A DNA stretch of 64,000 bases. Origin: Verrucomicrobiia bacterium DG1235 (GTDB taxonomy: Bacteria; Verrucomicrobiota; Verrucomicrobiia; Opitutales; Opitutaceae). Below are positions 1 through 64,000 of this stretch, one piece after another; position 1 is the stretch's first letter, and every line of letters begins with the position of its first letter. The translations under genes were made by a program, and so were the position numbers. The notes under the pieces are model-generated. The model searched no databases. It was not told the origin of the DNA and worked only from the letters and a program-made list of their open reading frames with translations. The DNA lies in contig DS990592.1 in NCBI GenBank assembly GCA_000155695.1, forward strand, positions 3,919,820 to 3,983,819, given 5' to 3'.

Positions 1-2886
1 GACGGTGTCTCCCGTATCGTATCTTTCTTTGCTTGGAGAGAGCGTTACGGTGCCTCCGCTGGTGTAGTCATTTACACTATAGCCGGGTTGAAATGTTGGC
101 TCATTCAGCCAAAAATATGAAGCAGAATTTTTACTATTGTGAGAAAATTCTAGTCTTAATGTATTCTTTCCGGGAGGGAAGTTTCTCGAGTAAAATTGTA
201 GTCTGTCAAAATCCAGTTCTATATCGATTTCTTCGTCATTGAGAAATGCTCTTGTTGAAGGTATTCCTTCAAAATTTACACCAAGACGAGGGTCGAAACG
301 TAGCTCCCCTGGACCTTCGACTTCAAAGGCTATAACTGTTGATTGTGACTCTCCTATTCGTTGAGAAACAAGATCAAATTCGTCGATTTGAGGTCTGAGA
401 ATACGCCAATCGGTTGTGAGGTCTTCAAGTATCTCTATATTTGATAGAAGTTGCTTTGGTTTAAAAATAGGGGCAAACGTTAGCCCCGGTTCAACGGTGA
501 AAGAAAAACTAGCTGCTTCCCCCTCCGCATTCCCATACCATCCTGCAAATTCGTGATTGCGATCTGCAGTGGCTGTTAACATGACCTGTTCACCGATTTG
601 GTAATATTGTTTCGCGGGTACGAATTCCAGATTGCCACCCGTTTTATCTAGTACGTTTAAACCGACCTCTATCGACGCGATTTCTACAAGAATGGGAGAT
701 ACTTGATAGTTAGTGGTTGTTGGTTTGAGGGCGATACGAAATGGTTCGTCTTGAAAGTGTAGTTCAATACTGTGCTCACTCCATTGAGCGTTGGGCCAAT
801 GTTCGTATATTAATTGTCCATTGGCGGCATTGATGTGGGCTGGATTGTCGCCAAGTGTTTTGTACCTGTAGACAATTCTTGCCGGGCTATCAAGTTCTGT
901 TTGAAACCAAGCGTTTGCCTTCGGGGTAATTTGATCGATCTTAAACAACTTGCCTGAAGATGCTTCCGCTGAGTCGATGAATTCCCAAGGTAGATCGCCT
1001 GATAGGGTCCAGGTTGCCCCTGATGCATGTACTGTTTTGCCCATTTGAGCTGTTATTTTCGAATGGTCCACAAGCTCGAAATCGATTGTAGGGGACTCGG
1101 ATGTAGCGTCACCATTCCAGCCGAGGAAAGTTGCATCTTCGTGCGGAATGGCAGTCAAGGATACCACTTCACCTCTGTCGTAGAGAGTCTTATCAGGGGA
1201 TCTTTTAACGTCGCCGAAAGCTGAGCTAGTGATTAGCTCGTATCCCTGCCGCCATGATAGATTGGCTAGGTTAATAGTAAGCAGTTCTTCAGTTGGATTA
1301 TAGGGAAAGGAAGCACTTCCAGTCAGACGGTGAGAGCCAGAAGGGATGTAAAGCTTCGTATAAAGAGTTTGGTCTGGTTGAACAAGATCGATCCCTTCAC
1401 CATTTAAACTGAGCTTTAGGCTGTTTGAATTAGTGGGTCCATCCATGATTGCAGTGGTTTCGAAGATTCCTGGTCCTTCTAAAATTGTGCTAAAAAGAAT
1501 GGGGTCTGTGGAGCGTTCGCTAGTTGTGAAGGATAGGGATTTTAGTGTGGTAGAGCTTGAAACTGTTATTGAATCCCACGTTTCATTCCCAGCGGAATCA
1601 TCGTGTAGTTCTGTTTCGTACTTCCAATCCAAGTCGGCGAAGGCTTTGTTTCGCCCGAAGACAGCTGTAATTTCTTGTGCATTGCTGGCTGCCAAAAGAA
1701 GTGGGTTTTGGGTAGAATTTATATCGCCTTCAAAGCGTAAGAATTCCCATCCAGCATCTGGTTCAGCTGTGAGTTCAACAGATTCTCCTGGAATGTATGT
1801 TGGTTTATCTGGAAATAATTTCAGTGTTCCGGAGCCTTTGCCTTGGAGAGAGAAGCTGGTCCCTTCTGCGTATGAGATTCCGTTTACCAATGCTCCATTA
1901 TGCAACCGAAAGAACAGCTGCTGCTTCCCTCGGGGGACTGGAACTCTAACCGAACTAGAAAGTTCACTTTTTCGATCATATTTATAGATGTATTCACCAT
2001 CCACTGAAAAGTATGGTTTTCTACCACTCATTGGGTATATCAAAAACTCTAAGACACCGGGACCTTCTGCTTCGATGGCGAATCCGTCTTCGAATCCGAA
2101 TGCTAGTTCGTGGTTTGTGTTTTCGTTGTTTACGCTATAAATTTCCGTGTCTTCTGGGATTAGGACCTCGTAGTTATCGATCGCTGTTACTTTCCATAAA
2201 TTAGCCCTAGGATTTACATGACCTTCTAACTGAAGTAGTATGGGGTTGGTTTTCCCGTTGAGTTCGAGCTCGGTTGGGAGATTCGTCCAATACCTAAAAC
2301 GATGTTCGCCATTCGGAACGACTCTAATTTCTATTGGTTCGCCGAGTTCATAGTTATTTTTCTCGGGGGTTATTGTTGTTGTTCCGTTACTCGCTTCAGG
2401 TTGTACCAAAAAGCCTGGAGTAAATGATAAGCTATCTATCCAGATAGATGTTGGCTTATCGAGATTAGTAGTCTGCAACACAATGGAAACCTTGGATTCC
2501 GAATGCAGATCAATAGGAAAAATATACTGCTTCCATTCACTCGATGTATAAAAAGTTTTTTCGTGAGGGCCGAGGATTTGATTCTTATCCGGGTCGGGGT
2601 CTTCCGAAGACTTTGCGTAGAAGGAAACCCAACCTATGGATTCACTTGGCTTGAACTGAAGAGTAGATGAAAACCTAGAATAACGCTTGCTAGCGATATC
2701 GTTGTGGATTCGTAACGAGGAACTACCTGCATAGAAATCGGAAAGGTCTGTTTCACTCTCGCCAGCGACGATACTGAGCTCGAGTTCCGAAAGGTTTCTC
2801 GCATCTAAGTTTTCTGAGAGTTGGGCGAATGACCAAGAGGCAGGGAGTAGGGCGAGAAGGTAGTATATCAGACGGTCACACCGCAT
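1..2886 (-). CDS. Giant secreted protein with InlB-type B repeats (5' part only)
   Basis: The frame is open from an ATG at 2886 down to base 1, 962 codons without a stop, so the gene continues past the window edge. The N-terminus (MRCDRLIYYLLALLPASWSFA) is a good signal peptide. About residues 30-150 read like a jelly-roll or carbohydrate-binding-like domain. After that comes a module repeated at least five times, ending with a strand pattern like 'P-x4-Y-x-x-G-x-x-V-x-L-T-A-x-P-x4-F-x-x-W-x-G-D'. This is the signature of the divergent InlB B-repeat family (Flg_new_2). Examples are 'YIPGESVELTAEPDAGWEF' and 'YQIGEQVMLTATADRNHEF'. Such repeats are known in extracellular adhesins and enzymes, so an exported surface role is likely but the function is unknown. 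There is no good Shine-Dalgarno before the ATG. Base composition is AT-richer than the genes at 3-13 kb. Confidence 0.8.
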   Translation of the reverse strand, partial: MRCDRLIYYLLALLPASWSFAQLSENLDARNLSELELSIVAGESETDLSDFYAGSSSLRIHNDIASKRYSRFSSTLQFKPSESIGWVSFYAKSSEDPDPDKNQILGPHEKTFYTSSEWKQYIFPIDLHSESKVSIVLQTTNLDKPTSIWIDSLSFTPGFLVQPEASNGTTTITPEKNNYELGEPIEIRVVPNGEHRFRYWTNLPTELELNGKTNPILLQLEGHVNPRANLWKVTAIDNYEVLIPEDTEIYSVNNENTNHELAFGFEDGFAIEAEGPGVLEFLIYPMSGRKPYFSVDGEYIYKYDRKSELSSSVRVPVPRGKQQLFFRLHNGALVNGISYAEGTSFSLQGKGSGTLKLFPDKPTYIPGESVELTAEPDAGWEFLRFEGDINSTQNPLLLAASNAQEITAVFGRNKAFADLDWKYETELHDDSAGNETWDSITVSSSTTLKSLSFTTSERSTDPILFSTILEGPGIFETTAIMDGPTNSNSLKLSLNGEGIDLVQPDQTLYTKLYIPSGSHRLTGSASFPYNPTEELLTINLANLSWRQGYELITSSAFGDVKRSPDKTLYDRGEVVSLTAIPHEDATFLGWNGDATSESPTIDFELVDHSKITAQMGKTVHASGATWTLSGDLPWEFIDSAEASSGKLFKIDQITPKANAWFQTELDSPARIVYRYKTLGDNPAHINAANGQLIYEHWPNAQWSEHSIELHFQDEPFRIALKPTTTNYQVSPILVEIASIEVGLNVLDKTGGNLEFVPAKQYYQIGEQVMLTATADRNHEFAGWYGNAEGEAASFSFTVEPGLTFAPIFKPKQLLSNIEILEDLTTDWRILRPQIDEFDLVSQRIGESQSTVIAFEVEGPGELRFDPRLGVNFEGIPSTRAFLNDEEIDIELDFDRLQFYSRNFPPGKNTLRLEFSHNSKNSASYFWLNEPTFQPGYSVNDYTSGGTVTLSPSKERYDTGDTV

Positions 2887-3096
2887 AAGTAAAAAAAGGA
2901 GCTACAAACAGTGCTATGTTTTAGGTATTGTGGCAAGGTCCTTTCGAATAGCCTATTTCTCAGTTTAGATACATTGTTACGTTTGTCGGATCCGTTTTAG
3001 ATCTGATTCGCGACCAAAGTCGTTCCTCGAAAAAGGTTCCAGTGTTTCGACTAGAGCCTAGGAGGTTGAGAATCGTGTTACGAGTACGCTCCTGCC

Positions 3097-3284
3097 TTAG
3101 CCAATGATGGCTACGGCTTCGTTCACGTCCGAGGCGGAGGAGAAGGGGATGGTGTCACCTCCAATGGCTTGGCCCTCAAGGGTGTGGCTCTTGATGCCCT
3201 AGCTGATTCCGTTTGGATTCTAGATGGTGATGCTGGCGGTCTTACCTCGCAATTTACGGGTGACTTTTGACTCGGGCTGATCGG
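3097..3284 (-). pseudogene. Degenerate 3' end of a GH94 cellobiose phosphorylase gene
   Basis: Read on the minus strand, this stretch aligns in frame with the last 60 or so residues of the intact cellobiose phosphorylase at 6921-9362. Compare K-V-T-R-K-L-R-G-K-T with K-V-T-R-K-F-R-G-K-T, then G-D-T-I-P-F, and finally D-V-N-E-A-V-A-I-I-G with E-V-N-E-V-V-A-I-I-G, followed by a TAA. Two in-frame TAG codons interrupt it and there is no 5' part. It is a remnant of a lost third GH94 gene or of a partial duplication. It lies immediately upstream of the blaI promoter. Confidence 0.85.
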
Positions 3285-3313
3285 CTTGAGCAGATGGGGG
3301 CTGATTTTTTTTC

Positions 3314-3342
3314 TTGAGTCTACTACAAATGTAGTAGAATCT
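3314..3342 (+). promoter_or_regulatory. BlaI-type operator inside the blaI promoter
   Basis: Positions 3320-3337 hold a perfect inverted repeat, CTACTAC-AAAT-GTAGTAG. It contains TACTACA-N2-TGTAGTA, the form of site bound by BlaI/MecI repressors. A -35-like TTGAGT (3314-3319) and a -10-like TAGAAT (3335-3340) flank and overlap it with a 15-bp spacer, so a bound repressor would block RNA polymerase. Transcription would start only a few bases before the ATG at 3351, so the message would be nearly leaderless. The promoter hexamers are inferred; the palindrome is plain in the sequence. Confidence 0.75.
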
Positions 3343-3350
3343 ACGACACG

Positions 3351-3761
3351 ATGTCGATGAAGAGAAAATCCGCGAGCGAGAAGCTCAGTCCGATGGAGCT
3401 GGAGATCATGCAGACGTTTTGGAAGCTGAAGTCTGCTTCGATCCGAGAGGTGCAGGAGGCTCTTCCGAAGAAACGGAAAGTCGAGTATACCACGGTGCAG
3501 ACGATCGTCTATCGACTGGAGAAGAAGGGGGCGGTGCGAAGGGCGAAGAAGATTGGGAACGCCCATGTCTTTGAGCCATTGGTGACGAAGAAAAGCGCGA
3601 TTGGCTCGATGGTGGATGACTTTCTATCGCTCTTTGGGGGATCGGCTGAGCCTGTGATGCTGCATATGGCGGAGTCGGGAAAGCTTTCGCTAGAGGATCT
3701 TAAGGCGCTTGAGGATGCGATTAAGCAGACACGGGAGAAGAAGGAGGCTGGAGATGAGTGA
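3351..3761 (+). CDS. blaI: BlaI/MecI-family transcriptional repressor
   Basis: At 136 residues this is the usual length of the penicillinase-repressor family. An N-terminal winged helix (about residues 10-80) carries the family pattern 'LSPMELEIMQTFWKL...SIREVQEAL...YTTVQTIVYRLEKKGAV'. It is followed by the C-terminal dimerisation helices that the partner protease normally cleaves near. The gene has its own palindromic operator just upstream, so it is probably autoregulated. The 3' end overlaps the start of the M56 protease gene by 8 bases, the classic blaI-blaR1 arrangement. An alternative start lies at 3357. In Verrucomicrobiota such pairs are frequent and often not tied to beta-lactams, so the true signal is open. 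Confidence 0.9.
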   Translation: MSMKRKSASEKLSPMELEIMQTFWKLKSASIREVQEALPKKRKVEYTTVQTIVYRLEKKGAVRRAKKIGNAHVFEPLVTKKSAIGSMVDDFLSLFGGSAEPVMLHMAESGKLSLEDLKALEDAIKQTREKKEAGDE

Positions 3762-5412
3762 TCGAACCTATTTCATGGTGTCGCACCTTTGGGAGTCGAC
3801 CTTGTTCGGTATTGTATGCGTTTTGCTGATACTGGCGTTGGGGCGCTCGTGGAGCTACAGTCGCCATTTTCTAGCATGGGCGAGTTTGTTGAAGCTGCTG
3901 GTTCCTTTTTCGGCTTTGGCTCCTGTGTTTTCCTTTTTCGGGAAGTACTTTGCTTCGGGTGTAGAGGGAGAGGGGCAAGGATTGGGCTACTTGGATTTGA
4001 CGGCGCGTGGTTTGAAGATCGATACATGGGTGGACCTGGGCGGTGTTGAGGTTGCTGACGAGACTGGGTTGCCTTGGGAGCTTCTTATAGGCGGCGTATG
4101 GGGTGCGGGTGTAATGGTATTGGCCACACTTTGGCTGCGGCAATACTTGATAGTGACCAAGACTCTCGGATCGGCTAGCGAGCTGGCCGACGATGGGTGG
4201 CAGGAGCTGGCGGGACGGGTATGGAAAAATGGGATACAGAAGATGCCCCGGATTCTCGTTTGCCGGGAAGAGGGTTTGCTGGCGGGTGTTTTTGGCATTG
4301 TTCGGCCATCGGTGGTGATCCCAGCGTCCTTGGATAGGGCGCTTTCCGAAGCGGAGCGCGAGGCGTTCTTGCGGCATGAATTTCAGCACGTGTACAAGCG
4401 TGATACTCTTTGGCTCTTCGTCCAAACATTGATTCGAAATCTATTCTGGATGCATCCCTTGGTGTGGTGGCTGGATCGTCAGATAAGCGCGGAGCGCGAG
4501 ATTTTGAGGGACGAAGAGGTTATCCGAAAAACCGAAAACGTAACATCATATCTAAATTGTCTGATGAAAGTATCAAAAATTAAGCTGCCCAGCAGCTATG
4601 CCACCAGTGTGGGAATTATGGGGGCTCCTTTTGTAAAGCGTATCAAGTCCATCTCTCGATACGGGAAGTCCCGTGTGGGGGATGTTGTCTCCGCGATCGG
4701 GAGCGTGTTGGCCGTCGTGGCTTTGATGGTTTTCTTGTCTGCTTCTTTGTCGTTGAGCGACTTGAGAGCGGAAGCCGCGGAGACGGTTGAGAAGGAGCAT
4801 AAGCTAAAAGTGGAGCCGGATTTGACTGAAGCCGAGCAGGCTCTTGTGAAGGAGGTCCTGGGATTCATCGAAGAACAAGGAGGCAAGGAGCGGGCTCTCA
4901 AGAAGATTCAAGAGGCGATCGATGAGGACTCTACGGCGGCTTTCGAGTTCATCGCTGGTAATTTTCATGCTGAAAAAGGTGAGCTAGAAAAGGCGATCGA
5001 GTATTATCAGCTCGCAGCGGGTAAGTTCCCGAGTTTCCTGAGGGCCATCAGAAATTGCGCGATCTTGCAGGTGAAGGAAGGGCACTACGAGGATGCTAAA
5101 GTGAATTTTCTACGTGCTACACAACTGGGAGCTGATGATACGACGACATACGGTCTTCTTGGTCTCAGCTATATAAATACGGGAGATCCCGCATCGGCGG
5201 AGCATTACTACCGTTTGGCTTTAGAAAAGGACTCAACGGTGAAAGACTGGAAGGTCGGCCTCGCGAAAGCCCTCTTGCAATCAGAGCAATACTCCAAAGC
5301 GGAGGAAGTCCTCGTACCTTTGGTGGAAGAGGCAAAAATGGAGGGGAACCTGAAAAGCCACGAAATCCTTTTGGGGAGTCTTAAGAATGCTCGCCTTGCC
5401 ATGGGGCAATAA
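3754..5412 (+). CDS. BlaR1-like M56 membrane metalloprotease with C-terminal TPR region
   Basis: The start is taken at 3754 (MSDRTYF), which has AAGGAGG six bases upstream and overlaps the blaI stop; an upstream TTG at 3709 is unlikely. The protein is 552 residues. Several N-terminal membrane segments surround an M56 zinc-protease domain with the motif HEFQH at residues 208-212, and a last membrane segment lies near 308-335. In BlaR1/MecR1 the extracytoplasmic C-terminus is a penicillin-binding sensor. Here it is replaced by about five TPR-like helical repeats (about 365-550), starting after a charged coiled stretch. The protease probably cleaves the co-encoded BlaI on a signal. The TPR region suggests a protein or peptide rather than beta-lactam as trigger; that is inference. 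Confidence 0.85.
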   Translation: MSDRTYFMVSHLWESTLFGIVCVLLILALGRSWSYSRHFLAWASLLKLLVPFSALAPVFSFFGKYFASGVEGEGQGLGYLDLTARGLKIDTWVDLGGVEVADETGLPWELLIGGVWGAGVMVLATLWLRQYLIVTKTLGSASELADDGWQELAGRVWKNGIQKMPRILVCREEGLLAGVFGIVRPSVVIPASLDRALSEAEREAFLRHEFQHVYKRDTLWLFVQTLIRNLFWMHPLVWWLDRQISAEREILRDEEVIRKTENVTSYLNCLMKVSKIKLPSSYATSVGIMGAPFVKRIKSISRYGKSRVGDVVSAIGSVLAVVALMVFLSASLSLSDLRAEAAETVEKEHKLKVEPDLTEAEQALVKEVLGFIEEQGGKERALKKIQEAIDEDSTAAFEFIAGNFHAEKGELEKAIEYYQLAAGKFPSFLRAIRNCAILQVKEGHYEDAKVNFLRATQLGADDTTTYGLLGLSYINTGDPASAEHYYRLALEKDSTVKDWKVGLAKALLQSEQYSKAEEVLVPLVEEAKMEGNLKSHEILLGSLKNARLAMGQ

Positions 5413-5432
5413 ACAATTACCACACCGTGCGA

Positions 5433-5470
5433 GCAGTCCGAGTCCTCTGGATTCGGGCTGCTTTTTTGTT
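5433..5470 (+). terminator. Rho-independent terminator of the blaI operon
   Basis: A 13-bp stem with GT wobbles (GCAGTCCGAGTCC / GGATTCGGGCTGC, loop TCT) is followed by six T residues. It begins 20 bases after the stop codon of the M56 gene. Confidence 0.85.
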
Positions 5471-5492
5471 TAGTGGAAGTGAACGGATCAGG

Positions 5493-5527
5493 TTGGCCTG
5501 CGGCCAAGTAGGTGCCGCTGCGCGGCA
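5493..5527. repeat. Two back-to-back perfect mini-hairpins with identical TGC loops
   Basis: TTGGCC-TGC-GGCCAA (5493-5507) and TGCCGC-TGC-GCGGCA (5513-5527) are separated by five bases. Each is a perfect 6-bp stem with the same loop. The pair lies in the 219-base gap between convergent genes and resembles REP-type intergenic palindromes. No other copy of this exact pair was noticed in the window. Confidence 0.6.
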
Positions 5528-5631
5528 TTAGGTTCTTTGGGGAGGGCGATGGGTGAGGCATTTCCCTAGTATATTTGTGAGCTGAGTTTGGTCGTTTTGG
5601 TGCTTTGATTTGGTTTGTTGTGCGATGCTCT

Positions 5632-6735
5632 CTATGCCTCCACTAGCGAGTGGTTCAGGTAGTAGCGGGTGTGTTTGAGTTCTCCGGTTTTCCTTAGGGC
5701 TTTCTTTTTGAGGAGATCGGTGAGGTCGCGGGTGGCGGTGGCGCGGGAGGTCTTTGTGATCGCGAGGTAGTTTTCGGCGCTCAATCCGCCGGTGAATCCT
5801 TCGGGCCCTGCTTCAAACAGTTTTCGAATGACTTTCGTTTGGCGGTCGTTGAGCTGTGGGCCGAGGTGCTCGAAGAACTTGGCCTTTGCGATGGAGAATT
5901 CTACGTGAGCTAGCGTCGCCATTTGGGCCTCGAGAACGGTGTTGGCGAAATAGCTGAGCCAGCTTGTTATTTCGTTCGTTTTGTTGATGTCGTGAAGGGC
6001 GGAGTAGTAGGCTTTCTTGTTTTTCTCGATGGTTTGGGCGAGAGCGATGAGGGTCGGTTGTCCGAGCTTTTCGGCGAGCGCTTTCTCGGAGATGGCTCGT
6101 CCGATGCGGCCGTTTCCGTCTTCGAAAGGGTGGATAGAAACAAAATACGCGTGAGCGATGCCTGACCGCGTCAGGGCTGGCAGGCCGTTCTTCGTTTTCT
6201 GGAACCAATGAATGAAGCGTTTCATTTCGGAGGGTAGTGACTCTGAAGGCGGCGCCTCGAAGTGAACTTTCGGTTTTTGCACTGCTCCGGATACGATCTG
6301 CATGGCGCCGCTACTGGTTCGATAACGCCCGATTTCTTGGATCATCTTTCGCGAGCCGAGCAACATCTTGTGCCAACCGAATAGTGTTTCGTGTTCGAGT
6401 GGAGCGTCGTAGTTCTCGTAGAGGTCGACCATCATTTCGGCAACCCCTTGCTCGCTTGGGGGGATTTTGCCGGTTTCAGTTTGCAGGCCGAATTGTTTGC
6501 GGATCGATGACTGGAGGCTTTCGCGGTTGAGGTACTCCCCTTCGATTTCGGAGGTCTTGAGCGCTTCTTCGCTGATCAGATTGACCGTGATGGATTTTCG
6601 TTCGTTTTTGCTGAGATGCTTGAAGGCTCCGAGGAACCTGCCGGATTCTTGTAGAAAACGATTTTCGAGATCAGTCAGCGCTTCCTTGTCGTAGGTGAAG
6701 TTTGGCCAATCATCTCTTTCCCAGTTCCATAACAT
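5632..6735 (-). CDS. Fic family protein (DUF4172-Fic-winged helix)
   Basis: The protein is 367 residues. About residues 1-90 look like the DUF4172 N-terminal region and carry T-S-E-I-E-G, matching the [S/T]xxxE[G/N] inhibitory helix that blocks the active site of class II Fic enzymes. The Fic core has the motif HPFEDGNGRIGR starting at residue 202, with the catalytic His and phosphate-binding loop intact. A C-terminal winged-helix-like region (about 290-367, 'AENYLAITKTSRATATRDLTDLLKK') suggests DNA binding. Fic enzymes usually transfer AMP from ATP to hydroxyl side chains of target proteins. No toxin or antitoxin partner gene is adjacent, in keeping with self-inhibition. Boxes upstream suggest autoregulation. 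Confidence 0.9.
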   Translation of the reverse strand: MLWNWERDDWPNFTYDKEALTDLENRFLQESGRFLGAFKHLSKNERKSITVNLISEEALKTSEIEGEYLNRESLQSSIRKQFGLQTETGKIPPSEQGVAEMMVDLYENYDAPLEHETLFGWHKMLLGSRKMIQEIGRYRTSSGAMQIVSGAVQKPKVHFEAPPSESLPSEMKRFIHWFQKTKNGLPALTRSGIAHAYFVSIHPFEDGNGRIGRAISEKALAEKLGQPTLIALAQTIEKNKKAYYSALHDINKTNEITSWLSYFANTVLEAQMATLAHVEFSIAKAKFFEHLGPQLNDRQTKVIRKLFEAGPEGFTGGLSAENYLAITKTSRATATRDLTDLLKKKALRKTGELKHTRYYLNHSLVEA

Positions 6736-6737
6736 GG

Positions 6738-6808
6738 GTTATAGCTTTTTACTGTTTAGCTCAAAATGGCAATTTAAATGAGTTATAGGATTCGATTCTA
6801 TAACTCAT
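6738..6808 (-). promoter_or_regulatory. Putative operator of the Fic gene: three GTTATAG boxes
   Basis: GTTATAG lies three bases upstream of the Fic start codon (6738-6744). A second direct copy lies at 6782-6788, and this one forms an 11-bp perfect inverted repeat (ATGAGTTATAG / CTATAACTCAT, 6778-6808, 9-base spacer). The Fic protein has a C-terminal winged helix, so binding by its own product is a reasonable inference. Confidence 0.6.
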
Positions 6809-6844
6809 GGGAATGGCGGCAGGGAGGACGTTTGCTCCTGCTAA

Positions 6845-6874
6845 AAAGGCGTCAGTCTTTCGACTGACGCCTTT
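6845..6874 (-). terminator. Strong hairpin terminator after the cellobiose phosphorylase gene
   Basis: A perfect 13-bp stem (AAAGGCGTCAGTC / GACTGACGCCTTT, 4-base loop) has A/T runs on both sides, so it can work in both directions. It lies 46 bases past the stop codon of the minus-strand phosphorylase gene. Confidence 0.85.
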
Positions 6875-6920
6875 GAGATTGAGAGTCGCGGTGCTAGGCC
6901 GCTTCCCACGATGATCGGGG

Positions 6921-9362
6921 CTAGCCGATGATGGCGACGACTTCGTTGACCTCGGCTGCGGTGGTGAGGGGGATGGTGTCTCCTTCCACTTCCTTGCCGT
7001 TGACGGTGAGGGTCTTGATGCCTTTGGACTTACCTTCTGGGTTCTTGATGGTGATGTTGAAGGTCTTGCCGCGGAATTTGCGGGTGACTTTCAATTCGGG
7101 CCATGCTGTTGGTACGCAGGGGTCGATCTGGAGGCCTTCGTAGTCGGGCTTGATGCCGGCGAAGCCTTGGGAGATCGTGAGGAATGTCCAAGCTGCGGTG
7201 CCGGTGAGGCCGGCGTTTTTGGCTTCGCCTGGTGTGGCGGCGTCCTTGCCGGCGATCATTTGGGAGTACATGTAGGGCTCGCCTCGATACTGCTCGATGG
7301 TGTCTTCCTTGGAAGCGGGACAGATGCTGAGGTAGTACTCGTAAGCACGGTCGCCGTTGCCTAGCTGCAGGTGAGCGAGGTGGATCCAGGGATTGTTGTG
7401 GCAGAAGATGCCGGCGTTTTCCTTGTATCCAGGTGGGTAGGACGAGACCTCGCCGAGGTGCAGGTGGTAGGTCTGGTAAGGAGGTTGCTGTAGCACGCAG
7501 CCGCTTGGCGTGAAGAGGTGCTCGTGCACGGAGTCGAGGGTTTGCTGGGCACGGCCGTTGTTGGCGCCTGCTCCGCCCATGACGAGCCAGCCTTGGGACT
7601 CGATGTAGATTTTGCCTTCTTCGTTCTTAGCGGAGCCGATGGGCTCTTTGTAGGTGTCGTAGGCGCGGAGGTACCAGTCGCCGTCCCAGCCTTGGGTCTC
7701 GACGGCTTCTAGCATTTCGGCGTGAGCGGCTGCGGTTTCGGCAGCCTTTTCGTCGTCGCCGAGGTACTTGTAGAGGCCTTCGAGATCGAGACAGGCCTTG
7801 AGAAAGAGGCCGGCGATCATGAGGGACTCGGCGACTTCTTCAGCGGTGTTGTGCGATGCGGTCTGGAAGGACTCGTTTGGCTCGGTGGAGAAGCAGTTGA
7901 GGTTGAGGCAATCGTTCCAGTCGGCGTGGCCGATGAGGGGAAGATTGTGCGGTCCGCGGTTTTCGAGCGTGTAGCGGATGCTGAGCTCGAGGTGGTCCAT
8001 GAGGGTGGCGGTTTTTTCTTCGACGTCTGCGTATCCAACTTTCTCATTCAGGATACCCTTGTCACCGGTTTCGCGGATATAGGCAGTGACGGAGAGGATG
8101 AGCCAGAGGTGGTCGTCCATGAAGCCGCCGCCGATGTCGCTATTGCCCTTTTTGGTGAGGGGCTGGTACTGGTGGAAGCAGAGTCCGCTGGACATCTGGG
8201 TTGCGGAGATGTCGAGGATGCGCTGGCGAGCCTTGTCCGGGACCATGTGGACGAAGCCGAGGAGGTCCTGATTGGAGTCGCGGTAGCCCATGCCGCGGCC
8301 GATGCCGGACTCGAAGAGCGAGGCGGAGCGGCTGAGGTTGAAGGTCGCCATACACTGGGCCTGGTTCCAGGCGTTGCCCATGCGGTTCATGATGGGGCAA
8401 GGGGTCTCGACTTGGAAGGTGGAGAGCTGGTCGGTCCAGAGGTTGTTGAGCTTGGCGAAGGCGGCGTCTACGGCGGTATCGTCAGCGTATTTGGAAAGGA
8501 TGGCGTTGGCCGGCTCCTTGTTGATGACGTGCGGAGCGATGTATTTTTCGCCCTTCACAGTCACGTAGGCCAAGATGTATGAGTGCTTGGTGGACTCGCC
8601 AGGCTGGAGGGTGATTTCGTGGAAGTGGGATCCGATGGGATTCCAACCGAAGGCTTGGGTATTGTTTGGTTTTCCAGCGAGCACGGCTTGCGGCTCGTGG
8701 ATACCGTTGTGCACGCCTACGAAATCGTCGCGGCTAGTGTCGTAACCGTCGATGTCGCGGGTACAGGCGAACATGGTGTAGTGGTCGCGACGTTCGCGGT
8801 ATTCAGTTTTATGATATATGGCGTTGTTCTCGATTTCGACTTCGCCGATCGAGTACGTGCGCTGGAAGTTTGTGGAGTCACCCTGCGCGTCGTAGAGACA
8901 GAACTCAACGAAGGAGAAGAGCTTGAAGGTTTTCGGAGCGTCGCTGTTGTTGGTCAGCGTGGTCTGCCAGATTTCGAGGTTTTCTTCGGGCGGGACGAAG
9001 ATGAGCACGCTCGCTTCGAGTCCGTCCTTTGCGGAGGTGATGCGCGAGTAGCCGAGACCATGGCGGCACTCGTAGGAGTCGAGTTCGGTCTTGGTGGGCT
9101 TCCAGCCGGGATTCCAAACAGTGTCGCCATCCTTGATGAAGAGGTAGCGGCCGTTGTTGTCGTACGGCATTTCGTTGTAGCGGTAGCGCGTGAGGCGGCG
9201 CAGACGGGCGTCCTTGTAGAAGGAGTAGCCGCCGCCGGTGTTGGTGTTCAGGGCGAAGTACTCGTCCTGGCCGAGGAAGTTCAGCCAGGGAAGGGGCGTG
9301 TCTGGACGCGTGATAACGTATTCACGATTTGGATCGTCGAAGTGTCCGTATGGATTGCTCAT
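6921..9362 (-). CDS. cbp: Cellobiose phosphorylase (GH94)
   Basis: This is a cytoplasmic enzyme that splits cellobiose with phosphate into glucose 1-phosphate and glucose (EC 2.4.1.20). At 813 residues it has the family length, and it starts with the typical 'YGHFDDPNREYVITRPDTPLPW'. It matches known bacterial cellobiose phosphorylases block by block: 'GGYSFYKDARLRRLTRYRYN', 'ESGIGRGMGYRDSNQDLLGF' and 'GLCFHQYQPLTKKGN'. The DWNDCLNLNC block at residues 481-490 carries the catalytic Asp region. There is no signal peptide. The second GH94 gene lies 188 bases upstream on the same strand. Together they allow energy-saving use of imported beta-glucan oligosaccharides. No transporter gene is adjacent. 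Confidence 0.93.
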   Translation of the reverse strand: MSNPYGHFDDPNREYVITRPDTPLPWLNFLGQDEYFALNTNTGGGYSFYKDARLRRLTRYRYNEMPYDNNGRYLFIKDGDTVWNPGWKPTKTELDSYECRHGLGYSRITSAKDGLEASVLIFVPPEENLEIWQTTLTNNSDAPKTFKLFSFVEFCLYDAQGDSTNFQRTYSIGEVEIENNAIYHKTEYRERRDHYTMFACTRDIDGYDTSRDDFVGVHNGIHEPQAVLAGKPNNTQAFGWNPIGSHFHEITLQPGESTKHSYILAYVTVKGEKYIAPHVINKEPANAILSKYADDTAVDAAFAKLNNLWTDQLSTFQVETPCPIMNRMGNAWNQAQCMATFNLSRSASLFESGIGRGMGYRDSNQDLLGFVHMVPDKARQRILDISATQMSSGLCFHQYQPLTKKGNSDIGGGFMDDHLWLILSVTAYIRETGDKGILNEKVGYADVEEKTATLMDHLELSIRYTLENRGPHNLPLIGHADWNDCLNLNCFSTEPNESFQTASHNTAEEVAESLMIAGLFLKACLDLEGLYKYLGDDEKAAETAAAHAEMLEAVETQGWDGDWYLRAYDTYKEPIGSAKNEEGKIYIESQGWLVMGGAGANNGRAQQTLDSVHEHLFTPSGCVLQQPPYQTYHLHLGEVSSYPPGYKENAGIFCHNNPWIHLAHLQLGNGDRAYEYYLSICPASKEDTIEQYRGEPYMYSQMIAGKDAATPGEAKNAGLTGTAAWTFLTISQGFAGIKPDYEGLQIDPCVPTAWPELKVTRKFRGKTFNITIKNPEGKSKGIKTLTVNGKEVEGDTIPLTTAAEVNEVVAIIG

Positions 9363-9421
9363 AAATTATTAGGTTTTGGGTGCTCGGTTATGGGTGGAGA
9401 ATGGGTTGTGGCTTTTTGAAC

Positions 9422-9542
9422 CACTGATGACACTGATGGTCACTGATTTGATCGGGTTGTGTTTTTGTTTAACCACAGAAGGCACAAAAATCACAAAGGT
9501 TCTGGTTGTGCCCTTTTTGTAATTCTTGTGCTTTTTGTGGTT
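9422..9542. repeat. Intergenic repeat element: CACTGAT tandem plus 29-bp inverted repeat
   Basis: CACTGAT occurs three times at 9-10 base spacing (9422, 9431, 9441). It is followed by an imperfect inverted repeat with 29-base arms (9471-9499 and 9514-9542, 6 mismatches, 14-base loop) whose outer ends read AACCACA and TGTGGTT. The arm sequence recurs in diverged form near 50433-50455 and 50671-50692, so this is a dispersed element. Here it probably also serves as the transcription terminator of the upstream GH94 gene. Confidence 0.7.
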
Positions 9543-9550
9543 AGTAAACG

Positions 9551-11944
9551 TTACTTCATGACGACTTCGATTTTGGAGCCGTCTTTTAGTTTATCGGTTG
9601 GGACGAGGGTGCCTTCGATGGACTCGCCGTCTACGGTGAGGGAGGCGACGCCGGTGTTGCTGCCGTTCGGGTTGGACACCTTGATGGAGATGTTCATGCC
9701 GCGGAACTGGCGGGTCGCCTCGTATCCAGGCCATGAGGACGGGAGACAGGGATCGATGCGGAGGCCTTCGATCTCGGCTTTGATTCCGAGTATGTAGACG
9801 GTGGACGAGTAGTAGGCCCATGCGGAGGTGCCGGATAGCCATGGGAGGCGGGCGGCGCCGTGCATGGGGCTGTAGCGGGCGTGGGTCGACTGACAGTGAA
9901 CGTAGGGCTCGCTTTGGCGAATTTCGGCCTTGTCGTTGAACTTGGCCGGGTTGAAGGCGTTGTAGTATTCGTAGGCGGAGTCGCCTTTGCCGAGCATGGC
10001 TTCCGCCATGACGACCCAACCTTGCGGGTGGTTGAAGATACCTGCGTTTTCTTTGGTGCCTGCGTTGAAGAGGCGGGCGGCCATGATCTCGACCGGCATG
10101 GTGGTAACTGGAGGAGCGCAGAGCTGGGCTCCGTAGTCGGTGGCCAGGTGCTTCTTGACGGACTCCATACAGATGCGGGCTTGCTCGTCGGTGGCTGCTC
10201 CGGAGATGACGGCCCAAATCTGTGTATTCAGATAGAGGGCACCTTCGGTGGCGTCGTGCGTGCCGTAGACGGTGCCGTCGTCGGCGATGGCCCAGATGAA
10301 GCGATCCTTGGACCAGCAGGTCTTTTGGATGGCGGCATCGAGAATCTTTTGTTGCTCGAGTGCCCATTCGGCTTCTTCGGACTGGCCGAGCTTGGTGGCG
10401 ATGTCGGCGTAGACGCCGAGGCCGAAGCGGACTTGGAAGCCGACGAAGAGGGACTCGCCGTTGTAGCCGAGTTTGAGGCAATCGTTCCAGTCGGCGGCTA
10501 GGCCGCATGGGATGCCGTTCGCTCCGGAGCGTTCGAGGTTGAACTCGAGGGCGCGGCGGAGGTGTCCGAATACGGTGGCTTCGCCTTCGTCGGCGTAGGG
10601 GAGGACCTTGTTGTAGAAGTCGAGGTCGCCGGTTTCGCCCACGTAGGCGGGGACTGTATTGAAAAACCAAAGACAGTCGTCGGAGCGGAACTCTTCCTTG
10701 GGAGGAAGCGGAGTGGCGCCAGGTGTGTGGTCGAACGGTTTGACTACCGGGAGGGCTCCGCCGTTTGCGAATTGGCCGGTGAGCATGAGCTCGAGGCGTT
10801 TGCCCGCTTCTTCTGGAATGGCGGGGAGGACGGCGATGATGTCTTGAACGGTGTCGCGGAAGCCAAGGCCGTTGCGGTGTCCGCCGTAGACGAAGGAGGC
10901 GGAGCGGGACCAGGTGTAGGTTATGAGGCTATTGTAGGCGTTCCAGACGTTGACCATGGAGTCGAAGTCCTGATCGGGCGTCTTGGCGGTGAGGGCGCCG
11001 AGGCGGGAGTGCCAGAAGGTTTTGAGCTTGGCCAGCTCTTGGTCGACGCGAGCGAAGTCGCTGTATTCCGCGACGGCTGCCTTGCCTTCTTTGCTCGCTT
11101 CGCCGACGCCGATCATGACGAGCAGATCGGTGGATTCGCCAGGGGCGAGGGTGATCTCGGTTTGGAGGGCGGAGCAGGAATTTTCGCCGTAGGTAGTGGT
11201 GTTGAGGGACTCGCCAGATGCGACGACGTCCGGACGGGCGTAGCTGCCGTAGGTGCCGATGAAGTTTTCGCGTGAGAGATCGTATCCTTTTATTGGAGAC
11301 CCGAGGAGGGTCATCCAGCTCAGCATGGCGTTGCCGTCGCGTTTGATGGCGGACCAGTCGTGCGGAAGGTTGTCGTTGACGGCCATTTCGGCGAAGCCGT
11401 CCTTGTAGGAGGCCTTGCCGATGTACTGGGAGTATTGGAGGTTGAACTGGTCTTGGTCGATGTCCCAGTGGTTGGTGAATTCGCAGTAGGTGAAGACGGA
11501 GAGCTTGCGGGGCTTGGAGCCGGTGTTCGTTACTTTGAGTTTCCAGTACTCGAACTTTTGTCCGACGGGGACGAAGTAGAGGGTCTCGGTTTTGATGTCC
11601 GAGTACTCGGAGTCGATGGTGGTGTAGGCGGTGCCGTGGCGGCAGGTGGTCTTGTACTCGTCGAGCGGCTTGCCGACGGGCTGCCAGGAGGTGGACCAGA
11701 AGTCGCCTGATTCCTGGTCGCGCAGATAGAAGTAGCGGCCCGGCTGGTCCATGGGGACGTTGTTGAAGCGCAGGCGGGTGAAGCGGCCTTGGGAAGCGGA
11801 GCGGTAGAAGGAGTAGCCTCCGGCGTTGTTGGAGATGATGGCTCCGTACTCGGTGGTGCCGAGGTAGTTTGTCCACGAGCGTGGAGTGTCGGGGCGAGTG
11901 ATGACGTACTCGCGATTTTCGTCGTCGAAATGACCGTATTTCAT
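9551..11944 (-). CDS. GH94 glycoside phosphorylase, second paralogue (substrate uncertain)
   Basis: At 797 residues it has the same fold and length as the cellobiose phosphorylase next to it, and starts 'MKYGHFDDENREYVITRPDTPRSWTNYLG'. The DWNDCLKLG block at residue 485 is retained, so it should be an active inverting phosphorylase making a sugar 1-phosphate from a beta-linked disaccharide. Regions that differ from cellobiose phosphorylase include 'NNVPMDQPGRYFYLRDQESGDFWS' and the acceptor-side stretch 'GGHRNGLGFRDTVQDIIAVLPAIPEEAGKRLELML'. These resemble the chitobiose/cellobionate-type branch of GH94 from memory, so the acceptor sugar is not assigned. It is probably transcribed with, or just before, the downstream cbp gene. 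Confidence 0.85.
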   Translation of the reverse strand: MKYGHFDDENREYVITRPDTPRSWTNYLGTTEYGAIISNNAGGYSFYRSASQGRFTRLRFNNVPMDQPGRYFYLRDQESGDFWSTSWQPVGKPLDEYKTTCRHGTAYTTIDSEYSDIKTETLYFVPVGQKFEYWKLKVTNTGSKPRKLSVFTYCEFTNHWDIDQDQFNLQYSQYIGKASYKDGFAEMAVNDNLPHDWSAIKRDGNAMLSWMTLLGSPIKGYDLSRENFIGTYGSYARPDVVASGESLNTTTYGENSCSALQTEITLAPGESTDLLVMIGVGEASKEGKAAVAEYSDFARVDQELAKLKTFWHSRLGALTAKTPDQDFDSMVNVWNAYNSLITYTWSRSASFVYGGHRNGLGFRDTVQDIIAVLPAIPEEAGKRLELMLTGQFANGGALPVVKPFDHTPGATPLPPKEEFRSDDCLWFFNTVPAYVGETGDLDFYNKVLPYADEGEATVFGHLRRALEFNLERSGANGIPCGLAADWNDCLKLGYNGESLFVGFQVRFGLGVYADIATKLGQSEEAEWALEQQKILDAAIQKTCWSKDRFIWAIADDGTVYGTHDATEGALYLNTQIWAVISGAATDEQARICMESVKKHLATDYGAQLCAPPVTTMPVEIMAARLFNAGTKENAGIFNHPQGWVVMAEAMLGKGDSAYEYYNAFNPAKFNDKAEIRQSEPYVHCQSTHARYSPMHGAARLPWLSGTSAWAYYSSTVYILGIKAEIEGLRIDPCLPSSWPGYEATRQFRGMNISIKVSNPNGSNTGVASLTVDGESIEGTLVPTDKLKDGSKIEVVMK

Positions 11945-12227
11945 GTGGCGCTGATTTTGAGTGAGGCCAGGGGGACCTCTGTAATGATGGAGGGTTAAAT
12001 TAAAGGTGGAGTGTAACCCCGATGCTTGAGGATTCCCTGCGGGGTAAAAGCTGTGGCTACCCTTACAATAGCGGAGTTTTGGGAGAGCTTGTTAAATAAG
12101 GAGCAAGCCAGCGGAAAATCAAGGTAAGGCGGGGATCAATTCCCCAATGGAGAGAACGCTGAACTCACTTGTGAATTAGCTGGAGCTGTCGGTGGAATTA
12201 GGACCGCTTTTATGATTCGAGTTGCAG
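11945..12227. other. Intergenic region upstream of the GH94 genes
   Basis: About 280 bases lie between the start of the second GH94 gene and the stop of the LysE-type gene. The region should hold the GH94 promoter on the minus strand. One short palindrome is visible (GGGGA-TCAAT-TCCCC near 12133). No RNA gene or open frame could be supported. Confidence 0.4.
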
Positions 12228-12866
12228 CTAAATCAGGTCTTCGCTGGCGATGAGGATGCCGGCTAGGGCGAGGGCGAGTCCGGCGGCGCGGCGGGCGTAT
12301 TTGCTCCAGCGGTTATTACCTGCGCGGCGGGTGGCTTTGATGGCGAGTAGGGCGCAGGCTCCGAAGGTGAGGTAGGAAACGACTATTAAGATGATAAGGG
12401 CGGCGAGGGTGTCGTAGACCGTCATGTTTTCGAGCTCGAGGAAGCTCGGCATGATGCCGACGTAGAAGAGCACGACTTTCGGATTGCCGAAGGTCATGCC
12501 GATGCCGAGGGCGATTGTTTTGAGAGTGGAGGACGAGCTTGAGAATTTGGAGGCTTGGCGGGGATTTTCAGAGAGTGGGATGGCGGCGTCGCGCCAAGTG
12601 GTCCAGCCGAGGTAGACGAGATAGGCTCCGCTGGCGAGGCGGACGAAGATGAGGGCTTTTTCGAAGGATAGGGCGAGGGCGGCGAGTCCGCTGACTCCTG
12701 CGACGAGGTAGAGGGCGTCGCCGATGATGAGGCCGGTGAGCAGGGCCATGGCGGCGCCGAAGCCGGAGTGGACGGCTTTGGCGATGGTGGCGGCGATGCC
12801 GGGGCCGGGGGAGAGGCTGTAGAGCGTCATCGCGAGTGAGAAGGCGATGGCTGATTCGAGAGTCAT
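12228..12866 (-). CDS. LysE/RhtB-family exporter
   Basis: A 212-residue integral membrane protein with six hydrophobic segments and the family start 'LAMTLYSLSPGPGIAATIAKAVHSGFGAAMALLTGLIIGDALYL', including the conserved S-P-G-P near residue 19 and the G-x-x-x-G-D-x-x-Y element. Members export amino acids such as lysine, homoserine or threonine by proton antiport; the substrate here is not known. 'GIGMTFGNPKVVLFYVGIMPSF' is the second conserved family block. It lies 74 bases downstream of the Rrf2 regulator gene on the same strand and may be cotranscribed with it. Confidence 0.88.
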   Translation of the reverse strand: MTLESAIAFSLAMTLYSLSPGPGIAATIAKAVHSGFGAAMALLTGLIIGDALYLVAGVSGLAALALSFEKALIFVRLASGAYLVYLGWTTWRDAAIPLSENPRQASKFSSSSSTLKTIALGIGMTFGNPKVVLFYVGIMPSFLELENMTVYDTLAALIILIVVSYLTFGACALLAIKATRRAGNNRWSKYARRAAGLALALAGILIASEDLI

Positions 12867-12940
12867 AGTCGGGAGCGCGGTTTACGTGGCCCGACGGAAT
12901 GCTGATTTGCTCGCGAATTGCGAGGGAATCTAGCGCTTGG

Positions 12941-13360
12941 TCAGCTGCTGACTGTTTCGACGAAAGCTTCGAGCGTGTTTTCGTGCAGGAAGTCGACGAG
13001 CTGGTGATCGAGGTCGATGAGCTTTTGGTGGAGGGCGCAGGGGTTTGATTCGTCGCACTTTCCGATGCCTTTGGGGCATGAGATGCGCTCGCCGTCTCTT
13101 TCGAAGTGGGAGACGATGTCGTAGAGCGTGATGTCCTGTGGATCTCGGGCGAGCCAGTAGCCGCCTTTGGGGCCGGGGGTGCCGAGGACGAGTCCGGCTT
13201 GGGAGAGGAGAACGAGGAGCTTGGCGACGATGGGCTGGGGCAGGTTTCGATTTGTGGCGATGTCGCGCGAGGTGTGGCGTGTCACGCCGTTGTCGAAACC
13301 TTCGGCAAGGTAGCACAGCGCCATGATCGCGTTCTGGGAGGTTTTGCCGTACTTCAACAT
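12941..13360 (-). CDS. Rrf2-family transcriptional regulator with three-Cys cluster site
   Basis: The protein is 139 residues. The N-terminal winged helix ('MLKYGKTSQNAIMALCYLAE...SRDIATNRNLPQPIVAKLLVLLSQAGLV...GPKGGYWLAR') is diagnostic for Rrf2. Residues about 94-107 read CPKGIGKCDESNPC, three cysteines spaced like the iron-sulfur ligands of IscR/NsrR-type members, so it probably senses iron-sulfur status, redox or NO. It is divergent from the small YecH-like metal-binding gene with a 133-base shared regulatory region, and the LysE gene follows on its own strand. No isc/suf genes are nearby, so it is unlikely to be the main IscR. Confidence 0.9.
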   Translation of the reverse strand: MLKYGKTSQNAIMALCYLAEGFDNGVTRHTSRDIATNRNLPQPIVAKLLVLLSQAGLVLGTPGPKGGYWLARDPQDITLYDIVSHFERDGERISCPKGIGKCDESNPCALHQKLIDLDHQLVDFLHENTLEAFVETVSS

Positions 13361-13449
13361 AGCTTATGGTGGGGTAGTCTTCGAGTTATCGAAGTAATTC
13401 CCAGCTAGTTTGCGGTTTTGTTCGAATTAATCAAGAAAAGAAGGTATTT

Positions 13450-13463
13450 AATTATTGATAATT
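13450..13463. promoter_or_regulatory. Palindrome AATTAT-TG-ATAATT in the rrf2/yecH-like divergent region
   Basis: A perfect 6-2-6 inverted repeat in an AT-rich stretch, 31 bases upstream of the YecH-like start codon and 90 bases from the Rrf2 start. It may be an operator for the divergent Rrf2 protein. It does not match the IscR type 1 consensus that I recall, so the link is positional only. Confidence 0.4.
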
Positions 13464-13493
13464 GAGACAGAATTCTTCACATTGAGCGGCTAC

Positions 13494-13757
13494 ATGAGCA
13501 AATTCGCCAATCTAAGAAAGCCTGACACGCATGCGCACGAGATCCTCGAGATGATGATTCGGAGCGGGAGAACCTATTCGAATGAGAGCTTAGCGGCTGA
13601 AATCGTCGAGGCTTTCGGTGAGGACTCTACCTTCCACACGTGCTCGGGGCATGGCTTGGATCCGTACGATATAGTGCAGCATCTTTGGGGTAAGGGAAAG
13701 TTTACCGGTAATCCGGAGGCGTTCGTTTTTCTGCCAGCGAGTCGCTGCAATCATTGA
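13494..13757 (+). CDS. YecH-like small metal-binding protein (DUF2492)
   Basis: With the ATG at 13494 the protein has 87 residues; a TTG further upstream is less likely. The pattern 'HAHEILEMMIRSGRTYSNESLAAEIVEAFGEDSTFHTCSGHGLDP' and the terminal 'CNH' match the small YecH/DUF2492 family of putative metal-binding proteins, whose conserved His and Cys residues (H-x-H near residue 15, F-H-T-C, C-N-H) are all present. The function of the family is not established. Its divergent neighbour is an iron-sulfur type Rrf2 regulator, which suggests a role in metal or redox homeostasis. Confidence 0.8.
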   Translation: MSKFANLRKPDTHAHEILEMMIRSGRTYSNESLAAEIVEAFGEDSTFHTCSGHGLDPYDIVQHLWGKGKFTGNPEAFVFLPASRCNH

Positions 13758-13934
13758 GGGTTAGTGGAGTCGCGCCGTCACTAAGTTTAGGCGTTTGTGA
13801 CCGCGGGCATTGCTTGCCTAGCGGAGGAATAAGGATGTCTGCCAGCGTTTCGTCTTTCAGTTTTGCGTGAAGCGCTTAAGCGTTAACGGTTTTCAAATCG
13901 CTATCTTCACGGATTGCGCGTTTGCGACTGTCGA

Positions 13935-14750
13935 ATGAAGCCCTTTGCCCCTGAAATCTCCTACCATCGAGGCCATAATGGCACGGCTCGTCATGAGCTG
14001 AAATATTTGGTGCCTGCCGATTGGGTGGATGATATACGTTGCTTCGCCCAGCCGTTTTGCAGGGCTGATGGGGAAGCGGCGGGCGATCCGCCGGAGTATC
14101 GCATCACGACTTTGCAGCTTGATACCTTGGACCATTCGCTGCATAGCGCGAAGGAGCGCGAGTTTCTGAATCGGTTTAAACTCAGGGTCCGGAGCTATGG
14201 CGAGATGGGCTCTGCTCCGGCATTTTTGGAGATCAAGCGTAAGCTGGAGGATCGCGTGGTGAAGTCGCGTTGTCGCTTGGAGCCTGGCGTTTTCGGGGTT
14301 GGTTTTTCCTTGGATAGTCCGGTGCTTGAGAGAGCTTCGGAGAGGGATCGCGACACGTATTGGGAATTTGTCCGGCTGGTGAGAGAGATGGATGCGCGGC
14401 CGAAGATGTTGATCCGTTATATCAGAGAGTCTTGGGTGGGGCATCGCTCTTCGAGCCAGCGCATCACTTTTGATCGCGCTTTGGAATACGCAGTGACGGA
14501 TCGCTGGAGTCTGGAGGCTCCGGTGGTCTGGAGACGGATGGATTCGGCGTTTGCGTTTAACGTTTCGTTTGCGCCGGTGATCTTGGAGCTGAAGTGTTCG
14601 GGCAGTCTGCCGGATTGGATGCAGCAGCTCGTCCGCTTTTTCAGCCTGAGCCGGAGAGGGATTTGCAAGTATTCGACGGCGGTTCGCTTGGAGTCGCTTT
14701 TTGAAGGGAACCGTTTTTCCGACGCTTCGGAGAACACGAACTACGGCTAG
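13935..14750 (+). CDS. VTC-domain (polyphosphate polymerase-like) protein
   Basis: ATG at 13935 is preferred over an upstream TTG at 13914, giving 271 residues, all VTC domain. The tunnel-lining basic residues of polyphosphate polymerases are visible in order: 'RHELKYLVP' near residue 17, 'RFKLRVRSYG' near 82, 'LEIKRKLEDRVVKSR' near 100, 'RITFDRAL' near 176, 'VILELKCSG' near 215 and 'KYSTAVRL' near 248. The yeast Vtc4 domain makes polyphosphate from ATP. There is no SPX domain and no membrane segment. It is the first gene of a tight operon with DUF4956, HlyD and CotH genes (gaps of 18, 8 and 2 bases), a linkage that ties it to a surface process. The bacterial product is not proven to be polyphosphate. 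Confidence 0.85.
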   Translation: MKPFAPEISYHRGHNGTARHELKYLVPADWVDDIRCFAQPFCRADGEAAGDPPEYRITTLQLDTLDHSLHSAKEREFLNRFKLRVRSYGEMGSAPAFLEIKRKLEDRVVKSRCRLEPGVFGVGFSLDSPVLERASERDRDTYWEFVRLVREMDARPKMLIRYIRESWVGHRSSSQRITFDRALEYAVTDRWSLEAPVVWRRMDSAFAFNVSFAPVILELKCSGSLPDWMQQLVRFFSLSRRGICKYSTAVRLESLFEGNRFSDASENTNYG

Positions 14751-14768
14751 AGTTTGAGATAGGAAAAT

Positions 14769-15452
14769 ATGGAATCATTCATTCATGGGCTTGGGGCTGC
14801 GCGATCGCTGGATCTTCTTCAAATACTGACGTCGCTTAGTGTCAGCCTTGTCCTGGGGGTTGTGCTGGCGAGCGCATATCGCTGGACGCATGTCGGGCCG
14901 AGCTATTCGCGAGCGTTTGTACAGACGGTGGTGTTGGCGAGCATTGTATCCACAATCATGATCATCACGGTAGGCAATAATCTGGCGAGAGGCTTGGGGA
15001 TTCTCGGGGCTCTGGCGATTGTGCGGTTTCGGACGCCGATACGAAATCCACGTGACATCATTTTTCTTTTCGCGAGTTTGGCGGTCGGAATTTCGTCGGG
15101 TTCGAGTCTCTACTTGGTAGCGGTGACGGGGACTTTCTTTTTCAGCCTGGCGTCTCTGTTTTTACACTGGTCTCCCTATTCCACGAAGAAGACGTTTACC
15201 GGGATGCTTCGTTTCTCCGCTCCGATGGAATCAAAGCTAGAATCTGAAGTAACGACGATCATGCGGGAGTTTACTAGTAACGTGGAAATCGTGGCGATAA
15301 GGGAGGCGGGACAGGGGAGCGTAGTCGAGTACGCTTATCAGGTTCGTTTGATCGATCCCGCGATAAAGGCTGATTTGATCCAAGCTCTCAAAAAGGTGAG
15401 TGGACTTGGGGATATCAACTTGGTCATGCAACGTGAAACCGTGGAGATATAG
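14769..15452 (+). CDS. DUF4956 membrane protein
   Basis: The protein has 227 residues. Four hydrophobic segments lie in the first 150 residues, including the family hallmark 'GLGILGALAIVRFRTPIRNPRDIIFLFASLAVGIS' at about residues 76-112. A soluble C-terminal domain of about 75 residues follows ('VEIVAIREAGQGSVVEYAYQVRLIDPAIKADLIQALKKVSG'), ferredoxin-like in pattern. The function is unknown. DUF4956 proteins occur repeatedly beside VTC and CotH genes in bacteria (established association, from memory), so it probably forms a membrane partner for the VTC enzyme or for export of its product. Confidence 0.85.
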   Translation: MESFIHGLGAARSLDLLQILTSLSVSLVLGVVLASAYRWTHVGPSYSRAFVQTVVLASIVSTIMIITVGNNLARGLGILGALAIVRFRTPIRNPRDIIFLFASLAVGISSGSSLYLVAVTGTFFFSLASLFLHWSPYSTKKTFTGMLRFSAPMESKLESEVTTIMREFTSNVEIVAIREAGQGSVVEYAYQVRLIDPAIKADLIQALKKVSGLGDINLVMQRETVEI

Positions 15453-15460
15453 CGATTACG

Positions 15461-16612
15461 ATGTCGACACCAGTTCTGCCAGCCTCGGTTCGCCGTAAAG
15501 TGTTTTTCTATAGGATTTTTTCCTATTGGCCTTTTGTTGTTTGGGCTTCGGTTGCCTGCCTCGCGGTATGGGGATATTTGAATACGCAGAATCAGCATCG
15601 ATATGTCGGCCGTGTGGCGCTCGATGAGTTGATCGTGGCACCGCTCGAGGATGCTCGGGTCGAGGCGGTATTCCTGGAAGTAGGGCAGCGGGTTTCTGCG
15701 AATGATCTATTGGCGCAATTGGACACGAGCGCTATCGAGTCTGAAATAGACGCTCTGGTAATTGACATTAAGCAGGAACATCGGGAGCGGGAACGGCGCT
15801 ATATCGAAGCACGGCATCGACTTTTGGAACAGCGACAGAAGCTTGTTCTTGCGCAGAAGGAAGATGCTGCTCGGCTCAAGGTTCTCGAGGAGGAGTACGC
15901 GAATCTGGAAAAGGTCTATGATCGGAAGCTGATTAGTCAGACCTTGTATTTTGACACTTTAGAGAAGGTGGAGTCGCTACGTTCGAGCATCGAGTCCTAC
16001 CCGGGGTTTTTGACTGAAGTCGAGGAGGAGCTTGAGCGTCTTGAATCCAGCATCTCGGTATGGGATATAGGAATGGGTGAGGCTTTGGTGGATGACGATG
16101 AGCGTATTCGTTTTTTGAATCGTAGAAAGGGCGAGCTCACGCTTCGGGCTTCTGATGAGGCGATCGTGAGTGAGATTCTGGTACGTCCAGGGGAAGTGGT
16201 ATTGTCGGGTGATCCGATCTTGAAACTAGTCCTAGACGGTCCTTCGCGCGTAGTTGGGTTCATTCCCGAATCTGAAAGCCAGTATCCAAGTTTAGGTGAC
16301 GTGATGTACGTGAGCTCGTCTTCCACTGGTGGCAAGTGGCTGCAGGCGAAAGTGACGGGCTTGGCTCCAAATGTGGTCATGGTTCCAGATCAGGTAAGTC
16401 CGCTGCCCGGCAAGATGGTATCGGGACGGTACTGTTATCTAGAGCTTCCAGAAGCCATCCAACTAGTTGGGGGAGAAACGGCCTTGATTGCGGACAAGCC
16501 ACCTGGATTTGGGAGTTTTCTAAAACATTTTAAGGACGTGGATACTTTAAGCGTGTCCGAGTCTAAGGATCCGTTTCCGCTAAAGACTGAGGGAGCGGCG
16601 AGTACTTTCTAA
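15461..16612 (+). CDS. HlyD-family membrane fusion protein
   Basis: The protein has 383 residues. It has a short cytoplasmic N-terminus, one membrane anchor at about 20-42 ('YWPFVVWASVACLAVWGYL'), and then a biotinyl-lipoyl-like half domain ('VGRVALDELIVAPLEDARVEAVFLEVGQRVSANDLLAQLD'). A long coiled coil (about 105-200) follows, then the second lipoyl half ('LRASDEAIVSEILVRPGEVVLSGDPILKLV') and a beta-barrel domain. It should span the periplasm as the adaptor of an export machine, but no ABC or RND pump gene lies in the operon. It is placed between the DUF4956 gene (8-base gap) and the CotH gene (2-base gap), which suggests that DUF4956 supplies the inner-membrane part or that the pump is elsewhere. 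Confidence 0.85.
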   Translation: MSTPVLPASVRRKVFFYRIFSYWPFVVWASVACLAVWGYLNTQNQHRYVGRVALDELIVAPLEDARVEAVFLEVGQRVSANDLLAQLDTSAIESEIDALVIDIKQEHRERERRYIEARHRLLEQRQKLVLAQKEDAARLKVLEEEYANLEKVYDRKLISQTLYFDTLEKVESLRSSIESYPGFLTEVEEELERLESSISVWDIGMGEALVDDDERIRFLNRRKGELTLRASDEAIVSEILVRPGEVVLSGDPILKLVLDGPSRVVGFIPESESQYPSLGDVMYVSSSSTGGKWLQAKVTGLAPNVVMVPDQVSPLPGKMVSGRYCYLELPEAIQLVGGETALIADKPPGFGSFLKHFKDVDTLSVSESKDPFPLKTEGAASTF

Positions 16613-16614
16613 GT

Positions 16615-19600
16615 TTGAAGAACAGGCTTACATTTTTCTGGTTTTTACTTGTTTGTGTATCCTCTCTGGCAGGACAGGTAAGGATCAATGAGTTCATGGC
16701 GGCACCTTCGGAGCGTGTCTTGAATTGGAGTGAGGAAGGGGCGGCTATAATTGGTATTGCGGTGCCCTGGTGGACCTTGGAATTCGATGACTCCCTATGG
16801 TGGGAAGCGAAGAGCCCGATCGGCTATGGCTATGCCTCGATTGAAACGCGAATACGGGAAGACCTACCTGAATCGAAAGCAGGGTTCTATGTTCGCAAGG
16901 TTTTCGAGTTGACGGAAGAGCAGGCTGGAAGCGGAGAGGATTTGTTACTGAAAATCGGATACGATGATGGTGTAGTCGTCTATCTAAACGACGTTGAGGT
17001 GATGCGCCGTAATCTGGGTCCTTCGGGCTTGCCGGTGTTTCATGACCTAGGCTCTTTTAACGAGCATGCTCGTTCGGATATCGAGGAGCTGAATCTGGGT
17101 CAAGCATCGGAGCTGCTTCGCCCAGGAAGCAATGTAGTTGCGATTCAGGTACACGATTGGTGGGACGACAACGAGACGATGTTTCTCGATGCCTCGTTGA
17201 GTTTGCAAGGAGCTTCCGATGGAGCCTTTATCGAACGCGGTTCTGACTGGCTTTTGTTTCCGGGGCGTATTGAGCCTTCGGGTGGCGTTTATAACGAGGA
17301 GTTTCTTCTTGCGGGATTGAGCGAATTTAGACCTCTATGGACCCGCTCTGATTTTGATGATAGCCAATGGCAGCAGGCATCGGGTCCGCTTGGCTATGAC
17401 GCGGGTGATGAATACCAGCTGGGACGAAATTTGTATGATGAAATGTACGGGCAAGCGGTATCGCTTTATATGCGAGCGAGTTTCGAGCTCACGCAAGAGC
17501 AGCTTGATTCCTTGGAGAGTTTGGAGCTGACGTATGATTTCGACGATGCGTTTGTAGCGTATCTCAATGGGAAGGAGCTCGTTCGTGAGAACTTAGGCAG
17601 CGAGGGGGTCTCTATCGCTTACGATGAGGTTTCCGATCGGGACCACGGGGCATCGGATGACGGAGGCGATGGAGTGGACCGCCGGGAAACCGTGATTTTT
17701 ACGGCAGAGGAACTGGCCCTAAGAGTTGGAGAGAATGTTCTTGCTGGGCAGGTTCATAACGCCCGTCTTTTTTCCTCCGATTTGATTTTGAGTTTGGATC
17801 TTAGGGGGGGCACAGATTTGGAGGACCGCGTTTTGATCGCTTCAAGTGGGAATTGGAGGTATCTCGTAGGAACGCAGGAGGTGCCAGTTCGCGATGAAAT
17901 GGTAATCGCGAAAGGGGAGGAACCGGATTTCGTGGACTGGATCGAACTTTTTAATGAATCGGATTCGGCGGTTGATCTATCTGGCTGGACGTTGTCGGAT
18001 GATCCTGCGGATCCGGACATGTGGGTGTTTCCGCAGTTAACGCTTGCCGCTGGCGAGTACCTGGTAATGCTTGCTACTGGTAGGGATATTTCGGATACTA
18101 GTGGTTCTCGTTTGCACACGAATTTTAGACTCGCTAGTGGAGGCGAATCGCTTGGCCTGTACAGTCCTGAAGGCGTGTTTGTATCGGGATTTACTGATGC
18201 TTATCCAAAGCAGAGCGCTTACCATTCCTATGGCTATCTAGAGGAATTGGATGCCTTTCGCTATCAACCATTGGCGACTCCAGGGTATGCAAATGATTCG
18301 GTCGGGTTAGTCGAAAAATTGGCGAAGCCGACGTTTAGCTTTGAAGGGGGCCATTATGACCAGCACTTGGCTGTAGAGATCGCAAGCGAGCAAACGGGGG
18401 TGGAAATTCGCTATACGTTAGATGGCAGTGATCCAACTGGAGAGGGGGCATTATTGTATTCAGGTCCTCTTGACACTTCCTCGCTCGCCACCACGTCGAG
18501 AAACGGAGAAGGGAGTTTTCTTCTCCTAAGAGCGGTCGCGTTGTTAGATGGCTACATTGACTCGGACTCTCGATCAGCAACCTATCTTTTTAACCAGAAT
18601 GAGGTTCTGAAATCGCTACCTTCTGTGGCGTTAACGGGAGATCCAGATCGCGCCTTGTTTGGGCCTTGGGGAACTGCGGCGGTTCGGGGGAGATTTCTCG
18701 ATTATCCTTATACGGATTGGTACGACTTGTACTATTCACCTTCGCACCACAGTCATTATAGTATGGCGATCTTGGCGGGGCGCCCAACTGAGCGTGAGAT
18801 GTCACTGGAGGTTTTCACGCAAGATGAGCGGGGAAATGCGCAAAGCAATGTAGGGGCTCGTATCTCAGCGAGTGGCTTTTCGAAGCCTCGAGTAGATTTC
18901 CGTACTATTGAGAATGGTACAGGCTTATCTAACGTGAATAAGCCATCGTTTAATATTTTCTGGCGCGACGAAATAGAGAAGAAGAGCTTGGACTTTCCCC
19001 TGTTTCCATCGTCCCGTGTGGACCGATTCGAGAGTTTACGGCTGCGATCAGGAAAGAACGACGATATTAATCCATTTATTCGGGATGAACTGTGCCGGCG
19101 TATGTTTCTTGAGATGGGACAAGTCGGCAGTGTAGGTATACTGGCGACAGCGTGGCTAAATGGGCATTATGCGGGCTACTATAATTTGACCGAACGTTTG
19201 CGTGATGGCTTTTTCAAGGAGTGGCATCGAGATGCGGGACCGTGGTTCGTAAAGCAAGTTGGGAGTGTGGCGTCCGGGGATGAGTCTAAATACAATGCAT
19301 TCCGGGACTTTCTATCTCGGACAGATTTTTCGGTTGAGGAAAATTATAGAGACCTTGAGAGACAGGTGGATTTGGTAAATATTGCTGATTACGCTATAGT
19401 AAATGCCTTTGCCGCCATGTGGGATTGGCCGGAGAATAATTATGTTTTAGCCAAGTCCTTCAGCGAACAAGGAAAGTATCGCCTTTATATGTGGGATGCT
19501 GAAGGAAGTTTTGGGCTGTATGGAAACAAGTCGATTCATTGGGACACGATTGCCAGCGACTTGCTTGCGGAGCCGGAGGATTGGGATAATGATATCTCTT

Positions 19601-21987
19601 TGATTTTTAAGGCTCTTTATCAAAATGATGATTTCAGGGTGTTGTTTAGGGATCGAATACAAGAGCACTTTTTTGACGATGGAGCGATGACACGCAGTCG
19701 TTGGGATTCTCATTATAACGAACTACGTGACCAGATTGCTCCCTTGATTGAATACGGAACTGGCGAGCCGTTTTATGCGGATTGGTACACGAATTGGATG
19801 AACCAACGTTATCCGATCTTTCTCGATCAACTGAAGGATCATGACCTTTGGTCGGATCTGGCCTCTCCAAATGTAGATCTTGCTGAAGGCAATGTGCCTG
19901 TTGGCTCAATGGTAACGCTCTCGGGTTCTGTGGAAAATGAAACGGTTTACTATACGATAGATGGGACTGATCCGCGGGCCTATGGGGGGGAGCCGAGGGG
20001 AGAGGTCTATGAGGATCCGATTCTCATTGACCGATCCTTGCGGTTGAAGGCGAGAGGCTTGCAGGATGGAGAGTGGAGTCCTCTAAGGGAGGTCGAATAC
20101 CTAACGTCGGATGTTCCTAGTCTAGAGATAACTGAGATTATGTATCATCCTGTGGATACAGAATTGGCAGAAGGGTCGGAGCTCGAGTTCATTGAAATAT
20201 ATAATAATGGTGCTCACCTTGTTCTGTTAGATGGATTGGAGTTTTCTGATGGGATTGATTTTCGCTTTTCCGAGGAATCTGTCCTCGATGCGGGTGACTA
20301 TCTCGTGCTTGTGTCCAATGCCGTGGCATTTTCAGAGCAATATCCGAACGTAGAAGTGTTTGGCGAGTATGGGGGGCAGCTTAGCAATGGAGGGGAGTCC
20401 ATTGAATTGCTGGCTCGGGATGGAGCTCGGGTTTTTCGCGCGACATTCGACGATAGCGATTTATGGCCGCAATCGGCGGATGGCCTTGGATTTTCGCTGG
20501 TTCCGACGGTGCCGGAGACTGGAACCATGGAAGACGCGAGTCACTGGATTGCTAGCGCTCGTGTTTGGGGGTCGCCCGGCGAGGCTGATCCAGCGCGTTC
20601 TTCTGAAATCGTTCTTATCAACGAGATTTTAACGCATACTGATTTTCCGCAAATCGATATGGTCGAGTTGTATAATCCAGGTGATTCGCAGATTGATATA
20701 TCAGGTTGGCTATTGTCGGATGATTTTGATACTCCTGCAAAATACGTTTTTCCGGAGGGCAGTGTCGTTCCAGCGGGTGGATTCCTGCTCGTCGATGAGT
20801 CAGATTTTGGACCGGAGGCGATTGGTGAAAGCGGATTTAGGCTGAATAGTCACGGGGAATCGATTTGGATTTTCTCGGCGGATTCCGAGGGGCGCTTGAG
20901 TGGGCATTTGCATGGAGTGGAGTATCCCGCCTCTGAAAATGGAGTGTCATTTAGTCGTTTCACTTTGTCGGATTTTTCTGAGGTTTGGTTTCCTTCGCAG
21001 TCTAATAGTTTTGGGGCAGCTTCCGCTTCGCCTCGCGTGCCAGATGTTATCATCTCCGAGGTTCACTATGCTCCGGATTTGGATGTTTCCGAATTCGTCG
21101 AGATCATGAATCGCTCTGATAATGAGGTCTTGTTCTACGATGTCGCTTATCCTCAGAACACTTGGAGGCTAGAGGGGATCGGTTTTGAGTTTCCGCCGGG
21201 GGCTCGACTGGCTCCCGGGCAGGTCGGGCTGGTTGTTGAGATTGAGCCGGAGATGTTTCGGAGTCGATATGAGATTCCAGATGTAGTTGAAGTTTGGGGA
21301 CCGTTCGATGGGCGGTTGAGGAATGAAGGCGAGTATCTCGCGCTCAAGAAACCGGACCTGCCGGATGTAGATGGCGATGGTGAGTTGTTCATCCCATATA
21401 CATTGGTTGACGCTTTGGACTATTTGCCGCGTCATCCATGGCCTGATCAGTCTGATAACTATGGGAAAAGTATTGCCCGTTTAAACGCCTCTTCCTTTGG
21501 GATGGAACCGAGCAACTGGACTTCAAGCGAAATTAAAGGGGGGACACCAGGTTTTTTAAGTCCGCTGAGTTGGGAGTTCTGGCAATTTATAGTGTTTTCT
21601 TTTGAGGAGCGGGATTTGGGAGAGATCACCAGTGTGTCCTATGACATAGACGGGGATAGGGTCGCAAATCTTCTTGAATATGCGTTCGGGTACGATCCGA
21701 GAGTGAGGGATTCGAAGTCGCCAATTCGCTATCGAGTGATTGAGCAAGAAGGCGAGCGTTTCCATGCCTTGGAGCTTACGACTAGGCGCGAGGCGAGTGA
21801 CGTACGTTGGATACCTCAGCTATCGCGTGATTTGGAGAGCTGGGAAGATGTAGCAGATACGGTTGTTCCGTTTGGGGCTGTTCGAACGAATCCAGATGGC
21901 TCGCTTACTCGTGTATTCAGAGATACGATACAAATGGCTGAAGGTGGTTCGAGATTCCTTCGCTTGAGGGTTGAGCTCGTTCGCTGA
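16615..21987 (+). CDS. Giant secreted CotH-kinase / lamin-tail-domain protein
   Basis: A TTG start at 16615, two bases after the HlyD stop, gives 1790 residues with a signal peptide (MKNRLTFFWFLLVCVSSLAG). Order of modules: a truncated lamin-tail start and two jelly-roll-like regions (about 21-410), a lamin-tail domain (about 413-510), a chitobiase C-terminal-like Ig fold (572-650), the CotH region (about 665-1080), a second chitobiase-like fold (about 1093-1165), and three more lamin-tail domains (about 1166-1280, 1332-1430, 1475-1585). The C-terminus carries an EF-hand-like 'DIDGDRVANLLEYAFG'. In the CotH part, N-N-Y at 941-943 and W-D-A-E-G-S-F-G around 960-967 match the atypical secretory kinase motifs, with E in place of the usual second D of the metal site. 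CotH kinases phosphorylate secreted proteins. Confidence 0.85.
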   Translation: MKNRLTFFWFLLVCVSSLAGQVRINEFMAAPSERVLNWSEEGAAIIGIAVPWWTLEFDDSLWWEAKSPIGYGYASIETRIREDLPESKAGFYVRKVFELTEEQAGSGEDLLLKIGYDDGVVVYLNDVEVMRRNLGPSGLPVFHDLGSFNEHARSDIEELNLGQASELLRPGSNVVAIQVHDWWDDNETMFLDASLSLQGASDGAFIERGSDWLLFPGRIEPSGGVYNEEFLLAGLSEFRPLWTRSDFDDSQWQQASGPLGYDAGDEYQLGRNLYDEMYGQAVSLYMRASFELTQEQLDSLESLELTYDFDDAFVAYLNGKELVRENLGSEGVSIAYDEVSDRDHGASDDGGDGVDRRETVIFTAEELALRVGENVLAGQVHNARLFSSDLILSLDLRGGTDLEDRVLIASSGNWRYLVGTQEVPVRDEMVIAKGEEPDFVDWIELFNESDSAVDLSGWTLSDDPADPDMWVFPQLTLAAGEYLVMLATGRDISDTSGSRLHTNFRLASGGESLGLYSPEGVFVSGFTDAYPKQSAYHSYGYLEELDAFRYQPLATPGYANDSVGLVEKLAKPTFSFEGGHYDQHLAVEIASEQTGVEIRYTLDGSDPTGEGALLYSGPLDTSSLATTSRNGEGSFLLLRAVALLDGYIDSDSRSATYLFNQNEVLKSLPSVALTGDPDRALFGPWGTAAVRGRFLDYPYTDWYDLYYSPSHHSHYSMAILAGRPTEREMSLEVFTQDERGNAQSNVGARISASGFSKPRVDFRTIENGTGLSNVNKPSFNIFWRDEIEKKSLDFPLFPSSRVDRFESLRLRSGKNDDINPFIRDELCRRMFLEMGQVGSVGILATAWLNGHYAGYYNLTERLRDGFFKEWHRDAGPWFVKQVGSVASGDESKYNAFRDFLSRTDFSVEENYRDLERQVDLVNIADYAIVNAFAAMWDWPENNYVLAKSFSEQGKYRLYMWDAEGSFGLYGNKSIHWDTIASDLLAEPEDWDNDISLIFKALYQNDDFRVLFRDRIQEHFFDDGAMTRSRWDSHYNELRDQIAPLIEYGTGEPFYADWYTNWMNQRYPIFLDQLKDHDLWSDLASPNVDLAEGNVPVGSMVTLSGSVENETVYYTIDGTDPRAYGGEPRGEVYEDPILIDRSLRLKARGLQDGEWSPLREVEYLTSDVPSLEITEIMYHPVDTELAEGSELEFIEIYNNGAHLVLLDGLEFSDGIDFRFSEESVLDAGDYLVLVSNAVAFSEQYPNVEVFGEYGGQLSNGGESIELLARDGARVFRATFDDSDLWPQSADGLGFSLVPTVPETGTMEDASHWIASARVWGSPGEADPARSSEIVLINEILTHTDFPQIDMVELYNPGDSQIDISGWLLSDDFDTPAKYVFPEGSVVPAGGFLLVDESDFGPEAIGESGFRLNSHGESIWIFSADSEGRLSGHLHGVEYPASENGVSFSRFTLSDFSEVWFPSQSNSFGAASASPRVPDVIISEVHYAPDLDVSEFVEIMNRSDNEVLFYDVAYPQNTWRLEGIGFEFPPGARLAPGQVGLVVEIEPEMFRSRYEIPDVVEVWGPFDGRLRNEGEYLALKKPDLPDVDGDGELFIPYTLVDALDYLPRHPWPDQSDNYGKSIARLNASSFGMEPSNWTSSEIKGGTPGFLSPLSWEFWQFIVFSFEERDLGEITSVSYDIDGDRVANLLEYAFGYDPRVRDSKSPIRYRVIEQEGERFHALELTTRREASDVRWIPQLSRDLESWEDVADTVVPFGAVRTNPDGSLTRVFRDTIQMAEGGSRFLRLRVELVR

Positions 21988-22009
21988 GGATCGCGCTTCT
22001 TGGCCGAAG

Positions 22010-22459
22010 CTAGGGTTTGACTTGGGATTGGCGCATGGAGCTCCGTTGGCCTTGCTGCATGTTGCAGGCTTCGGTGAAGGCGGCGCTGTAGAGGTAGGCG
22101 GCGATGGCGTCCAGGTCTTCGTCGGGCAAAGGGAGGGGCGGCATGATTTTGAAACGGGCGATGGCGCCGGGCATGAGGGTTTTGCTGGCGTCAGGGGCTT
22201 TGGCCCAGTTTACGATGGCTTGGCGAAATGCGGTTTCGTCGCTGCCGTAGGCGTCCTTGTAGTGGGTCTGGATGGCGAAGGCCGGTGGAGCGAGCATGGT
22301 GCCGCTGCGTTCGTACTGGTGGCAAGCGATACAGATTTGCTCGAACTTGGTCTTTCCGATTTCGATTATCGGATCGGGGGTGGCGTCTTGGGCGAGGGCA
22401 GTGCAGTTGAGGATCAATAGCGTTGCCGCGACGGAAGCGAGTTTTGCGAAAGTATTCAT
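22010..22459 (-). CDS. Class I c-type cytochrome
   Basis: The protein has 149 residues, with a signal peptide cut probably after 'ALA' near residue 23. The haem attachment motif C-I-A-C-H lies at 43-47, and a candidate Met axial ligand lies in 'FKIMPPLP' near 107. It is a periplasmic single-haem electron carrier. The spacing between CxxCH and Met and the 'PDEDLDAIAAYLYS' C-terminal helix fit the mono-haem cytochrome c family often seen next to dehydrogenases. No partner enzyme is adjacent, so its redox partner is unknown. It is convergent with the CotH gene, whose stop lies 22 bases away. Confidence 0.9.
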   Translation of the reverse strand: MNTFAKLASVAATLLILNCTALAQDATPDPIIEIGKTKFEQICIACHQYERSGTMLAPPAFAIQTHYKDAYGSDETAFRQAIVNWAKAPDASKTLMPGAIARFKIMPPLPLPDEDLDAIAAYLYSAAFTEACNMQQGQRSSMRQSQVKP

Positions 22460-22582
22460 AATTCCGACTGTTTATAGGGATCAGTGGAATGGATGTATCC
22501 GCAAGCGGAAGCCGTTTGCTCGGAGCGAGTAGTGAGGCTTCGAATATGAGGGATAATGGGGACTGATTGCTTTCCTTGCGTT

Positions 22583-23053
22583 TTAGGCGGTGGCGAGTGG
22601 GCGTTTGGGGTTCGCTTTGATGACGGCGATCAGGTAGGCGACGATGGCCACGTTAATGGTGAGGATAGCGAGGGTGATCCAACTCGGATGCCGTGCGATC
22701 TCGTAGAGCTCGAGAGGGATGTAGATGCCTCCGGATATGACTCCGAGCCATTCGGCCCAGTGGCGGGACTTCCAGAGGCCTACGCCTTCGACGAGGTGGA
22801 GCGCGGCGTAGGCGAGGAGGGCGAGGGCGGCGATCGCTTGTTTTTGCGGGTCGATGACTTGGAGGAATTCGACTACTCGCTCCGGAAGGGTGAGGGAGGG
22901 GGCGAAGCGTGCGATCATGGACTCGAGCGCGATACTCCAGTCCTCGCCAAGGGTGAGGAGGAACCAGATTCCACCGACGAGGGCGAGGCCGCCTTTGAGA
23001 AGCTCGAGAGCGGCAACCGCCTTGATGCCTCGAGGCGTTTGCTTAATTTCCAT
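22583..23053 (-). CDS. DUF2127 membrane protein
   Basis: The protein has 156 residues and four membrane segments. The start 'PRGIKAVAALELLKGGLALVGGIWFL' and the block 'EGVGLWKSRHWAEWLGVISGGIYIPLELYEI' are typical of DUF2127. The family has no established function. It lies 24 bases downstream of purC on the same strand, so the two may share a transcript, but a functional link is not evident. Confidence 0.8.
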   Translation of the reverse strand: MEIKQTPRGIKAVAALELLKGGLALVGGIWFLLTLGEDWSIALESMIARFAPSLTLPERVVEFLQVIDPQKQAIAALALLAYAALHLVEGVGLWKSRHWAEWLGVISGGIYIPLELYEIARHPSWITLAILTINVAIVAYLIAVIKANPKRPLATA

Positions 23054-23077
23054 CGGCGGTGAGGGCGGAGGCCCGAT

Positions 23078-24004
23078 TTATTGTGTGACTCCGACCAGTT
23101 TGCTGTAGACTTCGAGGTAGCGGGACTGGGCTTTTGTGACGATCTCGGCGGGGAGTTCGGGGCCGGGGGCGGTCTTGTTCCAGTCTTTGAGGGTTTCGAG
23201 GTAGTCGCGGATGATTTGCTTGTCGTAGCTGGCGGGGCTGGAGCCGACGCGGTACTCGGCGGCGTCCCAGTAGCGTGAGGAGTCGGGGGTGAGGACTTCG
23301 TCGATGAGGTAGATTTTTCCGGATTCGTCTGTGCCGAACTCGAATTTTGTGTCGGCGAGGATGATGCCGGCCTTGGCGGCGAGTTGGCTGCCGAAATTGT
23401 AGAGCTCGAGGCTGATGGCTTTGACTTGGTCGAAGACGTCTTGGCCGACGATGGCGGCGGCTTCGCTGGGGGAGACGGGCATGTCGTGGCCTTCGCTGGC
23501 TTTGGTGGTGGGGGTGAAGATGGGCTCGGGGAGCTGGGAGGCGAGCTGCAGGCCTGCGGGGAGCTCGATGCCGCAGACGGTGCGGTCTTTCTGGTAGGAC
23601 TCCCAGCCGGAGCCTGCGATGTAGCCGCGCACGACGCATTCGATCTCGAGGGGCTGGAGCTTGCGCACGGCCATGGAGCGGAGCTGGGAGTCGCGGGAGA
23701 GCTGGAGTCGGCCTGCGAGGATTTCCTGCTCGTTGGGGAGTATGTGGTTGGGGGCGATGTGTTTGGTCTGCTCGAACCAGAAGTGGCTGAGCTGGGTGAG
23801 GATGAGGCCGCGGCCGGGGATGCCGCCGGGGAGGACGACGTCGAAGGCGGAGATGCGGTCGGTGGCGACGAGGAGGACGGAGTCGTCGAGGTCGTAGATT
23901 TCGCGCACTTTGCCGGAGGCGATTTTTTGGGCTTCGATCTCTTCGATGAGATCGCGCACGGGCGTGGTTGGAAGGGCAGCTTTTAGGTCTTCGCCGGAAA
24001 TCAT
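23078..24004 (-). CDS. purC: Phosphoribosylaminoimidazole-succinocarboxamide synthase
   Basis: This is the eighth step of IMP synthesis: ATP-dependent joining of CAIR and aspartate to give SAICAR, in the cytoplasm. At 308 residues it is the longer form, like the yeast enzyme, compared with about 237 in E. coli. Conserved blocks are 'SGKVREIYDLDDSVLLVATDRISAFDVVLPGGIPGRG' (nucleotide-binding region), 'RKLQPLEIECVVRGYIAGSGWESY', 'GHDMPVSPSEAA' and 'LADTKFEFG...LIDEVLTPDSSRYW'. No other pur gene is adjacent. Confidence 0.96.
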   Translation of the reverse strand: MISGEDLKAALPTTPVRDLIEEIEAQKIASGKVREIYDLDDSVLLVATDRISAFDVVLPGGIPGRGLILTQLSHFWFEQTKHIAPNHILPNEQEILAGRLQLSRDSQLRSMAVRKLQPLEIECVVRGYIAGSGWESYQKDRTVCGIELPAGLQLASQLPEPIFTPTTKASEGHDMPVSPSEAAAIVGQDVFDQVKAISLELYNFGSQLAAKAGIILADTKFEFGTDESGKIYLIDEVLTPDSSRYWDAAEYRVGSSPASYDKQIIRDYLETLKDWNKTAPGPELPAEIVTKAQSRYLEVYSKLVGVTQ

Positions 24005-24081
24005 TCGGCGACTGTAGCGTGCGTTTGGGGGGAGGAAAGGATTTTGTTTGGAGGTGGGTGGGGTTGAGAGTGTTTCGACGT

Positions 24082-24705
24082 TTAGCGTTTACGGACGAGG
24101 GATTCGTAGAGCTGGACGGCTTTGTTCATTTCGACGAGGACGGTTTCGTTTCGCTGGCTGGCTTTTGGGAGGTCGTTTAGCTCCACGTTTTGAATGAATG
24201 CGGTCCAGTTTGATTGGACGAGGCTGAGTTGTGCGGCGATGTTGGGAGTGTTGAGCGGGGAGTTGAGGAGCTCGCGGAGGTTTTGCTCGAAGTGTTGGCG
24301 GAGGGAGAGCATGTCTTCGGCGATGGAGTTGGACTGATCGCCGTTGAGTTGGGCTGTGAGTGCGAGCTTCATGTAGCGCTGGGAGAGCATGCGCTGTCGA
24401 CCTGCTTTGTTGATGATGGCGGTGAGGCTGTCCATTTCTTGAAGGATGGACCGGAGGCTATCGATGCGGTCGAGGGAGGCTTGGCTGATGTCCATGATTT
24501 GGGAGGCGACGGCTTCGAAGGCGAAGGCTTCGTTCGAGTCGGCGCGACTGCGTACGGCAATGACGCTGGCGTTCATGGATACCATTTTAGCCATTTTGGC
24601 GGAGCGTTCGATGTCGTTGATGAGTGTGTCGAGGCGCTTGGAGAGGGAATCTGTGCTGGGAGTGGCAAGTTGCATGAAAAAGGAATTGGAGATCCATTGT
24701 AGCAA
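24082..24705 (-). CDS. PilJ/NarX N-terminal-like helical signalling protein
   Basis: The protein has 207 residues, with an alternative start at residue 11. The stretch 'INKAGRQRMLSQRYMKLALTAQ' (about residue 105) is the hallmark of the type IV pili methyl-accepting transducer N-terminal domain found in PilJ and NarX-type sensors. Before it, 'VSMNASVIAVRSRADSNEAFAFEAVASQIMDIS' resembles the signalling hairpin of methyl-accepting proteins. There is no clear membrane segment, no HAMP domain and no kinase domain, so this is a soluble, reduced form. It could be a stand-alone partner of a chemotaxis or cyclic nucleotide pathway; no target is encoded nearby. Confidence 0.7.
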   Translation of the reverse strand: MLQWISNSFFMQLATPSTDSLSKRLDTLINDIERSAKMAKMVSMNASVIAVRSRADSNEAFAFEAVASQIMDISQASLDRIDSLRSILQEMDSLTAIINKAGRQRMLSQRYMKLALTAQLNGDQSNSIAEDMLSLRQHFEQNLRELLNSPLNTPNIAAQLSLVQSNWTAFIQNVELNDLPKASQRNETVLVEMNKAVQLYESLVRKR

Positions 24706-24935
24706 CGGTTGTGCCGAAAAGGGTGATGAGTCCTAGTTCGCAGGTTTTTGACTTTCTATTTCGGGTGTATCTATTTTTCTCATACGTATCATCGATTAGA
24801 TTTGTATAGAGAGGGAAAAACGAACAGAGGTGTAGTCTGTGTCGAACAAGGGGATCCGGTTGATGATATCGCGGATCAAGTCCGTTTCCCACGAGAGGAG
24901 ATATCGCGCGACACGCACGCTCCCTCTTGGAACTG

Positions 24936-27900
24936 CTATCGATAGAGGACCGGGAGGAGGCTGGAGTAGGGTGGCTCTGCGAGTTTTAGTCCGCTGCTGA
25001 AAGTGGCTTTGCGGAGTTGCTGCGCGGCGGTGTCGCCGCCTTCGAGAGCGAAGCGGAGAATGGGGGCGTAGGGGGTGAGGGACTGGTCGGGCTTGAGGCG
25101 GTCGATGGCGCCTGTGAGGGAGTTGACGGTCCAGAGGGGGGTGGCGGAATCGAGGTCTTGGAGGAGGTCGGCCTTGCCGTTGGAGAGTACGTAGCCGGCG
25201 AGTTGGTAGTCGCCGTTGGCGGCGCTTTGGTAAAGTTCGGCGATGGCGGCGACTTCTTTTTGCGGAAGGGTTTCGAGCTTTTGTTCAACGAGTAGTCTGT
25301 ATTCAGATGATGGAACGGTTTGCTCGATGGTGGAAAGCCAGAGCGTTTGGCTGGTTTCGCCGACGGCCAGCGCGTCGAGTTGAGCGACTCTTTTCTTGAG
25401 GGCGGGGCTGAGGGCGAGTCCCCACTTCCATGGGTGGAGTTCCATGAAGCTGATGAACTGTTGTTGCCAGTAGACGCGGAATGCGGGGGAGAGTTGGTCT
25501 TGTTGTTCGAGGCTTTCGAGTTGTTTGAGGACGGCAAGGCGGTCGGCTCCGCCGAGGAGGTGGCTGATTGTGTTTGCGATGGTGCTGTTGTAGTATTCGG
25601 ATTCTGGAGACAGTGTGGATGGCTTGTAGAAAAATCCCCAGAAGGAGCCGTCGTCGCGGGAGATGAATTGGATGTCGCGCGGAGCGGGCTCGGGTTTTCC
25701 GAGCTCGTCGAATCCGCGGACTCGGAAGGTGAATGCCACGTGGGACTCGTTTTGCTGGGAGTCGGATTTTGAGATGGGTTCGACGAGGTAGATACGGTAT
25801 TCGGATTGTGGATCTGCGGAGCCTTCGAAGTACTGGACGGTGGATTGGTAGACGTTGGCGAAGGCTTCCGGATTTTGGAGGCGAGTGAGGTAGGCGCGTT
25901 CCTCTTCGGTGAGCTCGGCTTGGGTTTGGAGGTAGTTCTGTCCTTTTATGAAGGCTTTTTCGGCTTCCGAGTGAGCGAAAAGGGATTGGCTGTTTCGGAG
26001 ATCGGCGAAGGCTGATTTTAGTCGAAGGGTTTGGGAGATTGCGGTTTTTTGATCTGTTGGGAGTATGTCGAAACTATGGATACGTTCGAGTTGGTTTAGG
26101 TAGGGCGTAAGTTCTTTGGTTTCGGCGAGGCGGAGCCATGCGTCGTCTAGGGCAGCCCATTTTGTTTCAATGGCGGCGAGCTGTTGGGTGGAGCTTTGGA
26201 TGAGTGGGGCGAGCTGGCTGCGGCTCGTAGCGGCGGAGTCGGATTGGAGTAGTGTGTTGAGCGTTTGGATACGAGATTCGGCGGCGTTTTGGAGTCGTTC
26301 GAATTCGGCTCGGGTTTTGGCTTGGGTGGCGTTGTTGGCGGCGATGCGCAGCTCACGCTCGACGCGGGCGATTTCTTGGCGGTCTTTTTCGAGAGCGGCG
26401 GATTTGTTGGCTTCGAACTGGGCGAGTAGGACGTTGAAGCGCGTTTCGGCTTCCTGTCCGAGGTCGGGCGCGAGGTTGGTGCGTGTTTTTCGAATATCAG
26501 CGGCGATGCGATCGATGGCGGCTTCGTTTTGGAGGGCGTCGGGGCTGGAGGCGAGTTTGGCGAGGTCGGCGACGGATGAGGTGTATTCAGTTTCTAGCGA
26601 CGACTGAAGGTCGAGCCAGTCGGTGAGGAGTTCGCCTTGGTTCGCTAGGCTGGAATTTGGTTCGGCTTGGGTAATGGCGGCTGACCAGGTTTCGAGAGAG
26701 TTGCGGACTTGATCGGTCTGGCCGGATTGCTCTGTGGCTTGAAGGGCGGCGAGGGCTTCTGACTGGAGGGCTGCCTCGTTTTCACGTTTGTTGTTTTGTT
26801 GGACGAAATAGGTGGCAGTGAAGATTCCAATGGCGAGGAGTGCGGCGATGGCTCCGTAGAAGGGGAGCTTTTTGCGGCGGGCGTAGGCGTAGGCTGATTT
26901 GATCTCTTCTTGGAGGTCGGCGGGGATTTGGTTGCCGGTTTTGGTGGCTTGGGTTTCGAGGGACTTGAGTTTTGCGACTCGGTTGGCGATGGGTACGGCT
27001 TTGCCTATGTTGGTTTTGCCGTTGCGAATTTCGGCGATGGCGAGGCGTATTGAAATACTGGATTCGTGTTTGGAGCGAAGGCGCGAGAGTTTGGTGGCGA
27101 CTTGCTCTAGTTCGGCTCGGAGTTCGGTCTCGAGTTGCCCGCGGGCTTCATGGATGGCGATGATGTAGTCGCAGTCGAGGTAGGTGTTTTCGATGCTTTG
27201 CCAGTCGGCGGTTTCGGCGAGTTCCTTGGCGGATTCGACGAGGGCGTGGACTTTGTCGGCGAGGGTTTTGTGGTGGGCGGCGGTGCCGGCGGCGAGGGTT
27301 TCGGCGAGGAGCGCGTTGGTGGATTCGGCGAGGGGGAGGCCGAGGGATAGGTAGCGGTGGGCGGTTTCGGTGGCGGTTTCGGTGGGGATGAGCTGCTCGT
27401 GGATGTCTTTGATTTCGGCGGCGGCGGTTTCGACGAGCTGGGCGCGTTTGGCGGCGGCTTCTTCTTTGGCGTTGGGGTCGTCTGGGTAGCGGTCGGCGAT
27501 GAGCTCTATGATTTGGTAGGCGCGGATTTGCTGTTTTTTGGAGCGAATGGCGGTCCGGTATTGCTTGAAAAGCCAGTCTTTCAGGTCGCCTTGCTCGTCG
27601 ATGGCGGATTGAATTTTGGATACGCTTTCGGCGTCGACGGGATCGGCCACTCGCCAGCCGTAGGTCTCGCAGCGCGTTTTCCATGCTTCGACGAAGGTGT
27701 GGTCGAGGGAGCGGGCGGTTTCGAGGAGGCGCGGGTGGGCGTTTTCGATGAGAAGGCAGTCGAGCAGGGTACCGTCTGCGAGGGCTTGAAGGGCGCGTTT
27801 GAGGTCTGCGTTGGCGCGGGTGACGGCTTCGGCCTGCTGCCAGGCGAGTTTGGCTGTTTCTAGGCCGTTTGATTCGCCGGTAATGGCGGCGCGGATTCGG

Positions 27901-27941
27901 TAGGCGAGGCGGTTGGCTTCTGGGTAGGCGGAGGCGATCAT
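24936..27941 (-). CDS. Large coiled-coil membrane protein of the GTPase system
   Basis: The start is taken at 27941, where the ATG overlaps the stop of the upstream gene (ATGA), giving 1001 residues; a TTG at 27989 is less likely. Residues 1-355 are charged and helical. One membrane segment lies at about 358-380 ('PFYGAIAALLAIGIFTATYFV'), followed by a long coiled-coil stretch (about 380-640) and a C-terminal globular part with aromatic-rich blocks such as 'RDDGSFWGFFYKPS' and 'YWQQQFISFMELHPWKWGLAL'. No enzymatic motif was recognised. The tight coupling with the GAP1-like and GTPase genes implies one membrane-associated complex, with this protein as scaffold or effector. That role is inferred from position. 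Confidence 0.7.
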   Translation of the reverse strand: MIASAYPEANRLAYRIRAAITGESNGLETAKLAWQQAEAVTRANADLKRALQALADGTLLDCLLIENAHPRLLETARSLDHTFVEAWKTRCETYGWRVADPVDAESVSKIQSAIDEQGDLKDWLFKQYRTAIRSKKQQIRAYQIIELIADRYPDDPNAKEEAAAKRAQLVETAAAEIKDIHEQLIPTETATETAHRYLSLGLPLAESTNALLAETLAAGTAAHHKTLADKVHALVESAKELAETADWQSIENTYLDCDYIIAIHEARGQLETELRAELEQVATKLSRLRSKHESSISIRLAIAEIRNGKTNIGKAVPIANRVAKLKSLETQATKTGNQIPADLQEEIKSAYAYARRKKLPFYGAIAALLAIGIFTATYFVQQNNKRENEAALQSEALAALQATEQSGQTDQVRNSLETWSAAITQAEPNSSLANQGELLTDWLDLQSSLETEYTSSVADLAKLASSPDALQNEAAIDRIAADIRKTRTNLAPDLGQEAETRFNVLLAQFEANKSAALEKDRQEIARVERELRIAANNATQAKTRAEFERLQNAAESRIQTLNTLLQSDSAATSRSQLAPLIQSSTQQLAAIETKWAALDDAWLRLAETKELTPYLNQLERIHSFDILPTDQKTAISQTLRLKSAFADLRNSQSLFAHSEAEKAFIKGQNYLQTQAELTEEERAYLTRLQNPEAFANVYQSTVQYFEGSADPQSEYRIYLVEPISKSDSQQNESHVAFTFRVRGFDELGKPEPAPRDIQFISRDDGSFWGFFYKPSTLSPESEYYNSTIANTISHLLGGADRLAVLKQLESLEQQDQLSPAFRVYWQQQFISFMELHPWKWGLALSPALKKRVAQLDALAVGETSQTLWLSTIEQTVPSSEYRLLVEQKLETLPQKEVAAIAELYQSAANGDYQLAGYVLSNGKADLLQDLDSATPLWTVNSLTGAIDRLKPDQSLTPYAPILRFALEGGDTAAQQLRKATFSSGLKLAEPPYSSLLPVLYR

Positions 27942-30067
27942 GGCAGGGAGGTCCGAACCTTGGTGGATTGCTTGCTGATGACAATCCAATCCTTTTCAGA
28001 GGTGGCTTGAATCGCGGCTTGTTTGAGGGATTGGGCTTTTTTTGTTCGCGTTTGGTTTTCCTGGTAGGCGTGGAGTTGGTTTTTGCTGAAGAGGCTGCTG
28101 GTTTCGGCGAGGCGGCGTTTGGCGGCTTCGAGGGCTTCGAGGGTGTAGCCTAGGATGGTCTGTTCCATGAGGTCTTGGCGTACGAATGTGGCGCGCCATT
28201 GGTCGCGGATGCGTATCCAGGAGTCTTCTCGGTTGCGAGCATCGAGATTGAGCAGGTTGAGGGCTTCGTGAATGAGGGTGGCGGTGTCTAGGGGGGAGCT
28301 CGGGCTCGGGCTGCGAAGCGGGGCGATGGCGTCTTGAAAGGCGGTGGATTGGAGGGCGAAGTCCCGGCTTTGGTCGACTTGATTGACGAAGAGTTCGCGG
28401 AGGTATTGGGCTAGGCTTAAGGGGCTGTCGGCAGTGAGGAGTTCCTGTTGGTCGAAGGCGAGGTAGGAGGCTGACTCGTCGAGGCCGAAGGGTTCGGGGA
28501 TGTCGAGGATGAGGGCGTATTGGGAGTTTTCTAGGGCGGCCTGTTTTTGGGCGAAGTAGGCTTCGAGCGCTTCGAGCGTTTGTGGATCTAGGCTTTGGTA
28601 GGGGAAGCTTTCTTGCTGGAGGTAGGCGTCGATGGAGGCGTGGAAGGCGTCGGGTGAGAAGGTCCCGGTTGGGAGTCCGTCGAGTGGCGTGAGGGCTGGC
28701 GAGGTATCGTTTGCAGCGAGCTGAAGGGTTGGCGAAACGAGGGAGGAGGGGATGAGGGCGAGCTGCGCGAGGTTTGGGTAGCTGATGTGGGATAGCGGGA
28801 TGGAGTAGTTGTTGCCCTCTTTTCGTATCAGCTTTTTCGGTACGGTAATGCCGTTTTCGAGTGATCCCGGGTTGGGGGATAGGAGTTGGTCGAGGAAGGC
28901 GATGATTTCTGCGGGGGCGTCTTCTCCTACGTTGGCGAGGAATCCGGCGGTGGCTCGGGCGGACGTGAGCTCGGCTCGCGGGTATCCAGCGTCGGCGAAG
29001 GCTTGCCAGACTTCTTCGCGGGCTTGCAGTGATTTGGCGGCTAGGTTGGCGGAATTGAGTTCGGGGTGAACGAGCGTGTTGGTTTTGTGTGATTGGATAA
29101 AGAATACGAGGAGTGCGACGCAGATGAGGGCGCTGCCTGCGATGGCCCAGTTGATGGAGCGGGAGAGCTCGCGCCTGCCGAAGCGGCGGGGCGGGCGTTT
29201 GCGTTTGCGGTGGTCGTACTCGGCGGGGATTTCGACGACGGGGGCTTTTTTGAGAATGTCGGCGGTGGGTGAGGCTGTTTGTTTCGAAGCCGGTTTTTGC
29301 GTGTTTTTCTCTTGTTGGGTAGCTTGGAGCCTGAGCTTTTTTTCGCTTGGTTTGGGAGCGGGTTCCTTTTCTGGCGTGAGGGGGCGGGAGTCGAAAGCGA
29401 CTTCGTAGGGGAGGGTGATATTTTCGAGCATGCCGCTCCAGGCGAAGTCTTGCGGCTGGTCTGTGGGCAGGAGGCAGCTGGTGAAGGGGTGGGTCCAGCG
29501 TTGGCCGGCGGGTAGGTCGTTTAGGACGCGGCGGAGGTGTTCGACGAGTTGCTTTTCTTCGTGTAGCGGAATTTCGAATACGTTGGTGAAAGCGGTGCCG
29601 TCTTCTATAACGCGTTGGAAGTGGTGGGGCAGGGTTTGCGTGGCCCAGAAGGATTCGATGTCTTGCAGGTCGAATGCTTCGAAGGGTTCGAGAATGCGGG
29701 GGGGCTCTTCCCACTTCTCGCGCCAGTTGCGCCAGTTGAGGAGGATGGCGGCGGGGTTGGGGAGTCCGGCTGTTTCTGAAGAGGGGAAGGCTAGGTGGTG
29801 GGCGATGTGGTTGTTGCGCTTGGAGTAGTCGGTACCGGATTCGTGGATACGGCTGAGAATGTGGTAGACGCCTGAGCGCAGGGTGACGATGCGGTAGCGT
29901 AGTATGAGGGGATGGCCGCCTTTCGAGTCGGATGTGTAGCGGCTTTGGCTTTCCAGTTCGGCGATCAGGTCTGGGGGCAGGTCGCGATCTCGAGCTACGC
30001 AGCAGAAGCCGGATTTGCCCGGTTCGAGGCCCCGCTTGGCGCTGGTGTGTATGTATTGGAAGCTCAA
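27938..30067 (-). CDS. GAP1-like (GTPase-associated protein 1) membrane protein
   Basis: The best start is a TTG at 30067, directly before 'SFQYIHTSAKRGLEPGKSGFCCVARDRDLP', which matches the start of the GAP1-N2 domain ('...QYIYTSA..GL.PG.SGFCTVA...'). This gives 709 residues. The rest of the domain runs to about residue 140 ('LTLRSGVYHILSRIHESGTDYSKRNNHIAHHLAF'). A basic linker follows, then one membrane segment near 302-325 and a helical C-terminal region of about 380 residues. GAP1 proteins are known from computational work on NTPase-dependent conflict systems as constant partners of small GTPases; the biochemical role is unknown. The gene is coupled to both neighbours (26-base gap upstream, 4-base overlap downstream). 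Confidence 0.78.
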   Translation of the reverse strand: MSFQYIHTSAKRGLEPGKSGFCCVARDRDLPPDLIAELESQSRYTSDSKGGHPLILRYRIVTLRSGVYHILSRIHESGTDYSKRNNHIAHHLAFPSSETAGLPNPAAILLNWRNWREKWEEPPRILEPFEAFDLQDIESFWATQTLPHHFQRVIEDGTAFTNVFEIPLHEEKQLVEHLRRVLNDLPAGQRWTHPFTSCLLPTDQPQDFAWSGMLENITLPYEVAFDSRPLTPEKEPAPKPSEKKLRLQATQQEKNTQKPASKQTASPTADILKKAPVVEIPAEYDHRKRKRPPRRFGRRELSRSINWAIAGSALICVALLVFFIQSHKTNTLVHPELNSANLAAKSLQAREEVWQAFADAGYPRAELTSARATAGFLANVGEDAPAEIIAFLDQLLSPNPGSLENGITVPKKLIRKEGNNYSIPLSHISYPNLAQLALIPSSLVSPTLQLAANDTSPALTPLDGLPTGTFSPDAFHASIDAYLQQESFPYQSLDPQTLEALEAYFAQKQAALENSQYALILDIPEPFGLDESASYLAFDQQELLTADSPLSLAQYLRELFVNQVDQSRDFALQSTAFQDAIAPLRSPSPSSPLDTATLIHEALNLLNLDARNREDSWIRIRDQWRATFVRQDLMEQTILGYTLEALEAAKRRLAETSSLFSKNQLHAYQENQTRTKKAQSLKQAAIQATSEKDWIVISKQSTKVRTSLP

Positions 30068-30073
30068 GAGGTG

Positions 30074-30094
30074 GAGTAGTGAGTAGTGAGTGGT
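30074..30094. repeat. Heptamer repeat GAGTAGT x3 between the GTPase and GAP1-like genes
   Basis: GAGTAGT-GAGTAGT-GAGTGGT fills nearly the whole gap between the GTPase stop (30094-30096) and the TTG start at 30067. A change in copy number would alter the spacing for translation of the GAP1-like gene. The variant GAGTGGT also occurs after the tRNA genes near 32434 and 32453. Confidence 0.65.
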
Positions 30095-31932
30095 TAGGAT
30101 TGTTTGGTGACGAGCTGGGGGGCTTGTTGGGTGAGGATCCAGAGGGCGGGGGCGGTGGCGAGGATGGGCTTGAGGCGTCGCGGGTTGGGGGCGAGGCGTC
30201 CGGCGAGCGGGCCTTCGGCGATCTCTTTGGGGGAGTGGCCGAGGGGTGAAATGGGGAAGTAGGTGACGCGGGTGGAGATGGACTCGGCGTTGGCGACGAT
30301 GGTGGGGCAGAGCTGGGCGAGGAATTGGCGGACTTGGGTGGAGTTGGCGGCGATTTCCTCGTTTGTGAGGGGGCGGTCTTCGGGGAGGTGAAGGGTGCCT
30401 TCGGGGAGGAGGTTTTGCCAGAGGTCGAATTTGCCGACGAGGATGGCGAGGGGGGTATCGACTTTTTGGTGTGATTCGAGGGCTCGCATTTTTTTTATGC
30501 GGACGCCGAGCTCGGCGAGGATGGTGTCTTGCTCGTCGGTGGCGTGGGTGCGGAGCTGGGGGTCGCGCTTGCGGCGGAGGAGCTTGCGGAATGCGGGGGA
30601 GGTGGAGGGGTCGAAGAGGAAGAGGACGCCTGCGGAGGCGGCGACGTGGAGGGCGCCGGGGGAGTCGTCGAGGGCGATGCCTGGTTTGAAGTGTTCGCCG
30701 GCGTTGTCGTAGAAGACGAGGGAGGCGCGGTTGTCGGGGGACTGGAGGTTTTGGAGGTAGTAGACGAAGGGGCGGGGGAGTGGGACGAGTTTTCCGTTGC
30801 GGTGGAGGCGTTCGTACATGACGCCTTCGAAGTCGGTTTTGGAGATGAAGGCGTCTTCTGGGGAGGTGGCGGAGAAGAGGCGGTTTTTCATCTCGTTGAG
30901 CTGGGCGTTGCCGGAGGGGTCGCCGTCTTGGAGATTGGCGCCGAAGTGGCGGATGAGCTCTTCGGGGAGCTGCCGCAGGAGGACGGAGAGGTAGTAGGAT
31001 TTGCCGGAGCTGGGGGCGCCGACGAGGGAGAGGATGAGCTGGCGTTGGGCGAAGAAGGAGGGTGGGAGTCGGCCGCGGCAGTGGGGGCAGGCGAGGTCGA
31101 CGGAGGAGACGCCTTCGGAGTCGAGGGCTTGGCCGAGGGAGTTGAAGCGTTCGGCGGCGAAGCGGAGCTTTACGTGGGAGCCGAGGATGGGATCGCCGGT
31201 GAGGGCGTCGTGCACGGCGATGTTGAGGGCGTCTCCCGGGGCGAAGGTTTTCCAGCAATAGGGGCAGGGGCGCTCTGGGGAGTCGGGGTGGGTTTCGTCT
31301 TGGCTGAGGCCGAAGTCGGGGAGGGTGTTCTTCGGGCCGCTGGCCGCTGGCCGCTGGTTACTGGTTCCTGAAGATGGGGTCGTAGGTGCCGGGGATTCGG
31401 TTGTGGGATTGGTTTGCGGGGGGGTGGAGAGGCTGTCGATGAGGTCTGCGAGGGTGTAGCTGGCGTCGCCGAAGGTGGGGAAGGCGAGGTAGTCTTGAGG
31501 GCTGCTGAAGCGGGACCTTAGGTGGGAGGCGGCGAGTTGGGAGGCGGGAAGGGTTTCGCGATCTTCGGGATTGTCGCGCGGGGCGACGTCCCAGTTGCCT
31601 TCGGAGAATCCTTCGCCGAGGCGGTCGGGCTTTCGGGTGAGGCGGATGACGATGAGGTGGTTGTTGAGGGAGAGGCCGTAGTTGCGATTGGGCTTGAGTG
31701 GGGTTTCGCGAGAGAGGGTGCGTCCGTCGAGGCGGATGGGCACGGTTTGGTCGACCGGTTCGAGGGAAAATTCTCCGGAGAGTTGGTGAATGCGGCAGAG
31801 CGGGGACTTTCGTCCGTCGTTGGAGCGCCCGCTCAAGTTGACCGGGAAGCTCTCGGTTTGGTTGAGGGAGCGGGTGGAGCAGTCGCCGATGGCGAGCCGG
31901 ATTTTAGGGCGAAAAAGGTCGAACAGTCCCAT
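30094..31932 (-). CDS. GTPase with FHA-like and zinc-ribbon N-terminal regions
   Basis: The start ATG at 31932 (MGLFDLFRPKIRL) is chosen because upstream in-frame sequence is AT-rich and reaches into the tRNA region. The protein has 612 residues. About 25-105 are FHA-like in pattern ('CRIHQLSGEFSLEP...RLDGRTLSRETPLKPNRNYGLSLNNHLIVIRL'). A Pro/Thr/Ser linker follows, then two CxxC pairs (223/226 and 282/285) forming a split zinc ribbon. The GTPase core has the P-loop G-A-P-S-S-G-K-S with Lys 311, D-N-A-G at 409-412 as switch element, and G-K-F-D ending at 503 in the position of the NKxD motif. This resembles GTPases that partner with GAP1 proteins in conflict systems. It is the first gene of the three-gene operon. 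Confidence 0.78.
   Translation of the reverse strand: MGLFDLFRPKIRLAIGDCSTRSLNQTESFPVNLSGRSNDGRKSPLCRIHQLSGEFSLEPVDQTVPIRLDGRTLSRETPLKPNRNYGLSLNNHLIVIRLTRKPDRLGEGFSEGNWDVAPRDNPEDRETLPASQLAASHLRSRFSSPQDYLAFPTFGDASYTLADLIDSLSTPPQTNPTTESPAPTTPSSGTSNQRPAASGPKNTLPDFGLSQDETHPDSPERPCPYCWKTFAPGDALNIAVHDALTGDPILGSHVKLRFAAERFNSLGQALDSEGVSSVDLACPHCRGRLPPSFFAQRQLILSLVGAPSSGKSYYLSVLLRQLPEELIRHFGANLQDGDPSGNAQLNEMKNRLFSATSPEDAFISKTDFEGVMYERLHRNGKLVPLPRPFVYYLQNLQSPDNRASLVFYDNAGEHFKPGIALDDSPGALHVAASAGVLFLFDPSTSPAFRKLLRRKRDPQLRTHATDEQDTILAELGVRIKKMRALESHQKVDTPLAILVGKFDLWQNLLPEGTLHLPEDRPLTNEEIAANSTQVRQFLAQLCPTIVANAESISTRVTYFPISPLGHSPKEIAEGPLAGRLAPNPRRLKPILATAPALWILTQQAPQLVTKQS
31335..31369. repeat. In-frame-breaking heptamer tract in the GTPase gene linker
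   Basis: GGCCGCT occurs three times in a row, followed by the related GGTTACT and GGTTCCT, in the coding sequence of the Pro/Ser linker. Because the unit is seven bases, gain or loss of one copy would shift the reading frame upstream of the zinc-ribbon and GTPase domains. Confidence 0.65.
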
Positions 31933-32069
31933 AGGAGGGCGGGAAATTGGTTGGAAGAAAAAGCAATTTGAGGGTGTGGAGAGGCTATGGCAAGAGCGGG
32001 AAGCGGGCCAGCTCGCGAGTGAGAAAATTGTTAAGCAGCAAGGAGATTCGAAATTTTGAAAAAAAAGCC

Positions 32070-32104
32070 TTGCGCGGGATAGTCGGATTTCTAGGTTCTG
32101 CGGC
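32070..32104 (+). promoter_or_regulatory. Promoter of tRNA-Glu copy 1
   Basis: TTGCGC (32070-32075), 16 bases, then TAGGTT (32092-32097), then a GC-rich discriminator ending TTCTGCGGC just before the tRNA. The same elements with the same spacing occur before the second tRNA gene, including an identical 17-mer TTTCTAGGTTCTGCGGC (32088-32104). That conservation supports the call. Confidence 0.7.
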
Positions 32105-32114
32105 TCTTGCATAT

Positions 32115-32192
32115 GCCGCGTTCGTCTAGCCAGGCCTAGGACACATGGTTTTCATCCATGCGACAGGGGTTCGAATCCCCTACGCGGTACCA
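32115..32192 (+). tRNA. tRNA-Glu (TTC), copy 1
   Basis: A full cloverleaf can be drawn: acceptor GCCGCGT/ACGCGGT, D arm GTCTAG...AGGAC, anticodon stem CATGG/CCATG with loop TTTTCAT (anticodon TTC), T arm AGGGG-TTCGAAT-CCCCT, and encoded CCA at 32190-32192. The D and T arms match the known bacterial tRNA-Glu pattern. Confidence 0.95.
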
Positions 32193-32197
32193 TTTTC

Positions 32198-32233
32198 AAA
32201 AAACCGTCACTCTTCCGGGTGGCGGTTTTTTTG
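32198..32233 (+). terminator. Terminator after tRNA-Glu copy 1
   Basis: A stem of AAACCGTCACTC with GGGTGGCGGTTT (GT pairs allowed, loop TTCC) followed by a T run, starting a few bases after the CCA end. Confidence 0.8.
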
Positions 32234-32305
32234 TTGGGGTGGTGTTGTCTGGGATTTAAGGGTCCAGCTGGACTTGGGCGGCGACTTGGGCAGGAGAAAT
32301 TCCAC

Positions 32306-32340
32306 TTGCGCGAGGGGTGATTGTTTCTAGGTTCTGCGGC
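32306..32340 (+). promoter_or_regulatory. Promoter of tRNA-Glu copy 2
   Basis: TTGCGC (32306-32311), 16 bases, TAGGTT (32328-32333) and the same 17-mer TTTCTAGGTTCTGCGGC (32324-32340) as before copy 1, while the 16-base spacer itself has diverged. Confidence 0.7.
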
Positions 32341-32351
32341 TTCCTGCTTGA

Positions 32352-32429
32352 GTCCCGTTCGTCTAGCCAGGTTTAGGACACTTGGATTTCATCCAAGAGA
32401 CAGAGGTTCGAATCCTTTACGGGACGCCA
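32352..32429 (+). tRNA. tRNA-Glu (TTC), copy 2
   Basis: Acceptor GTCCCGT/ACGGGAC, anticodon stem CTTGG/CCAAG with loop ATTTCAT (anticodon TTC), T arm AGAGG-TTCGAAT-CCTTT with one GT pair, discriminator G and encoded CCA. Acceptor and anticodon stems differ by compensating changes from copy 1, while the D arm is nearly the same. Position 32 is A rather than the usual pyrimidine. Confidence 0.93.
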
Positions 32430-32626
32430 TTGGAGTGGTGAGTTTTAAGGAGTGAGTGGTGAATTGTTCGAGGGGAGGCGATTTGAAACTGTGTCTCGCC
32501 TTGGCTTGTCGAAGTTGGACGGAGCGAACTTGCGACAGGCCCAGCATGAGTTCGCTGGACTTGGCGAATGGCTTTAGGCGATGCGTTTGGTGACGCTAGA
32601 TGGAAGACTGGGTGTGGAAGCGGGTT

Positions 32627-35119
32627 TTAGTTCGTTCTCATGGCTTGAAGGGGTGTGAGCTTGGAGGCTTGCCAGGCGGGAAAGCCCATGGAGAGGCCGA
32701 TGGCGCTGAGCACTACGAGGACTGCGATCGGGTAGGCGTATAGGAGTGGGAGGTAGTAGATGCCGATGGAGGTTTTGAGGATGAGCACGACGTAGTGGCC
32801 GATGGCGATGCCGACGGCGGCTGCGAGGAAGCGGGCGAGGGAGCCGCGTTTCATCACGTTGAGCAGAATCTCGCTTCCGCTGGCGCCGATTGCCATGCGG
32901 ATGGCGAATTCCCGGAAACGCTGTCGGGTGGTGAAACTTACCACTGCGTAGAGGCCGCCGATTCCTAGGATTAGTGATGAAAATCCGAATACGGCGAACA
33001 TGGAGAAGGTGAGGTCTTTGGATACGCTGTTGCGATCAACGATGCCTTTGACGGTCAGGAAGCGGCCGTGGAAGGCGAGTTCGGGGTTCATGGACCTGAG
33101 CTCGGTTTGCAGGGGGACTGTCCAGTCGAAGGGGTCGCCTTCGCTGAGTACGAGGATATGCAGGTCGTTGATATAGGAGGCTTGGGCTACTGGCACGTAG
33201 ATTTTAGCGAAGCCGGACTCGATGAAGTTTTGGCCGGGCATGGGGTCTGGGGAAACGTTTGCGATGACTCCGACCACGGTGCGGAAGGGTTGTTGGTCGG
33301 GGGCGTTTGGGTCGTAGAACTTGATTCTTTTTCCGATGGGGTTTTGATTCTTCCAATAGTGGCTGACGAAGTTTTCGTTCACTAGACAGACTTGGTCGTT
33401 TTCTCGCGTGTCGCGTTTGCTGAGTCCGCGTCCATGCAGTATTTTAAGATTGAATACGTCTTGGTAGCCTTCGGATATTACGACTCTGCGTGCTTCGGGT
33501 CGCGTTTCGGCTAGCTCGTAGCTTTCTCCGTCGAATTCGAATCGATCGAGGTTCATCCAGGTCGACTCTGGATCTGCTCCACCGGCTTCTTCGGAACTGA
33601 AAGCGAATTTCGCTGCTTTCGGATAGGCGCTAAGTCGATCTTCGAAGGTTTCGATGAATTGGGGGATTAGACCTTTTTCTCTTTCCTGATCCATTGCTTT
33701 CAGTTGAAGGGCGCCATCAAGAATCTGGTCGGGGTCGTAGGGTGTTTCCCATTTTTTGGAGTGTATCCAAAACAGCATCATAGCCACGCTCATGAAAACG
33801 AGGCCTCCGGTGGTGAGTATCTGGAAATTCAGTACGAATTTTGAAATGGCTCCCAGGTAGAGCCCGGTGGAGGTACGGGTGTCTTCGCGGAGGTTTTTTG
33901 CGACGGAGGAGCGTGAGGCGCGGAGTCCGGGGAGCAGGGTGGCGGCGGCAGCGGTTGCGATTACGATGACTACGACGAAGCCGATTACGCGGCCGTCCAT
34001 CTCGAGTCGCCACCAGTAGGGAACGTACATCTGTTTTTTGAATAGAGCCCAGACCAATTTGAGCCCCCAGTAGGAGATGAGGGTGCCGAGGGCGGATCCG
34101 ACAAGGGTGAGTATCAGCCCATCGAATACGACTTGGCTGATAATGTGGCTTCGATTCGCGCCCATGGCGTTGCGGATGGAGAGCTCGTTGGTGCGCGTGG
34201 CGGTCCTGGTCATTATCAGGTTGAAGAGATTTGAGCAGGCGACGCCCAGAACGAGGATGGCGCAGAGCAGGAGAGCGTAGCAGGTTTTGTCGAAGCGTTG
34301 GCTGACGATGGTCTTGGTGAGCCAAATCGAGTAGGGCTCTAGGCGGATTTCGTGCAGGTCTTCGTTGGTGTTCGGGTAGGTTTTGGAGAGTTTTAGGGCG
34401 ATGGTGGCCAGATCGGATTTTGCTTTTTCCTTGCTGTATCCGTTTTTTAATACGCCTATGGCCTGGGTTCGGTGCCATGATTTTCGTTCGAGCTCTCGGG
34501 CTTGGGCCCAGTCTGTGGCGACCCAGATGTGGACTTCGTCGGGGAAGCGAAAGCCCTCTGGCATGACTCCGACAATGGTGCAGCGTTTGCCGTCCAGCAT
34601 GGCGGTAGTTCCGGCTATATTTTCGTCGCTTTCGAAGTGTTCCCGCCAGATGGAGTGGGAGATGATGAGGGTGTCCTCGTTTCGCCCGATGGCGTCTTCG
34701 GGGCGGAAGGTTCTGCCGAGGAGCGGCGTTTCCTTGATGAAGTCGAAGAAGTCCGGATCAACGAAGGCGAGTTCGTATCGTCTGGAGAAGCTGTTTCCTG
34801 CCGGGTTGTAGAAGTTGAGGTTGCTCCATTGGAAGGAGGTGAGTTTTTCGAAGCTTTGGCTTTCCTTTTTGATTACCTCGAAATCGAGGGGATGGATAGT
34901 GGTTTGGTTTCGTTGCTTGTCGGGAAAGGCCCACTCGAGCTTGAGGATTTCGCGCTCTTCGTTGAGGTCGAGGGGGCTCCAGAGGATGCCGTTTACGAAG
35001 GCGAACATGGTGATGGCCACGCTGGTGCCGACGGCGACCACGAAGATGGCCATGGCGCTTGAGCCGGGGTTTTTGAGGAAGAGGCGAAAGGCGAAGCGAA
35101 GGTCGGTGAGGAGGCTCAT
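32627..35119 (-). CDS. MacB/FtsX-type ABC transporter permease (orphan duplicated permease)
   Basis: The protein has 830 residues and the layout of the acidobacterial-type duplicated orphan permease family. A membrane helix near the N-terminus ('AMAIFVVAVGTSVAITMFAFVNGIL') leads into a large periplasmic MacB-like domain. An FtsX block of three helices follows near 285-420 ('LSIRNAMGANRSHIISQVVFDGLILTLVGSALGTLISYWGL'). A second periplasmic domain and a second FtsX block lie near the C-terminus ('REFAIRMAIGASGSEILLNVMKRG', 'PAWQASKLTPLQAMRTN'). No ATPase gene is adjacent. The substrate is unknown; related proteins act in export or mechanotransmission at the envelope. Confidence 0.88.
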   Translation of the reverse strand: MSLLTDLRFAFRLFLKNPGSSAMAIFVVAVGTSVAITMFAFVNGILWSPLDLNEEREILKLEWAFPDKQRNQTTIHPLDFEVIKKESQSFEKLTSFQWSNLNFYNPAGNSFSRRYELAFVDPDFFDFIKETPLLGRTFRPEDAIGRNEDTLIISHSIWREHFESDENIAGTTAMLDGKRCTIVGVMPEGFRFPDEVHIWVATDWAQARELERKSWHRTQAIGVLKNGYSKEKAKSDLATIALKLSKTYPNTNEDLHEIRLEPYSIWLTKTIVSQRFDKTCYALLLCAILVLGVACSNLFNLIMTRTATRTNELSIRNAMGANRSHIISQVVFDGLILTLVGSALGTLISYWGLKLVWALFKKQMYVPYWWRLEMDGRVIGFVVVIVIATAAAATLLPGLRASRSSVAKNLREDTRTSTGLYLGAISKFVLNFQILTTGGLVFMSVAMMLFWIHSKKWETPYDPDQILDGALQLKAMDQEREKGLIPQFIETFEDRLSAYPKAAKFAFSSEEAGGADPESTWMNLDRFEFDGESYELAETRPEARRVVISEGYQDVFNLKILHGRGLSKRDTRENDQVCLVNENFVSHYWKNQNPIGKRIKFYDPNAPDQQPFRTVVGVIANVSPDPMPGQNFIESGFAKIYVPVAQASYINDLHILVLSEGDPFDWTVPLQTELRSMNPELAFHGRFLTVKGIVDRNSVSKDLTFSMFAVFGFSSLILGIGGLYAVVSFTTRQRFREFAIRMAIGASGSEILLNVMKRGSLARFLAAAVGIAIGHYVVLILKTSIGIYYLPLLYAYPIAVLVVLSAIGLSMGFPAWQASKLTPLQAMRTN

Positions 35120-35153
35120 GGCTTGTTGTAGAAAAATCTGGATACAGGGCAGG

Positions 35154-35217
35154 GCGGAGCCGGCCCCAGCCTGGGGCTGGGTACGGCTAGCAATGTGGGC
35201 GCGGGCTGAGGCTCCGC
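35154..35217 (-). repeat. Nested stem-loop between the TPR gene and the permease gene
   Basis: Outer arms GCGGAGCC (35154-35161) and GGCTCCGC (35210-35217) pair perfectly and enclose a second perfect stem, CCAGCC-TGG-GGCTGG (35166-35180). It sits between the stop of the upstream minus-strand TPR gene and the permease start, so it may terminate or attenuate read-through. There is no T run. Confidence 0.5.
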
Positions 35218-35230
35218 GCTAGCTTGGTCG

Positions 35231-36886
35231 CTAGAGGGAGGCGGGAGCGCAGTAGCAGGAGGAGCCGGGGAGGGTGTCGGCTTTTATCCAGGCTTCGGCG
35301 AGCTGGCCGGAGAGGTGGATGGCTTCGGCTGGGTTTTTCTTTTGGGCGCGGAGGGCGTTTTGCAGGCCGAGCAGGCCCCAGCCGTTGTCGCGGTTGCGAG
35401 TGAGGTCTTCGCGGTAGACGGCTTCGGCTTCGGCGTAGCGTTTCTGTTCCATGAGGAGAGCGCCGAGGGCGTGGCGCACGGGAAGCATCCAGCCGGGAGG
35501 TTCATCGTAGACGAGGGCGTCTTCGGCGGCGATGCCTTGACGGAGGATGGCGAAGGCTTGATCGTAATTACCTTCTCGATACAGGAGTTCGCCTTCGATC
35601 ATGGCGCGAGCGATGGGAAGGACCTTGGCGACGGGGTTGTTGAAGATATGCCAGTCTTCGGGGACGGCTGCCATGGCGGTTTCGAATGCGGCCATCTCGG
35701 CGCGGGCGGCTTGGGTGCGGCCGAGTGCGGAATTGGCGATGGAGCGGGCGTAGTGCCGGACGGCGTTGCTGACGAGTCGGAATTCTGGATAGGCGGGTTC
35801 TTCGAGGATTTCCTCCCATTTTCCGAAGCGGATCATGACGTGGAGGGTGGTGGGCATGATGCCTTCGATGAGGAAGGCGAAGTCTTTGAGGGCGGGCTCG
35901 GGCATTTCGCGTTCGAGGTCGCGCGCGGCGGTGATGGCGTCTTGGTAACGGCCGGACATCATGGCGGCGTAGGAGAGGAAGTGCAGGTTGTGGGCGTAGT
36001 AGACGAAGTACATCGACGGCTCGGGGGCGATGGAGAAGTAGGAGCGATCAGCTTCGACGGCTTGGGCGTTGGAGTCGACGGCGTCGGAGTAGCGGCCGAC
36101 TCGGACGTAGATGTGGGAGGGCATGTGGACGAGGTGTCCGGCCCCGGGAACGAGGGTGCGGAGGCGATCTGCGGAGGCTTCGGCTCGGTCGGGATTCGAG
36201 GAGGCTTCGACGGTGTGGATGTAGAAGTGGTTGGCTCCGGGGTGGAAGGGATCGTTTTTGAGGGCGGCTTCGAGGGCGGCGACGATTTCGAGGGTGCGGC
36301 CTTTGGCGTTTCCTTGGTTGTCCCAGTAGTCCCAGGGTTGGAGGTTCATGAGGGAGTCGCCGAAGAGGGCGGCGATATCGGCGTCGCCGGGATGGGAAGC
36401 GTAGGCCTTGCCCATGGCGTCGGCGTAAGCGAGGTCGAGTGGTTTGCGGTCCTCGGGAGCTGGGTATTGATAGCGTGCGGAGACGGCGCGGATGAGGGCG
36501 GCTTCGGGTGGACTGGCGGTGGCGATGCGGGCGAGGGCCTTGTCGGCGGCTTGGCGGGCGGCTTGGGAGCGCTCGTCGGTCATTTGCGGATCGTTGATGT
36601 TGATCCCGTGGGCGTAGGCGATGCCCCACCAGGGCATGGCGGCGGAGGGATCGGCCTCTGCGGCGGCGTGGAAGGAGCGGATGGCTTCGTCGTGGTTGAA
36701 GCCGTAGAGCAGCTGCATGCCTTGATCGAACCACTTTTGGGCGTCGGGGGAGGCGGCGCTGATGGAGCGGTGGAAGTCGCCGAAGCCTTGGTAGAGTTTG
36801 GCGTCGGCGGCTTGGGCGTGGCAGTTGGAGTAGAGCAGGCCGGCGCAGAGAAGCGCGGCGAGGAGGGTCAGCGTTTTTCGTTTCAT
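35231..36886 (-). CDS. Secreted tetratricopeptide-repeat protein
   Basis: The protein has 551 residues with a signal peptide (MKRKTLTLLAALLCAGLLYSNCHA); a Cys lies at the end of the hydrophobic stretch but the lipobox is imperfect. The rest is helical TPR-like: 'WFDQGMQLLYGFNHDEAIRSFHAAAEADPSAAMPWWGIAYAHGININDP' near 50-100 and a C-terminal TPR ('EQKRYAEAEAVYREDLTRNRDNGWGLLGLQNALRA'). The motif 'H-F-Y-I-H-T-V-E-A-S' and 'H-M-P-S-H-I-Y-V-R' near 220-260 are conserved in a family of periplasmic TPR proteins of unknown function. It lies between the SARP-type regulator and the permease, all on one strand, but gaps of 111 and 276 bases make a single operon uncertain. Confidence 0.75.
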   Translation of the reverse strand: MKRKTLTLLAALLCAGLLYSNCHAQAADAKLYQGFGDFHRSISAASPDAQKWFDQGMQLLYGFNHDEAIRSFHAAAEADPSAAMPWWGIAYAHGININDPQMTDERSQAARQAADKALARIATASPPEAALIRAVSARYQYPAPEDRKPLDLAYADAMGKAYASHPGDADIAALFGDSLMNLQPWDYWDNQGNAKGRTLEIVAALEAALKNDPFHPGANHFYIHTVEASSNPDRAEASADRLRTLVPGAGHLVHMPSHIYVRVGRYSDAVDSNAQAVEADRSYFSIAPEPSMYFVYYAHNLHFLSYAAMMSGRYQDAITAARDLEREMPEPALKDFAFLIEGIMPTTLHVMIRFGKWEEILEEPAYPEFRLVSNAVRHYARSIANSALGRTQAARAEMAAFETAMAAVPEDWHIFNNPVAKVLPIARAMIEGELLYREGNYDQAFAILRQGIAAEDALVYDEPPGWMLPVRHALGALLMEQKRYAEAEAVYREDLTRNRDNGWGLLGLQNALRAQKKNPAEAIHLSGQLAEAWIKADTLPGSSCYCAPASL

Positions 36887-37041
36887 TGGATACAGGCGAA
36901 TTGGGATCCGCGCCTTTTGCTTGTGGCGGGATCGGGTTGGAGGAGCTCTGGAGCCGCGTGATGGATTCGCTTGAGCGAATGCGTTCTGGAGCGTTGTGGC
37001 GGCCAGATTAGCAGGCGGGCGTTTCTCTAGCGTTTTGCGGG

Positions 37042-37062
37042 GCGTTTCTTGGGGAGAAACGC
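37042..37062. terminator. Hairpin downstream of the SARP-type regulator
   Basis: A perfect 8-bp stem (GCGTTTCT / AGAAACGC, 5-base loop) lies about 100 bases beyond the stop of the minus-strand regulator gene. The T run lies on the plus-strand side, so its use as a terminator for the minus-strand gene is doubtful. Confidence 0.35.
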
Positions 37063-37162
37063 GGACTTTTTTCGCCTTTTTGCGCGTTCTTGTCGCGGTT
37101 TGGGGATTTTTGGGCGGTTTCTGGGAGTTGCTGCGTTCGAGGCCGTTTGCTGCTCTGTGAGC

Positions 37163-39907
37163 TTAGAGGAGGAGATCGGCAGTCGAGTCGGGCATGGGGG
37201 CGAGTTGCCCGGTGGCTTCCATCTTTCGTAGGTTCGCCTTCTGGGCGGCGAGTCGGGCATTCATGATGCTGATGAGTCGTTTAAACTCGGGATCGTTGTG
37301 GATCTCGCGGGTGAAGGGATCGGTGGCGACGTGGCTGAGGGCGCCTCCGCCTTCGATGAATTCTTGCAGGGAGGCGGTGGCGGCTGGGATGTCGCCCAGA
37401 ACGATGTAGATGGGAAGTTCGTAGGCGTGGTAGCCGGTGGCTCCCCAGCGGTTCATTTGTGGAACTGATTCCTTGAGGCGGCGGGCGAGGGCTTGGGCTC
37501 TTTCTTTTTGTCCGCTGGCGTGGAGAAGAAATGCGAATTCGTTGACCTGGATGAAGTTCTTTTTGGTGATCGGGCAATCGGGGCTCGCGACCCAGGGGTA
37601 GGTTTTCAGGTAGCGATCGAAGGCTTCTTGCGGACGACCTCTGTCGACGGAGATTGCGGCTAGCTTATAGGCGGACCAGTCGAAGTATTCGTCGCTTTGC
37701 TTGAGGGCGGAGTAGCTGGCGGTGGCGAGCTCGATTTCGCCCCGGAACTCGTGGGCGAGCCCTCTGAGGAAATTGGCCCGATTCGAGTTTGGAGCCATGG
37801 AGAGGTAGCGTTTGCTCCATTCGAGGTAGGCGTCGGTGTCGCCGAGGTCGAAATAGGCGTCGGCGATGTAGGAGCAGAGATTTAAGTTGTCCGGTTCGAG
37901 GGCGAAGGCTTGGCGGTAGTAGCGAATGGCTTGGTCGAAGCGGTAAAGTCCGACATCGTAGAGGCGGCCCATGGAGGTGAGGGCTGTGACGTCGCTCGGA
38001 TTTTTTTCCAGGAGGGCTTCTAGAATGGCCTTGGCCTCGTCGGTGCGGCGGAGGGTGATGAGGATGTCGGGGACGAGGGTGGAGTCGTTTAGGCTGTAGG
38101 GGTCGAGTTCGGCGGCTTTACGAGCGAGTACGAGGGCGGGTTCGGGGTCTCCGACTTGGTACATTTGGGCGAGGGCGAGCTGCTGGTAGGCGAAGGCGTT
38201 GTTGGGGTTGAGTTCGATGGCTCGCTGGAAGGCTTGGATGGCTTTGGCGGTTTTGATTTGGCAGAAACTGAGGAAACCGAGGGCGACGTGGGCTTCGCTG
38301 AGCTGCTTGTTCAGCTGGAGGGCTTGGTCGATATGGGGCTGGGCTTTGGCGACTTGCTCTCCGACGGGCAGGCCTTGGAAGTGGATTCGGTTGAGGTAGG
38401 TGTTGGCCAGTTCGGCGTGCGCTTGAGCGAAGTTGGGGTCGAGCTCGATGGCTCGCTTGAAGTGGTCGATGCCTTGCTCGAAACTGGCATTGGTGAGCAA
38501 GGCGATGCTGGATTTGCCGCGGAAATAGGCTTCGAGGCTGGCGAGGTTTTCCGTGGGGATGGTATCGCTCGGGTTGAGCGTTTTGGCGGAGAGCTGGGGG
38601 CTGAGCTCGCGGGCGACGGCTTCGGTGACTTCGGCTTGGAGGGCGAAGATGTTTTGGGCGGAGATTTCGCGAGTGTAGTTCTTGGCCCAGAGGTGGAAGC
38701 CGGTGGCTGCGTCGACCAGCTGGATGTTGATGCGGATTTGGTTGCCGGAGCGCTGCACTCCGCCTTCGATGATGTTTGTGACGCCGAGTTCGCGGGCGAT
38801 CTTCTTGAGGTCTTTGTCGCTGTCCCGATAGCTCATGACGGAGGTGCGGGAAATGATTTTGACTTCCGGTATATGAGAGACGCGGGTGATGAGGTCGTCG
38901 TGGATGCCGTCGGCGAAGAAGCGGTCTTTCTCGAGCTCGCTGCGGTTTTCGAAGGGGAGGATAGCGAGTGAGCGTTTTGGCGGCGGCGTGTCTGGAGTTT
39001 GGGTTGCGTAGTAGGCAATGAGGACGGCCACGCTGGCGGCGAAGGCGGCGAGCCAAAGGAGGGGGCGTCTGGAGCGACTTGGCGGGCGTGACGAGTCGAG
39101 CGGAGCGGATCGGGGCGGTGTTGCGCTGTCGGAAGTCGGAGCTTGGGCGGAAGATTGCAAGAGCGTCTGATGGAGGGCGGCGAGCTCCGGGCCGGGTGTG
39201 ATTCCGAGTTCTGTTTGAAGGCGTTTCTCGTAGGCTTGATAGGCGAGCAGGGCGGCGGCGCGATCGCCCGCCTCGGCGAGGAGCGCGATATGGTTGTGGC
39301 AGCTGGCTTCGCTTAGGCTTTCGTGTTGTATCCGAATTTTGGAGTAGGTGATAGCGTTCTTGAGATTTCCCGATTCGCGCAGGATCTGTATCAGCTGCGC
39401 GAAGGCTGTATCCATTTTCAGCTGCAGCGACTCTCGCTCGGGGTGTATCCACTCGTCTAAGGATTTTGGAAACAAGGGGCCTTGGTATGTATTGACGGCT
39501 TTTTGCAGGTGGCTGACGGCGGCTTGGGCGTCGCCTTCCGATAGGGCTAGAGCGGCGGCTTGGAGCGAAGTTTTAAGTTCCGTGTGGTCGACCAGGCAGG
39601 CGTCGGTTTGGGCGAGCGTGATGGAGCTTTTGTCGGCGATGATAAAGGGCTCGATATCGGGGAGGGATTGTCGCAGGCCGTGGAGGAGATTTCTTAAGTT
39701 GGTGAGGGCCTGCTTTTCTTCGGAATCTGGCCAGAAGGTGAAGGCAAGGTGCGAGCGCTCCTGCGGCATGCCTTGATGAAAGGCGAGGTAGGCGAGCAAG
39801 GCCTGCTGGCGTGGCTTGTCGACCGAGCGGACCGGAGCGGCATCCAATGATATGGAAAAGCCTCCAAGGAGTTGGATATGGAGGGTGGCTGGCGTGGTTG
39901 GATTCAC
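37163..39907 (-). CDS. SARP/BTAD-type regulator fused to TolB-like and TPR domains
   Basis: A GTG start gives 914 residues. Residues 5-95 form an OmpR-like DNA-binding winged helix of the SARP type ('LQLLGGFSISLDAAPVRSVDKPRQQALLAYLAFH...RNLLHGLRQSL'). A BTAD helical domain (about 95-250) ends in 'YEKRLQTELGITPGPELAALH'. One membrane segment (about 279-300) separates this cytoplasmic part from a periplasmic FlgO/TolB-like domain ('RSLAILPFENRSELEKDRFFADGIHDDLITRVSHIP', about 313-440) and about ten TPRs to the end. It is therefore a membrane-spanning transcription factor in the style of CadC/ToxR but with a SARP head. The target genes are unknown; the TPR protein and permease downstream are candidates. 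Confidence 0.85.
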   Translation of the reverse strand: MNPTTPATLHIQLLGGFSISLDAAPVRSVDKPRQQALLAYLAFHQGMPQERSHLAFTFWPDSEEKQALTNLRNLLHGLRQSLPDIEPFIIADKSSITLAQTDACLVDHTELKTSLQAAALALSEGDAQAAVSHLQKAVNTYQGPLFPKSLDEWIHPERESLQLKMDTAFAQLIQILRESGNLKNAITYSKIRIQHESLSEASCHNHIALLAEAGDRAAALLAYQAYEKRLQTELGITPGPELAALHQTLLQSSAQAPTSDSATPPRSAPLDSSRPPSRSRRPLLWLAAFAASVAVLIAYYATQTPDTPPPKRSLAILPFENRSELEKDRFFADGIHDDLITRVSHIPEVKIISRTSVMSYRDSDKDLKKIARELGVTNIIEGGVQRSGNQIRINIQLVDAATGFHLWAKNYTREISAQNIFALQAEVTEAVARELSPQLSAKTLNPSDTIPTENLASLEAYFRGKSSIALLTNASFEQGIDHFKRAIELDPNFAQAHAELANTYLNRIHFQGLPVGEQVAKAQPHIDQALQLNKQLSEAHVALGFLSFCQIKTAKAIQAFQRAIELNPNNAFAYQQLALAQMYQVGDPEPALVLARKAAELDPYSLNDSTLVPDILITLRRTDEAKAILEALLEKNPSDVTALTSMGRLYDVGLYRFDQAIRYYRQAFALEPDNLNLCSYIADAYFDLGDTDAYLEWSKRYLSMAPNSNRANFLRGLAHEFRGEIELATASYSALKQSDEYFDWSAYKLAAISVDRGRPQEAFDRYLKTYPWVASPDCPITKKNFIQVNEFAFLLHASGQKERAQALARRLKESVPQMNRWGATGYHAYELPIYIVLGDIPAATASLQEFIEGGGALSHVATDPFTREIHNDPEFKRLISIMNARLAAQKANLRKMEATGQLAPMPDSTADLLL

Positions 39908-40017
39908 GGGAGAGCGTTGGAGACTCGAGCGAGGAGTTGGGTCGCCGAAAGAGGAACGCGCTTTTTCGGTGATTCCAATCTTGGAATTGACGGGAGGGGA
40001 GTTATTTCAATTTTAAG

Positions 40018-40045
40018 CAATTAAATTGTGTACAACTTAAATAGA
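40018..40045 (+). promoter_or_regulatory. OhrR-type operator upstream of doxX-ohrR
   Basis: CAATTAAATTG (40018-40028) is a perfect 5-1-5 palindrome. Two bases later TACAACTTAAATAGA (40031-40045) is a degenerate second copy of the TACAATT-AATTGTA type of site known for OhrR. The tandem ends 10 bases before the ATG of the doxX-like gene, where a bound repressor would block expression. Confidence 0.65.
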
Positions 40046-40055
40046 TTCGAATTGG

Positions 40056-40496
40056 ATGGATCTCATGGTCGAGAAAACTGCTGACACTTCGAAGATCCAA
40101 AGCGGGTTTCGTTTTCTTCTAGGGGCGATGATGTTGCTCGCTGGGATTGGGCATATGACTTTTCAGCGCTTGGAGTTTCAGGCTCAGGTTCCGCCGTGGC
40201 TGCCGTTTGAGCCTGATTTCGTGGTGCTTGCGTCGGGCGTGGTTGAAATCGTTCTGGGTCTAGCGATGCTATTTTTTGGCCGGTACAAAATCTGGGTGGG
40301 TCTGGCGCTGGCGGCTTTCTACGTGCTGATTTTTCCGGGAAACATTTCGCAATACGTGAACCAGGTGGACGCTTTTGGGCTGGATACGGATCAGCAGCGA
40401 TTTAACCGACTTCTTTTCCAACCGGTTTTGATCGCGTGGGCGTTGTGGTCGACTGGGGCTTACCGTGTCTTCTTCGGTCGGAAGGGTAGGAGTTGA
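40056..40496 (+). CDS. DoxX-like membrane protein
   Basis: The protein has 146 residues (alternative ATG at 40065) and four membrane segments. 'LLGAMMLLAGIGHMTFQRLEF' and 'VVEIVLGLAMLFFGRYKIWVGLALAAFYVLIFPGNISQYV' fit the DoxX-like family. DoxX proteins in some bacteria take part in membrane redox and thiol-oxidative stress tolerance. An OhrR-type operator before it and an ohrR gene 72 bases after it place this protein in an organic-peroxide response. That context is stronger evidence for its role than the sequence. Confidence 0.8.
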   Translation: MDLMVEKTADTSKIQSGFRFLLGAMMLLAGIGHMTFQRLEFQAQVPPWLPFEPDFVVLASGVVEIVLGLAMLFFGRYKIWVGLALAAFYVLIFPGNISQYVNQVDAFGLDTDQQRFNRLLFQPVLIAWALWSTGAYRVFFGRKGRS

Positions 40497-40568
40497 GCTG
40501 CGCATGGGAGTGCCGGGCAGCTCTCTCTTGACCGGTCGTGACGGAAAGGCTCTGCTGCAGGAAATCGC

Positions 40569-41033
40569 ATGAATGACGAAGGGTACGAATTACTAAGGTT
40601 GGACAATCAGATATGTTTTCCGCTCTACGCGGCGACGAATCTGATCAATCGTCTCTATCGCCCTCTACTGGCTAAAGTGGGTCTGACCTATCCGCAGTAC
40701 ATCGCGATGATGGCGCTTTGGGAGCGGTCGCCAATGCCAATGGGAGCGCTATGCGATCGGCTCTTCCTTGATAGTGGCACGCTGACTCCTCTTCTGAAGC
40801 GCTTAGAAAAGACGGGTTACATCGCTCGTCGGCGCGATCCTGAAGACGAACGTCGTATGATCGTTTCTCTGACGGACGAAGGTGATCGTCTGCGTGAGGC
40901 GGCGAGCGAGATTCCGCGCGCCTTGCTCGAAAAATTTGATGCGGCGGGACCCGAGCTGGTTCTGTTTCGCGAGTTGCTGCAGGCCACGGTGGCGGGCTTG
41001 CATCAGAAGCTCCAGGAAGAGCAAGGCAGCTAG
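40569..41033 (+). CDS. ohrR: OhrR-family organic peroxide-sensing MarR regulator
   Basis: The protein has 154 residues. 'LDNQICFPLYAATNLINRLYRPLLAKVGLTYPQYIAMMALWE' aligns closely with Bacillus OhrR and keeps the sensor Cys near residue 16 in the N-Q-[IL]-C-F context; the Tyr residues expected to contact the oxidised Cys are present. The winged helix is 'LCDRLFLDSGTLTPLLKRLEKTGYIARRRDPEDERRMIVSLTDEGD'. Oxidation of that Cys by organic peroxide normally releases the repressor from DNA. No ohr peroxidase gene is adjacent. Instead the regulator follows the DoxX-like gene, which has an OhrR-type site in front. Confidence 0.9.
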   Translation: MNDEGYELLRLDNQICFPLYAATNLINRLYRPLLAKVGLTYPQYIAMMALWERSPMPMGALCDRLFLDSGTLTPLLKRLEKTGYIARRRDPEDERRMIVSLTDEGDRLREAASEIPRALLEKFDAAGPELVLFRELLQATVAGLHQKLQEEQGS

Positions 41034-41338
41034 GCTGTAGTCAGGCCGAATTCGCTAGTGGTCTATTTGGTGAGCAGTGTGATGGCGAGGAGAAGGGGTA
41101 TCGTATCCGAATCGGAGCTGGGCATAATCTCGATGGGGGCGAGGTTTTTGCTCGTATCGGGTATTCGATATTTCAATACGCAGGCGTAGCGGTCTTCTTC
41201 GAAGGGGCGATTTGCAGAAGGGAGGAGGACGTGTTTGCGATGGGGGTGGATATGTCCTCGCGTTCAAAAAGAAGATTGACGGGGAAGATCGCCTGTGTGA
41301 ATTAATAGACCATCGAGTCTAAAAAACAGTCAAAGCCT
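41034..41338. promoter_or_regulatory. Intergenic region with acuR operator (41306-41321)
   Basis: TAGAC-CATCGA-GTCTA at 41306-41321 is an inverted repeat 17 bases before the acuR start codon, of the TAGAC...GTCTA type seen for NemR/AcuR-like TetR repressors. It probably serves for autorepression of acuR-acuI. The rest of the gap holds a short minus-strand stretch that reads protein-like (about 41061-41250) but has no start codon, and nothing else that can be supported. Confidence 0.6.
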
Positions 41339-41959
41339 GTGAAGCTGCCCCGCAAGCGAGGTCGGCCCAAGCGACCATTGGAGGATGCAGACGCTCGAAA
41401 TCGATTGATTCGAGAGGGTTTGGTTTTCCTGACCGAGCGGGGCTACTCTGCCGCAGGGGTGAACGACATCTTGGATGCGGCTGGCGTGCCGAAAGGAAGC
41501 TTTTATCATTACTTCAAGAGCAAGGCGGATTTTGGAAGTCAGTTGATCGACGCTTATGCAGCGTATTTTGCGAAGAAACTAGACCGTAGTCTCTCGGACG
41601 AGTCGCTCGATCCCTTGGGTCGGTTGAGGGCGTTTGTGGAAGACGCAGCTGAGGGGATGGCGCGTCACGATTTCACTCGTGGCTGTCTGGTCGGAAATCT
41701 GGGGCAAGAGATGGGGTTGCTGCCCGATGACTTTCGCGAGAAACTGCGAGCCATTTTTGCAGCGTGGGAAGCTCGGGTGCGCGTTTGCCTGGAGATGGCG
41801 CGGGACCAGGGGCAGATTAGCCGAATCCAGAAAGCGGATACGCTGGCACGATTTTTTTGGATCGGATGGGAGGGAGCTGTGTTGCGAGCCAAGCTCGATA
41901 GATGTCGTGATCCTTTGGATACGTTTGCGAATGTTTTTTTTGAGATGATCGAATCTTAA
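41339..41959 (+). CDS. acuR: AcuR-like TetR-family repressor
   Basis: A GTG start gives 206 residues. The helix-turn-helix 'TERGYSAAGVNDILDAAGVPKGSFYHYFKSKADFG' (about 28-62) and the ligand domain blocks 'HDFTRGCLVGNLGQEMGLLPDDFREKLRAIFAAWE' and 'LARFFWIGWEGAVLRAKLDR' agree with AcuR, which represses the acrylate/DMSP genes in Rhodobacter and is released by acrylate. It lies 15 bases upstream of acuI on the same strand and has an inverted-repeat operator ahead. No Shine-Dalgarno is evident, and the message may be nearly leaderless. Confidence 0.87.
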   Translation: MKLPRKRGRPKRPLEDADARNRLIREGLVFLTERGYSAAGVNDILDAAGVPKGSFYHYFKSKADFGSQLIDAYAAYFAKKLDRSLSDESLDPLGRLRAFVEDAAEGMARHDFTRGCLVGNLGQEMGLLPDDFREKLRAIFAAWEARVRVCLEMARDQGQISRIQKADTLARFFWIGWEGAVLRAKLDRCRDPLDTFANVFFEMIES

Positions 41960-41974
41960 TGAGGAAAGATAATT

Positions 41975-42967
41975 ATGTTTAAGGGAATTCTTATCGAGAA
42001 GTCAGGCGCTGGTCAGTCGGCCCTCATGGCACAGCTGAACGAGGCGGATTTGCCAGATGGCGACGTATTGGTCGACGTGGCTTGGACAACGCTTAACTAC
42101 AAGGATGCCTTGGCGATTACGGGCAAGTCACCGGTCGTTCGTCAGTTTCCGATGGTGCCCGGAATCGATTTTGCCGGCGTGGTTGCGGAGAGCGACAATT
42201 CGTCTTTCAAAGCGGGTGATCGTGTGCTCATGACAGGATGGGGCATGGGCGAAAAGCGCTGGGGTGGCCTGTCGGAACGTGCCCGGGTGAAGGGGGAGTG
42301 GCTCGTCGCTTTGCCGGATGGACTGAATCTGCGTCAGGCGATGGGGATCGGAACCGCTGGCTTTACCGCAATGCTGTGTGTCATGAAGCTCAAGGAGCAG
42401 GGCGTGACTCCCGACAAGGGAGAGATTTTGGTGACGGGAGCCGCCGGTGGGGTTGGAAGCGTGGCAACGGCTTTGCTGGCAGCTCGTGGCTACGATGTGG
42501 CTGCTGTCACAGGGCGGTCCGAAGAAGCTGAATACATCAAGGGTCTCGGCGCTAAACGCATTGTGGACCGAGAGGAGTTTTCGGGAAAGGGAAAGCCTTT
42601 GGCCAAGGAGCAGTGGGCTGGGGCAATCGATGTTGTTGGTAGCAATGTGTTGGCAAACGTGCTAGCCGGCGTGAAGTACGGTGGAACGGTAGCCAACTGT
42701 GGCCTAGCCGGAGGTATGGATCTGCCAACTACAGTTGCTCCATTTATCTTGCGTGGCGTAACGCTTGCAGGCGTTGACAGCGTCATGTGCGATCGCGTTA
42801 AGCGGGTGCTCGCCTGGCAAAGTCTGGCTCGCGAGCTTGATCTCGAAAAGCTGGAGAGGATGCTGAACGGGGTCTCGTTTGACGTTGTGATACGGACTGC
42901 TCCTCTTATGCTGGAGGGTAAGGTGCGAGGTCGCCAAGTGGTGCCAGTATCCGGTTTGGTATCTTAG
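41975..42967 (+). CDS. acuI: Acrylyl-CoA reductase (NADPH), AcuI/YhdH type
   Basis: A 330-residue medium-chain reductase without structural zinc. It reduces the toxic acrylyl-CoA to propionyl-CoA (EC 1.3.1.84). Typical blocks are '[33 protein letters not shown]' at about 38-70, the Rossmann motif '[32 protein letters not shown]' near 150-180, and 'GNCGLAGG'-like '[32 protein letters not shown]' near 240-270. Start ATG at 41975 with AGGAAAG nearby. It is paired with acuR, which implies induction by acrylate; no DMSP lyase is in the window. Confidence 0.92.
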
Positions 42968-43557
42968 GCTTCTTTGCTTATGAGTTTCTCGCTGTTCCAA
43001 AGTTCTCTGAGAGACTGCCCCTAAAGTCCGGTTCTGTCGTGATTTCGCTCTTCTTGGTTTAGAATCTTGTTTGTGCGTGTCACTGCGTTCGGTACTCATT
43101 ACAACATACTTTTTCGCCTTCTCGCTTTGAGCTATGGCGAGACGCAGCCGAGTATACCTTAAATCGTGCCGAGGCTTTCAGGCCGACAGCGAAACGAAAA
43201 ACAAGCCAGAGTTTTTGAATTCGAATTGTGCTTCGATTCCTCGAAAGCGATTTATTGGACAGTCTCTACAACCACCCTATCTTTGTGGTCTCTTCTGTTT
43301 GAAGACCTGGATACCGCCGGTTCGACAAGGTCACGGTACTGGGCTCTCGAAGGGCAACCGCCCAAGTCTTCGACAAAGAGCTGCGGGAAGACCTCTGCGG
43401 GAAGATCTCTGCGGTTGAATTCAATCCTAGGCTCTTCTCAGTGTCTTTGTGCAACTGATACATCAAAATTTAAGAGCAGGCCCTTTTAGAATTCCTCTCC
43501 ACTCAGTTATTTGCGTTTTGACGTATGACCTGTCTTACGAGCTTACGCTCATTTACT
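42968..43557. other. Intergenic region between acuI and the helicase gene
   Basis: About 590 bases with small frames that show no coding character. It contains a 14-base tandem repeat, CTGCGGGAAGA[CT]CT, 2.4 copies (43381-43414), and an upstream low-complexity stretch (43319-43375) that looks like a dispersed intergenic repeat. No RNA gene was recognised. It marks the border to an AT-richer segment. Confidence 0.5.
43381..43414. repeat. 14-bp tandem repeat, 2.4 copies
   Basis: CTGCGGGAAGACCT (43381-43394), CTGCGGGAAGATCT (43395-43408), then CTGCGG. Two full units differ at one base. Confidence 0.8.
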
Positions 43558-46500
43558 TTACTTCGCGGAAACTCCTCGTTTGTAATTGGGTCGGGTATTC
43601 CAAACGAAGCCGAGTGATTCGAGCTTTTGTATCATATCCTCGGTTAGCTTTCCCAGCTTGTAGTCTCCTCGCCGGTGGTTGACCCATTTTCCGAGTTGTT
43701 TGTCTTCCTTCCAGTTTTGCGGAACGTTGCAATGGCCGCGCTCTTCTTTGAAGGCACGAAGTGCCTCGAACATTTCATCCCATGATCTAGTCGGAGGTTT
43801 TATTTCCCATTCGAAGCCGATTTCATCCAATAGAGGGATGCGGTTCTCCATAACCGGCATCGCTTTCTTTCGGTATTGCCTTTGGCTGTGTGCCCACCTC
43901 CCAAGTTCGCTTTTTTGAGGTACTCGTGAGTGCCCATTCTTTTGGATAAACTCTTTCATCTCATCGAAGTACTGGAGCCACTTATTGCCAACAGGATCCC
44001 AGTCGACTTGAAGCTCATTCATTAGGTCCTCCTGTGCTTTGCTAAGTCGCCCGTTTTTCCTCTCAACTCTTTGGCTCGATAGCCACATAGCGAGGCTTTT
44101 GCCTTTGGCTGTTGTTCTGGGAACCGAAGTATGGCCGTTGGCTTGGTAAAAAATCCTCAGCTCTTCGTAGCGTTCATTCCAGGATGGGGGAGGCTCGTTG
44201 CTCGGTAGCACTTGCCATTCGAAATTAATGTTATCGAGTCTTGCCCGTCTTTCGTCTTTTAGGCTCCCGTTTCTGGCAGATTGCCGTTGGGTTCGCACCC
44301 AGCGGGCGAGTTCAGGGTCGCGTTCCCAATTTGCAGGTACCACACAATTCTCAAATTCCTCCTTATAGTCTTGGAGTTTTGAATACATCTCATCCCATTT
44401 GTCGCTGTAAGCATCCTTCTGGATTGTGCTCAGTGAACCAAGCAGACTGCCTTGTTGTTCTGTAAGCTCTCTTTCGCTTTTTTTCTTCAGTTGATATTTC
44501 AACCACCGCACCAATGCGCCTTTTCCTGCGTTGTTTAGCTCGGCAAATGAGCAACTGCCGTGTGCTGTGTTCCAGTTGAGCAGTTCGATGAACATAGCAT
44601 TCCACTCGATCTCCTTTGCTATGCTCTGGTCGTTTGACCACGGGAAATCGATTTCTTCCAACAAGGCGATTTTGTCTTCGGTAAGTGTGCCTTCGCTGTG
44701 TTTCTTTCTCTGATAGCTTATCCAAGAGGAAAGCTGTCTGTCGGTCCCTTGAGAGACCTCGAAGTGTTGGTTTTCGTCAAAGTAATCTGAGAGTTTCGAA
44801 AGCATCGTGAGCCAAGCATGATCAATTTGTGGTGTTTCATTTTCCCATTGAAACCCGATATCGTTAAGCTTCCGCTCACGTGACGACTGCAACTTCCCTC
44901 TCTTTTTCAGGCGACGTTGAGTGGTAGCCCAGTTTCGAATTTTCTCGTCTTCGATCTTAGTGATAGATGGTAGGCTTCCCTCAGGGGTAGTGTACGAAAG
45001 GAGTTCTTTATACATTTCATTCCATTGGGCGTCATATGGGTCCCACTCAATTCCCGCATTCTCTAAGAGCGTCTGACGGTGAGAGGGGAGCTTGTTTTCG
45101 CGAAATTGCTTCCTCTGATACCGTATCCATAAATTGAATTCGTTTGGGTCTACGCTGTTGTCTTTAAACTTCAGGAACTGGATCTGCCACAAGGCTTCGT
45201 TCGTGTCCCAGTGGAATCCTATGGCGTCTAACATTGAACGATGGTCGTAATTCAGTCGCCGACCTCTTTGTGCCTTTCTGACATTGGACACCCATGATTC
45301 GAGTACTTCGTCTTTGTAGTCGATAAACGAGTACAGGTAATTTCCGCGTTCTCTATGTGCTGAGTTGAGTTTTGAGTAGCAGTCATCCCAGCTCCCTAAT
45401 ATTTCAGCAGGAGTCTTTCCTGTTGTGCGGTTCTTAGGCTTTGAGGCCTTTCTGATTTCTTCTAGTTCTAATATTTGTTGCTTTCGATTTTCTGAAATAC
45501 TGTTTTCGCGGATTTTCTCTCTTTGTCGCCTTAGCCAATCTTTTTGTGCCTGGGTTAGTTTTCCGACTTCATCAGGGTTCGTTAGTAGGTCGAGGATTTC
45601 TAGGTATCGGTCCTCCCATCCCGCATCTATCCGATTGTTTCGGCTATCCCATTCGAATCCGAAGTTGTCGAGAGTTGACTGGACCGCGAAATCGATGCTG
45701 CCGTCTCTGTTTTTTTGTCGTTGGCTGCGTAGCCAAGCCAGGGTGGCAGAGTTTTCTTTGTTGTTCTCGAGGCGTAAATGACCGTTCTCTTTGTGGAAAT
45801 CTGTAAGCTTCTTCAGGTGGAGCTCGTTTGCTTCTTCACTCGCGGTATTTCGTAGATCCCATTCCAAACCGATCTGTTCGAGTGCGTCTGTTTTCTCCTG
45901 TGATAGAATACCTTTCCTTTTATGGTATCGTTGTCTCGCTACCCACTGTCCCAGGAATTGGTTTTCCTCCCACTTCGCTGGAACGCGTGTATCGCCGAAC
46001 CTTTCTTTATATGCGACCAATTCAGCGAACCGATTTTCCCAAGTGCCGGTAGGAATAGTCCATTCGAATCCTATATTCTCTAGAAGGTCGATTCGATCCT
46101 GAGGCATGCTGGCGTTTCTTCTGTCTTTTCTTTGCCCTCCTACCCACTTTGCTAGTTGAGGATTCTCCTTCCAAGTTTGAGAGACTCTGCAATTTCCAAA
46201 TCGAGCTTTGTAGTCGACCAGTTCGGAGTATCGCTCATTCCATTTTTCGCCTCGTGGATCCCAGTTGAACCCAATCTCATCAAGCAGTCTTATTTTTTCT
46301 GCTTCGAGTGTTCCTTTGTTGCGGTAGACTCGTTGATAAACAACCCAGGTAGAAAATCCACTTACTTTGTCGTAGCGTGCAGGAACGTTGCAGTTCCCGT
46401 GTTCTTTTTTGTACGCGATTAGTTGGCCGTAACGCTTGAACCACGACTCTCCGACTGTTCGTACGCATTCCGCAGTTATAGCCTTCTGAAGAGAATCCAG

Positions 46501-48435
46501 ATCAATCTCGTTGGCTAGGACCTCGATCTTTTCTTTGAGGGATGAAGGATCGAAATGGCCGGTTTCACCTTCATCTCGTTTCAGCATTCGGATGGTATGC
46601 TCGAGAAGGTCGTCGTGTTCTTGAAGCTGGTTGAGGACATTCCACACGTTTTGAAAGTCGCTGTTTTGTACGGACTGCTCGAAAGTCTCTCCTTTCGCTC
46701 GCTCCAGAAATACTGGAATCAGTACGTATCCAATTTCTTTGCCTTCCGATTTCCTCATCGCCCGACCAGTCGCCTGGACGATATCAACCACACTTTTCTT
46801 GGGTGAGAGGAACGCGACCATATCGACAGCTGGAACATCGACACCTTCTGTCAGGCATCGAGCGTTTGAGAGGATCGCTTTGTCGGCTTCAGCGAAATCA
46901 ATGAGTAGCCTGCTTCTTTGAGCTGTCCTCATCTTTCCGTTGATGTGCATGCAACGGAACTCTGGCAGATGGGTGGCAATGCTCTTGTTCCCGTTTCCTG
47001 TGAACACATCCGCAGACTTCACAGTCGAGTGAAACGAGAAGATCTTTCTAACACCGTACTTATCGACGGCTGCCTTTAGTGCCAGCTGATGGGCAACCTG
47101 TTTTGCTCGTACGGAGTCCCCATCGACCATGACGATTCCTTGCCTGAGTATCTCTCGGTCGACGTCATCCTGAGTTACTACTGAAATGGCGACTTTGTAT
47201 CCAGTGATCACTGGCGGATCCATCGATACAGCCTTGCTGAACGATAGTTTGTGGACAATGGGACCGTACGTATCCGTGTCATCCATAGAAAAGACCTTTT
47301 TAGCGTCTCCATGCTTGTCTCGATTGGATACGTCGTAGTGTCGAGGCGTCGCAGTGAAGAATACCCTCTTGTCGATCGGGATATTGTTGTCGGATAGGCC
47401 CGTTGAGAATTTTGCTCCAGAACGCCCCGCGGTTTTATGGGCTTCGTCGAATATGGCGACATCGAAGCTAAACCCGCTTGGTAGGGAATCCATGACTACG
47501 TGGCTGGATTGGTACGTGGAGAAAATGAATTTTGTGCTGTCTCTGTCAGATTCGATGAACTGTCTAACCTGGCTAGAATGAAGAGTGACAGGGAAATCCA
47601 GCTCCGTTGGTAATACAACGAGTCCATCGGATTCTGAAACGCTCTTATCGGAGCAGACACAAACGTATGAAAAGTCATTCAGAGTGGTTTCTTTGCACCA
47701 CTCATGGAGTGTTTGCCTTATCAGCGCGAGAGATGGGCAGAGCACTAGAACGTACTTCGGCTTTAGACGTTCGACTGTCCAAAGGGCAATGAGCGTCTTT
47801 CCTGATCCACAAGCCATGAGAGCCGTCCCACGACTGTTAGTTCGCAAGCCGCCCAGAATGTCAGATATTGCCTCTTTCTGATATTCGTGTGGAGTCTTTG
47901 TTTTATAAGGTTTTTGTGTACCCGAAATCCAATTACTTATTGTTTGAAGATCTGCTTGAGTTAGCTCTTCAAGATCAGTTCCGCGAATGAAAGAGGCTCC
48001 AGATCTTTGCTCAGCTGTATCTGAGATTTTGTCACAATTTGTGAATACTCGCTTGAATCCGACAGAATCTGAAAGTCCGTAGAACGTTGATAGCCCTGAC
48101 CATGTTAGAGAAGGACGACCACTTCTGAATTTGACCTGGTAAGAGATGCGATGTCCTGCTTTGTCTTCGAAGAGTCCGTCTATGCCTTTGTCTTTCGACG
48201 GAAGTTTAAGTTCTTCCAGTATGCGGTAGGGGATCGCGTTGTATGGCCAGACGTTTTCTGCTTGTTGAGTCTTCTGGGTGGCGAAATAAGCTTCTGCAAA
48301 TACTTCGAACGCGTCTCCTCTTACTTGTGGGGTCGGTAGATTTTCTACTTTGCGCTCAAATCCACGAAATGAATCTACTGCCTCCAATAGTTTGAGATCG
48401 CTGAATCGTTGTGACCATGGGTGTTTTGAGGACAT
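43558..48435 (-). CDS. Nuclease-helicase with about 14 helicase-associated (HA) repeats
   Basis: The protein has 1625 residues. The N-terminus (about 45-150) looks like an Mrr/PD-(D/E)xK nuclease ('DKGIDGLFEDKAGHRISYQVKFR', giving D...Q-x-K). A superfamily 2 helicase follows: Walker A 'ACGSGKT' with Lys 213, DEAH box at 329-332, 'FTATP', and the second RecA lobe with 'ARCLTEGVDVPAVDMVAFLSPKKSVVDIVQATGRAMRK'. From about 660 to 1615 the protein consists of HA repeats of about 68 residues ('W...Y..L..Y....G.C.VP......LG.WV..QR...R.G.L...R...L...GF.W'). The first three and last four are well kept and several in the middle are degenerate. HA repeats are thought to bind DNA. A defence or mobile-element role is plausible. 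Base composition is AT-richer than the flanks. Confidence 0.85.
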   Translation of the reverse strand: MSSKHPWSQRFSDLKLLEAVDSFRGFERKVENLPTPQVRGDAFEVFAEAYFATQKTQQAENVWPYNAIPYRILEELKLPSKDKGIDGLFEDKAGHRISYQVKFRSGRPSLTWSGLSTFYGLSDSVGFKRVFTNCDKISDTAEQRSGASFIRGTDLEELTQADLQTISNWISGTQKPYKTKTPHEYQKEAISDILGGLRTNSRGTALMACGSGKTLIALWTVERLKPKYVLVLCPSLALIRQTLHEWCKETTLNDFSYVCVCSDKSVSESDGLVVLPTELDFPVTLHSSQVRQFIESDRDSTKFIFSTYQSSHVVMDSLPSGFSFDVAIFDEAHKTAGRSGAKFSTGLSDNNIPIDKRVFFTATPRHYDVSNRDKHGDAKKVFSMDDTDTYGPIVHKLSFSKAVSMDPPVITGYKVAISVVTQDDVDREILRQGIVMVDGDSVRAKQVAHQLALKAAVDKYGVRKIFSFHSTVKSADVFTGNGNKSIATHLPEFRCMHINGKMRTAQRSRLLIDFAEADKAILSNARCLTEGVDVPAVDMVAFLSPKKSVVDIVQATGRAMRKSEGKEIGYVLIPVFLERAKGETFEQSVQNSDFQNVWNVLNQLQEHDDLLEHTIRMLKRDEGETGHFDPSSLKEKIEVLANEIDLDSLQKAITAECVRTVGESWFKRYGQLIAYKKEHGNCNVPARYDKVSGFSTWVVYQRVYRNKGTLEAEKIRLLDEIGFNWDPRGEKWNERYSELVDYKARFGNCRVSQTWKENPQLAKWVGGQRKDRRNASMPQDRIDLLENIGFEWTIPTGTWENRFAELVAYKERFGDTRVPAKWEENQFLGQWVARQRYHKRKGILSQEKTDALEQIGLEWDLRNTASEEANELHLKKLTDFHKENGHLRLENNKENSATLAWLRSQRQKNRDGSIDFAVQSTLDNFGFEWDSRNNRIDAGWEDRYLEILDLLTNPDEVGKLTQAQKDWLRRQREKIRENSISENRKQQILELEEIRKASKPKNRTTGKTPAEILGSWDDCYSKLNSAHRERGNYLYSFIDYKDEVLESWVSNVRKAQRGRRLNYDHRSMLDAIGFHWDTNEALWQIQFLKFKDNSVDPNEFNLWIRYQRKQFRENKLPSHRQTLLENAGIEWDPYDAQWNEMYKELLSYTTPEGSLPSITKIEDEKIRNWATTQRRLKKRGKLQSSRERKLNDIGFQWENETPQIDHAWLTMLSKLSDYFDENQHFEVSQGTDRQLSSWISYQRKKHSEGTLTEDKIALLEEIDFPWSNDQSIAKEIEWNAMFIELLNWNTAHGSCSFAELNNAGKGALVRWLKYQLKKKSERELTEQQGSLLGSLSTIQKDAYSDKWDEMYSKLQDYKEEFENCVVPANWERDPELARWVRTQRQSARNGSLKDERRARLDNINFEWQVLPSNEPPPSWNERYEELRIFYQANGHTSVPRTTAKGKSLAMWLSSQRVERKNGRLSKAQEDLMNELQVDWDPVGNKWLQYFDEMKEFIQKNGHSRVPQKSELGRWAHSQRQYRKKAMPVMENRIPLLDEIGFEWEIKPPTRSWDEMFEALRAFKEERGHCNVPQNWKEDKQLGKWVNHRRGDYKLGKLTEDMIQKLESLGFVWNTRPNYKRGVSAK

Positions 48436-48706
48436 TGGGATTGGAAGGGAGGATAACTAGATCTACAGCAGTTAGGAGAGGGGTTCTAAGCCTAGATACT
48501 TAATCGTTAGAGAATGGTGAAGGAAAATTTATCTTACTTCATGATCTAGGACAGTAGGTGTCCTATTCTCTAGGTTAATTTGGTTCTGTGTCAGCCTACA
48601 TGTGTAGAGCGGCTAGCCCAATGAACCTTTAGAATTGGGCGATGTAAAACGGGTCAGGCCGTAATGTTTTAATGAGTTGGTTTTATGGAACGCTAAGAAT
48701 TCGTGG
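48436..48706. other. AT-rich gap upstream of the helicase gene
   Basis: About 270 bases expected to hold the helicase promoter on the minus strand. A perfect 6-bp hairpin, TAGGAC-AGTAGGT-GTCCTA, lies at 48547-48565. No gene was seen. Confidence 0.4.
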
Positions 48707-49104
48707 TTAGAAATCTTCTTTTACTTTTTTGGCGATTTCGAGATTGGCGGCTTTCATGGGGTCGACGTTTTCTGTATCGGGATTCTCTCGTTCGTCGATC
48801 AGTCCGTAGCGGCGGGCTTTGTTGCGTTGGTAGGCGCCGCAGAGATGGAAGCCGATGCAACCGGGGTTTTGGAAAAGGCTATGAAGTGTATCCGCGTACC
48901 AATGACCATCGTTGGGGGTGAACTCTCCTGGTTGGGTTTGCCACTTGATCTTGGCGGAGTCGGCGAGGAGAACGGGCTCGCCGGTTTTCTTGTGCCAGTC
49001 GTCTAGGTTTTTGATCGGATCTCTGAAATCCTGGAAGGAGAGAACGTCGACGTAGGGAAGGGCGGCGTTCACCACTTCCGTTGCGATAGGTTGAGATTTC
49101 TTGC
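48707..49104 (-). pseudogene. 3' fragment of a glycoside hydrolase-like gene (copy A)
   Basis: An open frame ends at 48707. The readable part starts after an in-frame TAA near 49105, so the 5' part of the gene is missing; an ATG at 49075 would give 122 residues. The text 'LPYVDVLSFQDFRDPIKNLDDWHKKTGEPVLLADSAK...HWYADTLHSLFQNPGCIGFHLCGAYQRNKARRYGLIDERENP' has the look of the last strands of a TIM-barrel (clan GH-A) glycosidase, including the late 'P-V-L-L-A-D' strand. The family is not assigned. Its last 93 bases of homology recur downstream as copy B. It is probably not functional. Confidence 0.7.
48732..48824. repeat. 93-bp direct repeat, copy A
   Basis: Identical to 50573-50665 at 91 of 93 positions. 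It covers the 3' coding end of the broken glycoside hydrolase gene. The two copies are in direct orientation 1841 bases apart and enclose the second Fic gene. Confidence 0.9.
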
Positions 49105-49118
49105 TTTAGGAACACGCC

Positions 49119-50195
49119 CTAGCGTGTGAGCAATGTGCAGAGGTCTTGATTGATGTAAAAGTTGGTTCGGCCTATCTTTACCTTTTTCACGATGCCGTAT
49201 TCGTCTAGTTGTGACAGGTACTTCATGGCGGTAGGTCGCGAAACGCTGAGGTCGCGCTCGACAAACTCTATCTTAGTGTAAGGGTGTCGGAAGAGGTTGT
49301 TGAGCAAGTCTTGGCTGTAGAGTTTAGGGAGTTGGGTTCGGAGACGAGACTTTGTCGATGCCATCAACTCTCTAATGCCTTTGACTTGAGCGAGGGTTTC
49401 TCTGGCCGTGCTCTCGACTGCTTTTAGCATGTAGAGCACCCAGTCCTCCCAATCTGCTTTGTCGCGAGCCGATTGGAGGAGTTGGTAGTAGTCTGCTTTG
49501 TTTCTAACGATATAGCGACTTAGGTAGAGCACGGGTAAATCTAGCAAGTTGTGCAATGCTAGAAAGAGAAGGTTTAGAATTCTGCCGGTCCGACCGTTTC
49601 CGTCGTAGAATGGATGGATGCTTTCGAATTGGTGATGGAGCAGGGCCATCCGTATGAGCGGGTCGATCTGGGTTTCGTCATCCTCAAGGTGGAAATATTC
49701 GAGGAGATTTGCCATGAGCCTTTCGATCTCGTCTCTATCTTGAGGAGGTTCGTAGACGACTGCCCCCGTTAGTTGATTTTTCAATACAGTTCCGGCAACA
49801 GAACGGAGCCCCACTCGACTGTCGAGCAGGGTGTTTTGGATAGCCAATACGTCATTCAGTCGGAGAAACTGTTTTTTGCGGATACGGTCGAAACCAGTTT
49901 TCAGGGCCTTTGAGTAGTGATGGACTTCCCTTGCGGCTACGGATGGGTATCGGGCGGATTCACTATCTCCTTGGTAGAGTTCGTCCTGCGTGGTGATGAT
50001 ATTTTCGATCTCGGACGAATCTTTGGCTTCCTGCAGAGCAAGTGTGTCGATGAGGATGCTCTCGTTTGGTATGGTGCCCGCAGCTCCTTTTAGTTCCGCG
50101 ATTTGACGGTGAGAACGAGCGAGCTGCCGCAGAACTTTTGCGGTCTCCAGTTCCTTCTGGCTCAGAAAGGGCAGTTTTTCCAGTTTGAATCCCAT
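49119..50195 (-). CDS. Fic family protein, second paralogue
   Basis: The protein has 358 residues. The inhibitory motif S-S-E-I-E-N ([S/T]xxxE[G/N]) lies near residues 60-65, and the catalytic motif HPFYDGNGRTGR starts at 194. The core hairpin 'VLKNQLTGAVVYEPPQDRDEIERLMANLLEY' precedes it. The C-terminus (about 300-358: 'IEFVERDLSVSRPTAMKYLSQLDEYGIVKKVKIGRTNFYIN') is a winged helix. This is the common self-inhibited AMP-transferase layout, with DNA-binding potential. It is only distantly similar to the first Fic protein at 5632-6735. It sits between two copies of a broken glycosidase 3' end, so it may have arrived by insertion or recombination. Boxes upstream suggest autoregulation. Confidence 0.92.
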   Translation of the reverse strand: MGFKLEKLPFLSQKELETAKVLRQLARSHRQIAELKGAAGTIPNESILIDTLALQEAKDSSEIENIITTQDELYQGDSESARYPSVAAREVHHYSKALKTGFDRIRKKQFLRLNDVLAIQNTLLDSRVGLRSVAGTVLKNQLTGAVVYEPPQDRDEIERLMANLLEYFHLEDDETQIDPLIRMALLHHQFESIHPFYDGNGRTGRILNLLFLALHNLLDLPVLYLSRYIVRNKADYYQLLQSARDKADWEDWVLYMLKAVESTARETLAQVKGIRELMASTKSRLRTQLPKLYSQDLLNNLFRHPYTKIEFVERDLSVSRPTAMKYLSQLDEYGIVKKVKIGRTNFYINQDLCTLLTR

Positions 50196-50248
50196 GTGTA
50201 AAGAAAAACCGAAATATTTAACACGTCACAAGAACGTGTAAAGAAAAA
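50196..50248 (-). promoter_or_regulatory. Putative operator of the second Fic gene: GTGTAAAG boxes
   Basis: GTGTAAAGAAAAA occurs directly before the start codon (50196-50208) and again 40 bases upstream (50236-50248). The upstream copy pairs with an inverted half-site TTTAACACG at 50217-50225 (9-base spacer, one extra A). The layout mirrors that before the first Fic gene, but with a different box sequence. Confidence 0.6.
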
Positions 50249-50308
50249 TGAGATTTCTTTCGCTTGGAGGTACCGGGCTTCCTGTTGGCTTATGCTGTCA
50301 TTGTCATC

Positions 50309-50361
50309 GCGACTTCGTCGCTAGATCGCCTACGGCGAATAGGATCTCGGTTAATCGAGAT
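50309..50361. repeat. Three consecutive perfect mini-hairpins
   Basis: GCGAC-TTC-GTCGC (50309-50321), TCGCC-TAC-GGCGA (50326-50338) and ATCTCG-GTTAAT-CGAGAT (50344-50361) follow each other within 53 bases of noncoding DNA. The first two share the short-stem, 3-base-loop form of the hairpins at 5493-5527. Further GC-rich palindromes follow at 50481-50496 and 50507-50525. Confidence 0.6.
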
Positions 50362-50547
50362 ATAGGTTAGATGCTTCTGTTTTGGACAAGGGCTGGGTTT
50401 GGAAATTCGAGAGGCTGCTTCGCTCGATATGTGACTCTTGTGCCTTATGTGGTTAGAGTTCTTTTGGATGTTTGTAGGTCGTCGCGTTGAGGCGACTTGT
50501 GGGGTTGGCGGGTCGGCGCCCCGCCCTACAGTGGATGATTGGCTTTG

Positions 50548-50665
50548 CTAGAACTGGGTCTCGATCAGCTGCGCGATTTCGAGATTGGCGGCTTTCATGG
50601 GGTCGACGTTTTCTGTATCGGGGTTCTCTCGTTCGTCGATAAGTCCGTAGCGGCGGGCTTTGTTG
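50548..50665 (-). pseudogene. 3' fragment of the same glycoside hydrolase-like gene (copy B)
   Basis: About 38 codons repeat the C-terminal end of copy A ('NKARRYGLIDERENPDTENVDPMKAANLEIA') and then end differently, with 'QLIETQF' and a TAG at 50548-50550. Sequence similarity stops abruptly at 50666, where an intergenic repeat begins, so this is a remnant with no start. Confidence 0.85.
50573..50665. repeat. 93-bp direct repeat, copy B
   Basis: Second copy of 48732-48824, differing at two bases. Confidence 0.9.
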
Positions 50666-50780
50666 TATTATAGCCACAAAAAGGCATAAAGAATTCGGGT
50701 TTTGTGACCTGCCTTATAAGGCAGGAAGCGATGCAGGAGCCTTTGTGGAGCTTTTGAGTTTCCGCGTGCGGAGGGTTGGC

Positions 50781-52766
50781 TTATTGGGGGATGATGTACT
50801 TGATGCGGTAGAAACGGCTTGCAGAGTTGTTAGGCGGTGCGGTGAAGGTGAGTGATCGGATGCCTTCGGCGTCAGCGATTTCAAATCCGTCGCCGGCGAA
50901 AAGGTCGAGGCGGTAGCTGGCTTCGGTTTTCCAATCTTGCAGATCAGAACTGCTTTCGATGGAGACGGTGCCGTCCTTGATGTTTGGAGACAGCGGGATG
51001 GTGATGGATGCTTGATCTTGCGGCCATGTCCAGTAGGGGCCGAAGCTTGGGGATTCGGGATCGAGACTGAGTAGGAATTCGAGGCCAGCGGGTCGCCCGT
51101 CGTGATCGATGTCTGATGTGATGGTATGGGTAGCGGGGTCGAGTCCGCGTTCGGCAAGGTAGCCACGGAAGTTGTTCCAGGGCGATGCCTCGACGTATTC
51201 ACGAATCCACTTCAAGGCAGGGCGTTCGCTGAAGTTGTCGTTTACGAGAACGGCCCCTTGGTCGGCCCGCCAGTTTCCGATGTGTCCGCTAATATTTATG
51301 CCGATAACGGAGGGGTGATCCCAGTAGATGGGGAAGACGCGTTTGTATTCTTCGAGTTGCACGAAGTCGTCGAAGCCGTCGATTTCCATTTCGGTGAGCA
51401 TGATGGGCAGGCCGGTGGCGGCGATTTTGTCGAGGATGGCTTCCATGTCGGAAACGGTTGAGCTCTGGGTGGAGAAGGCGTGGCCCTGGAATCCAATGAG
51501 GTCGATGAGGTCTTCAGCTTGGAGGGCTTGGATGATTTCAAGGTATTCGTCGGCGAGGCTTTGGTTACCCTCAACACTGTATTCGTTGATCATGAGGGGC
51601 GTATCCGGGAATATTTGACGGGCGAGACGGAAGCCTTCGATGATCCATTCGAATCCGGTTTCGCCGTAGCCTCCGAGGGCGTCGGCGTAGTTGGCGGTGG
51701 GCTGCGATTGCCATGGGTTTTGGGAGCCGTCAGCGGGGGCGTTTATGGGTTCGTTGACGACTTGTAGGTAGTCGATGTCTGGATACCGATCGGCGACGGC
51801 TTGCATCCATTCGATGATTTCCTCGCGTTTTTCTTCGACGGGTAGGTCGTCTATCCAGCTCGGCTGCTGGGAGCCCCAGAGCAGGACGTGGAAGTTGAAT
51901 TTAACCTTGTTTGCCTTGGCGTATAGGTAGCCTTGATCGAGCACTGTCCAGTTCATGACGTCGCGGGTGGCTTCGACGGTGCCCCATTTGCCGGCGTTGC
52001 CGTGCCACATACCGTTCCAGTAGAATTCGAAGTCTTTGTTATAGGCGGATGTGCCGGACCAGACGCTCCCCAGAAATTTGCTTTTGTTGTGGGCGATGAT
52101 GGGGCCGGAGCTTTGGAAGATTTCGCCGCCGGGATCGTCTTGAGAGAGTCCGGGTAGGTTATTGTCCAATTGATTTACGGTGAAGGTGACGCGGAGAGGA
52201 CCGAAGGCCAGCTTGTCGAGGCGTAGGCCGTCTTCGCGGCTAGAGATTCGGTAGCTTTGAGTGAGTTGGCTGTCTGGTACGGTGAGGATCCCAAGGTTTG
52301 AATGGGAGGAGACGCGTATCCACTTCCATGATTCAGTTCCGGTGGAGCCTGAGGATAAGATGAGGTTTTCCGGTTCGGAGTAGCCTAAGTTAAAGAGTCC
52401 GTTTGCGACGGTCCATGCTTCGGCATTGTCGATGGCGGTAGTTCCGAAGGCGGTTGAGACGATCATGCTATCGTCGTTGGCTCCTTCTGGTCCGATGTAG
52501 ATGCGGGCGTAGAGTTCGTAGTCGCCCGCTTCGGGGAAGGTGAGCGTGAAGGTGGCGAGGGTGTCTTCGGAGTCGGGTGCTGATCTGGTGAAGTCGACGT
52601 CCGGAGCGATGTAGGTGACGCCTTCGCTCGACGACTGTGAAAGAGAGGAGCCGAGGACGGCGTCTTCCGCTTCGACGATTAAGGCGGTGTTGGATTGAGC
52701 GTTGAGCGAAAAGGTCGCGAAGAATAGTACGAGCTTCGCGAAAATGCGGTGAGGTAGGAGAGACAT
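50781..52766 (-). CDS. Secreted GH10 endo-beta-1,4-xylanase with CBM-like N-terminal domain
   Basis: The protein has 661 residues with a signal peptide (MSLLPHRIFAKLVLFFATFSLNAQS). A beta-sandwich of the CBM6/35 kind follows (about 28-190: 'LIVEAEDAVLGSSLSQSS...DYELYARIYIGPEG'). The GH10 barrel (about 205-530) has 'GTVEATRDVMNW', the acid/base Glu in V-V-N-E-P at 339 and the nucleophile Glu in L-T-E-M-E at 459, preceded by 'DLIGFQGHAFS'. The last 120 residues hold a calcium-site-like 'DIDHDGRPAGLEFLLSLDP' and a beta-rich tail. The same tail type, [D/E]xDxDG-LE[YF], ends the CotH protein at 16615-21987. It hydrolyses xylan or related chains outside the cell. Confidence 0.92.
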   Translation of the reverse strand: MSLLPHRIFAKLVLFFATFSLNAQSNTALIVEAEDAVLGSSLSQSSSEGVTYIAPDVDFTRSAPDSEDTLATFTLTFPEAGDYELYARIYIGPEGANDDSMIVSTAFGTTAIDNAEAWTVANGLFNLGYSEPENLILSSGSTGTESWKWIRVSSHSNLGILTVPDSQLTQSYRISSREDGLRLDKLAFGPLRVTFTVNQLDNNLPGLSQDDPGGEIFQSSGPIIAHNKSKFLGSVWSGTSAYNKDFEFYWNGMWHGNAGKWGTVEATRDVMNWTVLDQGYLYAKANKVKFNFHVLLWGSQQPSWIDDLPVEEKREEIIEWMQAVADRYPDIDYLQVVNEPINAPADGSQNPWQSQPTANYADALGGYGETGFEWIIEGFRLARQIFPDTPLMINEYSVEGNQSLADEYLEIIQALQAEDLIDLIGFQGHAFSTQSSTVSDMEAILDKIAATGLPIMLTEMEIDGFDDFVQLEEYKRVFPIYWDHPSVIGINISGHIGNWRADQGAVLVNDNFSERPALKWIREYVEASPWNNFRGYLAERGLDPATHTITSDIDHDGRPAGLEFLLSLDPESPSFGPYWTWPQDQASITIPLSPNIKDGTVSIESSSDLQDWKTEASYRLDLFAGDGFEIADAEGIRSLTFTAPPNNSASRFYRIKYIIPQ

Positions 52767-52931
52767 CTTGGGAGGTTTAGGCTGCAGTAGCGAGGGCGGG
52801 GTCTGGGTTGAAGCGAAGGTTTTACTGAGTTACGCTTGTTTTAGAATAAGAGGCAATGGATTGACGATTGAACGTTCAATCTTTGTGTGCGGGTGCTTTT
52901 GCCCATTGTGCTTTGATTTTTGGATACAAAG

Positions 52932-52962
52932 AGACCGTCTCTGGAACCGGAGACGGTCTTTT
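52932..52962 (-). terminator. Terminator of the DUF4136 lipoprotein gene
   Basis: A perfect 10-bp stem, AGACCGTCTC / GAGACGGTCT, with an 8-base loop and A/T runs on both sides. It lies 30 bases after the stop of the minus-strand lipoprotein gene. Confidence 0.85.
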
Positions 52963-52989
52963 GTTTTTAAAGGAGTTTTGGCTAGTTGT

Positions 52990-53586
52990 TTAGCGGGATG
53001 GCGGCGGAAAGTTGAGCAGGAGTCGCTTGACGGACTCTTGTATTTGTTCTGTCGATACTTTGGTGTCGAGAGTGAATTTGCGGATGCCCCAGCCGCGCCA
53101 GACGAGTTCCTTTGATTTGGCGTCGGCTATGTCGATGAGCAGGGTGCCTTCTTCGCTGGTAGTGATGTAGGTGCTTGGGTATCCGCCGAAGTAGATCCAG
53201 GAGCTGCGTCGATAGGTGCGGGTGTAGTAGACGTTGCTGTAAGTGACGCTGTCGACGACTTGCTTGGAGGTGCCGTGAACGGAGACGAGGATGTCTGCAT
53301 CGGCTGGTTTTGCGACTTCCGTGTAACCCATGCGGGTGAGCCGGTTGGCGGTTTCGTTTAGGATGTTTTTCCGGAGAATCGGGCTGATGGGCGAGGGCGA
53401 CTCCGGGCGCACGATGGCGAAGGTGCCGACGCTTTCGAAGTTGAAGTTCGAGTCGAATTCGTAGCCGACGTTGGCGACGGATGGAGGCGGCATCGATTCG
53501 CATCCTGAGAGGAGGAGAGCGAGTCCGGCGAGGAGGCCTGTGATAAGGGAGCTGAAGCGTGTCAGCTTAAAGGGTGTTGGTTTCAT
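52990..53586 (-). CDS. DUF4136 lipoprotein
   Basis: The protein has 198 residues. A lipoprotein signal with lipobox L-L-S-G-C puts the lipidated Cys near residue 29, so it is anchored in a membrane facing the periplasm. The body matches DUF4136: 'YEFDSNFNFESVGTFAIVRP', 'ILRKNILNETANRLTRMGYTEVAKPADADILVSVHGTSKQ' and 'EGTLLIDIADAKSKELVWRGWG'. The function of the family is unknown. It is a single-gene unit with its own terminator. Confidence 0.9.
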   Translation of the reverse strand: MKPTPFKLTRFSSLITGLLAGLALLLSGCESMPPPSVANVGYEFDSNFNFESVGTFAIVRPESPSPISPILRKNILNETANRLTRMGYTEVAKPADADILVSVHGTSKQVVDSVTYSNVYYTRTYRRSSWIYFGGYPSTYITTSEEGTLLIDIADAKSKELVWRGWGIRKFTLDTKVSTEQIQESVKRLLLNFPPPSR

Positions 53587-53741
53587 GGGTGGTTTTGGTG
53601 AATGACAATTTGATCACATTCACTGAAGCGTGTTCCCGATCTTTATTCGATTCACAATCTAATTGTTTCAACAGAGGCGAATCTTTGGAGCAGGAGAGGG
53701 CAGGGGTATTTGAGGCTTGGATTTTGGGGTGAAACTGCTTT

Positions 53742-54551
53742 TTGCGGGGGATGGAGTTTTCACCGACTGTTTTGATTTGGGCCCCGATTGGGCTGCTTTT
53801 TTTGAGCGCGATCATTGGGATCGTAATCGAACGTCATACGAAGGACGCGTGCTTGAGGGTCTTCAATGGCGACTTTGTCATTCTGCGAATGAAGAGCGGT
53901 CATTTTGTGTGGGGTACCTTGCGAGTGTTTCCCTCCTGTCTCGAGCTAACCTATGATTCGCCTGAACCGATTGGAAGTGGGCGTAGCAAGGCGAGCTACG
54001 TTCTTTACAGTAAGAAGATCGCGGAGATCGATAGAATCTATCGTCCGGCTCCGGAAGCCGGGTCGCAGGCACGCCGGGATTGGCAGGAGGAAATCGATGA
54101 CTTGCGTAGGATCGGGATTTTCGGTCGCATCGGGCGCGGGTTGCGCAACCTTTATGGGATGTTGAAGGATGCGTTTAGCCAGTCGGTTGGCATGGTGATG
54201 GGCTTGGCCAAGCAGAGCAGCAAGACGATGCAAAAGGTAGGCGGGTCGGATAAGCATGCTACGGAGGTGGGGCAGAGCTTGCTGAAGATTTTGCCGCATG
54301 CCTATGAACCTGTTTTTGAGGCTTATCGGGGGTCTTTGGTGGTTGTTGAATCTGTAGGGGGAAACGAAATACATGAGACGGTAGGGGTTTTGGAAGATTA
54401 CACCGTAAGTAACTTGCTGATACGTTCTGTAGAAATGGAAACAGAGGAGTTGCCGGAAGCATTGGCAGAGCGAGGCTACACGGTTTGCGATGTGATTTTT
54501 CCAAGATCGGTCGCGATCGTGCGGCACCTCGTAGCGGAGTCTCGGGTGTAG
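53742..54551 (+). CDS. Uncharacterised membrane-anchored protein
   Basis: Not recognised. The protein has 269 residues; an ATG at 53751 (MEFSPTV) is an equally possible start and has GGGGG ahead. One N-terminal membrane segment (about 8-28, 'TVLIWAPIGLLFLSAIIGIVI') is followed by a beta-rich soluble part ('CLRVFNGDFVILRMKSGHFVWGTLRVFPSCLELTYDSP'). An amphipathic helical region with several Gly/Arg residues comes next ('IGIFGRIGRGLRNLYGMLKDAFSQSVGMVMGLAKQSSKTMQKVGG'), and then a beta-rich C-terminus. The first part resembles a small SH3-like or PRC-barrel-type fold in pattern only. Its stop lies two bases from the stop of the convergent cyclase gene. Confidence 0.7.
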   Translation: MRGMEFSPTVLIWAPIGLLFLSAIIGIVIERHTKDACLRVFNGDFVILRMKSGHFVWGTLRVFPSCLELTYDSPEPIGSGRSKASYVLYSKKIAEIDRIYRPAPEAGSQARRDWQEEIDDLRRIGIFGRIGRGLRNLYGMLKDAFSQSVGMVMGLAKQSSKTMQKVGGSDKHATEVGQSLLKILPHAYEPVFEAYRGSLVVVESVGGNEIHETVGVLEDYTVSNLLIRSVEMETEELPEALAERGYTVCDVIFPRSVAIVRHLVAESRV

Positions 54552-54553
54552 GT

Positions 54554-57500
54554 TTAGTTTTCGTAGCTGGTGGCGAAATCGAGAGCTTTGGCGAGTGGAA
54601 GAGCGGAGCCTTCTTCAATGATGCCAAAGGGATTGCCGTCGCGGAGAGAGACGAGGGCTAAGTCGATCGTTTTTTCAATGCGGGTTTGATCTGCTGCGGG
54701 GAGCGGTGCTCCTATGGTCTCGCGCAGCGCTTGGGCGGCGCCAAAGAGTTTAAGGCAGCGTACGGGTCGCTGGCGTAGGGCTGCGTTCGAGGCGAAGGCT
54801 TCGAAGAGGAAGGCGATGGCGCGCAGGTTTCCGATTTCTCGAGTGAGCTTAAGGCTTTCCAGCAGAAAGTTTTCGCAGGCGTCGGTGTCTTTTTGGTCGA
54901 GAGCGACTTCGGCGAGGCTGTTTAGGGTATTTGCGATTTCGGACCGGTCTCCGACTTTTTGGAGAATTTTGAGGGCTTCTTCGAGATCGTTTCGGGCTCC
55001 GGCAAGGTCTCCTTTGTATCGTTTAGCCATGCCGAGATTGTTGAGGGAGTTGCCGATCGCCCAGGCGTCTTTCAGCCCGCGGCGAATGGAGAGGCTTTCT
55101 TCCTGGAGGATAAGGGCTTGGTTTAGGTCGCCTTGGTAGCGCACGATGATTCCGGTGTTGCTGAGCAGGCTGGCGACATTTGATTCGTCTCCGAGGCGTC
55201 TGCGGATTTCCATGCTTCGGGTGTAGAGTTTCCGGGCCTTGTCGTAGTCGCCGGTTTGGGCGGCGAGGGTTCCGGCGCTATGCAGGACTTGGCCGATGCC
55301 GTTTTCGTCGCTTAGAGCTTCGAAGCTTTCCTGCGCTTGCTTGAGCCAGGGGCGGGCTTCGTCGAACGAGCCTTTTTTGCGAAGCATATCTCCGATTCGG
55401 AGGTAGCAATTCGCTTCGTTCATCTTGCGGTTGAGTTTTTTGCTGAGCGAGAGCGCGGCTTGGTAGTTTTTCGTGGCTCCTTCCCAGTCGCCTGAGAGTT
55501 CGAGCACTAGGCCGAGGTTTTGCAGTACGGGGACTTGGTCGAATTCTTCAAGCAGGGGGAGGGCGGCCTGATAGTATCTGGCGGCGGCGGTGTCGGCGTA
55601 GGCGAGGCGTGCGGCGTCTCCAGCGAGCAAGAAATATTTCCTTTGTTTCGCGAGGTTTCGGGAGCGGCTGAAGTGGAAGGCGAGCAGATCTAGAATCTGG
55701 CGAGTCGGCTGCGGGAAGCTTGCTTCGACGACGAGTCCGATGGATTCGTGAAGTTTGGAGCGGAGTTCTTTTGGGAGGCTTTCGTAGGCGACCTCGTGCA
55801 TCACTACGTGCTTGAAGAGGTAGGCGAGCTCGAGGTTGTCTTTCTCTTTTTCGGTGAAGTCGCTTTCAGTGAGGGTGTCTAGAGCTGAAAGAATCTTCGG
55901 TTCGCCTCCAAGTTCTGGATACGCTCCCCAAATCAAGGCGGCTCGAAAGACGCGTCCTATGACGCTGGCCACTTTCATAGTGATTCGGGCGTTTTCGTCG
56001 AGCTGGTCCATGCGACTGAGAACGAGGGAGTAGAGGCTGACGGGGAGTTCGACGGAATCGAGAGCTTGATCAGATTCGACGTTGATTTGCTCGTGGTGTA
56101 TCCAGTTCATAACTTCTTCGATGAAGAATGGATTTTTGCCAGTGCGATTCGAGATGCTCGAAATCAGTTTTTCAGGTAATACTATTTGTGGATCGAAGAG
56201 TTGTTTGGATTTGAGTTTTATCAGTTCGGCGGCCTCGGCGTTTGAGAGTTCGCCGAGCGTTAGTTCGTGGGTGTAGTCCAGGTCGACCTCGGATGGACTG
56301 AGGATTTCGGTGGCAGAGGAGGGGCGTCTGGCGATGAGAATAAGTATGGGAAGTCTCGCTATCGCTTGAATGAGGGTGCGCAGGAGATCGCGTGAGATGG
56401 CGTCGATGGCGTGGACGTTTTCGAGGACGATAAGTAGTGGTTGTTGTTCAGCTTCCGAGCGTAGGCATTCTACGAGCAGGCTTTCCAGTGAGGCGCGTCG
56501 CACCTTGGCGTCGAAGGTGCTGGTGAGCTGATTATCAGGTATTGAAAAATTCAATACAGGCCCTAGCAAGGGAAGACGGGCTGCTAGGTTTTCGTCTATC
56601 TGTTTTAGGCGGGTTTCGAGAAGCGCTTCGGTTTCTTTCAAGGGCTCGTTTCCGCGAAGTCCGAAGTATTCCCGCCACACTCGCCACCAGGGAGTGTAGG
56701 ATGTGTTGGCGCCGAATGTCTGGCACTCTCCATGGAAGAGACGGAAGCCCTTGTCGCTTGCATTTTGAATGGCTTCTTCGATGAGTCGGGTTTTTCCGAG
56801 GCCGACTTCTGATACGATTGAGACGGCTTGACCGAATCCTTGGACGACTTTTTGGGAGAGGTCGTCGAGGCGTTCCAGCTCGGCTTGGCGTCCTACGATG
56901 GGGATGTTGTAGGAAGAGTGGCCGAGGTGTCGGGCGTCGTCGGCGACGCCTTCGAGGCGATGCACGGTGATGGGATGGGTTTTTCCTTTGACGCGAATGG
57001 GATCGAGGACTTGGAGCTTGAAGGCCTTTTGTCCCTCTGTTGCGGCTTCGTCTGATACGAGGATTTCGCCTGCTTGGGCTTTTCCCATGAGGCGGGCGGC
57101 AAGGTTTACTTGATCTCCGAGCACTCCGTAGGTTCTGCGGCCCGGCCCTCCGTAAGCGCCGGTTCGAGTGGTTCCGCGGCCGATACCGATTTTTAGGGGC
57201 GCGAGGAAGTCGAGGGTGTCGGCTAGCTCTTGCAGCTTCAGGGCGACGGCAAGGGCTCGTCTCGTGTCGTCTTCGTGTGATACGGGAGCTCCGAACGCGG
57301 CGTAGAGAAAGCTACCTTTGTCACCGATGGTGAGTTGGTGCACGATGCTTTCGTAATCGTTTACGATGTGCTGAACTTTTGAGAAGAAAGTGTGCAGTTT
57401 GTGGTCTGCGGCGGGATCTTCCTCGAAGTCGATGCCTTCGAACTTGACGAACATGGCGGTGGCGGGACGGAGTTCTGTGAAGAATTCGCCGAGGCCTGTG

Positions 57501-58249
57501 GCGAGGCGATCGCGTATGGCAGATATGTGCCATGGAGTAACGACGGGACGAGGAAGATCCAGACTCTCAATGTCGGGCCATGGTTCGCCGAGGTCGCTCG
57601 CTTCGAGGGATTCGATGACATAGACGCGCATGTTCTCCTGCTCATCGTAGCGCTCTTCCGAGAGGGTGGCTCGCGAGCCTAATATCTCGCGGGTTTGCGA
57701 ATCGATAAGGACTTCGCCTCGCTGCGCGTAGTGTTCGACAACGGCGACGCGATAGACGGGGTCTCCGGCGATGATATCGACAAGCTGGAAGGCGCCGTCT
57801 CCGACGACGAAGCGCCGCACGCTACCTGTACTAACGGCAGCCTTGAGTCCGAGTCCCAGAGTGCCTCCGGCCGGTGAGGGCACGGCGCTGAACTGGCTCA
57901 TGCCTTTTTGCATGGCTAAGGCGGCGGCTACGGCTCGGGAGCCATCGTCGCGATCGAACCAGCAAGTGATGGCGTCGCCCGCGAATCCGATAACGCTGCC
58001 GCGGGTGCGATCCACTTCGCCGATAAGCATGGCGTAAACTTGGTTGAGCACTCGGGCCAGCTCTTCGCCGCCGTTTCTCGCGCCCAGATAGGCTTCGAAA
58101 GCTTCGGTTAATTGGGTGAAGCCGGAAATATCTGCAAACAGCACGCTTCCGCTGGTGTGGGAGGGCAGCTCCTTGCCTTCAGCCAATGCTGCTAGGCGGT
58201 CTCGCGGGACGTAAGCGTTGTAGGATTCCTTCATTTGAGAATAAACCAC
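54554..58249 (-). CDS. Soluble-adenylyl-cyclase-like protein: two cyclase domains, NTPase, TPRs
   Basis: GTG at 58249 or ATG at 58234 (MKESYN) starts a protein of about 1231 residues. Cyclase domain 1 (about 30-190) keeps both metal Asp residues, D40 in 'LFADISGFT' and D92 in 'GFAGDAITCWF'. Cyclase domain 2 (about 255-430) has 'GIGRGTTRTGAYGGPGRRTYGVLGDQVNLAARLM' with the Asn/Arg pair that acts on the nucleotide. An AAA_16-type NTPase follows from about 447 ('IVGRQAELERLDDL...SEVGLGKTRL'; the first Gly of the P-loop is replaced), then about ten TPRs to the end ('GDYDKARKLYTRSMEIRRRLGDESNVASLLSNTGI'). This is the domain order of animal bicarbonate-activated soluble adenylyl cyclase. It probably makes cAMP in the cytoplasm; the regulator bound by NTPase and TPRs is unknown. 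Confidence 0.88.
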   Translation of the reverse strand: MVYSQMKESYNAYVPRDRLAALAEGKELPSHTSGSVLFADISGFTQLTEAFEAYLGARNGGEELARVLNQVYAMLIGEVDRTRGSVIGFAGDAITCWFDRDDGSRAVAAALAMQKGMSQFSAVPSPAGGTLGLGLKAAVSTGSVRRFVVGDGAFQLVDIIAGDPVYRVAVVEHYAQRGEVLIDSQTREILGSRATLSEERYDEQENMRVYVIESLEASDLGEPWPDIESLDLPRPVVTPWHISAIRDRLATGLGEFFTELRPATAMFVKFEGIDFEEDPAADHKLHTFFSKVQHIVNDYESIVHQLTIGDKGSFLYAAFGAPVSHEDDTRRALAVALKLQELADTLDFLAPLKIGIGRGTTRTGAYGGPGRRTYGVLGDQVNLAARLMGKAQAGEILVSDEAATEGQKAFKLQVLDPIRVKGKTHPITVHRLEGVADDARHLGHSSYNIPIVGRQAELERLDDLSQKVVQGFGQAVSIVSEVGLGKTRLIEEAIQNASDKGFRLFHGECQTFGANTSYTPWWRVWREYFGLRGNEPLKETEALLETRLKQIDENLAARLPLLGPVLNFSIPDNQLTSTFDAKVRRASLESLLVECLRSEAEQQPLLIVLENVHAIDAISRDLLRTLIQAIARLPILILIARRPSSATEILSPSEVDLDYTHELTLGELSNAEAAELIKLKSKQLFDPQIVLPEKLISSISNRTGKNPFFIEEVMNWIHHEQINVESDQALDSVELPVSLYSLVLSRMDQLDENARITMKVASVIGRVFRAALIWGAYPELGGEPKILSALDTLTESDFTEKEKDNLELAYLFKHVVMHEVAYESLPKELRSKLHESIGLVVEASFPQPTRQILDLLAFHFSRSRNLAKQRKYFLLAGDAARLAYADTAAARYYQAALPLLEEFDQVPVLQNLGLVLELSGDWEGATKNYQAALSLSKKLNRKMNEANCYLRIGDMLRKKGSFDEARPWLKQAQESFEALSDENGIGQVLHSAGTLAAQTGDYDKARKLYTRSMEIRRRLGDESNVASLLSNTGIIVRYQGDLNQALILQEESLSIRRGLKDAWAIGNSLNNLGMAKRYKGDLAGARNDLEEALKILQKVGDRSEIANTLNSLAEVALDQKDTDACENFLLESLKLTREIGNLRAIAFLFEAFASNAALRQRPVRCLKLFGAAQALRETIGAPLPAADQTRIEKTIDLALVSLRDGNPFGIIEEGSALPLAKALDFATSYEN

Positions 58250-58426
58250 TTTCAGGGTGATTTGCGGTTGTATTCGTTCTTCGACGACTCGAAGTCATTT
58301 TACATGATTTTTAAAAAACATTCTTGAGTCGAACTGATAATGGGAATTATATTACGTAATGGGTAAATCCTTATTTTTGCTTTAGCGTTGCAGTAGGGGT
58401 TTAGTCTAGCTCGAGGAATCCCGCTT

Positions 58427-61400
58427 ATGTTGTACTCACATGTTCTAAAGGTGTGTTGCTGTATCGTCGTCTTCGCTGTGCTGGAAAGTGTTTCAGGCTC
58501 GGTGAGCGACGGGATTTTTGTTGATTCTCTTGGCGATTCGGGAGTGGGCTCGCTGCGCGAGGCGGTTGCGAATGCTGATTCGGGCGATACTATATTGGTA
58601 CGCATTGAAGGCGAAATTCAGTTGCTCTCTCCGATTACTATTGATCGATCGCTAGCGATTCACGGTCGCTCGGGAGCGAGCGAACATGTTTTGTCAGGCG
58701 GCGATGCGACGAAGCTATTTATTATTGAGCCCGGCTTAAGTGTTACGATATCCGGGCTTACTTTTAAATCTGGTTCATCACTTAACGGCGCCGCTATTGA
58801 AAGCGGCGCCGTTTTGTCACTTAAAAGTAACTTGTTCTATGCGAACCGCGCGAGTTCGGATGGCGGGGCAATTTATCAGAATGGTGGCTCCCTGAGTTTG
58901 AACGGGTGTTTCTTTTATAATAATAGCGCGGGCGGAAAGGGAGGAGCTGTCGCTGTTTCAGACGCGGAGTTGAAGGTCGTCGATACTGGTTTTGGGGCTC
59001 GTTTTGACGGAGTGTTTTTGGGTAATTCGAGTTTAGGATCGGGCGGCGCGATTTGGGCGGGCGGGACTGGCGTTGAGGTTCGCAATAGCACTTTCGCCCA
59101 CAATAGCGCGGGCGGACTGGGCGGCGCTATTTCTCTTATGGGAGGTGAGGGACGGGGGGTGAATCTTACTTGCGTGGAGAATCAGGCAAGCGAGGAAGCT
59201 GAAGCTCATATTAGTATTGATGACGAAGCGGAGTTTTTGGTGGCGGATTCGATATTTGCGGGTTCCGGGCTAGTGGGGACTTTGCCCGCAGAGATCGCTC
59301 TGGTAGGGCAAAATCTTTTTGGGACGGGCATCGATCTTGGTTTGGGCGAGTTAGCTGACAATGGCGGGCTCAGCCACACTTACTCACTAAAGCCGAACAG
59401 TCCTGCTATTGATGGGAGTGAGAGTGGTTTGCTCACTTTGTTTGATAGCGATCAACGCGGTTTGTCGCGCTTCTCCGATGGGAATGCGGATGGGGCCGGT
59501 GATACGGCGGACATTGGGGCGTTCGAGATTCAGCACTATCAGGTATCGACCTTGTCGATAGCAGGTTTTGGGGCGAACGCGGGGGCGGGGCCGGAGGTTC
59601 GCGACGAGGCTGAGGTATTCGCGTCGTCGTTTGTATTCAATATTCTAACACTTCTAGGCGGCGCGGATTTAGCGGATGCGATTTGGGCGAACAATGCGGC
59701 AGGTGGCGGCGCGATTTCGTTTGTAGAAGGCGTCACTCCAGGGCGGACGGTATTGAAGGGATCCGAGCTGCTCATTCGTCGCGATGTGGCTCTCTATGGC
59801 CCAGGCGCGAACTTGCTGGTGATTGATGGAAACAAGCAGAGTCCAGTTTTCAAGGTCGATGAGGGAGCGATGGCTTTTCTGCAGAATGTGGCGATCGAGC
59901 AAGGGTCGGGCGAATTTGGCGGAGCTATTTTGGTGGATTCCTGGTCGGGCCTTGATCTGGAGTCGGTTTCGCTGAAGGGGAATGAAGCATCAGCCAGCGG
60001 CGGTGGTATCGCTGTGTTTGCCGGTCGGGCCTATATCTCGAGAAGCTCTCTTGTTGGCAACAAGGCTGGTGGAGAAGGGGGAGCAGTCTATACGCAACCA
60101 GGTGCGGACGGTTCTTTGACCAGTGTCGTTTTTGACACGAGCACGCTCTCTGGAAATTCCGCCGGGACGAAGGGCGGCGCTCTTTCGGTAGGAGGCGACC
60201 TTTGGATCGATTCCTCCGCTCTGGTGGACAATACTGCAGGGGAGTCCGGCCCCGGGCTCTATCTCGGTTTTGGTGGAGTGGGTCATGTGGTGAATACGAT
60301 TTTTACGCAAGGAGGGGAGGATTCGATCGTCGTGGGATCTGGGGCTTCATTTGAATCTGGCGGTAACAATTTATCGGATACAGATGAGTCTCCATTCTTG
60401 TCGGATCCGAATGATATTACTGGAGTGAATCCTTTACTAGATCCGCTTGAATACAATGGCGGCACAACGCTTTCGCACGCTCCTCATGCCAACAGTCCGG
60501 CTATCAATGCAGGAGGGGCGGTTGATCCGCCGGAGATCGATCAGCCCGGCTTCGAGCGCGTACGAGGCGGAGTGATTGATGTGGGTCCGGTCGAGATCCA
60601 GAACGAACCACCATTTGTGACTTGTCCGGAGCCGTTCGAGACGGCGTGTGACGGCGAGGAGTTGGTCGAGGTTTCGCTTGAAGCGTGGGTGATGGATCCC
60701 AATGGCGATACGCTAACGGTGGTATGGAGCTTGGGCGATGAGATATTGTCTTACGAAACGGTAGATGTTGAGCCAGGGGTACCGAGTAAGCTTGTTCTGA
60801 CGGGCGATTTTCCGAAGGGCGAATCGATGGTGACACTGAAGGTGAAGGACGGGTATTCGACGGTGGTTTGCCCTGTTCCGCTGGATGTGAGCGACTTGGT
60901 GGCGCCGGTGATTTCGATGTTGGGGGATGCGGAAGTTTTGCTCGAGTGCGGAACCGCCTATGCGGACCCCGGCGCGACGGCTACGGATAATTGCGATGGC
61001 GAAGTAGATGTTTTTGTATTCAGTACTACACTACCAAGTCTCGAAACGGATTCGCTGAGCGCGGGGGAATATAAGGTGGTGTATCGAGCGGTGGATTCGA
61101 GCGGGCTCGTTTCGGAGGCGAGCCGGAAGATTGTCGTTACCGATACGAAGGCACCGGTTGTTTCTGATATCGCGAATATTGAGAGATCGCTAGGTTCTGA
61201 CGCTTGTAGCGTGGAAGTGGATCTTCCGGTAGCGTCAGTAAATGACTGTTCGTCAATTGAATCGATTGTTTATAGTATTTCGCCCAGCGACGCGTTTCCA
61301 GCTGGGGTGGAATCTATTACTTCGCCCTTTGCGTTTCCGCTAGGGATTCATGAGGTCGATGTAACTGCGACTGATGTTTTTGGTAGCGAATCGAGCAAGC

Positions 61401-64000
61401 GTTTTCAGGTGACGATCAGGGATGTGACGCCACCGGTTTTGACTTTGATAGGCCCGAGTATCGTTACCTTGGAGTGTGGTATTGATTTGTGGTCGGATCC
61501 CTCTTTATCGGTTAGTGACAACTGTTCGATTTCGGGTGAAGTCGGAGTAACAATTTACTCAGGGGAATCCGTAGTCGGGGCAATTTCAACAAGCGCGATT
61601 GGCTCTTACACGCTTGTTTACTCAGTAGTGGATTCTGCGGGTAATCTGGGAACTGTTTCACGTACGGTCGAGGTTGTAGATACGACAGCTCCGGTCTTCG
61701 ATTTTGATCTGGATGACGTGATCTTGCCAACTACGCCCGGGGAGTGCGGCGTGTTTTATGATTTTGAGGTAACGGCCACGGATAATTGTGACGAAGCTCC
61801 GACGATCACCTATGAGCTTTTGCCAAGCACGGCGTATCCCGACGGGATGGAGGATTTTGGTTCGAGTTTTGAATTCACTCCGATTCCCGGACCGGATGGG
61901 ACGTGGCTGCCGCATGAGGTTCGCTACACTGCGACAGATGTTTTTGGAAACGAGTCGTCTGGCAGCTTCTTTGTGACGGTAACCGACGAGTTCCAGAATT
62001 GCGTGAATAACGTCTCGTGGCCTAATGCTCTTCCGCTCGCAATCAATCAGGGAGACGAAGCCAGTGTGAAACGTTTTGGGGACGTTCGACAGTTTCTCGC
62101 GATGACGGATCAGGCGCGTTGGTATCGATTTGACGTCAGGCCCGGCAGCAAGGTTTCGGTGGTCTTGTCCGAGCTTCCTGCTGATTATGATATTGTCGTT
62201 TACCGAGATATAAACGCCGAGTACGAGCGCTTGCTCAAGCTCTTCAATTCGTCTGATCCCGAGGAGCAAAAGTTAGCTCTGCTCGGAGTGGAGTTCGCTC
62301 CGGAATCGTTCAGTCCCGAAAGTTTCTCACCCGAATCGTTTAGTCCGGAAAGCTTCTCACCCGAGTCCTTTAGCCCAGAGAGTTTCTCTCCTGAAAGTTT
62401 TTCCCCTGAGAGCTTTTCACCCGAATCGTTCAGTCCCGAGAGCTTCTCTCCGGAGTCGTTCAGTCCCGAGAGTTTTTCACCTGAAAGCTTTTCCCCAGAA
62501 TCGTTCAGTCCCGAGAGTTTTTCGCCGGAGTCGTTCTCGCCGGAATCGTTCAGTCCTGAGAGCTTTTCGCCTGAATCGTTTAGTCCTGAGAGCTTCTCAC
62601 CGGAGTCTTTCTCCGCTGCCCAGGTAACGAGCATGATTGGCTTTTCGGCGTTCTCGGGCTTGGCGAGCGAGGGCGTGTCGATCAACACCTTTACGCATAG
62701 CGGCGAGTTCTACGTTCGCGTACGTGGTTCGAATGGAGCTTTCAGCTTGGATGCCCCGTTCAAGCTAACGGTTGTGATCGAGTCCGAGCTTTGCGAGGGA
62801 ATCGTGGGTAGCAGTGAGCTGGGCGATGCTTCGCTCCCTGTGCCGGCCGCGAATGATTTTGAAACGGTTATCGTTTGGGATTCGCTGAGGACTCCAGGCG
62901 AAGCGGATCTTGAGGAGAAGCTGCAAGCGTTTGCTGATCGTCCGGATGTGAACGGCGTGGTCGTTGACGTCTCGGAAGAAGACAGGGTTTTTAATGCGAA
63001 CGTGCAGGCGGATCTCAATCCCACTTGTCCCTACGCTAAGAACATCGTGGCTGAGGAGATCAAAGCGATAATAGATAGCTGGCGGGTGAAGAGCTCTCGA
63101 CTCAAGTATGTGGTGCTCGTAGGCAGCGATGATGCGATTCCGTTTTTCCGCATGTCGGACGAGGCGTTTCTGGCGAACGAGGCAAACTACATACCGCCGG
63201 TAAGGGACAGCACGCATTCGCAGTCGAGCCTGCGCTTTGGCCAGATTTTGACGCAGGATCCTTATGGAGCCGCTTGCGAGCTGAATCTTGTAACGGGCGT
63301 CTTTCCTTATCCTGAATTGGCGGTGGGTCGACTTGTCGAGACTGCGGAGGAGATTGTTTCTCAACTCGATAATTTCTCTGCGAGCAATGGTATTCTAAAT
63401 CCCACTACGGGGCTTGTGACTGGCTATGATTTCTTGGACGATGCCGCGCTCGAGATTCTCGTCGAATTCGAGGAGGCGCTTGGAGCTCCTGTCGATTCGC
63501 TGATTGCGGACGCCAGTCTCTCGCCAGACGAGGGGTGGACAGCGACTCAATTGTCCGAATTGCTTTTTGGCTCGCGGCACGACCTGATTTTCCTCGCGGG
63601 CCACTTCAGCACTGGAAGCGCGCTGGCGGCGGATTATCAAACGCGTTTGACCGCTGCTCAAGTGGTAGACTCTGGAGCGGATTTTCTGAACAGTCTGATC
63701 TTTAGCGTGGGTTGTCATGCTGGATACAATACAGTCGATGGGCACGCGATCGAAGGGATCACGAATCAGCCCGACTGGGCGCAGGCCTTCGGGCGCTTGG
63801 GGGCGACGCTAATCGCTGGAACAGGCTACCAGTATGGTGACACGGAGTTTGTCGAATACAGCGAGCGGCTTTATCTCGAGTTTGCGAGGCAGTTGCGTAC
63901 GGGAGCTGGGTCCGTATCGGTTGGCGAAGCGTTGAACAAAGCCAAGCGTAAGTACCTTGCGGAGACGCCATTGATGCGTGGCATTCACGAGAAGTCGCTT
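58427..64000 (+). CDS. Giant secreted protein: beta-helix, Ig-like domains, PESFS repeats, C25-like peptidase (5' part)
   Basis: ATG at 58427 opens a frame of 1858 codons with no stop before the window end. A signal peptide (about 1-28) is followed by two stretches of right-handed beta-helix with 'GGAI' and 'NNSAGG' turns (about 30-360 and 385-700). Three HYR/Ig-like domains come next (about 720-1200, 'ECGTAYADPGATATDNCDGEVDVFVFS', 'VVYRAVDSSG'). A pre-peptidase-like domain (about 1215-1290) holds 21 PESFS repeats at 1292-1396, then continues with 'VSINTFTHSGEFYVRVRGSNG'. The last part is like gingipain (clan CD) peptidases: 'YVVLVGSDDAIPFFR', 'LAVGRLVETAEEIVSQLDNF', a candidate catalytic His in 'IFLAGHFSTG' and Cys in 'IFSVGCHAGY'. 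It is probably a surface or secreted protease. Confidence 0.82.
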   Translation, partial: MLYSHVLKVCCCIVVFAVLESVSGSVSDGIFVDSLGDSGVGSLREAVANADSGDTILVRIEGEIQLLSPITIDRSLAIHGRSGASEHVLSGGDATKLFIIEPGLSVTISGLTFKSGSSLNGAAIESGAVLSLKSNLFYANRASSDGGAIYQNGGSLSLNGCFFYNNSAGGKGGAVAVSDAELKVVDTGFGARFDGVFLGNSSLGSGGAIWAGGTGVEVRNSTFAHNSAGGLGGAISLMGGEGRGVNLTCVENQASEEAEAHISIDDEAEFLVADSIFAGSGLVGTLPAEIALVGQNLFGTGIDLGLGELADNGGLSHTYSLKPNSPAIDGSESGLLTLFDSDQRGLSRFSDGNADGAGDTADIGAFEIQHYQVSTLSIAGFGANAGAGPEVRDEAEVFASSFVFNILTLLGGADLADAIWANNAAGGGAISFVEGVTPGRTVLKGSELLIRRDVALYGPGANLLVIDGNKQSPVFKVDEGAMAFLQNVAIEQGSGEFGGAILVDSWSGLDLESVSLKGNEASASGGGIAVFAGRAYISRSSLVGNKAGGEGGAVYTQPGADGSLTSVVFDTSTLSGNSAGTKGGALSVGGDLWIDSSALVDNTAGESGPGLYLGFGGVGHVVNTIFTQGGEDSIVVGSGASFESGGNNLSDTDESPFLSDPNDITGVNPLLDPLEYNGGTTLSHAPHANSPAINAGGAVDPPEIDQPGFERVRGGVIDVGPVEIQNEPPFVTCPEPFETACDGEELVEVSLEAWVMDPNGDTLTVVWSLGDEILSYETVDVEPGVPSKLVLTGDFPKGESMVTLKVKDGYSTVVCPVPLDVSDLVAPVISMLGDAEVLLECGTAYADPGATATDNCDGEVDVFVFSTTLPSLETDSLSAGEYKVVYRAVDSSGLVSEASRKIVVTDTKAPVVSDIANIERSLGSDACSVEVDLPVASVNDCSSIESIVYSISPSDAFPAGVESITSPFAFPLGIHEVDVTATDVFGSESSKRFQVTIRDVTPPVLTLIGPSIVTLECGIDLWSDPSLSVSDNCSISGEVGVTIYSGESVVGAISTSAIGSYTLVYSVVDSAGNLGTVSRTVEVVDTTAPVFDFDLDDVILPTTPGECGVFYDFEVTATDNCDEAPTITYELLPSTAYPDGMEDFGSSFEFTPIPGPDGTWLPHEVRYTATDVFGNESSGSFFVTVTDEFQNCVNNVSWPNALPLAINQGDEASVKRFGDVRQFLAMTDQARWYRFDVRPGSKVSVVLSELPADYDIVVYRDINAEYERLLKLFNSSDPEEQKLALLGVEFAPESFSPESFSPESFSPESFSPESFSPESFSPESFSPESFSPESFSPESFSPESFSPESFSPESFSPESFSPESFSPESFSPESFSPESFSPESFSPESFSPESFSAAQVTSMIGFSAFSGLASEGVSINTFTHSGEFYVRVRGSNGAFSLDAPFKLTVVIESELCEGIVGSSELGDASLPVPAANDFETVIVWDSLRTPGEADLEEKLQAFADRPDVNGVVVDVSEEDRVFNANVQADLNPTCPYAKNIVAEEIKAIIDSWRVKSSRLKYVVLVGSDDAIPFFRMSDEAFLANEANYIPPVRDSTHSQSSLRFGQILTQDPYGAACELNLVTGVFPYPELAVGRLVETAEEIVSQLDNFSASNGILNPTTGLVTGYDFLDDAALEILVEFEEALGAPVDSLIADASLSPDEGWTATQLSELLFGSRHDLIFLAGHFSTGSALAADYQTRLTAAQVVDSGADFLNSLIFSVGCHAGYNTVDGHAIEGITNQPDWAQAFGRLGATLIAGTGYQYGDTEFVEYSERLYLEFARQLRTGAGSVSVGEALNKAKRKYLAETPLMRGIHEKSL
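58758..58830. repeat. Nested perfect inverted repeats inside a coding sequence
   Basis: Outer arms TTACTTTTAA (58758-58767) and TTAAAAGTAA (58821-58830) enclose inner arms AACGGCGCCGCT (58784-58795) and AGCGGCGCCGTT (58802-58813) with a 6-base loop. All are perfect, and the whole lies in frame in the beta-helix region of the C25-like protein. Confidence 0.75.
62300..62614 (+). repeat. 21 tandem PESFS-coding units (15 bp each)
   Basis: 315 bases encode P-E-S-F-S 21 times with no amino-acid change, while codons vary widely. In 19 of 21 units one Ser is TCN and the other AGY; units 16 and 21 are the exceptions. Confidence 0.95.

Follow-up and report, generated by a model that had tools for sequence, protein, structure and literature searches.

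How a putative polyphosphate polymerase, a DUF4956 membrane protein, a periplasmic adaptor and a large CotH protein come to share one transcription unit is the question raised by a locus of Verrucomicrobiia bacterium DG1235, located in the window analyzed here (the whole stretch of 64,000 nucleotides from contig DS990592.1). The initial annotation considered these genes as a single plus-strand operon, and this is borne out by the ORF coordinates and Pfam, the order being VTC, DUF4956, HlyD and CotH/LTD, with intergenic gaps of 18, 8 and 2 bases:

13935..14750, plus strand: VTC-domain protein, 271 aa, putative cytoplasmic polyphosphate polymerase (PF09359; ATG read at 13935)
14769..15452, plus strand: DUF4956 membrane protein, 227 aa, predicted helix bundle plus C-terminal ACT-like domain, MgtC-like (PF16316)
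15461..16612, plus strand: HlyD/EmrA-type periplasmic adaptor, 383 aa (PF16576, PF13437)
16615..21987, plus strand: large CotH kinase-like protein, 1790 aa, TTG start (PF08757, PF00932 x4, PF13290 x2)

In NCBIfam, no match was found for the VTC, DUF4956 and CotH proteins, and all HlyD matches remained under the cut-off.

Putative polymerase and CotH proteins

The first protein belongs to the VTC family (PF09359, E 4.2e-29, 102.2 bits against a cut-off of 23), and a profile built from it and 15 further VTC proteins (16 in all) recovered yeast Vtc4 at 6.4e-27; phmmer with only the window protein did not reach the solved structure of any relative, whereas the family profile did. In the family-profile alignment, K245 falls opposite a lysine that we take to be K458 in yeast Vtc4 numbering. 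The same alignment, read by eye, places E218 opposite E426 and R84/R86 opposite R264/R266, three Vtc4 residues named in the accessible part of PMC9911596. These catalytic equivalents are kept in 59/59 rows of a family alignment (A6), in which R80, R84, R86, E99, K101, K110, R112, R164, R176, D180, E218, K220 and K245 are invariant. The initial annotation had made its reading depend on a metal-binding glutamate and tunnel lysines, and with E218 present and K245 aligned it withstood this check; polyphosphate is the putative product, as judged from the sequence. As a separate observation, PPK2 was found at four places in this genome, while PPK1 gave no match; consequently, alternative polyphosphate routes may exist there, and VTC as the sole route is discarded.

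At the other end of the operon, the 1790-aa protein is by its sequence a putative CotH kinase (PF08757, E 5.9e-17, 62.6 bits against a cut-off of 23.8), in which Pfam further identified four LTD stretches (PF00932), two CHB_HEX_C_1 (PF13290) and two Fn3_assoc. Phmmer with the CotH region alone found no related solved structure, whereas a profile of 22 CotH domains from the loci reached Bacillus cereus CotH (5jd9) at 2.6e-39. D961, the aspartate of the (W/H)D motif, presumably metal-binding, is kept in the window protein and is D in 20 of the 22 rows, and the N-terminus resembles a Sec signal peptide as judged by eye only. This protein had been presented as new, a claim that is withdrawn here, since CotH proteins with LTD, some of them with chitobiase-like domains, are present in related loci.

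Moreover, CotH and VTC go together. Among 57 genomes, 17 had both, none VTC only, one CotH only and 39 neither (Fisher p 1.3e-13), and among 154 genomes the respective numbers were 24, 2, 7 and 121 (p 1e-19), values that are overstated because the genomes are related. Eight genomes of the window's genus were covered, and the four with VTC are also the four with CotH. Of 14 control genomes, that of Bacteroides ihuae carried VTC and DUF4956 but no CotH, whereas Bacillus subtilis had CotH and lacked VTC.

Recurrence of the adaptor and the channel

The novelty of the locus lies in a recurring HlyD plus OEP. In the window adaptor, Pfam detected HlyD_D23 (E 3e-7, 30.4 bits against a cut-off of 30) and HlyD_3 (E 2.3e-6); the model (pLDDT 90.3) displays a long alpha-hairpin (90-154/160-204) behind an N-terminal helix (23-42) assigned by eye as transmembrane, and its nearest folds are EmrA of EmrAB-TolC (1.4e-18). 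EmrA (4tko) was also the best PDB match, at 2.5e-30, for a profile of 60 adaptors. Together, Pfam, model and fold search identify the lipoyl domain and alpha-hairpin of a periplasmic adaptor.

Three samples of loci were surveyed, which overlap (L036=L028, L100=L026, L081=L128, L083=L125, L090=L142, L091=L143) and are not independent. HlyD was located within 3 kb of DUF4956 in 75/77 scorable loci of a similarity scan with titles from nine phyla, a proportion biased upward because the query was a HlyD-type DUF4956 and the scan was limited to the top 80 out of 90 confirmed places; in 9/15 loci of order-level relatives; and in 12/18 loci of a phylum sample, which was picked by VTC alone and gives the fairer estimate. 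From these counts, scan loci L058, L075 and L102 were left out because the sequence ends before HlyD could fit, as were L033 and L035 (relatives) and L124 and L136 (phylum sample), with no DUF4956 in the stretch; VTC was not found in 5/80 scan loci. Of 26 genomes with VTC, 20 were newly taken and five (G000, G013, G026, G054 and G056) came from earlier sets, leaving G182 and the second copies in G145 and G155 outside the survey. This recurrence in other genomes rules out HlyD as a chance insertion, the outcome that the initial annotation had named as refuting its reading. Diderm loci without HlyD also exist (6/15 relatives, 6/18 phylum sample), including VTC-DUF4956-CotH arrangements, and 6/6 Gram-positive loci had VTC-DUF4956 with neither HlyD nor OEP.

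Among HlyD loci with enough downstream sequence, a TolC-family OEP gene was found downstream of HlyD, within 4.5 kb, in 42/64 scan loci (none within this distance in 22/64), 4/9 order-level relatives and 7/11 phylum-sample loci. PF02321 was matched at E<=0.001 by 33/39 OEP-like neighbors scanned, and the linked channels of relatives are SilC/CusC/TolC-like; Pfam showed no OEP match for the OEP-like neighbor of L085 or for the genes in OEP position of L107 and L115, and the one of L105 scored just under the cut-off. In Hymenobacter, DUF4956 is followed by a gene annotated as TolC family. In the distant loci L108, L112 and L113 the parts are reordered (DUF4956, HlyD, OEP, then VTC), with VTC on the same strand in L108 and on the opposite one in L112 and L113, and the OEP of L112 scoring 86.5 bits in Pfam. 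The window operon itself has no linked OEP, and the best OEP match in its genome reaches 115 bits, versus 274-289 for the linked OEPs of G015, G002 and G004.

When 1159 genes of 98 loci were clustered, DUF4956 appeared in 93 loci, VTC in 91, HlyD in 84, OEP in 39+4 and CotH/LTD in 36, the next family being found in 16. The clusters were identified from one example each, and in the gene selection behind them overlapping ORFs led to DUF4956 being lost in L112-L114 and HlyD misplaced in L111; the HlyD, OEP and CotH/LTD counts of the three samples were taken at the ORF level. Among gene families with at least 4 of the 98 loci there was no RND or MFS pump, and ABC ATPase formed one cluster (5/98 loci) among 17 other clusters of at least four loci, where two were unannotated. 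Likewise, the four genes of the window include no ABC, RND or MFS transporter.

An LTD or CotH ORF was present within 6 kb of DUF4956 in 25/80 scan loci, 12/15 relatives (counting L019, unconfirmed, whose CotH label of 24 bits was not supported by Pfam) and 6/18 phylum-sample loci, and VTC is preceded by an LTD gene in three of the Pelagicoccus relatives. Such proximity would be expected if HlyD and OEP moved CotH/LTD proteins from the periplasm to the surface, with VTC-DUF4956 serving only the kinase or phosphate balance. We consider this unlikely, however, since 24 of the 40 scan loci with 6 kb available on both sides had no CotH/LTD within 6 kb, a protein-export ATPase is not widely recurrent, and 5/6 HlyD-less phylum-sample loci still carry CotH near VTC-DUF4956, so that CotH is seemingly independent of HlyD.

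The DUF4956 membrane protein

DUF4956 was recognized by PF16316 (E 1.2e-11), and its AlphaFold2 model (pLDDT 84.7) comprises a transmembrane helix bundle, assigned by eye, and a C-terminal domain that a fold search of the model classed as ACT/ferredoxin-like, the MgtC C-terminal domain (2lqj) being among the matches at rank 16 (E 2.9e-3). MgtC PF02308 was detected at E<=0.01 in 23/59 DUF4956 rows, and on the window protein it scored 21.4 bits, under the curated cut-off of 31.4 for the family. R86, R88, G107 and G111 were invariant across the 59 rows. Only the soluble domain was matched; the membrane part had no match by sequence or fold search, a result that is uninformative either way. We know of no transport role for DUF4956, and it has no ATPase, both of which count against its being a conduit. 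In a tree built from 55 selected DUF4956 rows, HlyD linkage requires 4 changes, and the tree permits one large multi-phylum HlyD clade, a separate 6-row clade and two losses (L091, L097), with long branches that make the deeper joins unsafe.

The resemblance to MgtC and the ACT-like domain would suit a role in phosphate sensing or homeostasis, in which an ACT-regulated DUF4956 acts in the manner of MgtC while VTC consumes surplus ATP or phosphate and HlyD/OEP serve an unlinked pump; in the accessible part of PMC12345266, the authors working on Streptococcus intermedius propose a phosphate-metabolism role. Nevertheless, this explanation leaves both the recurrence of HlyD/OEP beside DUF4956 and the tight VTC-CotH link unaccounted for, and appears improbable to us.

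Comparison with known systems

The VTC-DUF4956-CotH trio is already known beside pel genes, where Gram-positive pel clusters include CotH, polyphosphate polymerase and DUF4956 as accessory genes (PMC7112168, PMC12345266, in their accessible parts). These families are common to the window operon, which adds HlyD, and many relatives add OEP. As far as PMC12345266 is accessible, its membrane protein combines an MgtC-like transmembrane part with an intracellular ACT domain, its CotH is secreted, and its analyses did not find the three-gene arrangement beyond the Pel locus; here, this arrangement was observed at L024, L025, L026 and L034, whose four genomes are all PelG-negative. PelG (PF16933) was detected in 0/18 genomes, the window's included, which on this marker denies the operon the pel genes of a Pel accessory module and rules out a link to pel in the group of the window. 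Glycosyltransferase genes adjoining two Gram-positive loci, and the pel genes adjoining the published ones, could indicate that VTC makes no free polyphosphate and instead transfers phosphate to a polysaccharide or protein of the cell surface, or works as a triphosphatase, with the conduit exporting the modified product, but this is very unlikely given the three retained Vtc4 catalytic residues, the missing PelG and the lack of a polysaccharide family among identified clusters with at least four loci.

In the yeast VTC complex (Vtc1/3/4), the polymerase domain is homologous and R264, R266 and E426 have equivalents in the window protein, whereas the latter is by Pfam a VTC domain only, with no SPX; its membrane part would be DUF4956 instead of the Vtc transmembrane bundle, and the suspected target of the polymer is the cell exterior. 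EmrAB-TolC, tripartite efflux and type 1 secretion share the EmrA-like adaptor, and relatives co-encode a SilC/CusC/TolC-like channel, but at the inner membrane DUF4956 would take the place of the transporter classes (ABC, RND and MFS) given in the accessible part of PMC8277102. In NELoc-2 of the monoderm Clostridium perfringens, VTC-domain genes adjoin CotH, as here, and neither HlyD nor OEP was seen in the part of PMC2879425 available.

A possible export route

On the established gene content, conservation, catalytic residues, predicted DUF4956 and HlyD folds, recurring OEP and CotH co-occurrence, and with no other widely linked pump, our tentative reading is that the VTC polymer is exported via DUF4956/HlyD/OEP and then used or bound by surface CotH/LTD. 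The operon would encode the larger part of a route across the envelope that is reserved for the polymer: VTC would produce polyphosphate from ATP at the cytoplasmic face; DUF4956, as its inner-membrane partner, would pass the chain across, a task that falls to the Vtc transmembrane helices in the yeast vacuole; the EmrA-like HlyD would bridge the periplasm and hand the chain on to a TolC-family channel, which many relatives encode beside the operon and which the present genome presumably borrows; and CotH/LTD, outside, would take the polymer as phosphate donor or bound ligand.

Export through DUF4956 and HlyD, already suggested in the initial annotation, gains circumstantial support from the recurrent HlyD, the frequent OEP, the absence of another widely recurring pump and the CotH-VTC co-occurrence. 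Against it stand the window operon without linked OEP, the HlyD-less VTC-DUF4956-CotH loci and, in the accessible part of PMC12345266, deletion of the polyphosphate polymerase gene in S. intermedius, for which no change in aggregation was reported.

A bolder and rather unlikely proposal is that VTC-DUF4956-HlyD-OEP forms a new class of tripartite exporter sending polyphosphate from diderm cells to CotH-family surface kinases, powered by polymerization and membrane potential instead of an ABC, RND or MFS pump; these kinases, without ATP outside, would take polyphosphate as phosphate donor. If true, tripartite systems would gain an additional inner-membrane class. A conserved set of polymerase, membrane partner, adaptor, channel and surface kinase makes it testable how bacteria could place polyphosphate outside the cell and which donor would serve an extracytoplasmic kinase lacking ATP.

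Organization of the operon

As the initial annotation had placed them, the four genes lie on the plus strand of the window with gaps of 18, 8 and 2 bases, in a genome of 5.78 Mb, and Pfam bore out the families claimed for them:

13935-14750, plus strand, VTC gene
14769-15452, plus strand, DUF4956 gene
15461-16612, plus strand, HlyD adaptor gene
16615-21987, plus strand, CotH gene (1790-residue protein)

The four lamin-tail domains (LTD) and two chitobiase-like stretches ascribed to the large CotH protein were also recovered by Pfam, and the HlyD_D23 match of the adaptor was just above the Pfam cut-off. Promoter and terminator patterns were no more frequent than in shuffled sequence. Elsewhere in the window, two tRNA-Glu genes, both with anticodon TTC, are separated by about 160 bases (32115-32192 and 32352-32429), and a low-GC stretch, likely a defence or mobile island, holds two neighbouring genes:

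43558-48435, minus strand, helicase-like protein of 1625 aa (PADLOC REase_MTase_IIG, 2.7e-88, residues 39-636), with many repeated C-terminal units seen by eye
49119-50195, minus strand, SoFic-type Fic protein (6.4e-114)

Features of the encoded proteins

A profile of 16 VTC proteins (from the window and 15 relatives) found yeast Vtc4 at 6.4e-27. The catalytic residues are retained, since R84/R86 and E218, as read from the alignment with one constant numbering offset, correspond to R264/R266 and E426 of Vtc4, and all three are invariant across 59 aligned VTC rows. Replacing R264, R266 and E426 inactivated Vtc4, according to the available text of PMC9911596. The DUF4956 protein was predicted to form a helix bundle with an ACT-like domain at the C-terminus; MgtC was matched in 23 of 59 DUF4956 rows (E<=0.01), and the window protein fell below the Pfam cut-off for this family. 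R86 and R88 of DUF4956 are invariant and, from alignment and model, sit where a predicted helix of the membrane part ends.

HlyD was modelled with confidence; the model has a helix at the N-terminus, together with a lipoyl-type domain and a long hairpin, and is closest in fold to EmrA of EmrAB-TolC. The CotH family profile matched B. cereus CotH, the window protein keeps, as D961, the (W/H)D-motif aspartate found in 20 of 22 rows, and the N-terminus resembles a Sec signal peptide by eye.

Conservation of the gene neighbourhood

Three overlapping samples were compared: 17 loci from order-level relatives; the best 80 of 90 loci from a genome scan with DUF4956, with representatives of Verrucomicrobiota, Kiritimatiellota, Lentisphaerota, Planctomycetota, Sumerlaeota, Fibrobacter, Bdellovibrionota, Desulfobacterales and Polyangium; and 20 loci sampled across the phylum by the presence of VTC alone. 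Among DUF4956-bearing loci, VTC was adjacent in 15/15, 75/80 and 18/18, respectively. The HlyD adaptor, proposed as a member of the operon, was indeed recurrent, being within 3 kb of DUF4956 in 9/15, 75/77 and 12/18 scorable loci. A TolC-family outer-membrane channel gene (OEP) followed within 4.5 kb in 4/9, 42/64 and 7/11 HlyD loci, counting only those with at least 2.7 kb of downstream sequence.

Four neighbours, three of them above the Pfam cut-off and one below, served as seeds for the OEP profile. The 48 OEP-like ORFs (380-660 aa) were reduced to 40 without near-copies and to 39 after dropping that of locus L080 (other strand); PF02321 was matched in 33 of these (E<=0.001), and their profile finds SilC, CusC, OprM and TolC. 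Clustering of 1159 genes from 98 loci placed DUF4956 in 93 loci, VTC in 91, HlyD in 84, OEP in 39+4 and CotH/LTD in 36, with every other cluster in at most 16. The remaining 17 clusters with at least four loci were scanned by one example each. They comprised genes for signalling, metabolism and other functions, two clusters that matched nothing, one ABC ATPase cluster (5 of 98 loci) and no RND or MFS pump. Thus, the recurring set consists of polymerase, membrane protein, adaptor, outer-membrane channel and surface protein.

Some loci carried additional genes. In three same-genus genomes (L027 5287-7242, L028 12286-14214, L031 6060-8018), VTC is closely preceded on its own strand by a gene for an LTD-only protein (642-652 aa); none was seen at this position in the window. 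In some Verrucomicrobiales loci in which no OEP was found (L051, L053, L076 and L077), the end of HlyD is overlapped by the gene for a small protein (143-156 aa); that of L053 carries an RlpA-like DPBB_1 domain. The core is flanked by two CotH genes in L111-L113 (Polyangium, on opposite strands) and L099. Genome G002 has a much stronger DUF4956 match of 161 bits (G002:C11:943916-944419) on a different contig from its only VTC match (C7), which hints at a possible unlinked DUF4956 subfamily; a similar match in genome G036 (184 bits), at a contig start, might abut a VTC gene cut by the contig end.

Co-occurrence of VTC and CotH, and envelope type

Among 57 relatives, VTC was found in 17 and CotH in 18, both in 17 and CotH only in one (G034); in 154 phylum genomes, 24 had both, two VTC only, seven CotH only and 121 neither, p-values for this co-occurrence being inflated by the relatedness of the genomes. 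Within the window's genus, the same four of eight genomes bear both. CotH often lies away from VTC. In some genomes, 9-13 CotH matches, a few of them fragments of the same gene, stand against one VTC, as if many surface proteins were served by a single VTC unit. Exceptions among 14 control genomes were Bacteroides ihuae (VTC and DUF4956 without CotH) and Bacillus subtilis (CotH without VTC).

In a plasmid collection, VTC-DUF4956 was present in six Gram-positive loci (Planococcus, Pseudobutyrivibrio, Acetoanaerobium, Nonomuraea, Paenibacillus and Enterococcus), four of them also with CotH, and profile searches of the 12-15 kb fetched for each detected neither HlyD nor OEP, an envelope contrast drawn from a small sample. 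In the diderm Hymenobacter, DUF4956 precedes a gene annotated as TolC family, to which the OEP profile gave no match, and VTC and HlyD were not found at the locus; Sinorhizobium has DUF4956 alone.

Relation to previous descriptions

CotH, polyphosphate polymerase and DUF4956 genes next to pel have been reported (PMC7112168) and studied (PMC12345266), and VTC with CotH occurs in C. perfringens NELoc-2 (PMC2879425). In the available portions of PMC12345266, the membrane protein is not called DUF4956, and the authors state that their analyses failed to detect this trio of genes away from the Pel locus; we found it in genomes lacking PelG (loci L024, L025, L026 and L034). No publication on a VTC-DUF4956-HlyD-OEP operon appeared among the matches listed for VTC or polyphosphate polymerase with CotH, VTC with HlyD/TolC, and exported polyphosphate, subscription journals and preprints being outside the scope.

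A possible export route

In yeast, the polymerase is coupled to a transmembrane channel whose pore is lined with basic residues (PMC9911596, in the text available). DUF4956, which lies beside VTC in nearly all loci and has invariant arginines at the end of a predicted membrane helix, would be the natural counterpart of this channel. The product would still have to cross the periplasm and outer membrane in diderms, steps for which an EmrA-like adaptor and a TolC-like channel would be suited. Since CotH is close to VTC-DUF4956 in five of six HlyD-less loci of the phylum sample, the data suggest two designs, with delivery to the periplasm or to the outside. We infer every transport step of this route.

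Several observations count against export. The operon lacks a linked OEP, and the OEP profile gave no match elsewhere in the window's genome scoring like the linked OEPs of relatives; one third of HlyD loci in the scan (best 80 of 90) also have no OEP nearby. PPK2 is present in the window's genome. Deletion of either the DUF4956-type or the CotH gene altered Pel level and aggregation in S. intermedius, and no change is reported for the polymerase deletion in the accessible parts of PMC12345266.

The initial annotation had envisaged a phosphate polymer made inside, exported via DUF4956/HlyD and used or displayed at the surface. The export mechanism itself is a plausible and testable proposal. 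In brief, the gene system behind this idea is real and widespread, and can be seen as a diderm version of a module already known, VTC-DUF4956-CotH.
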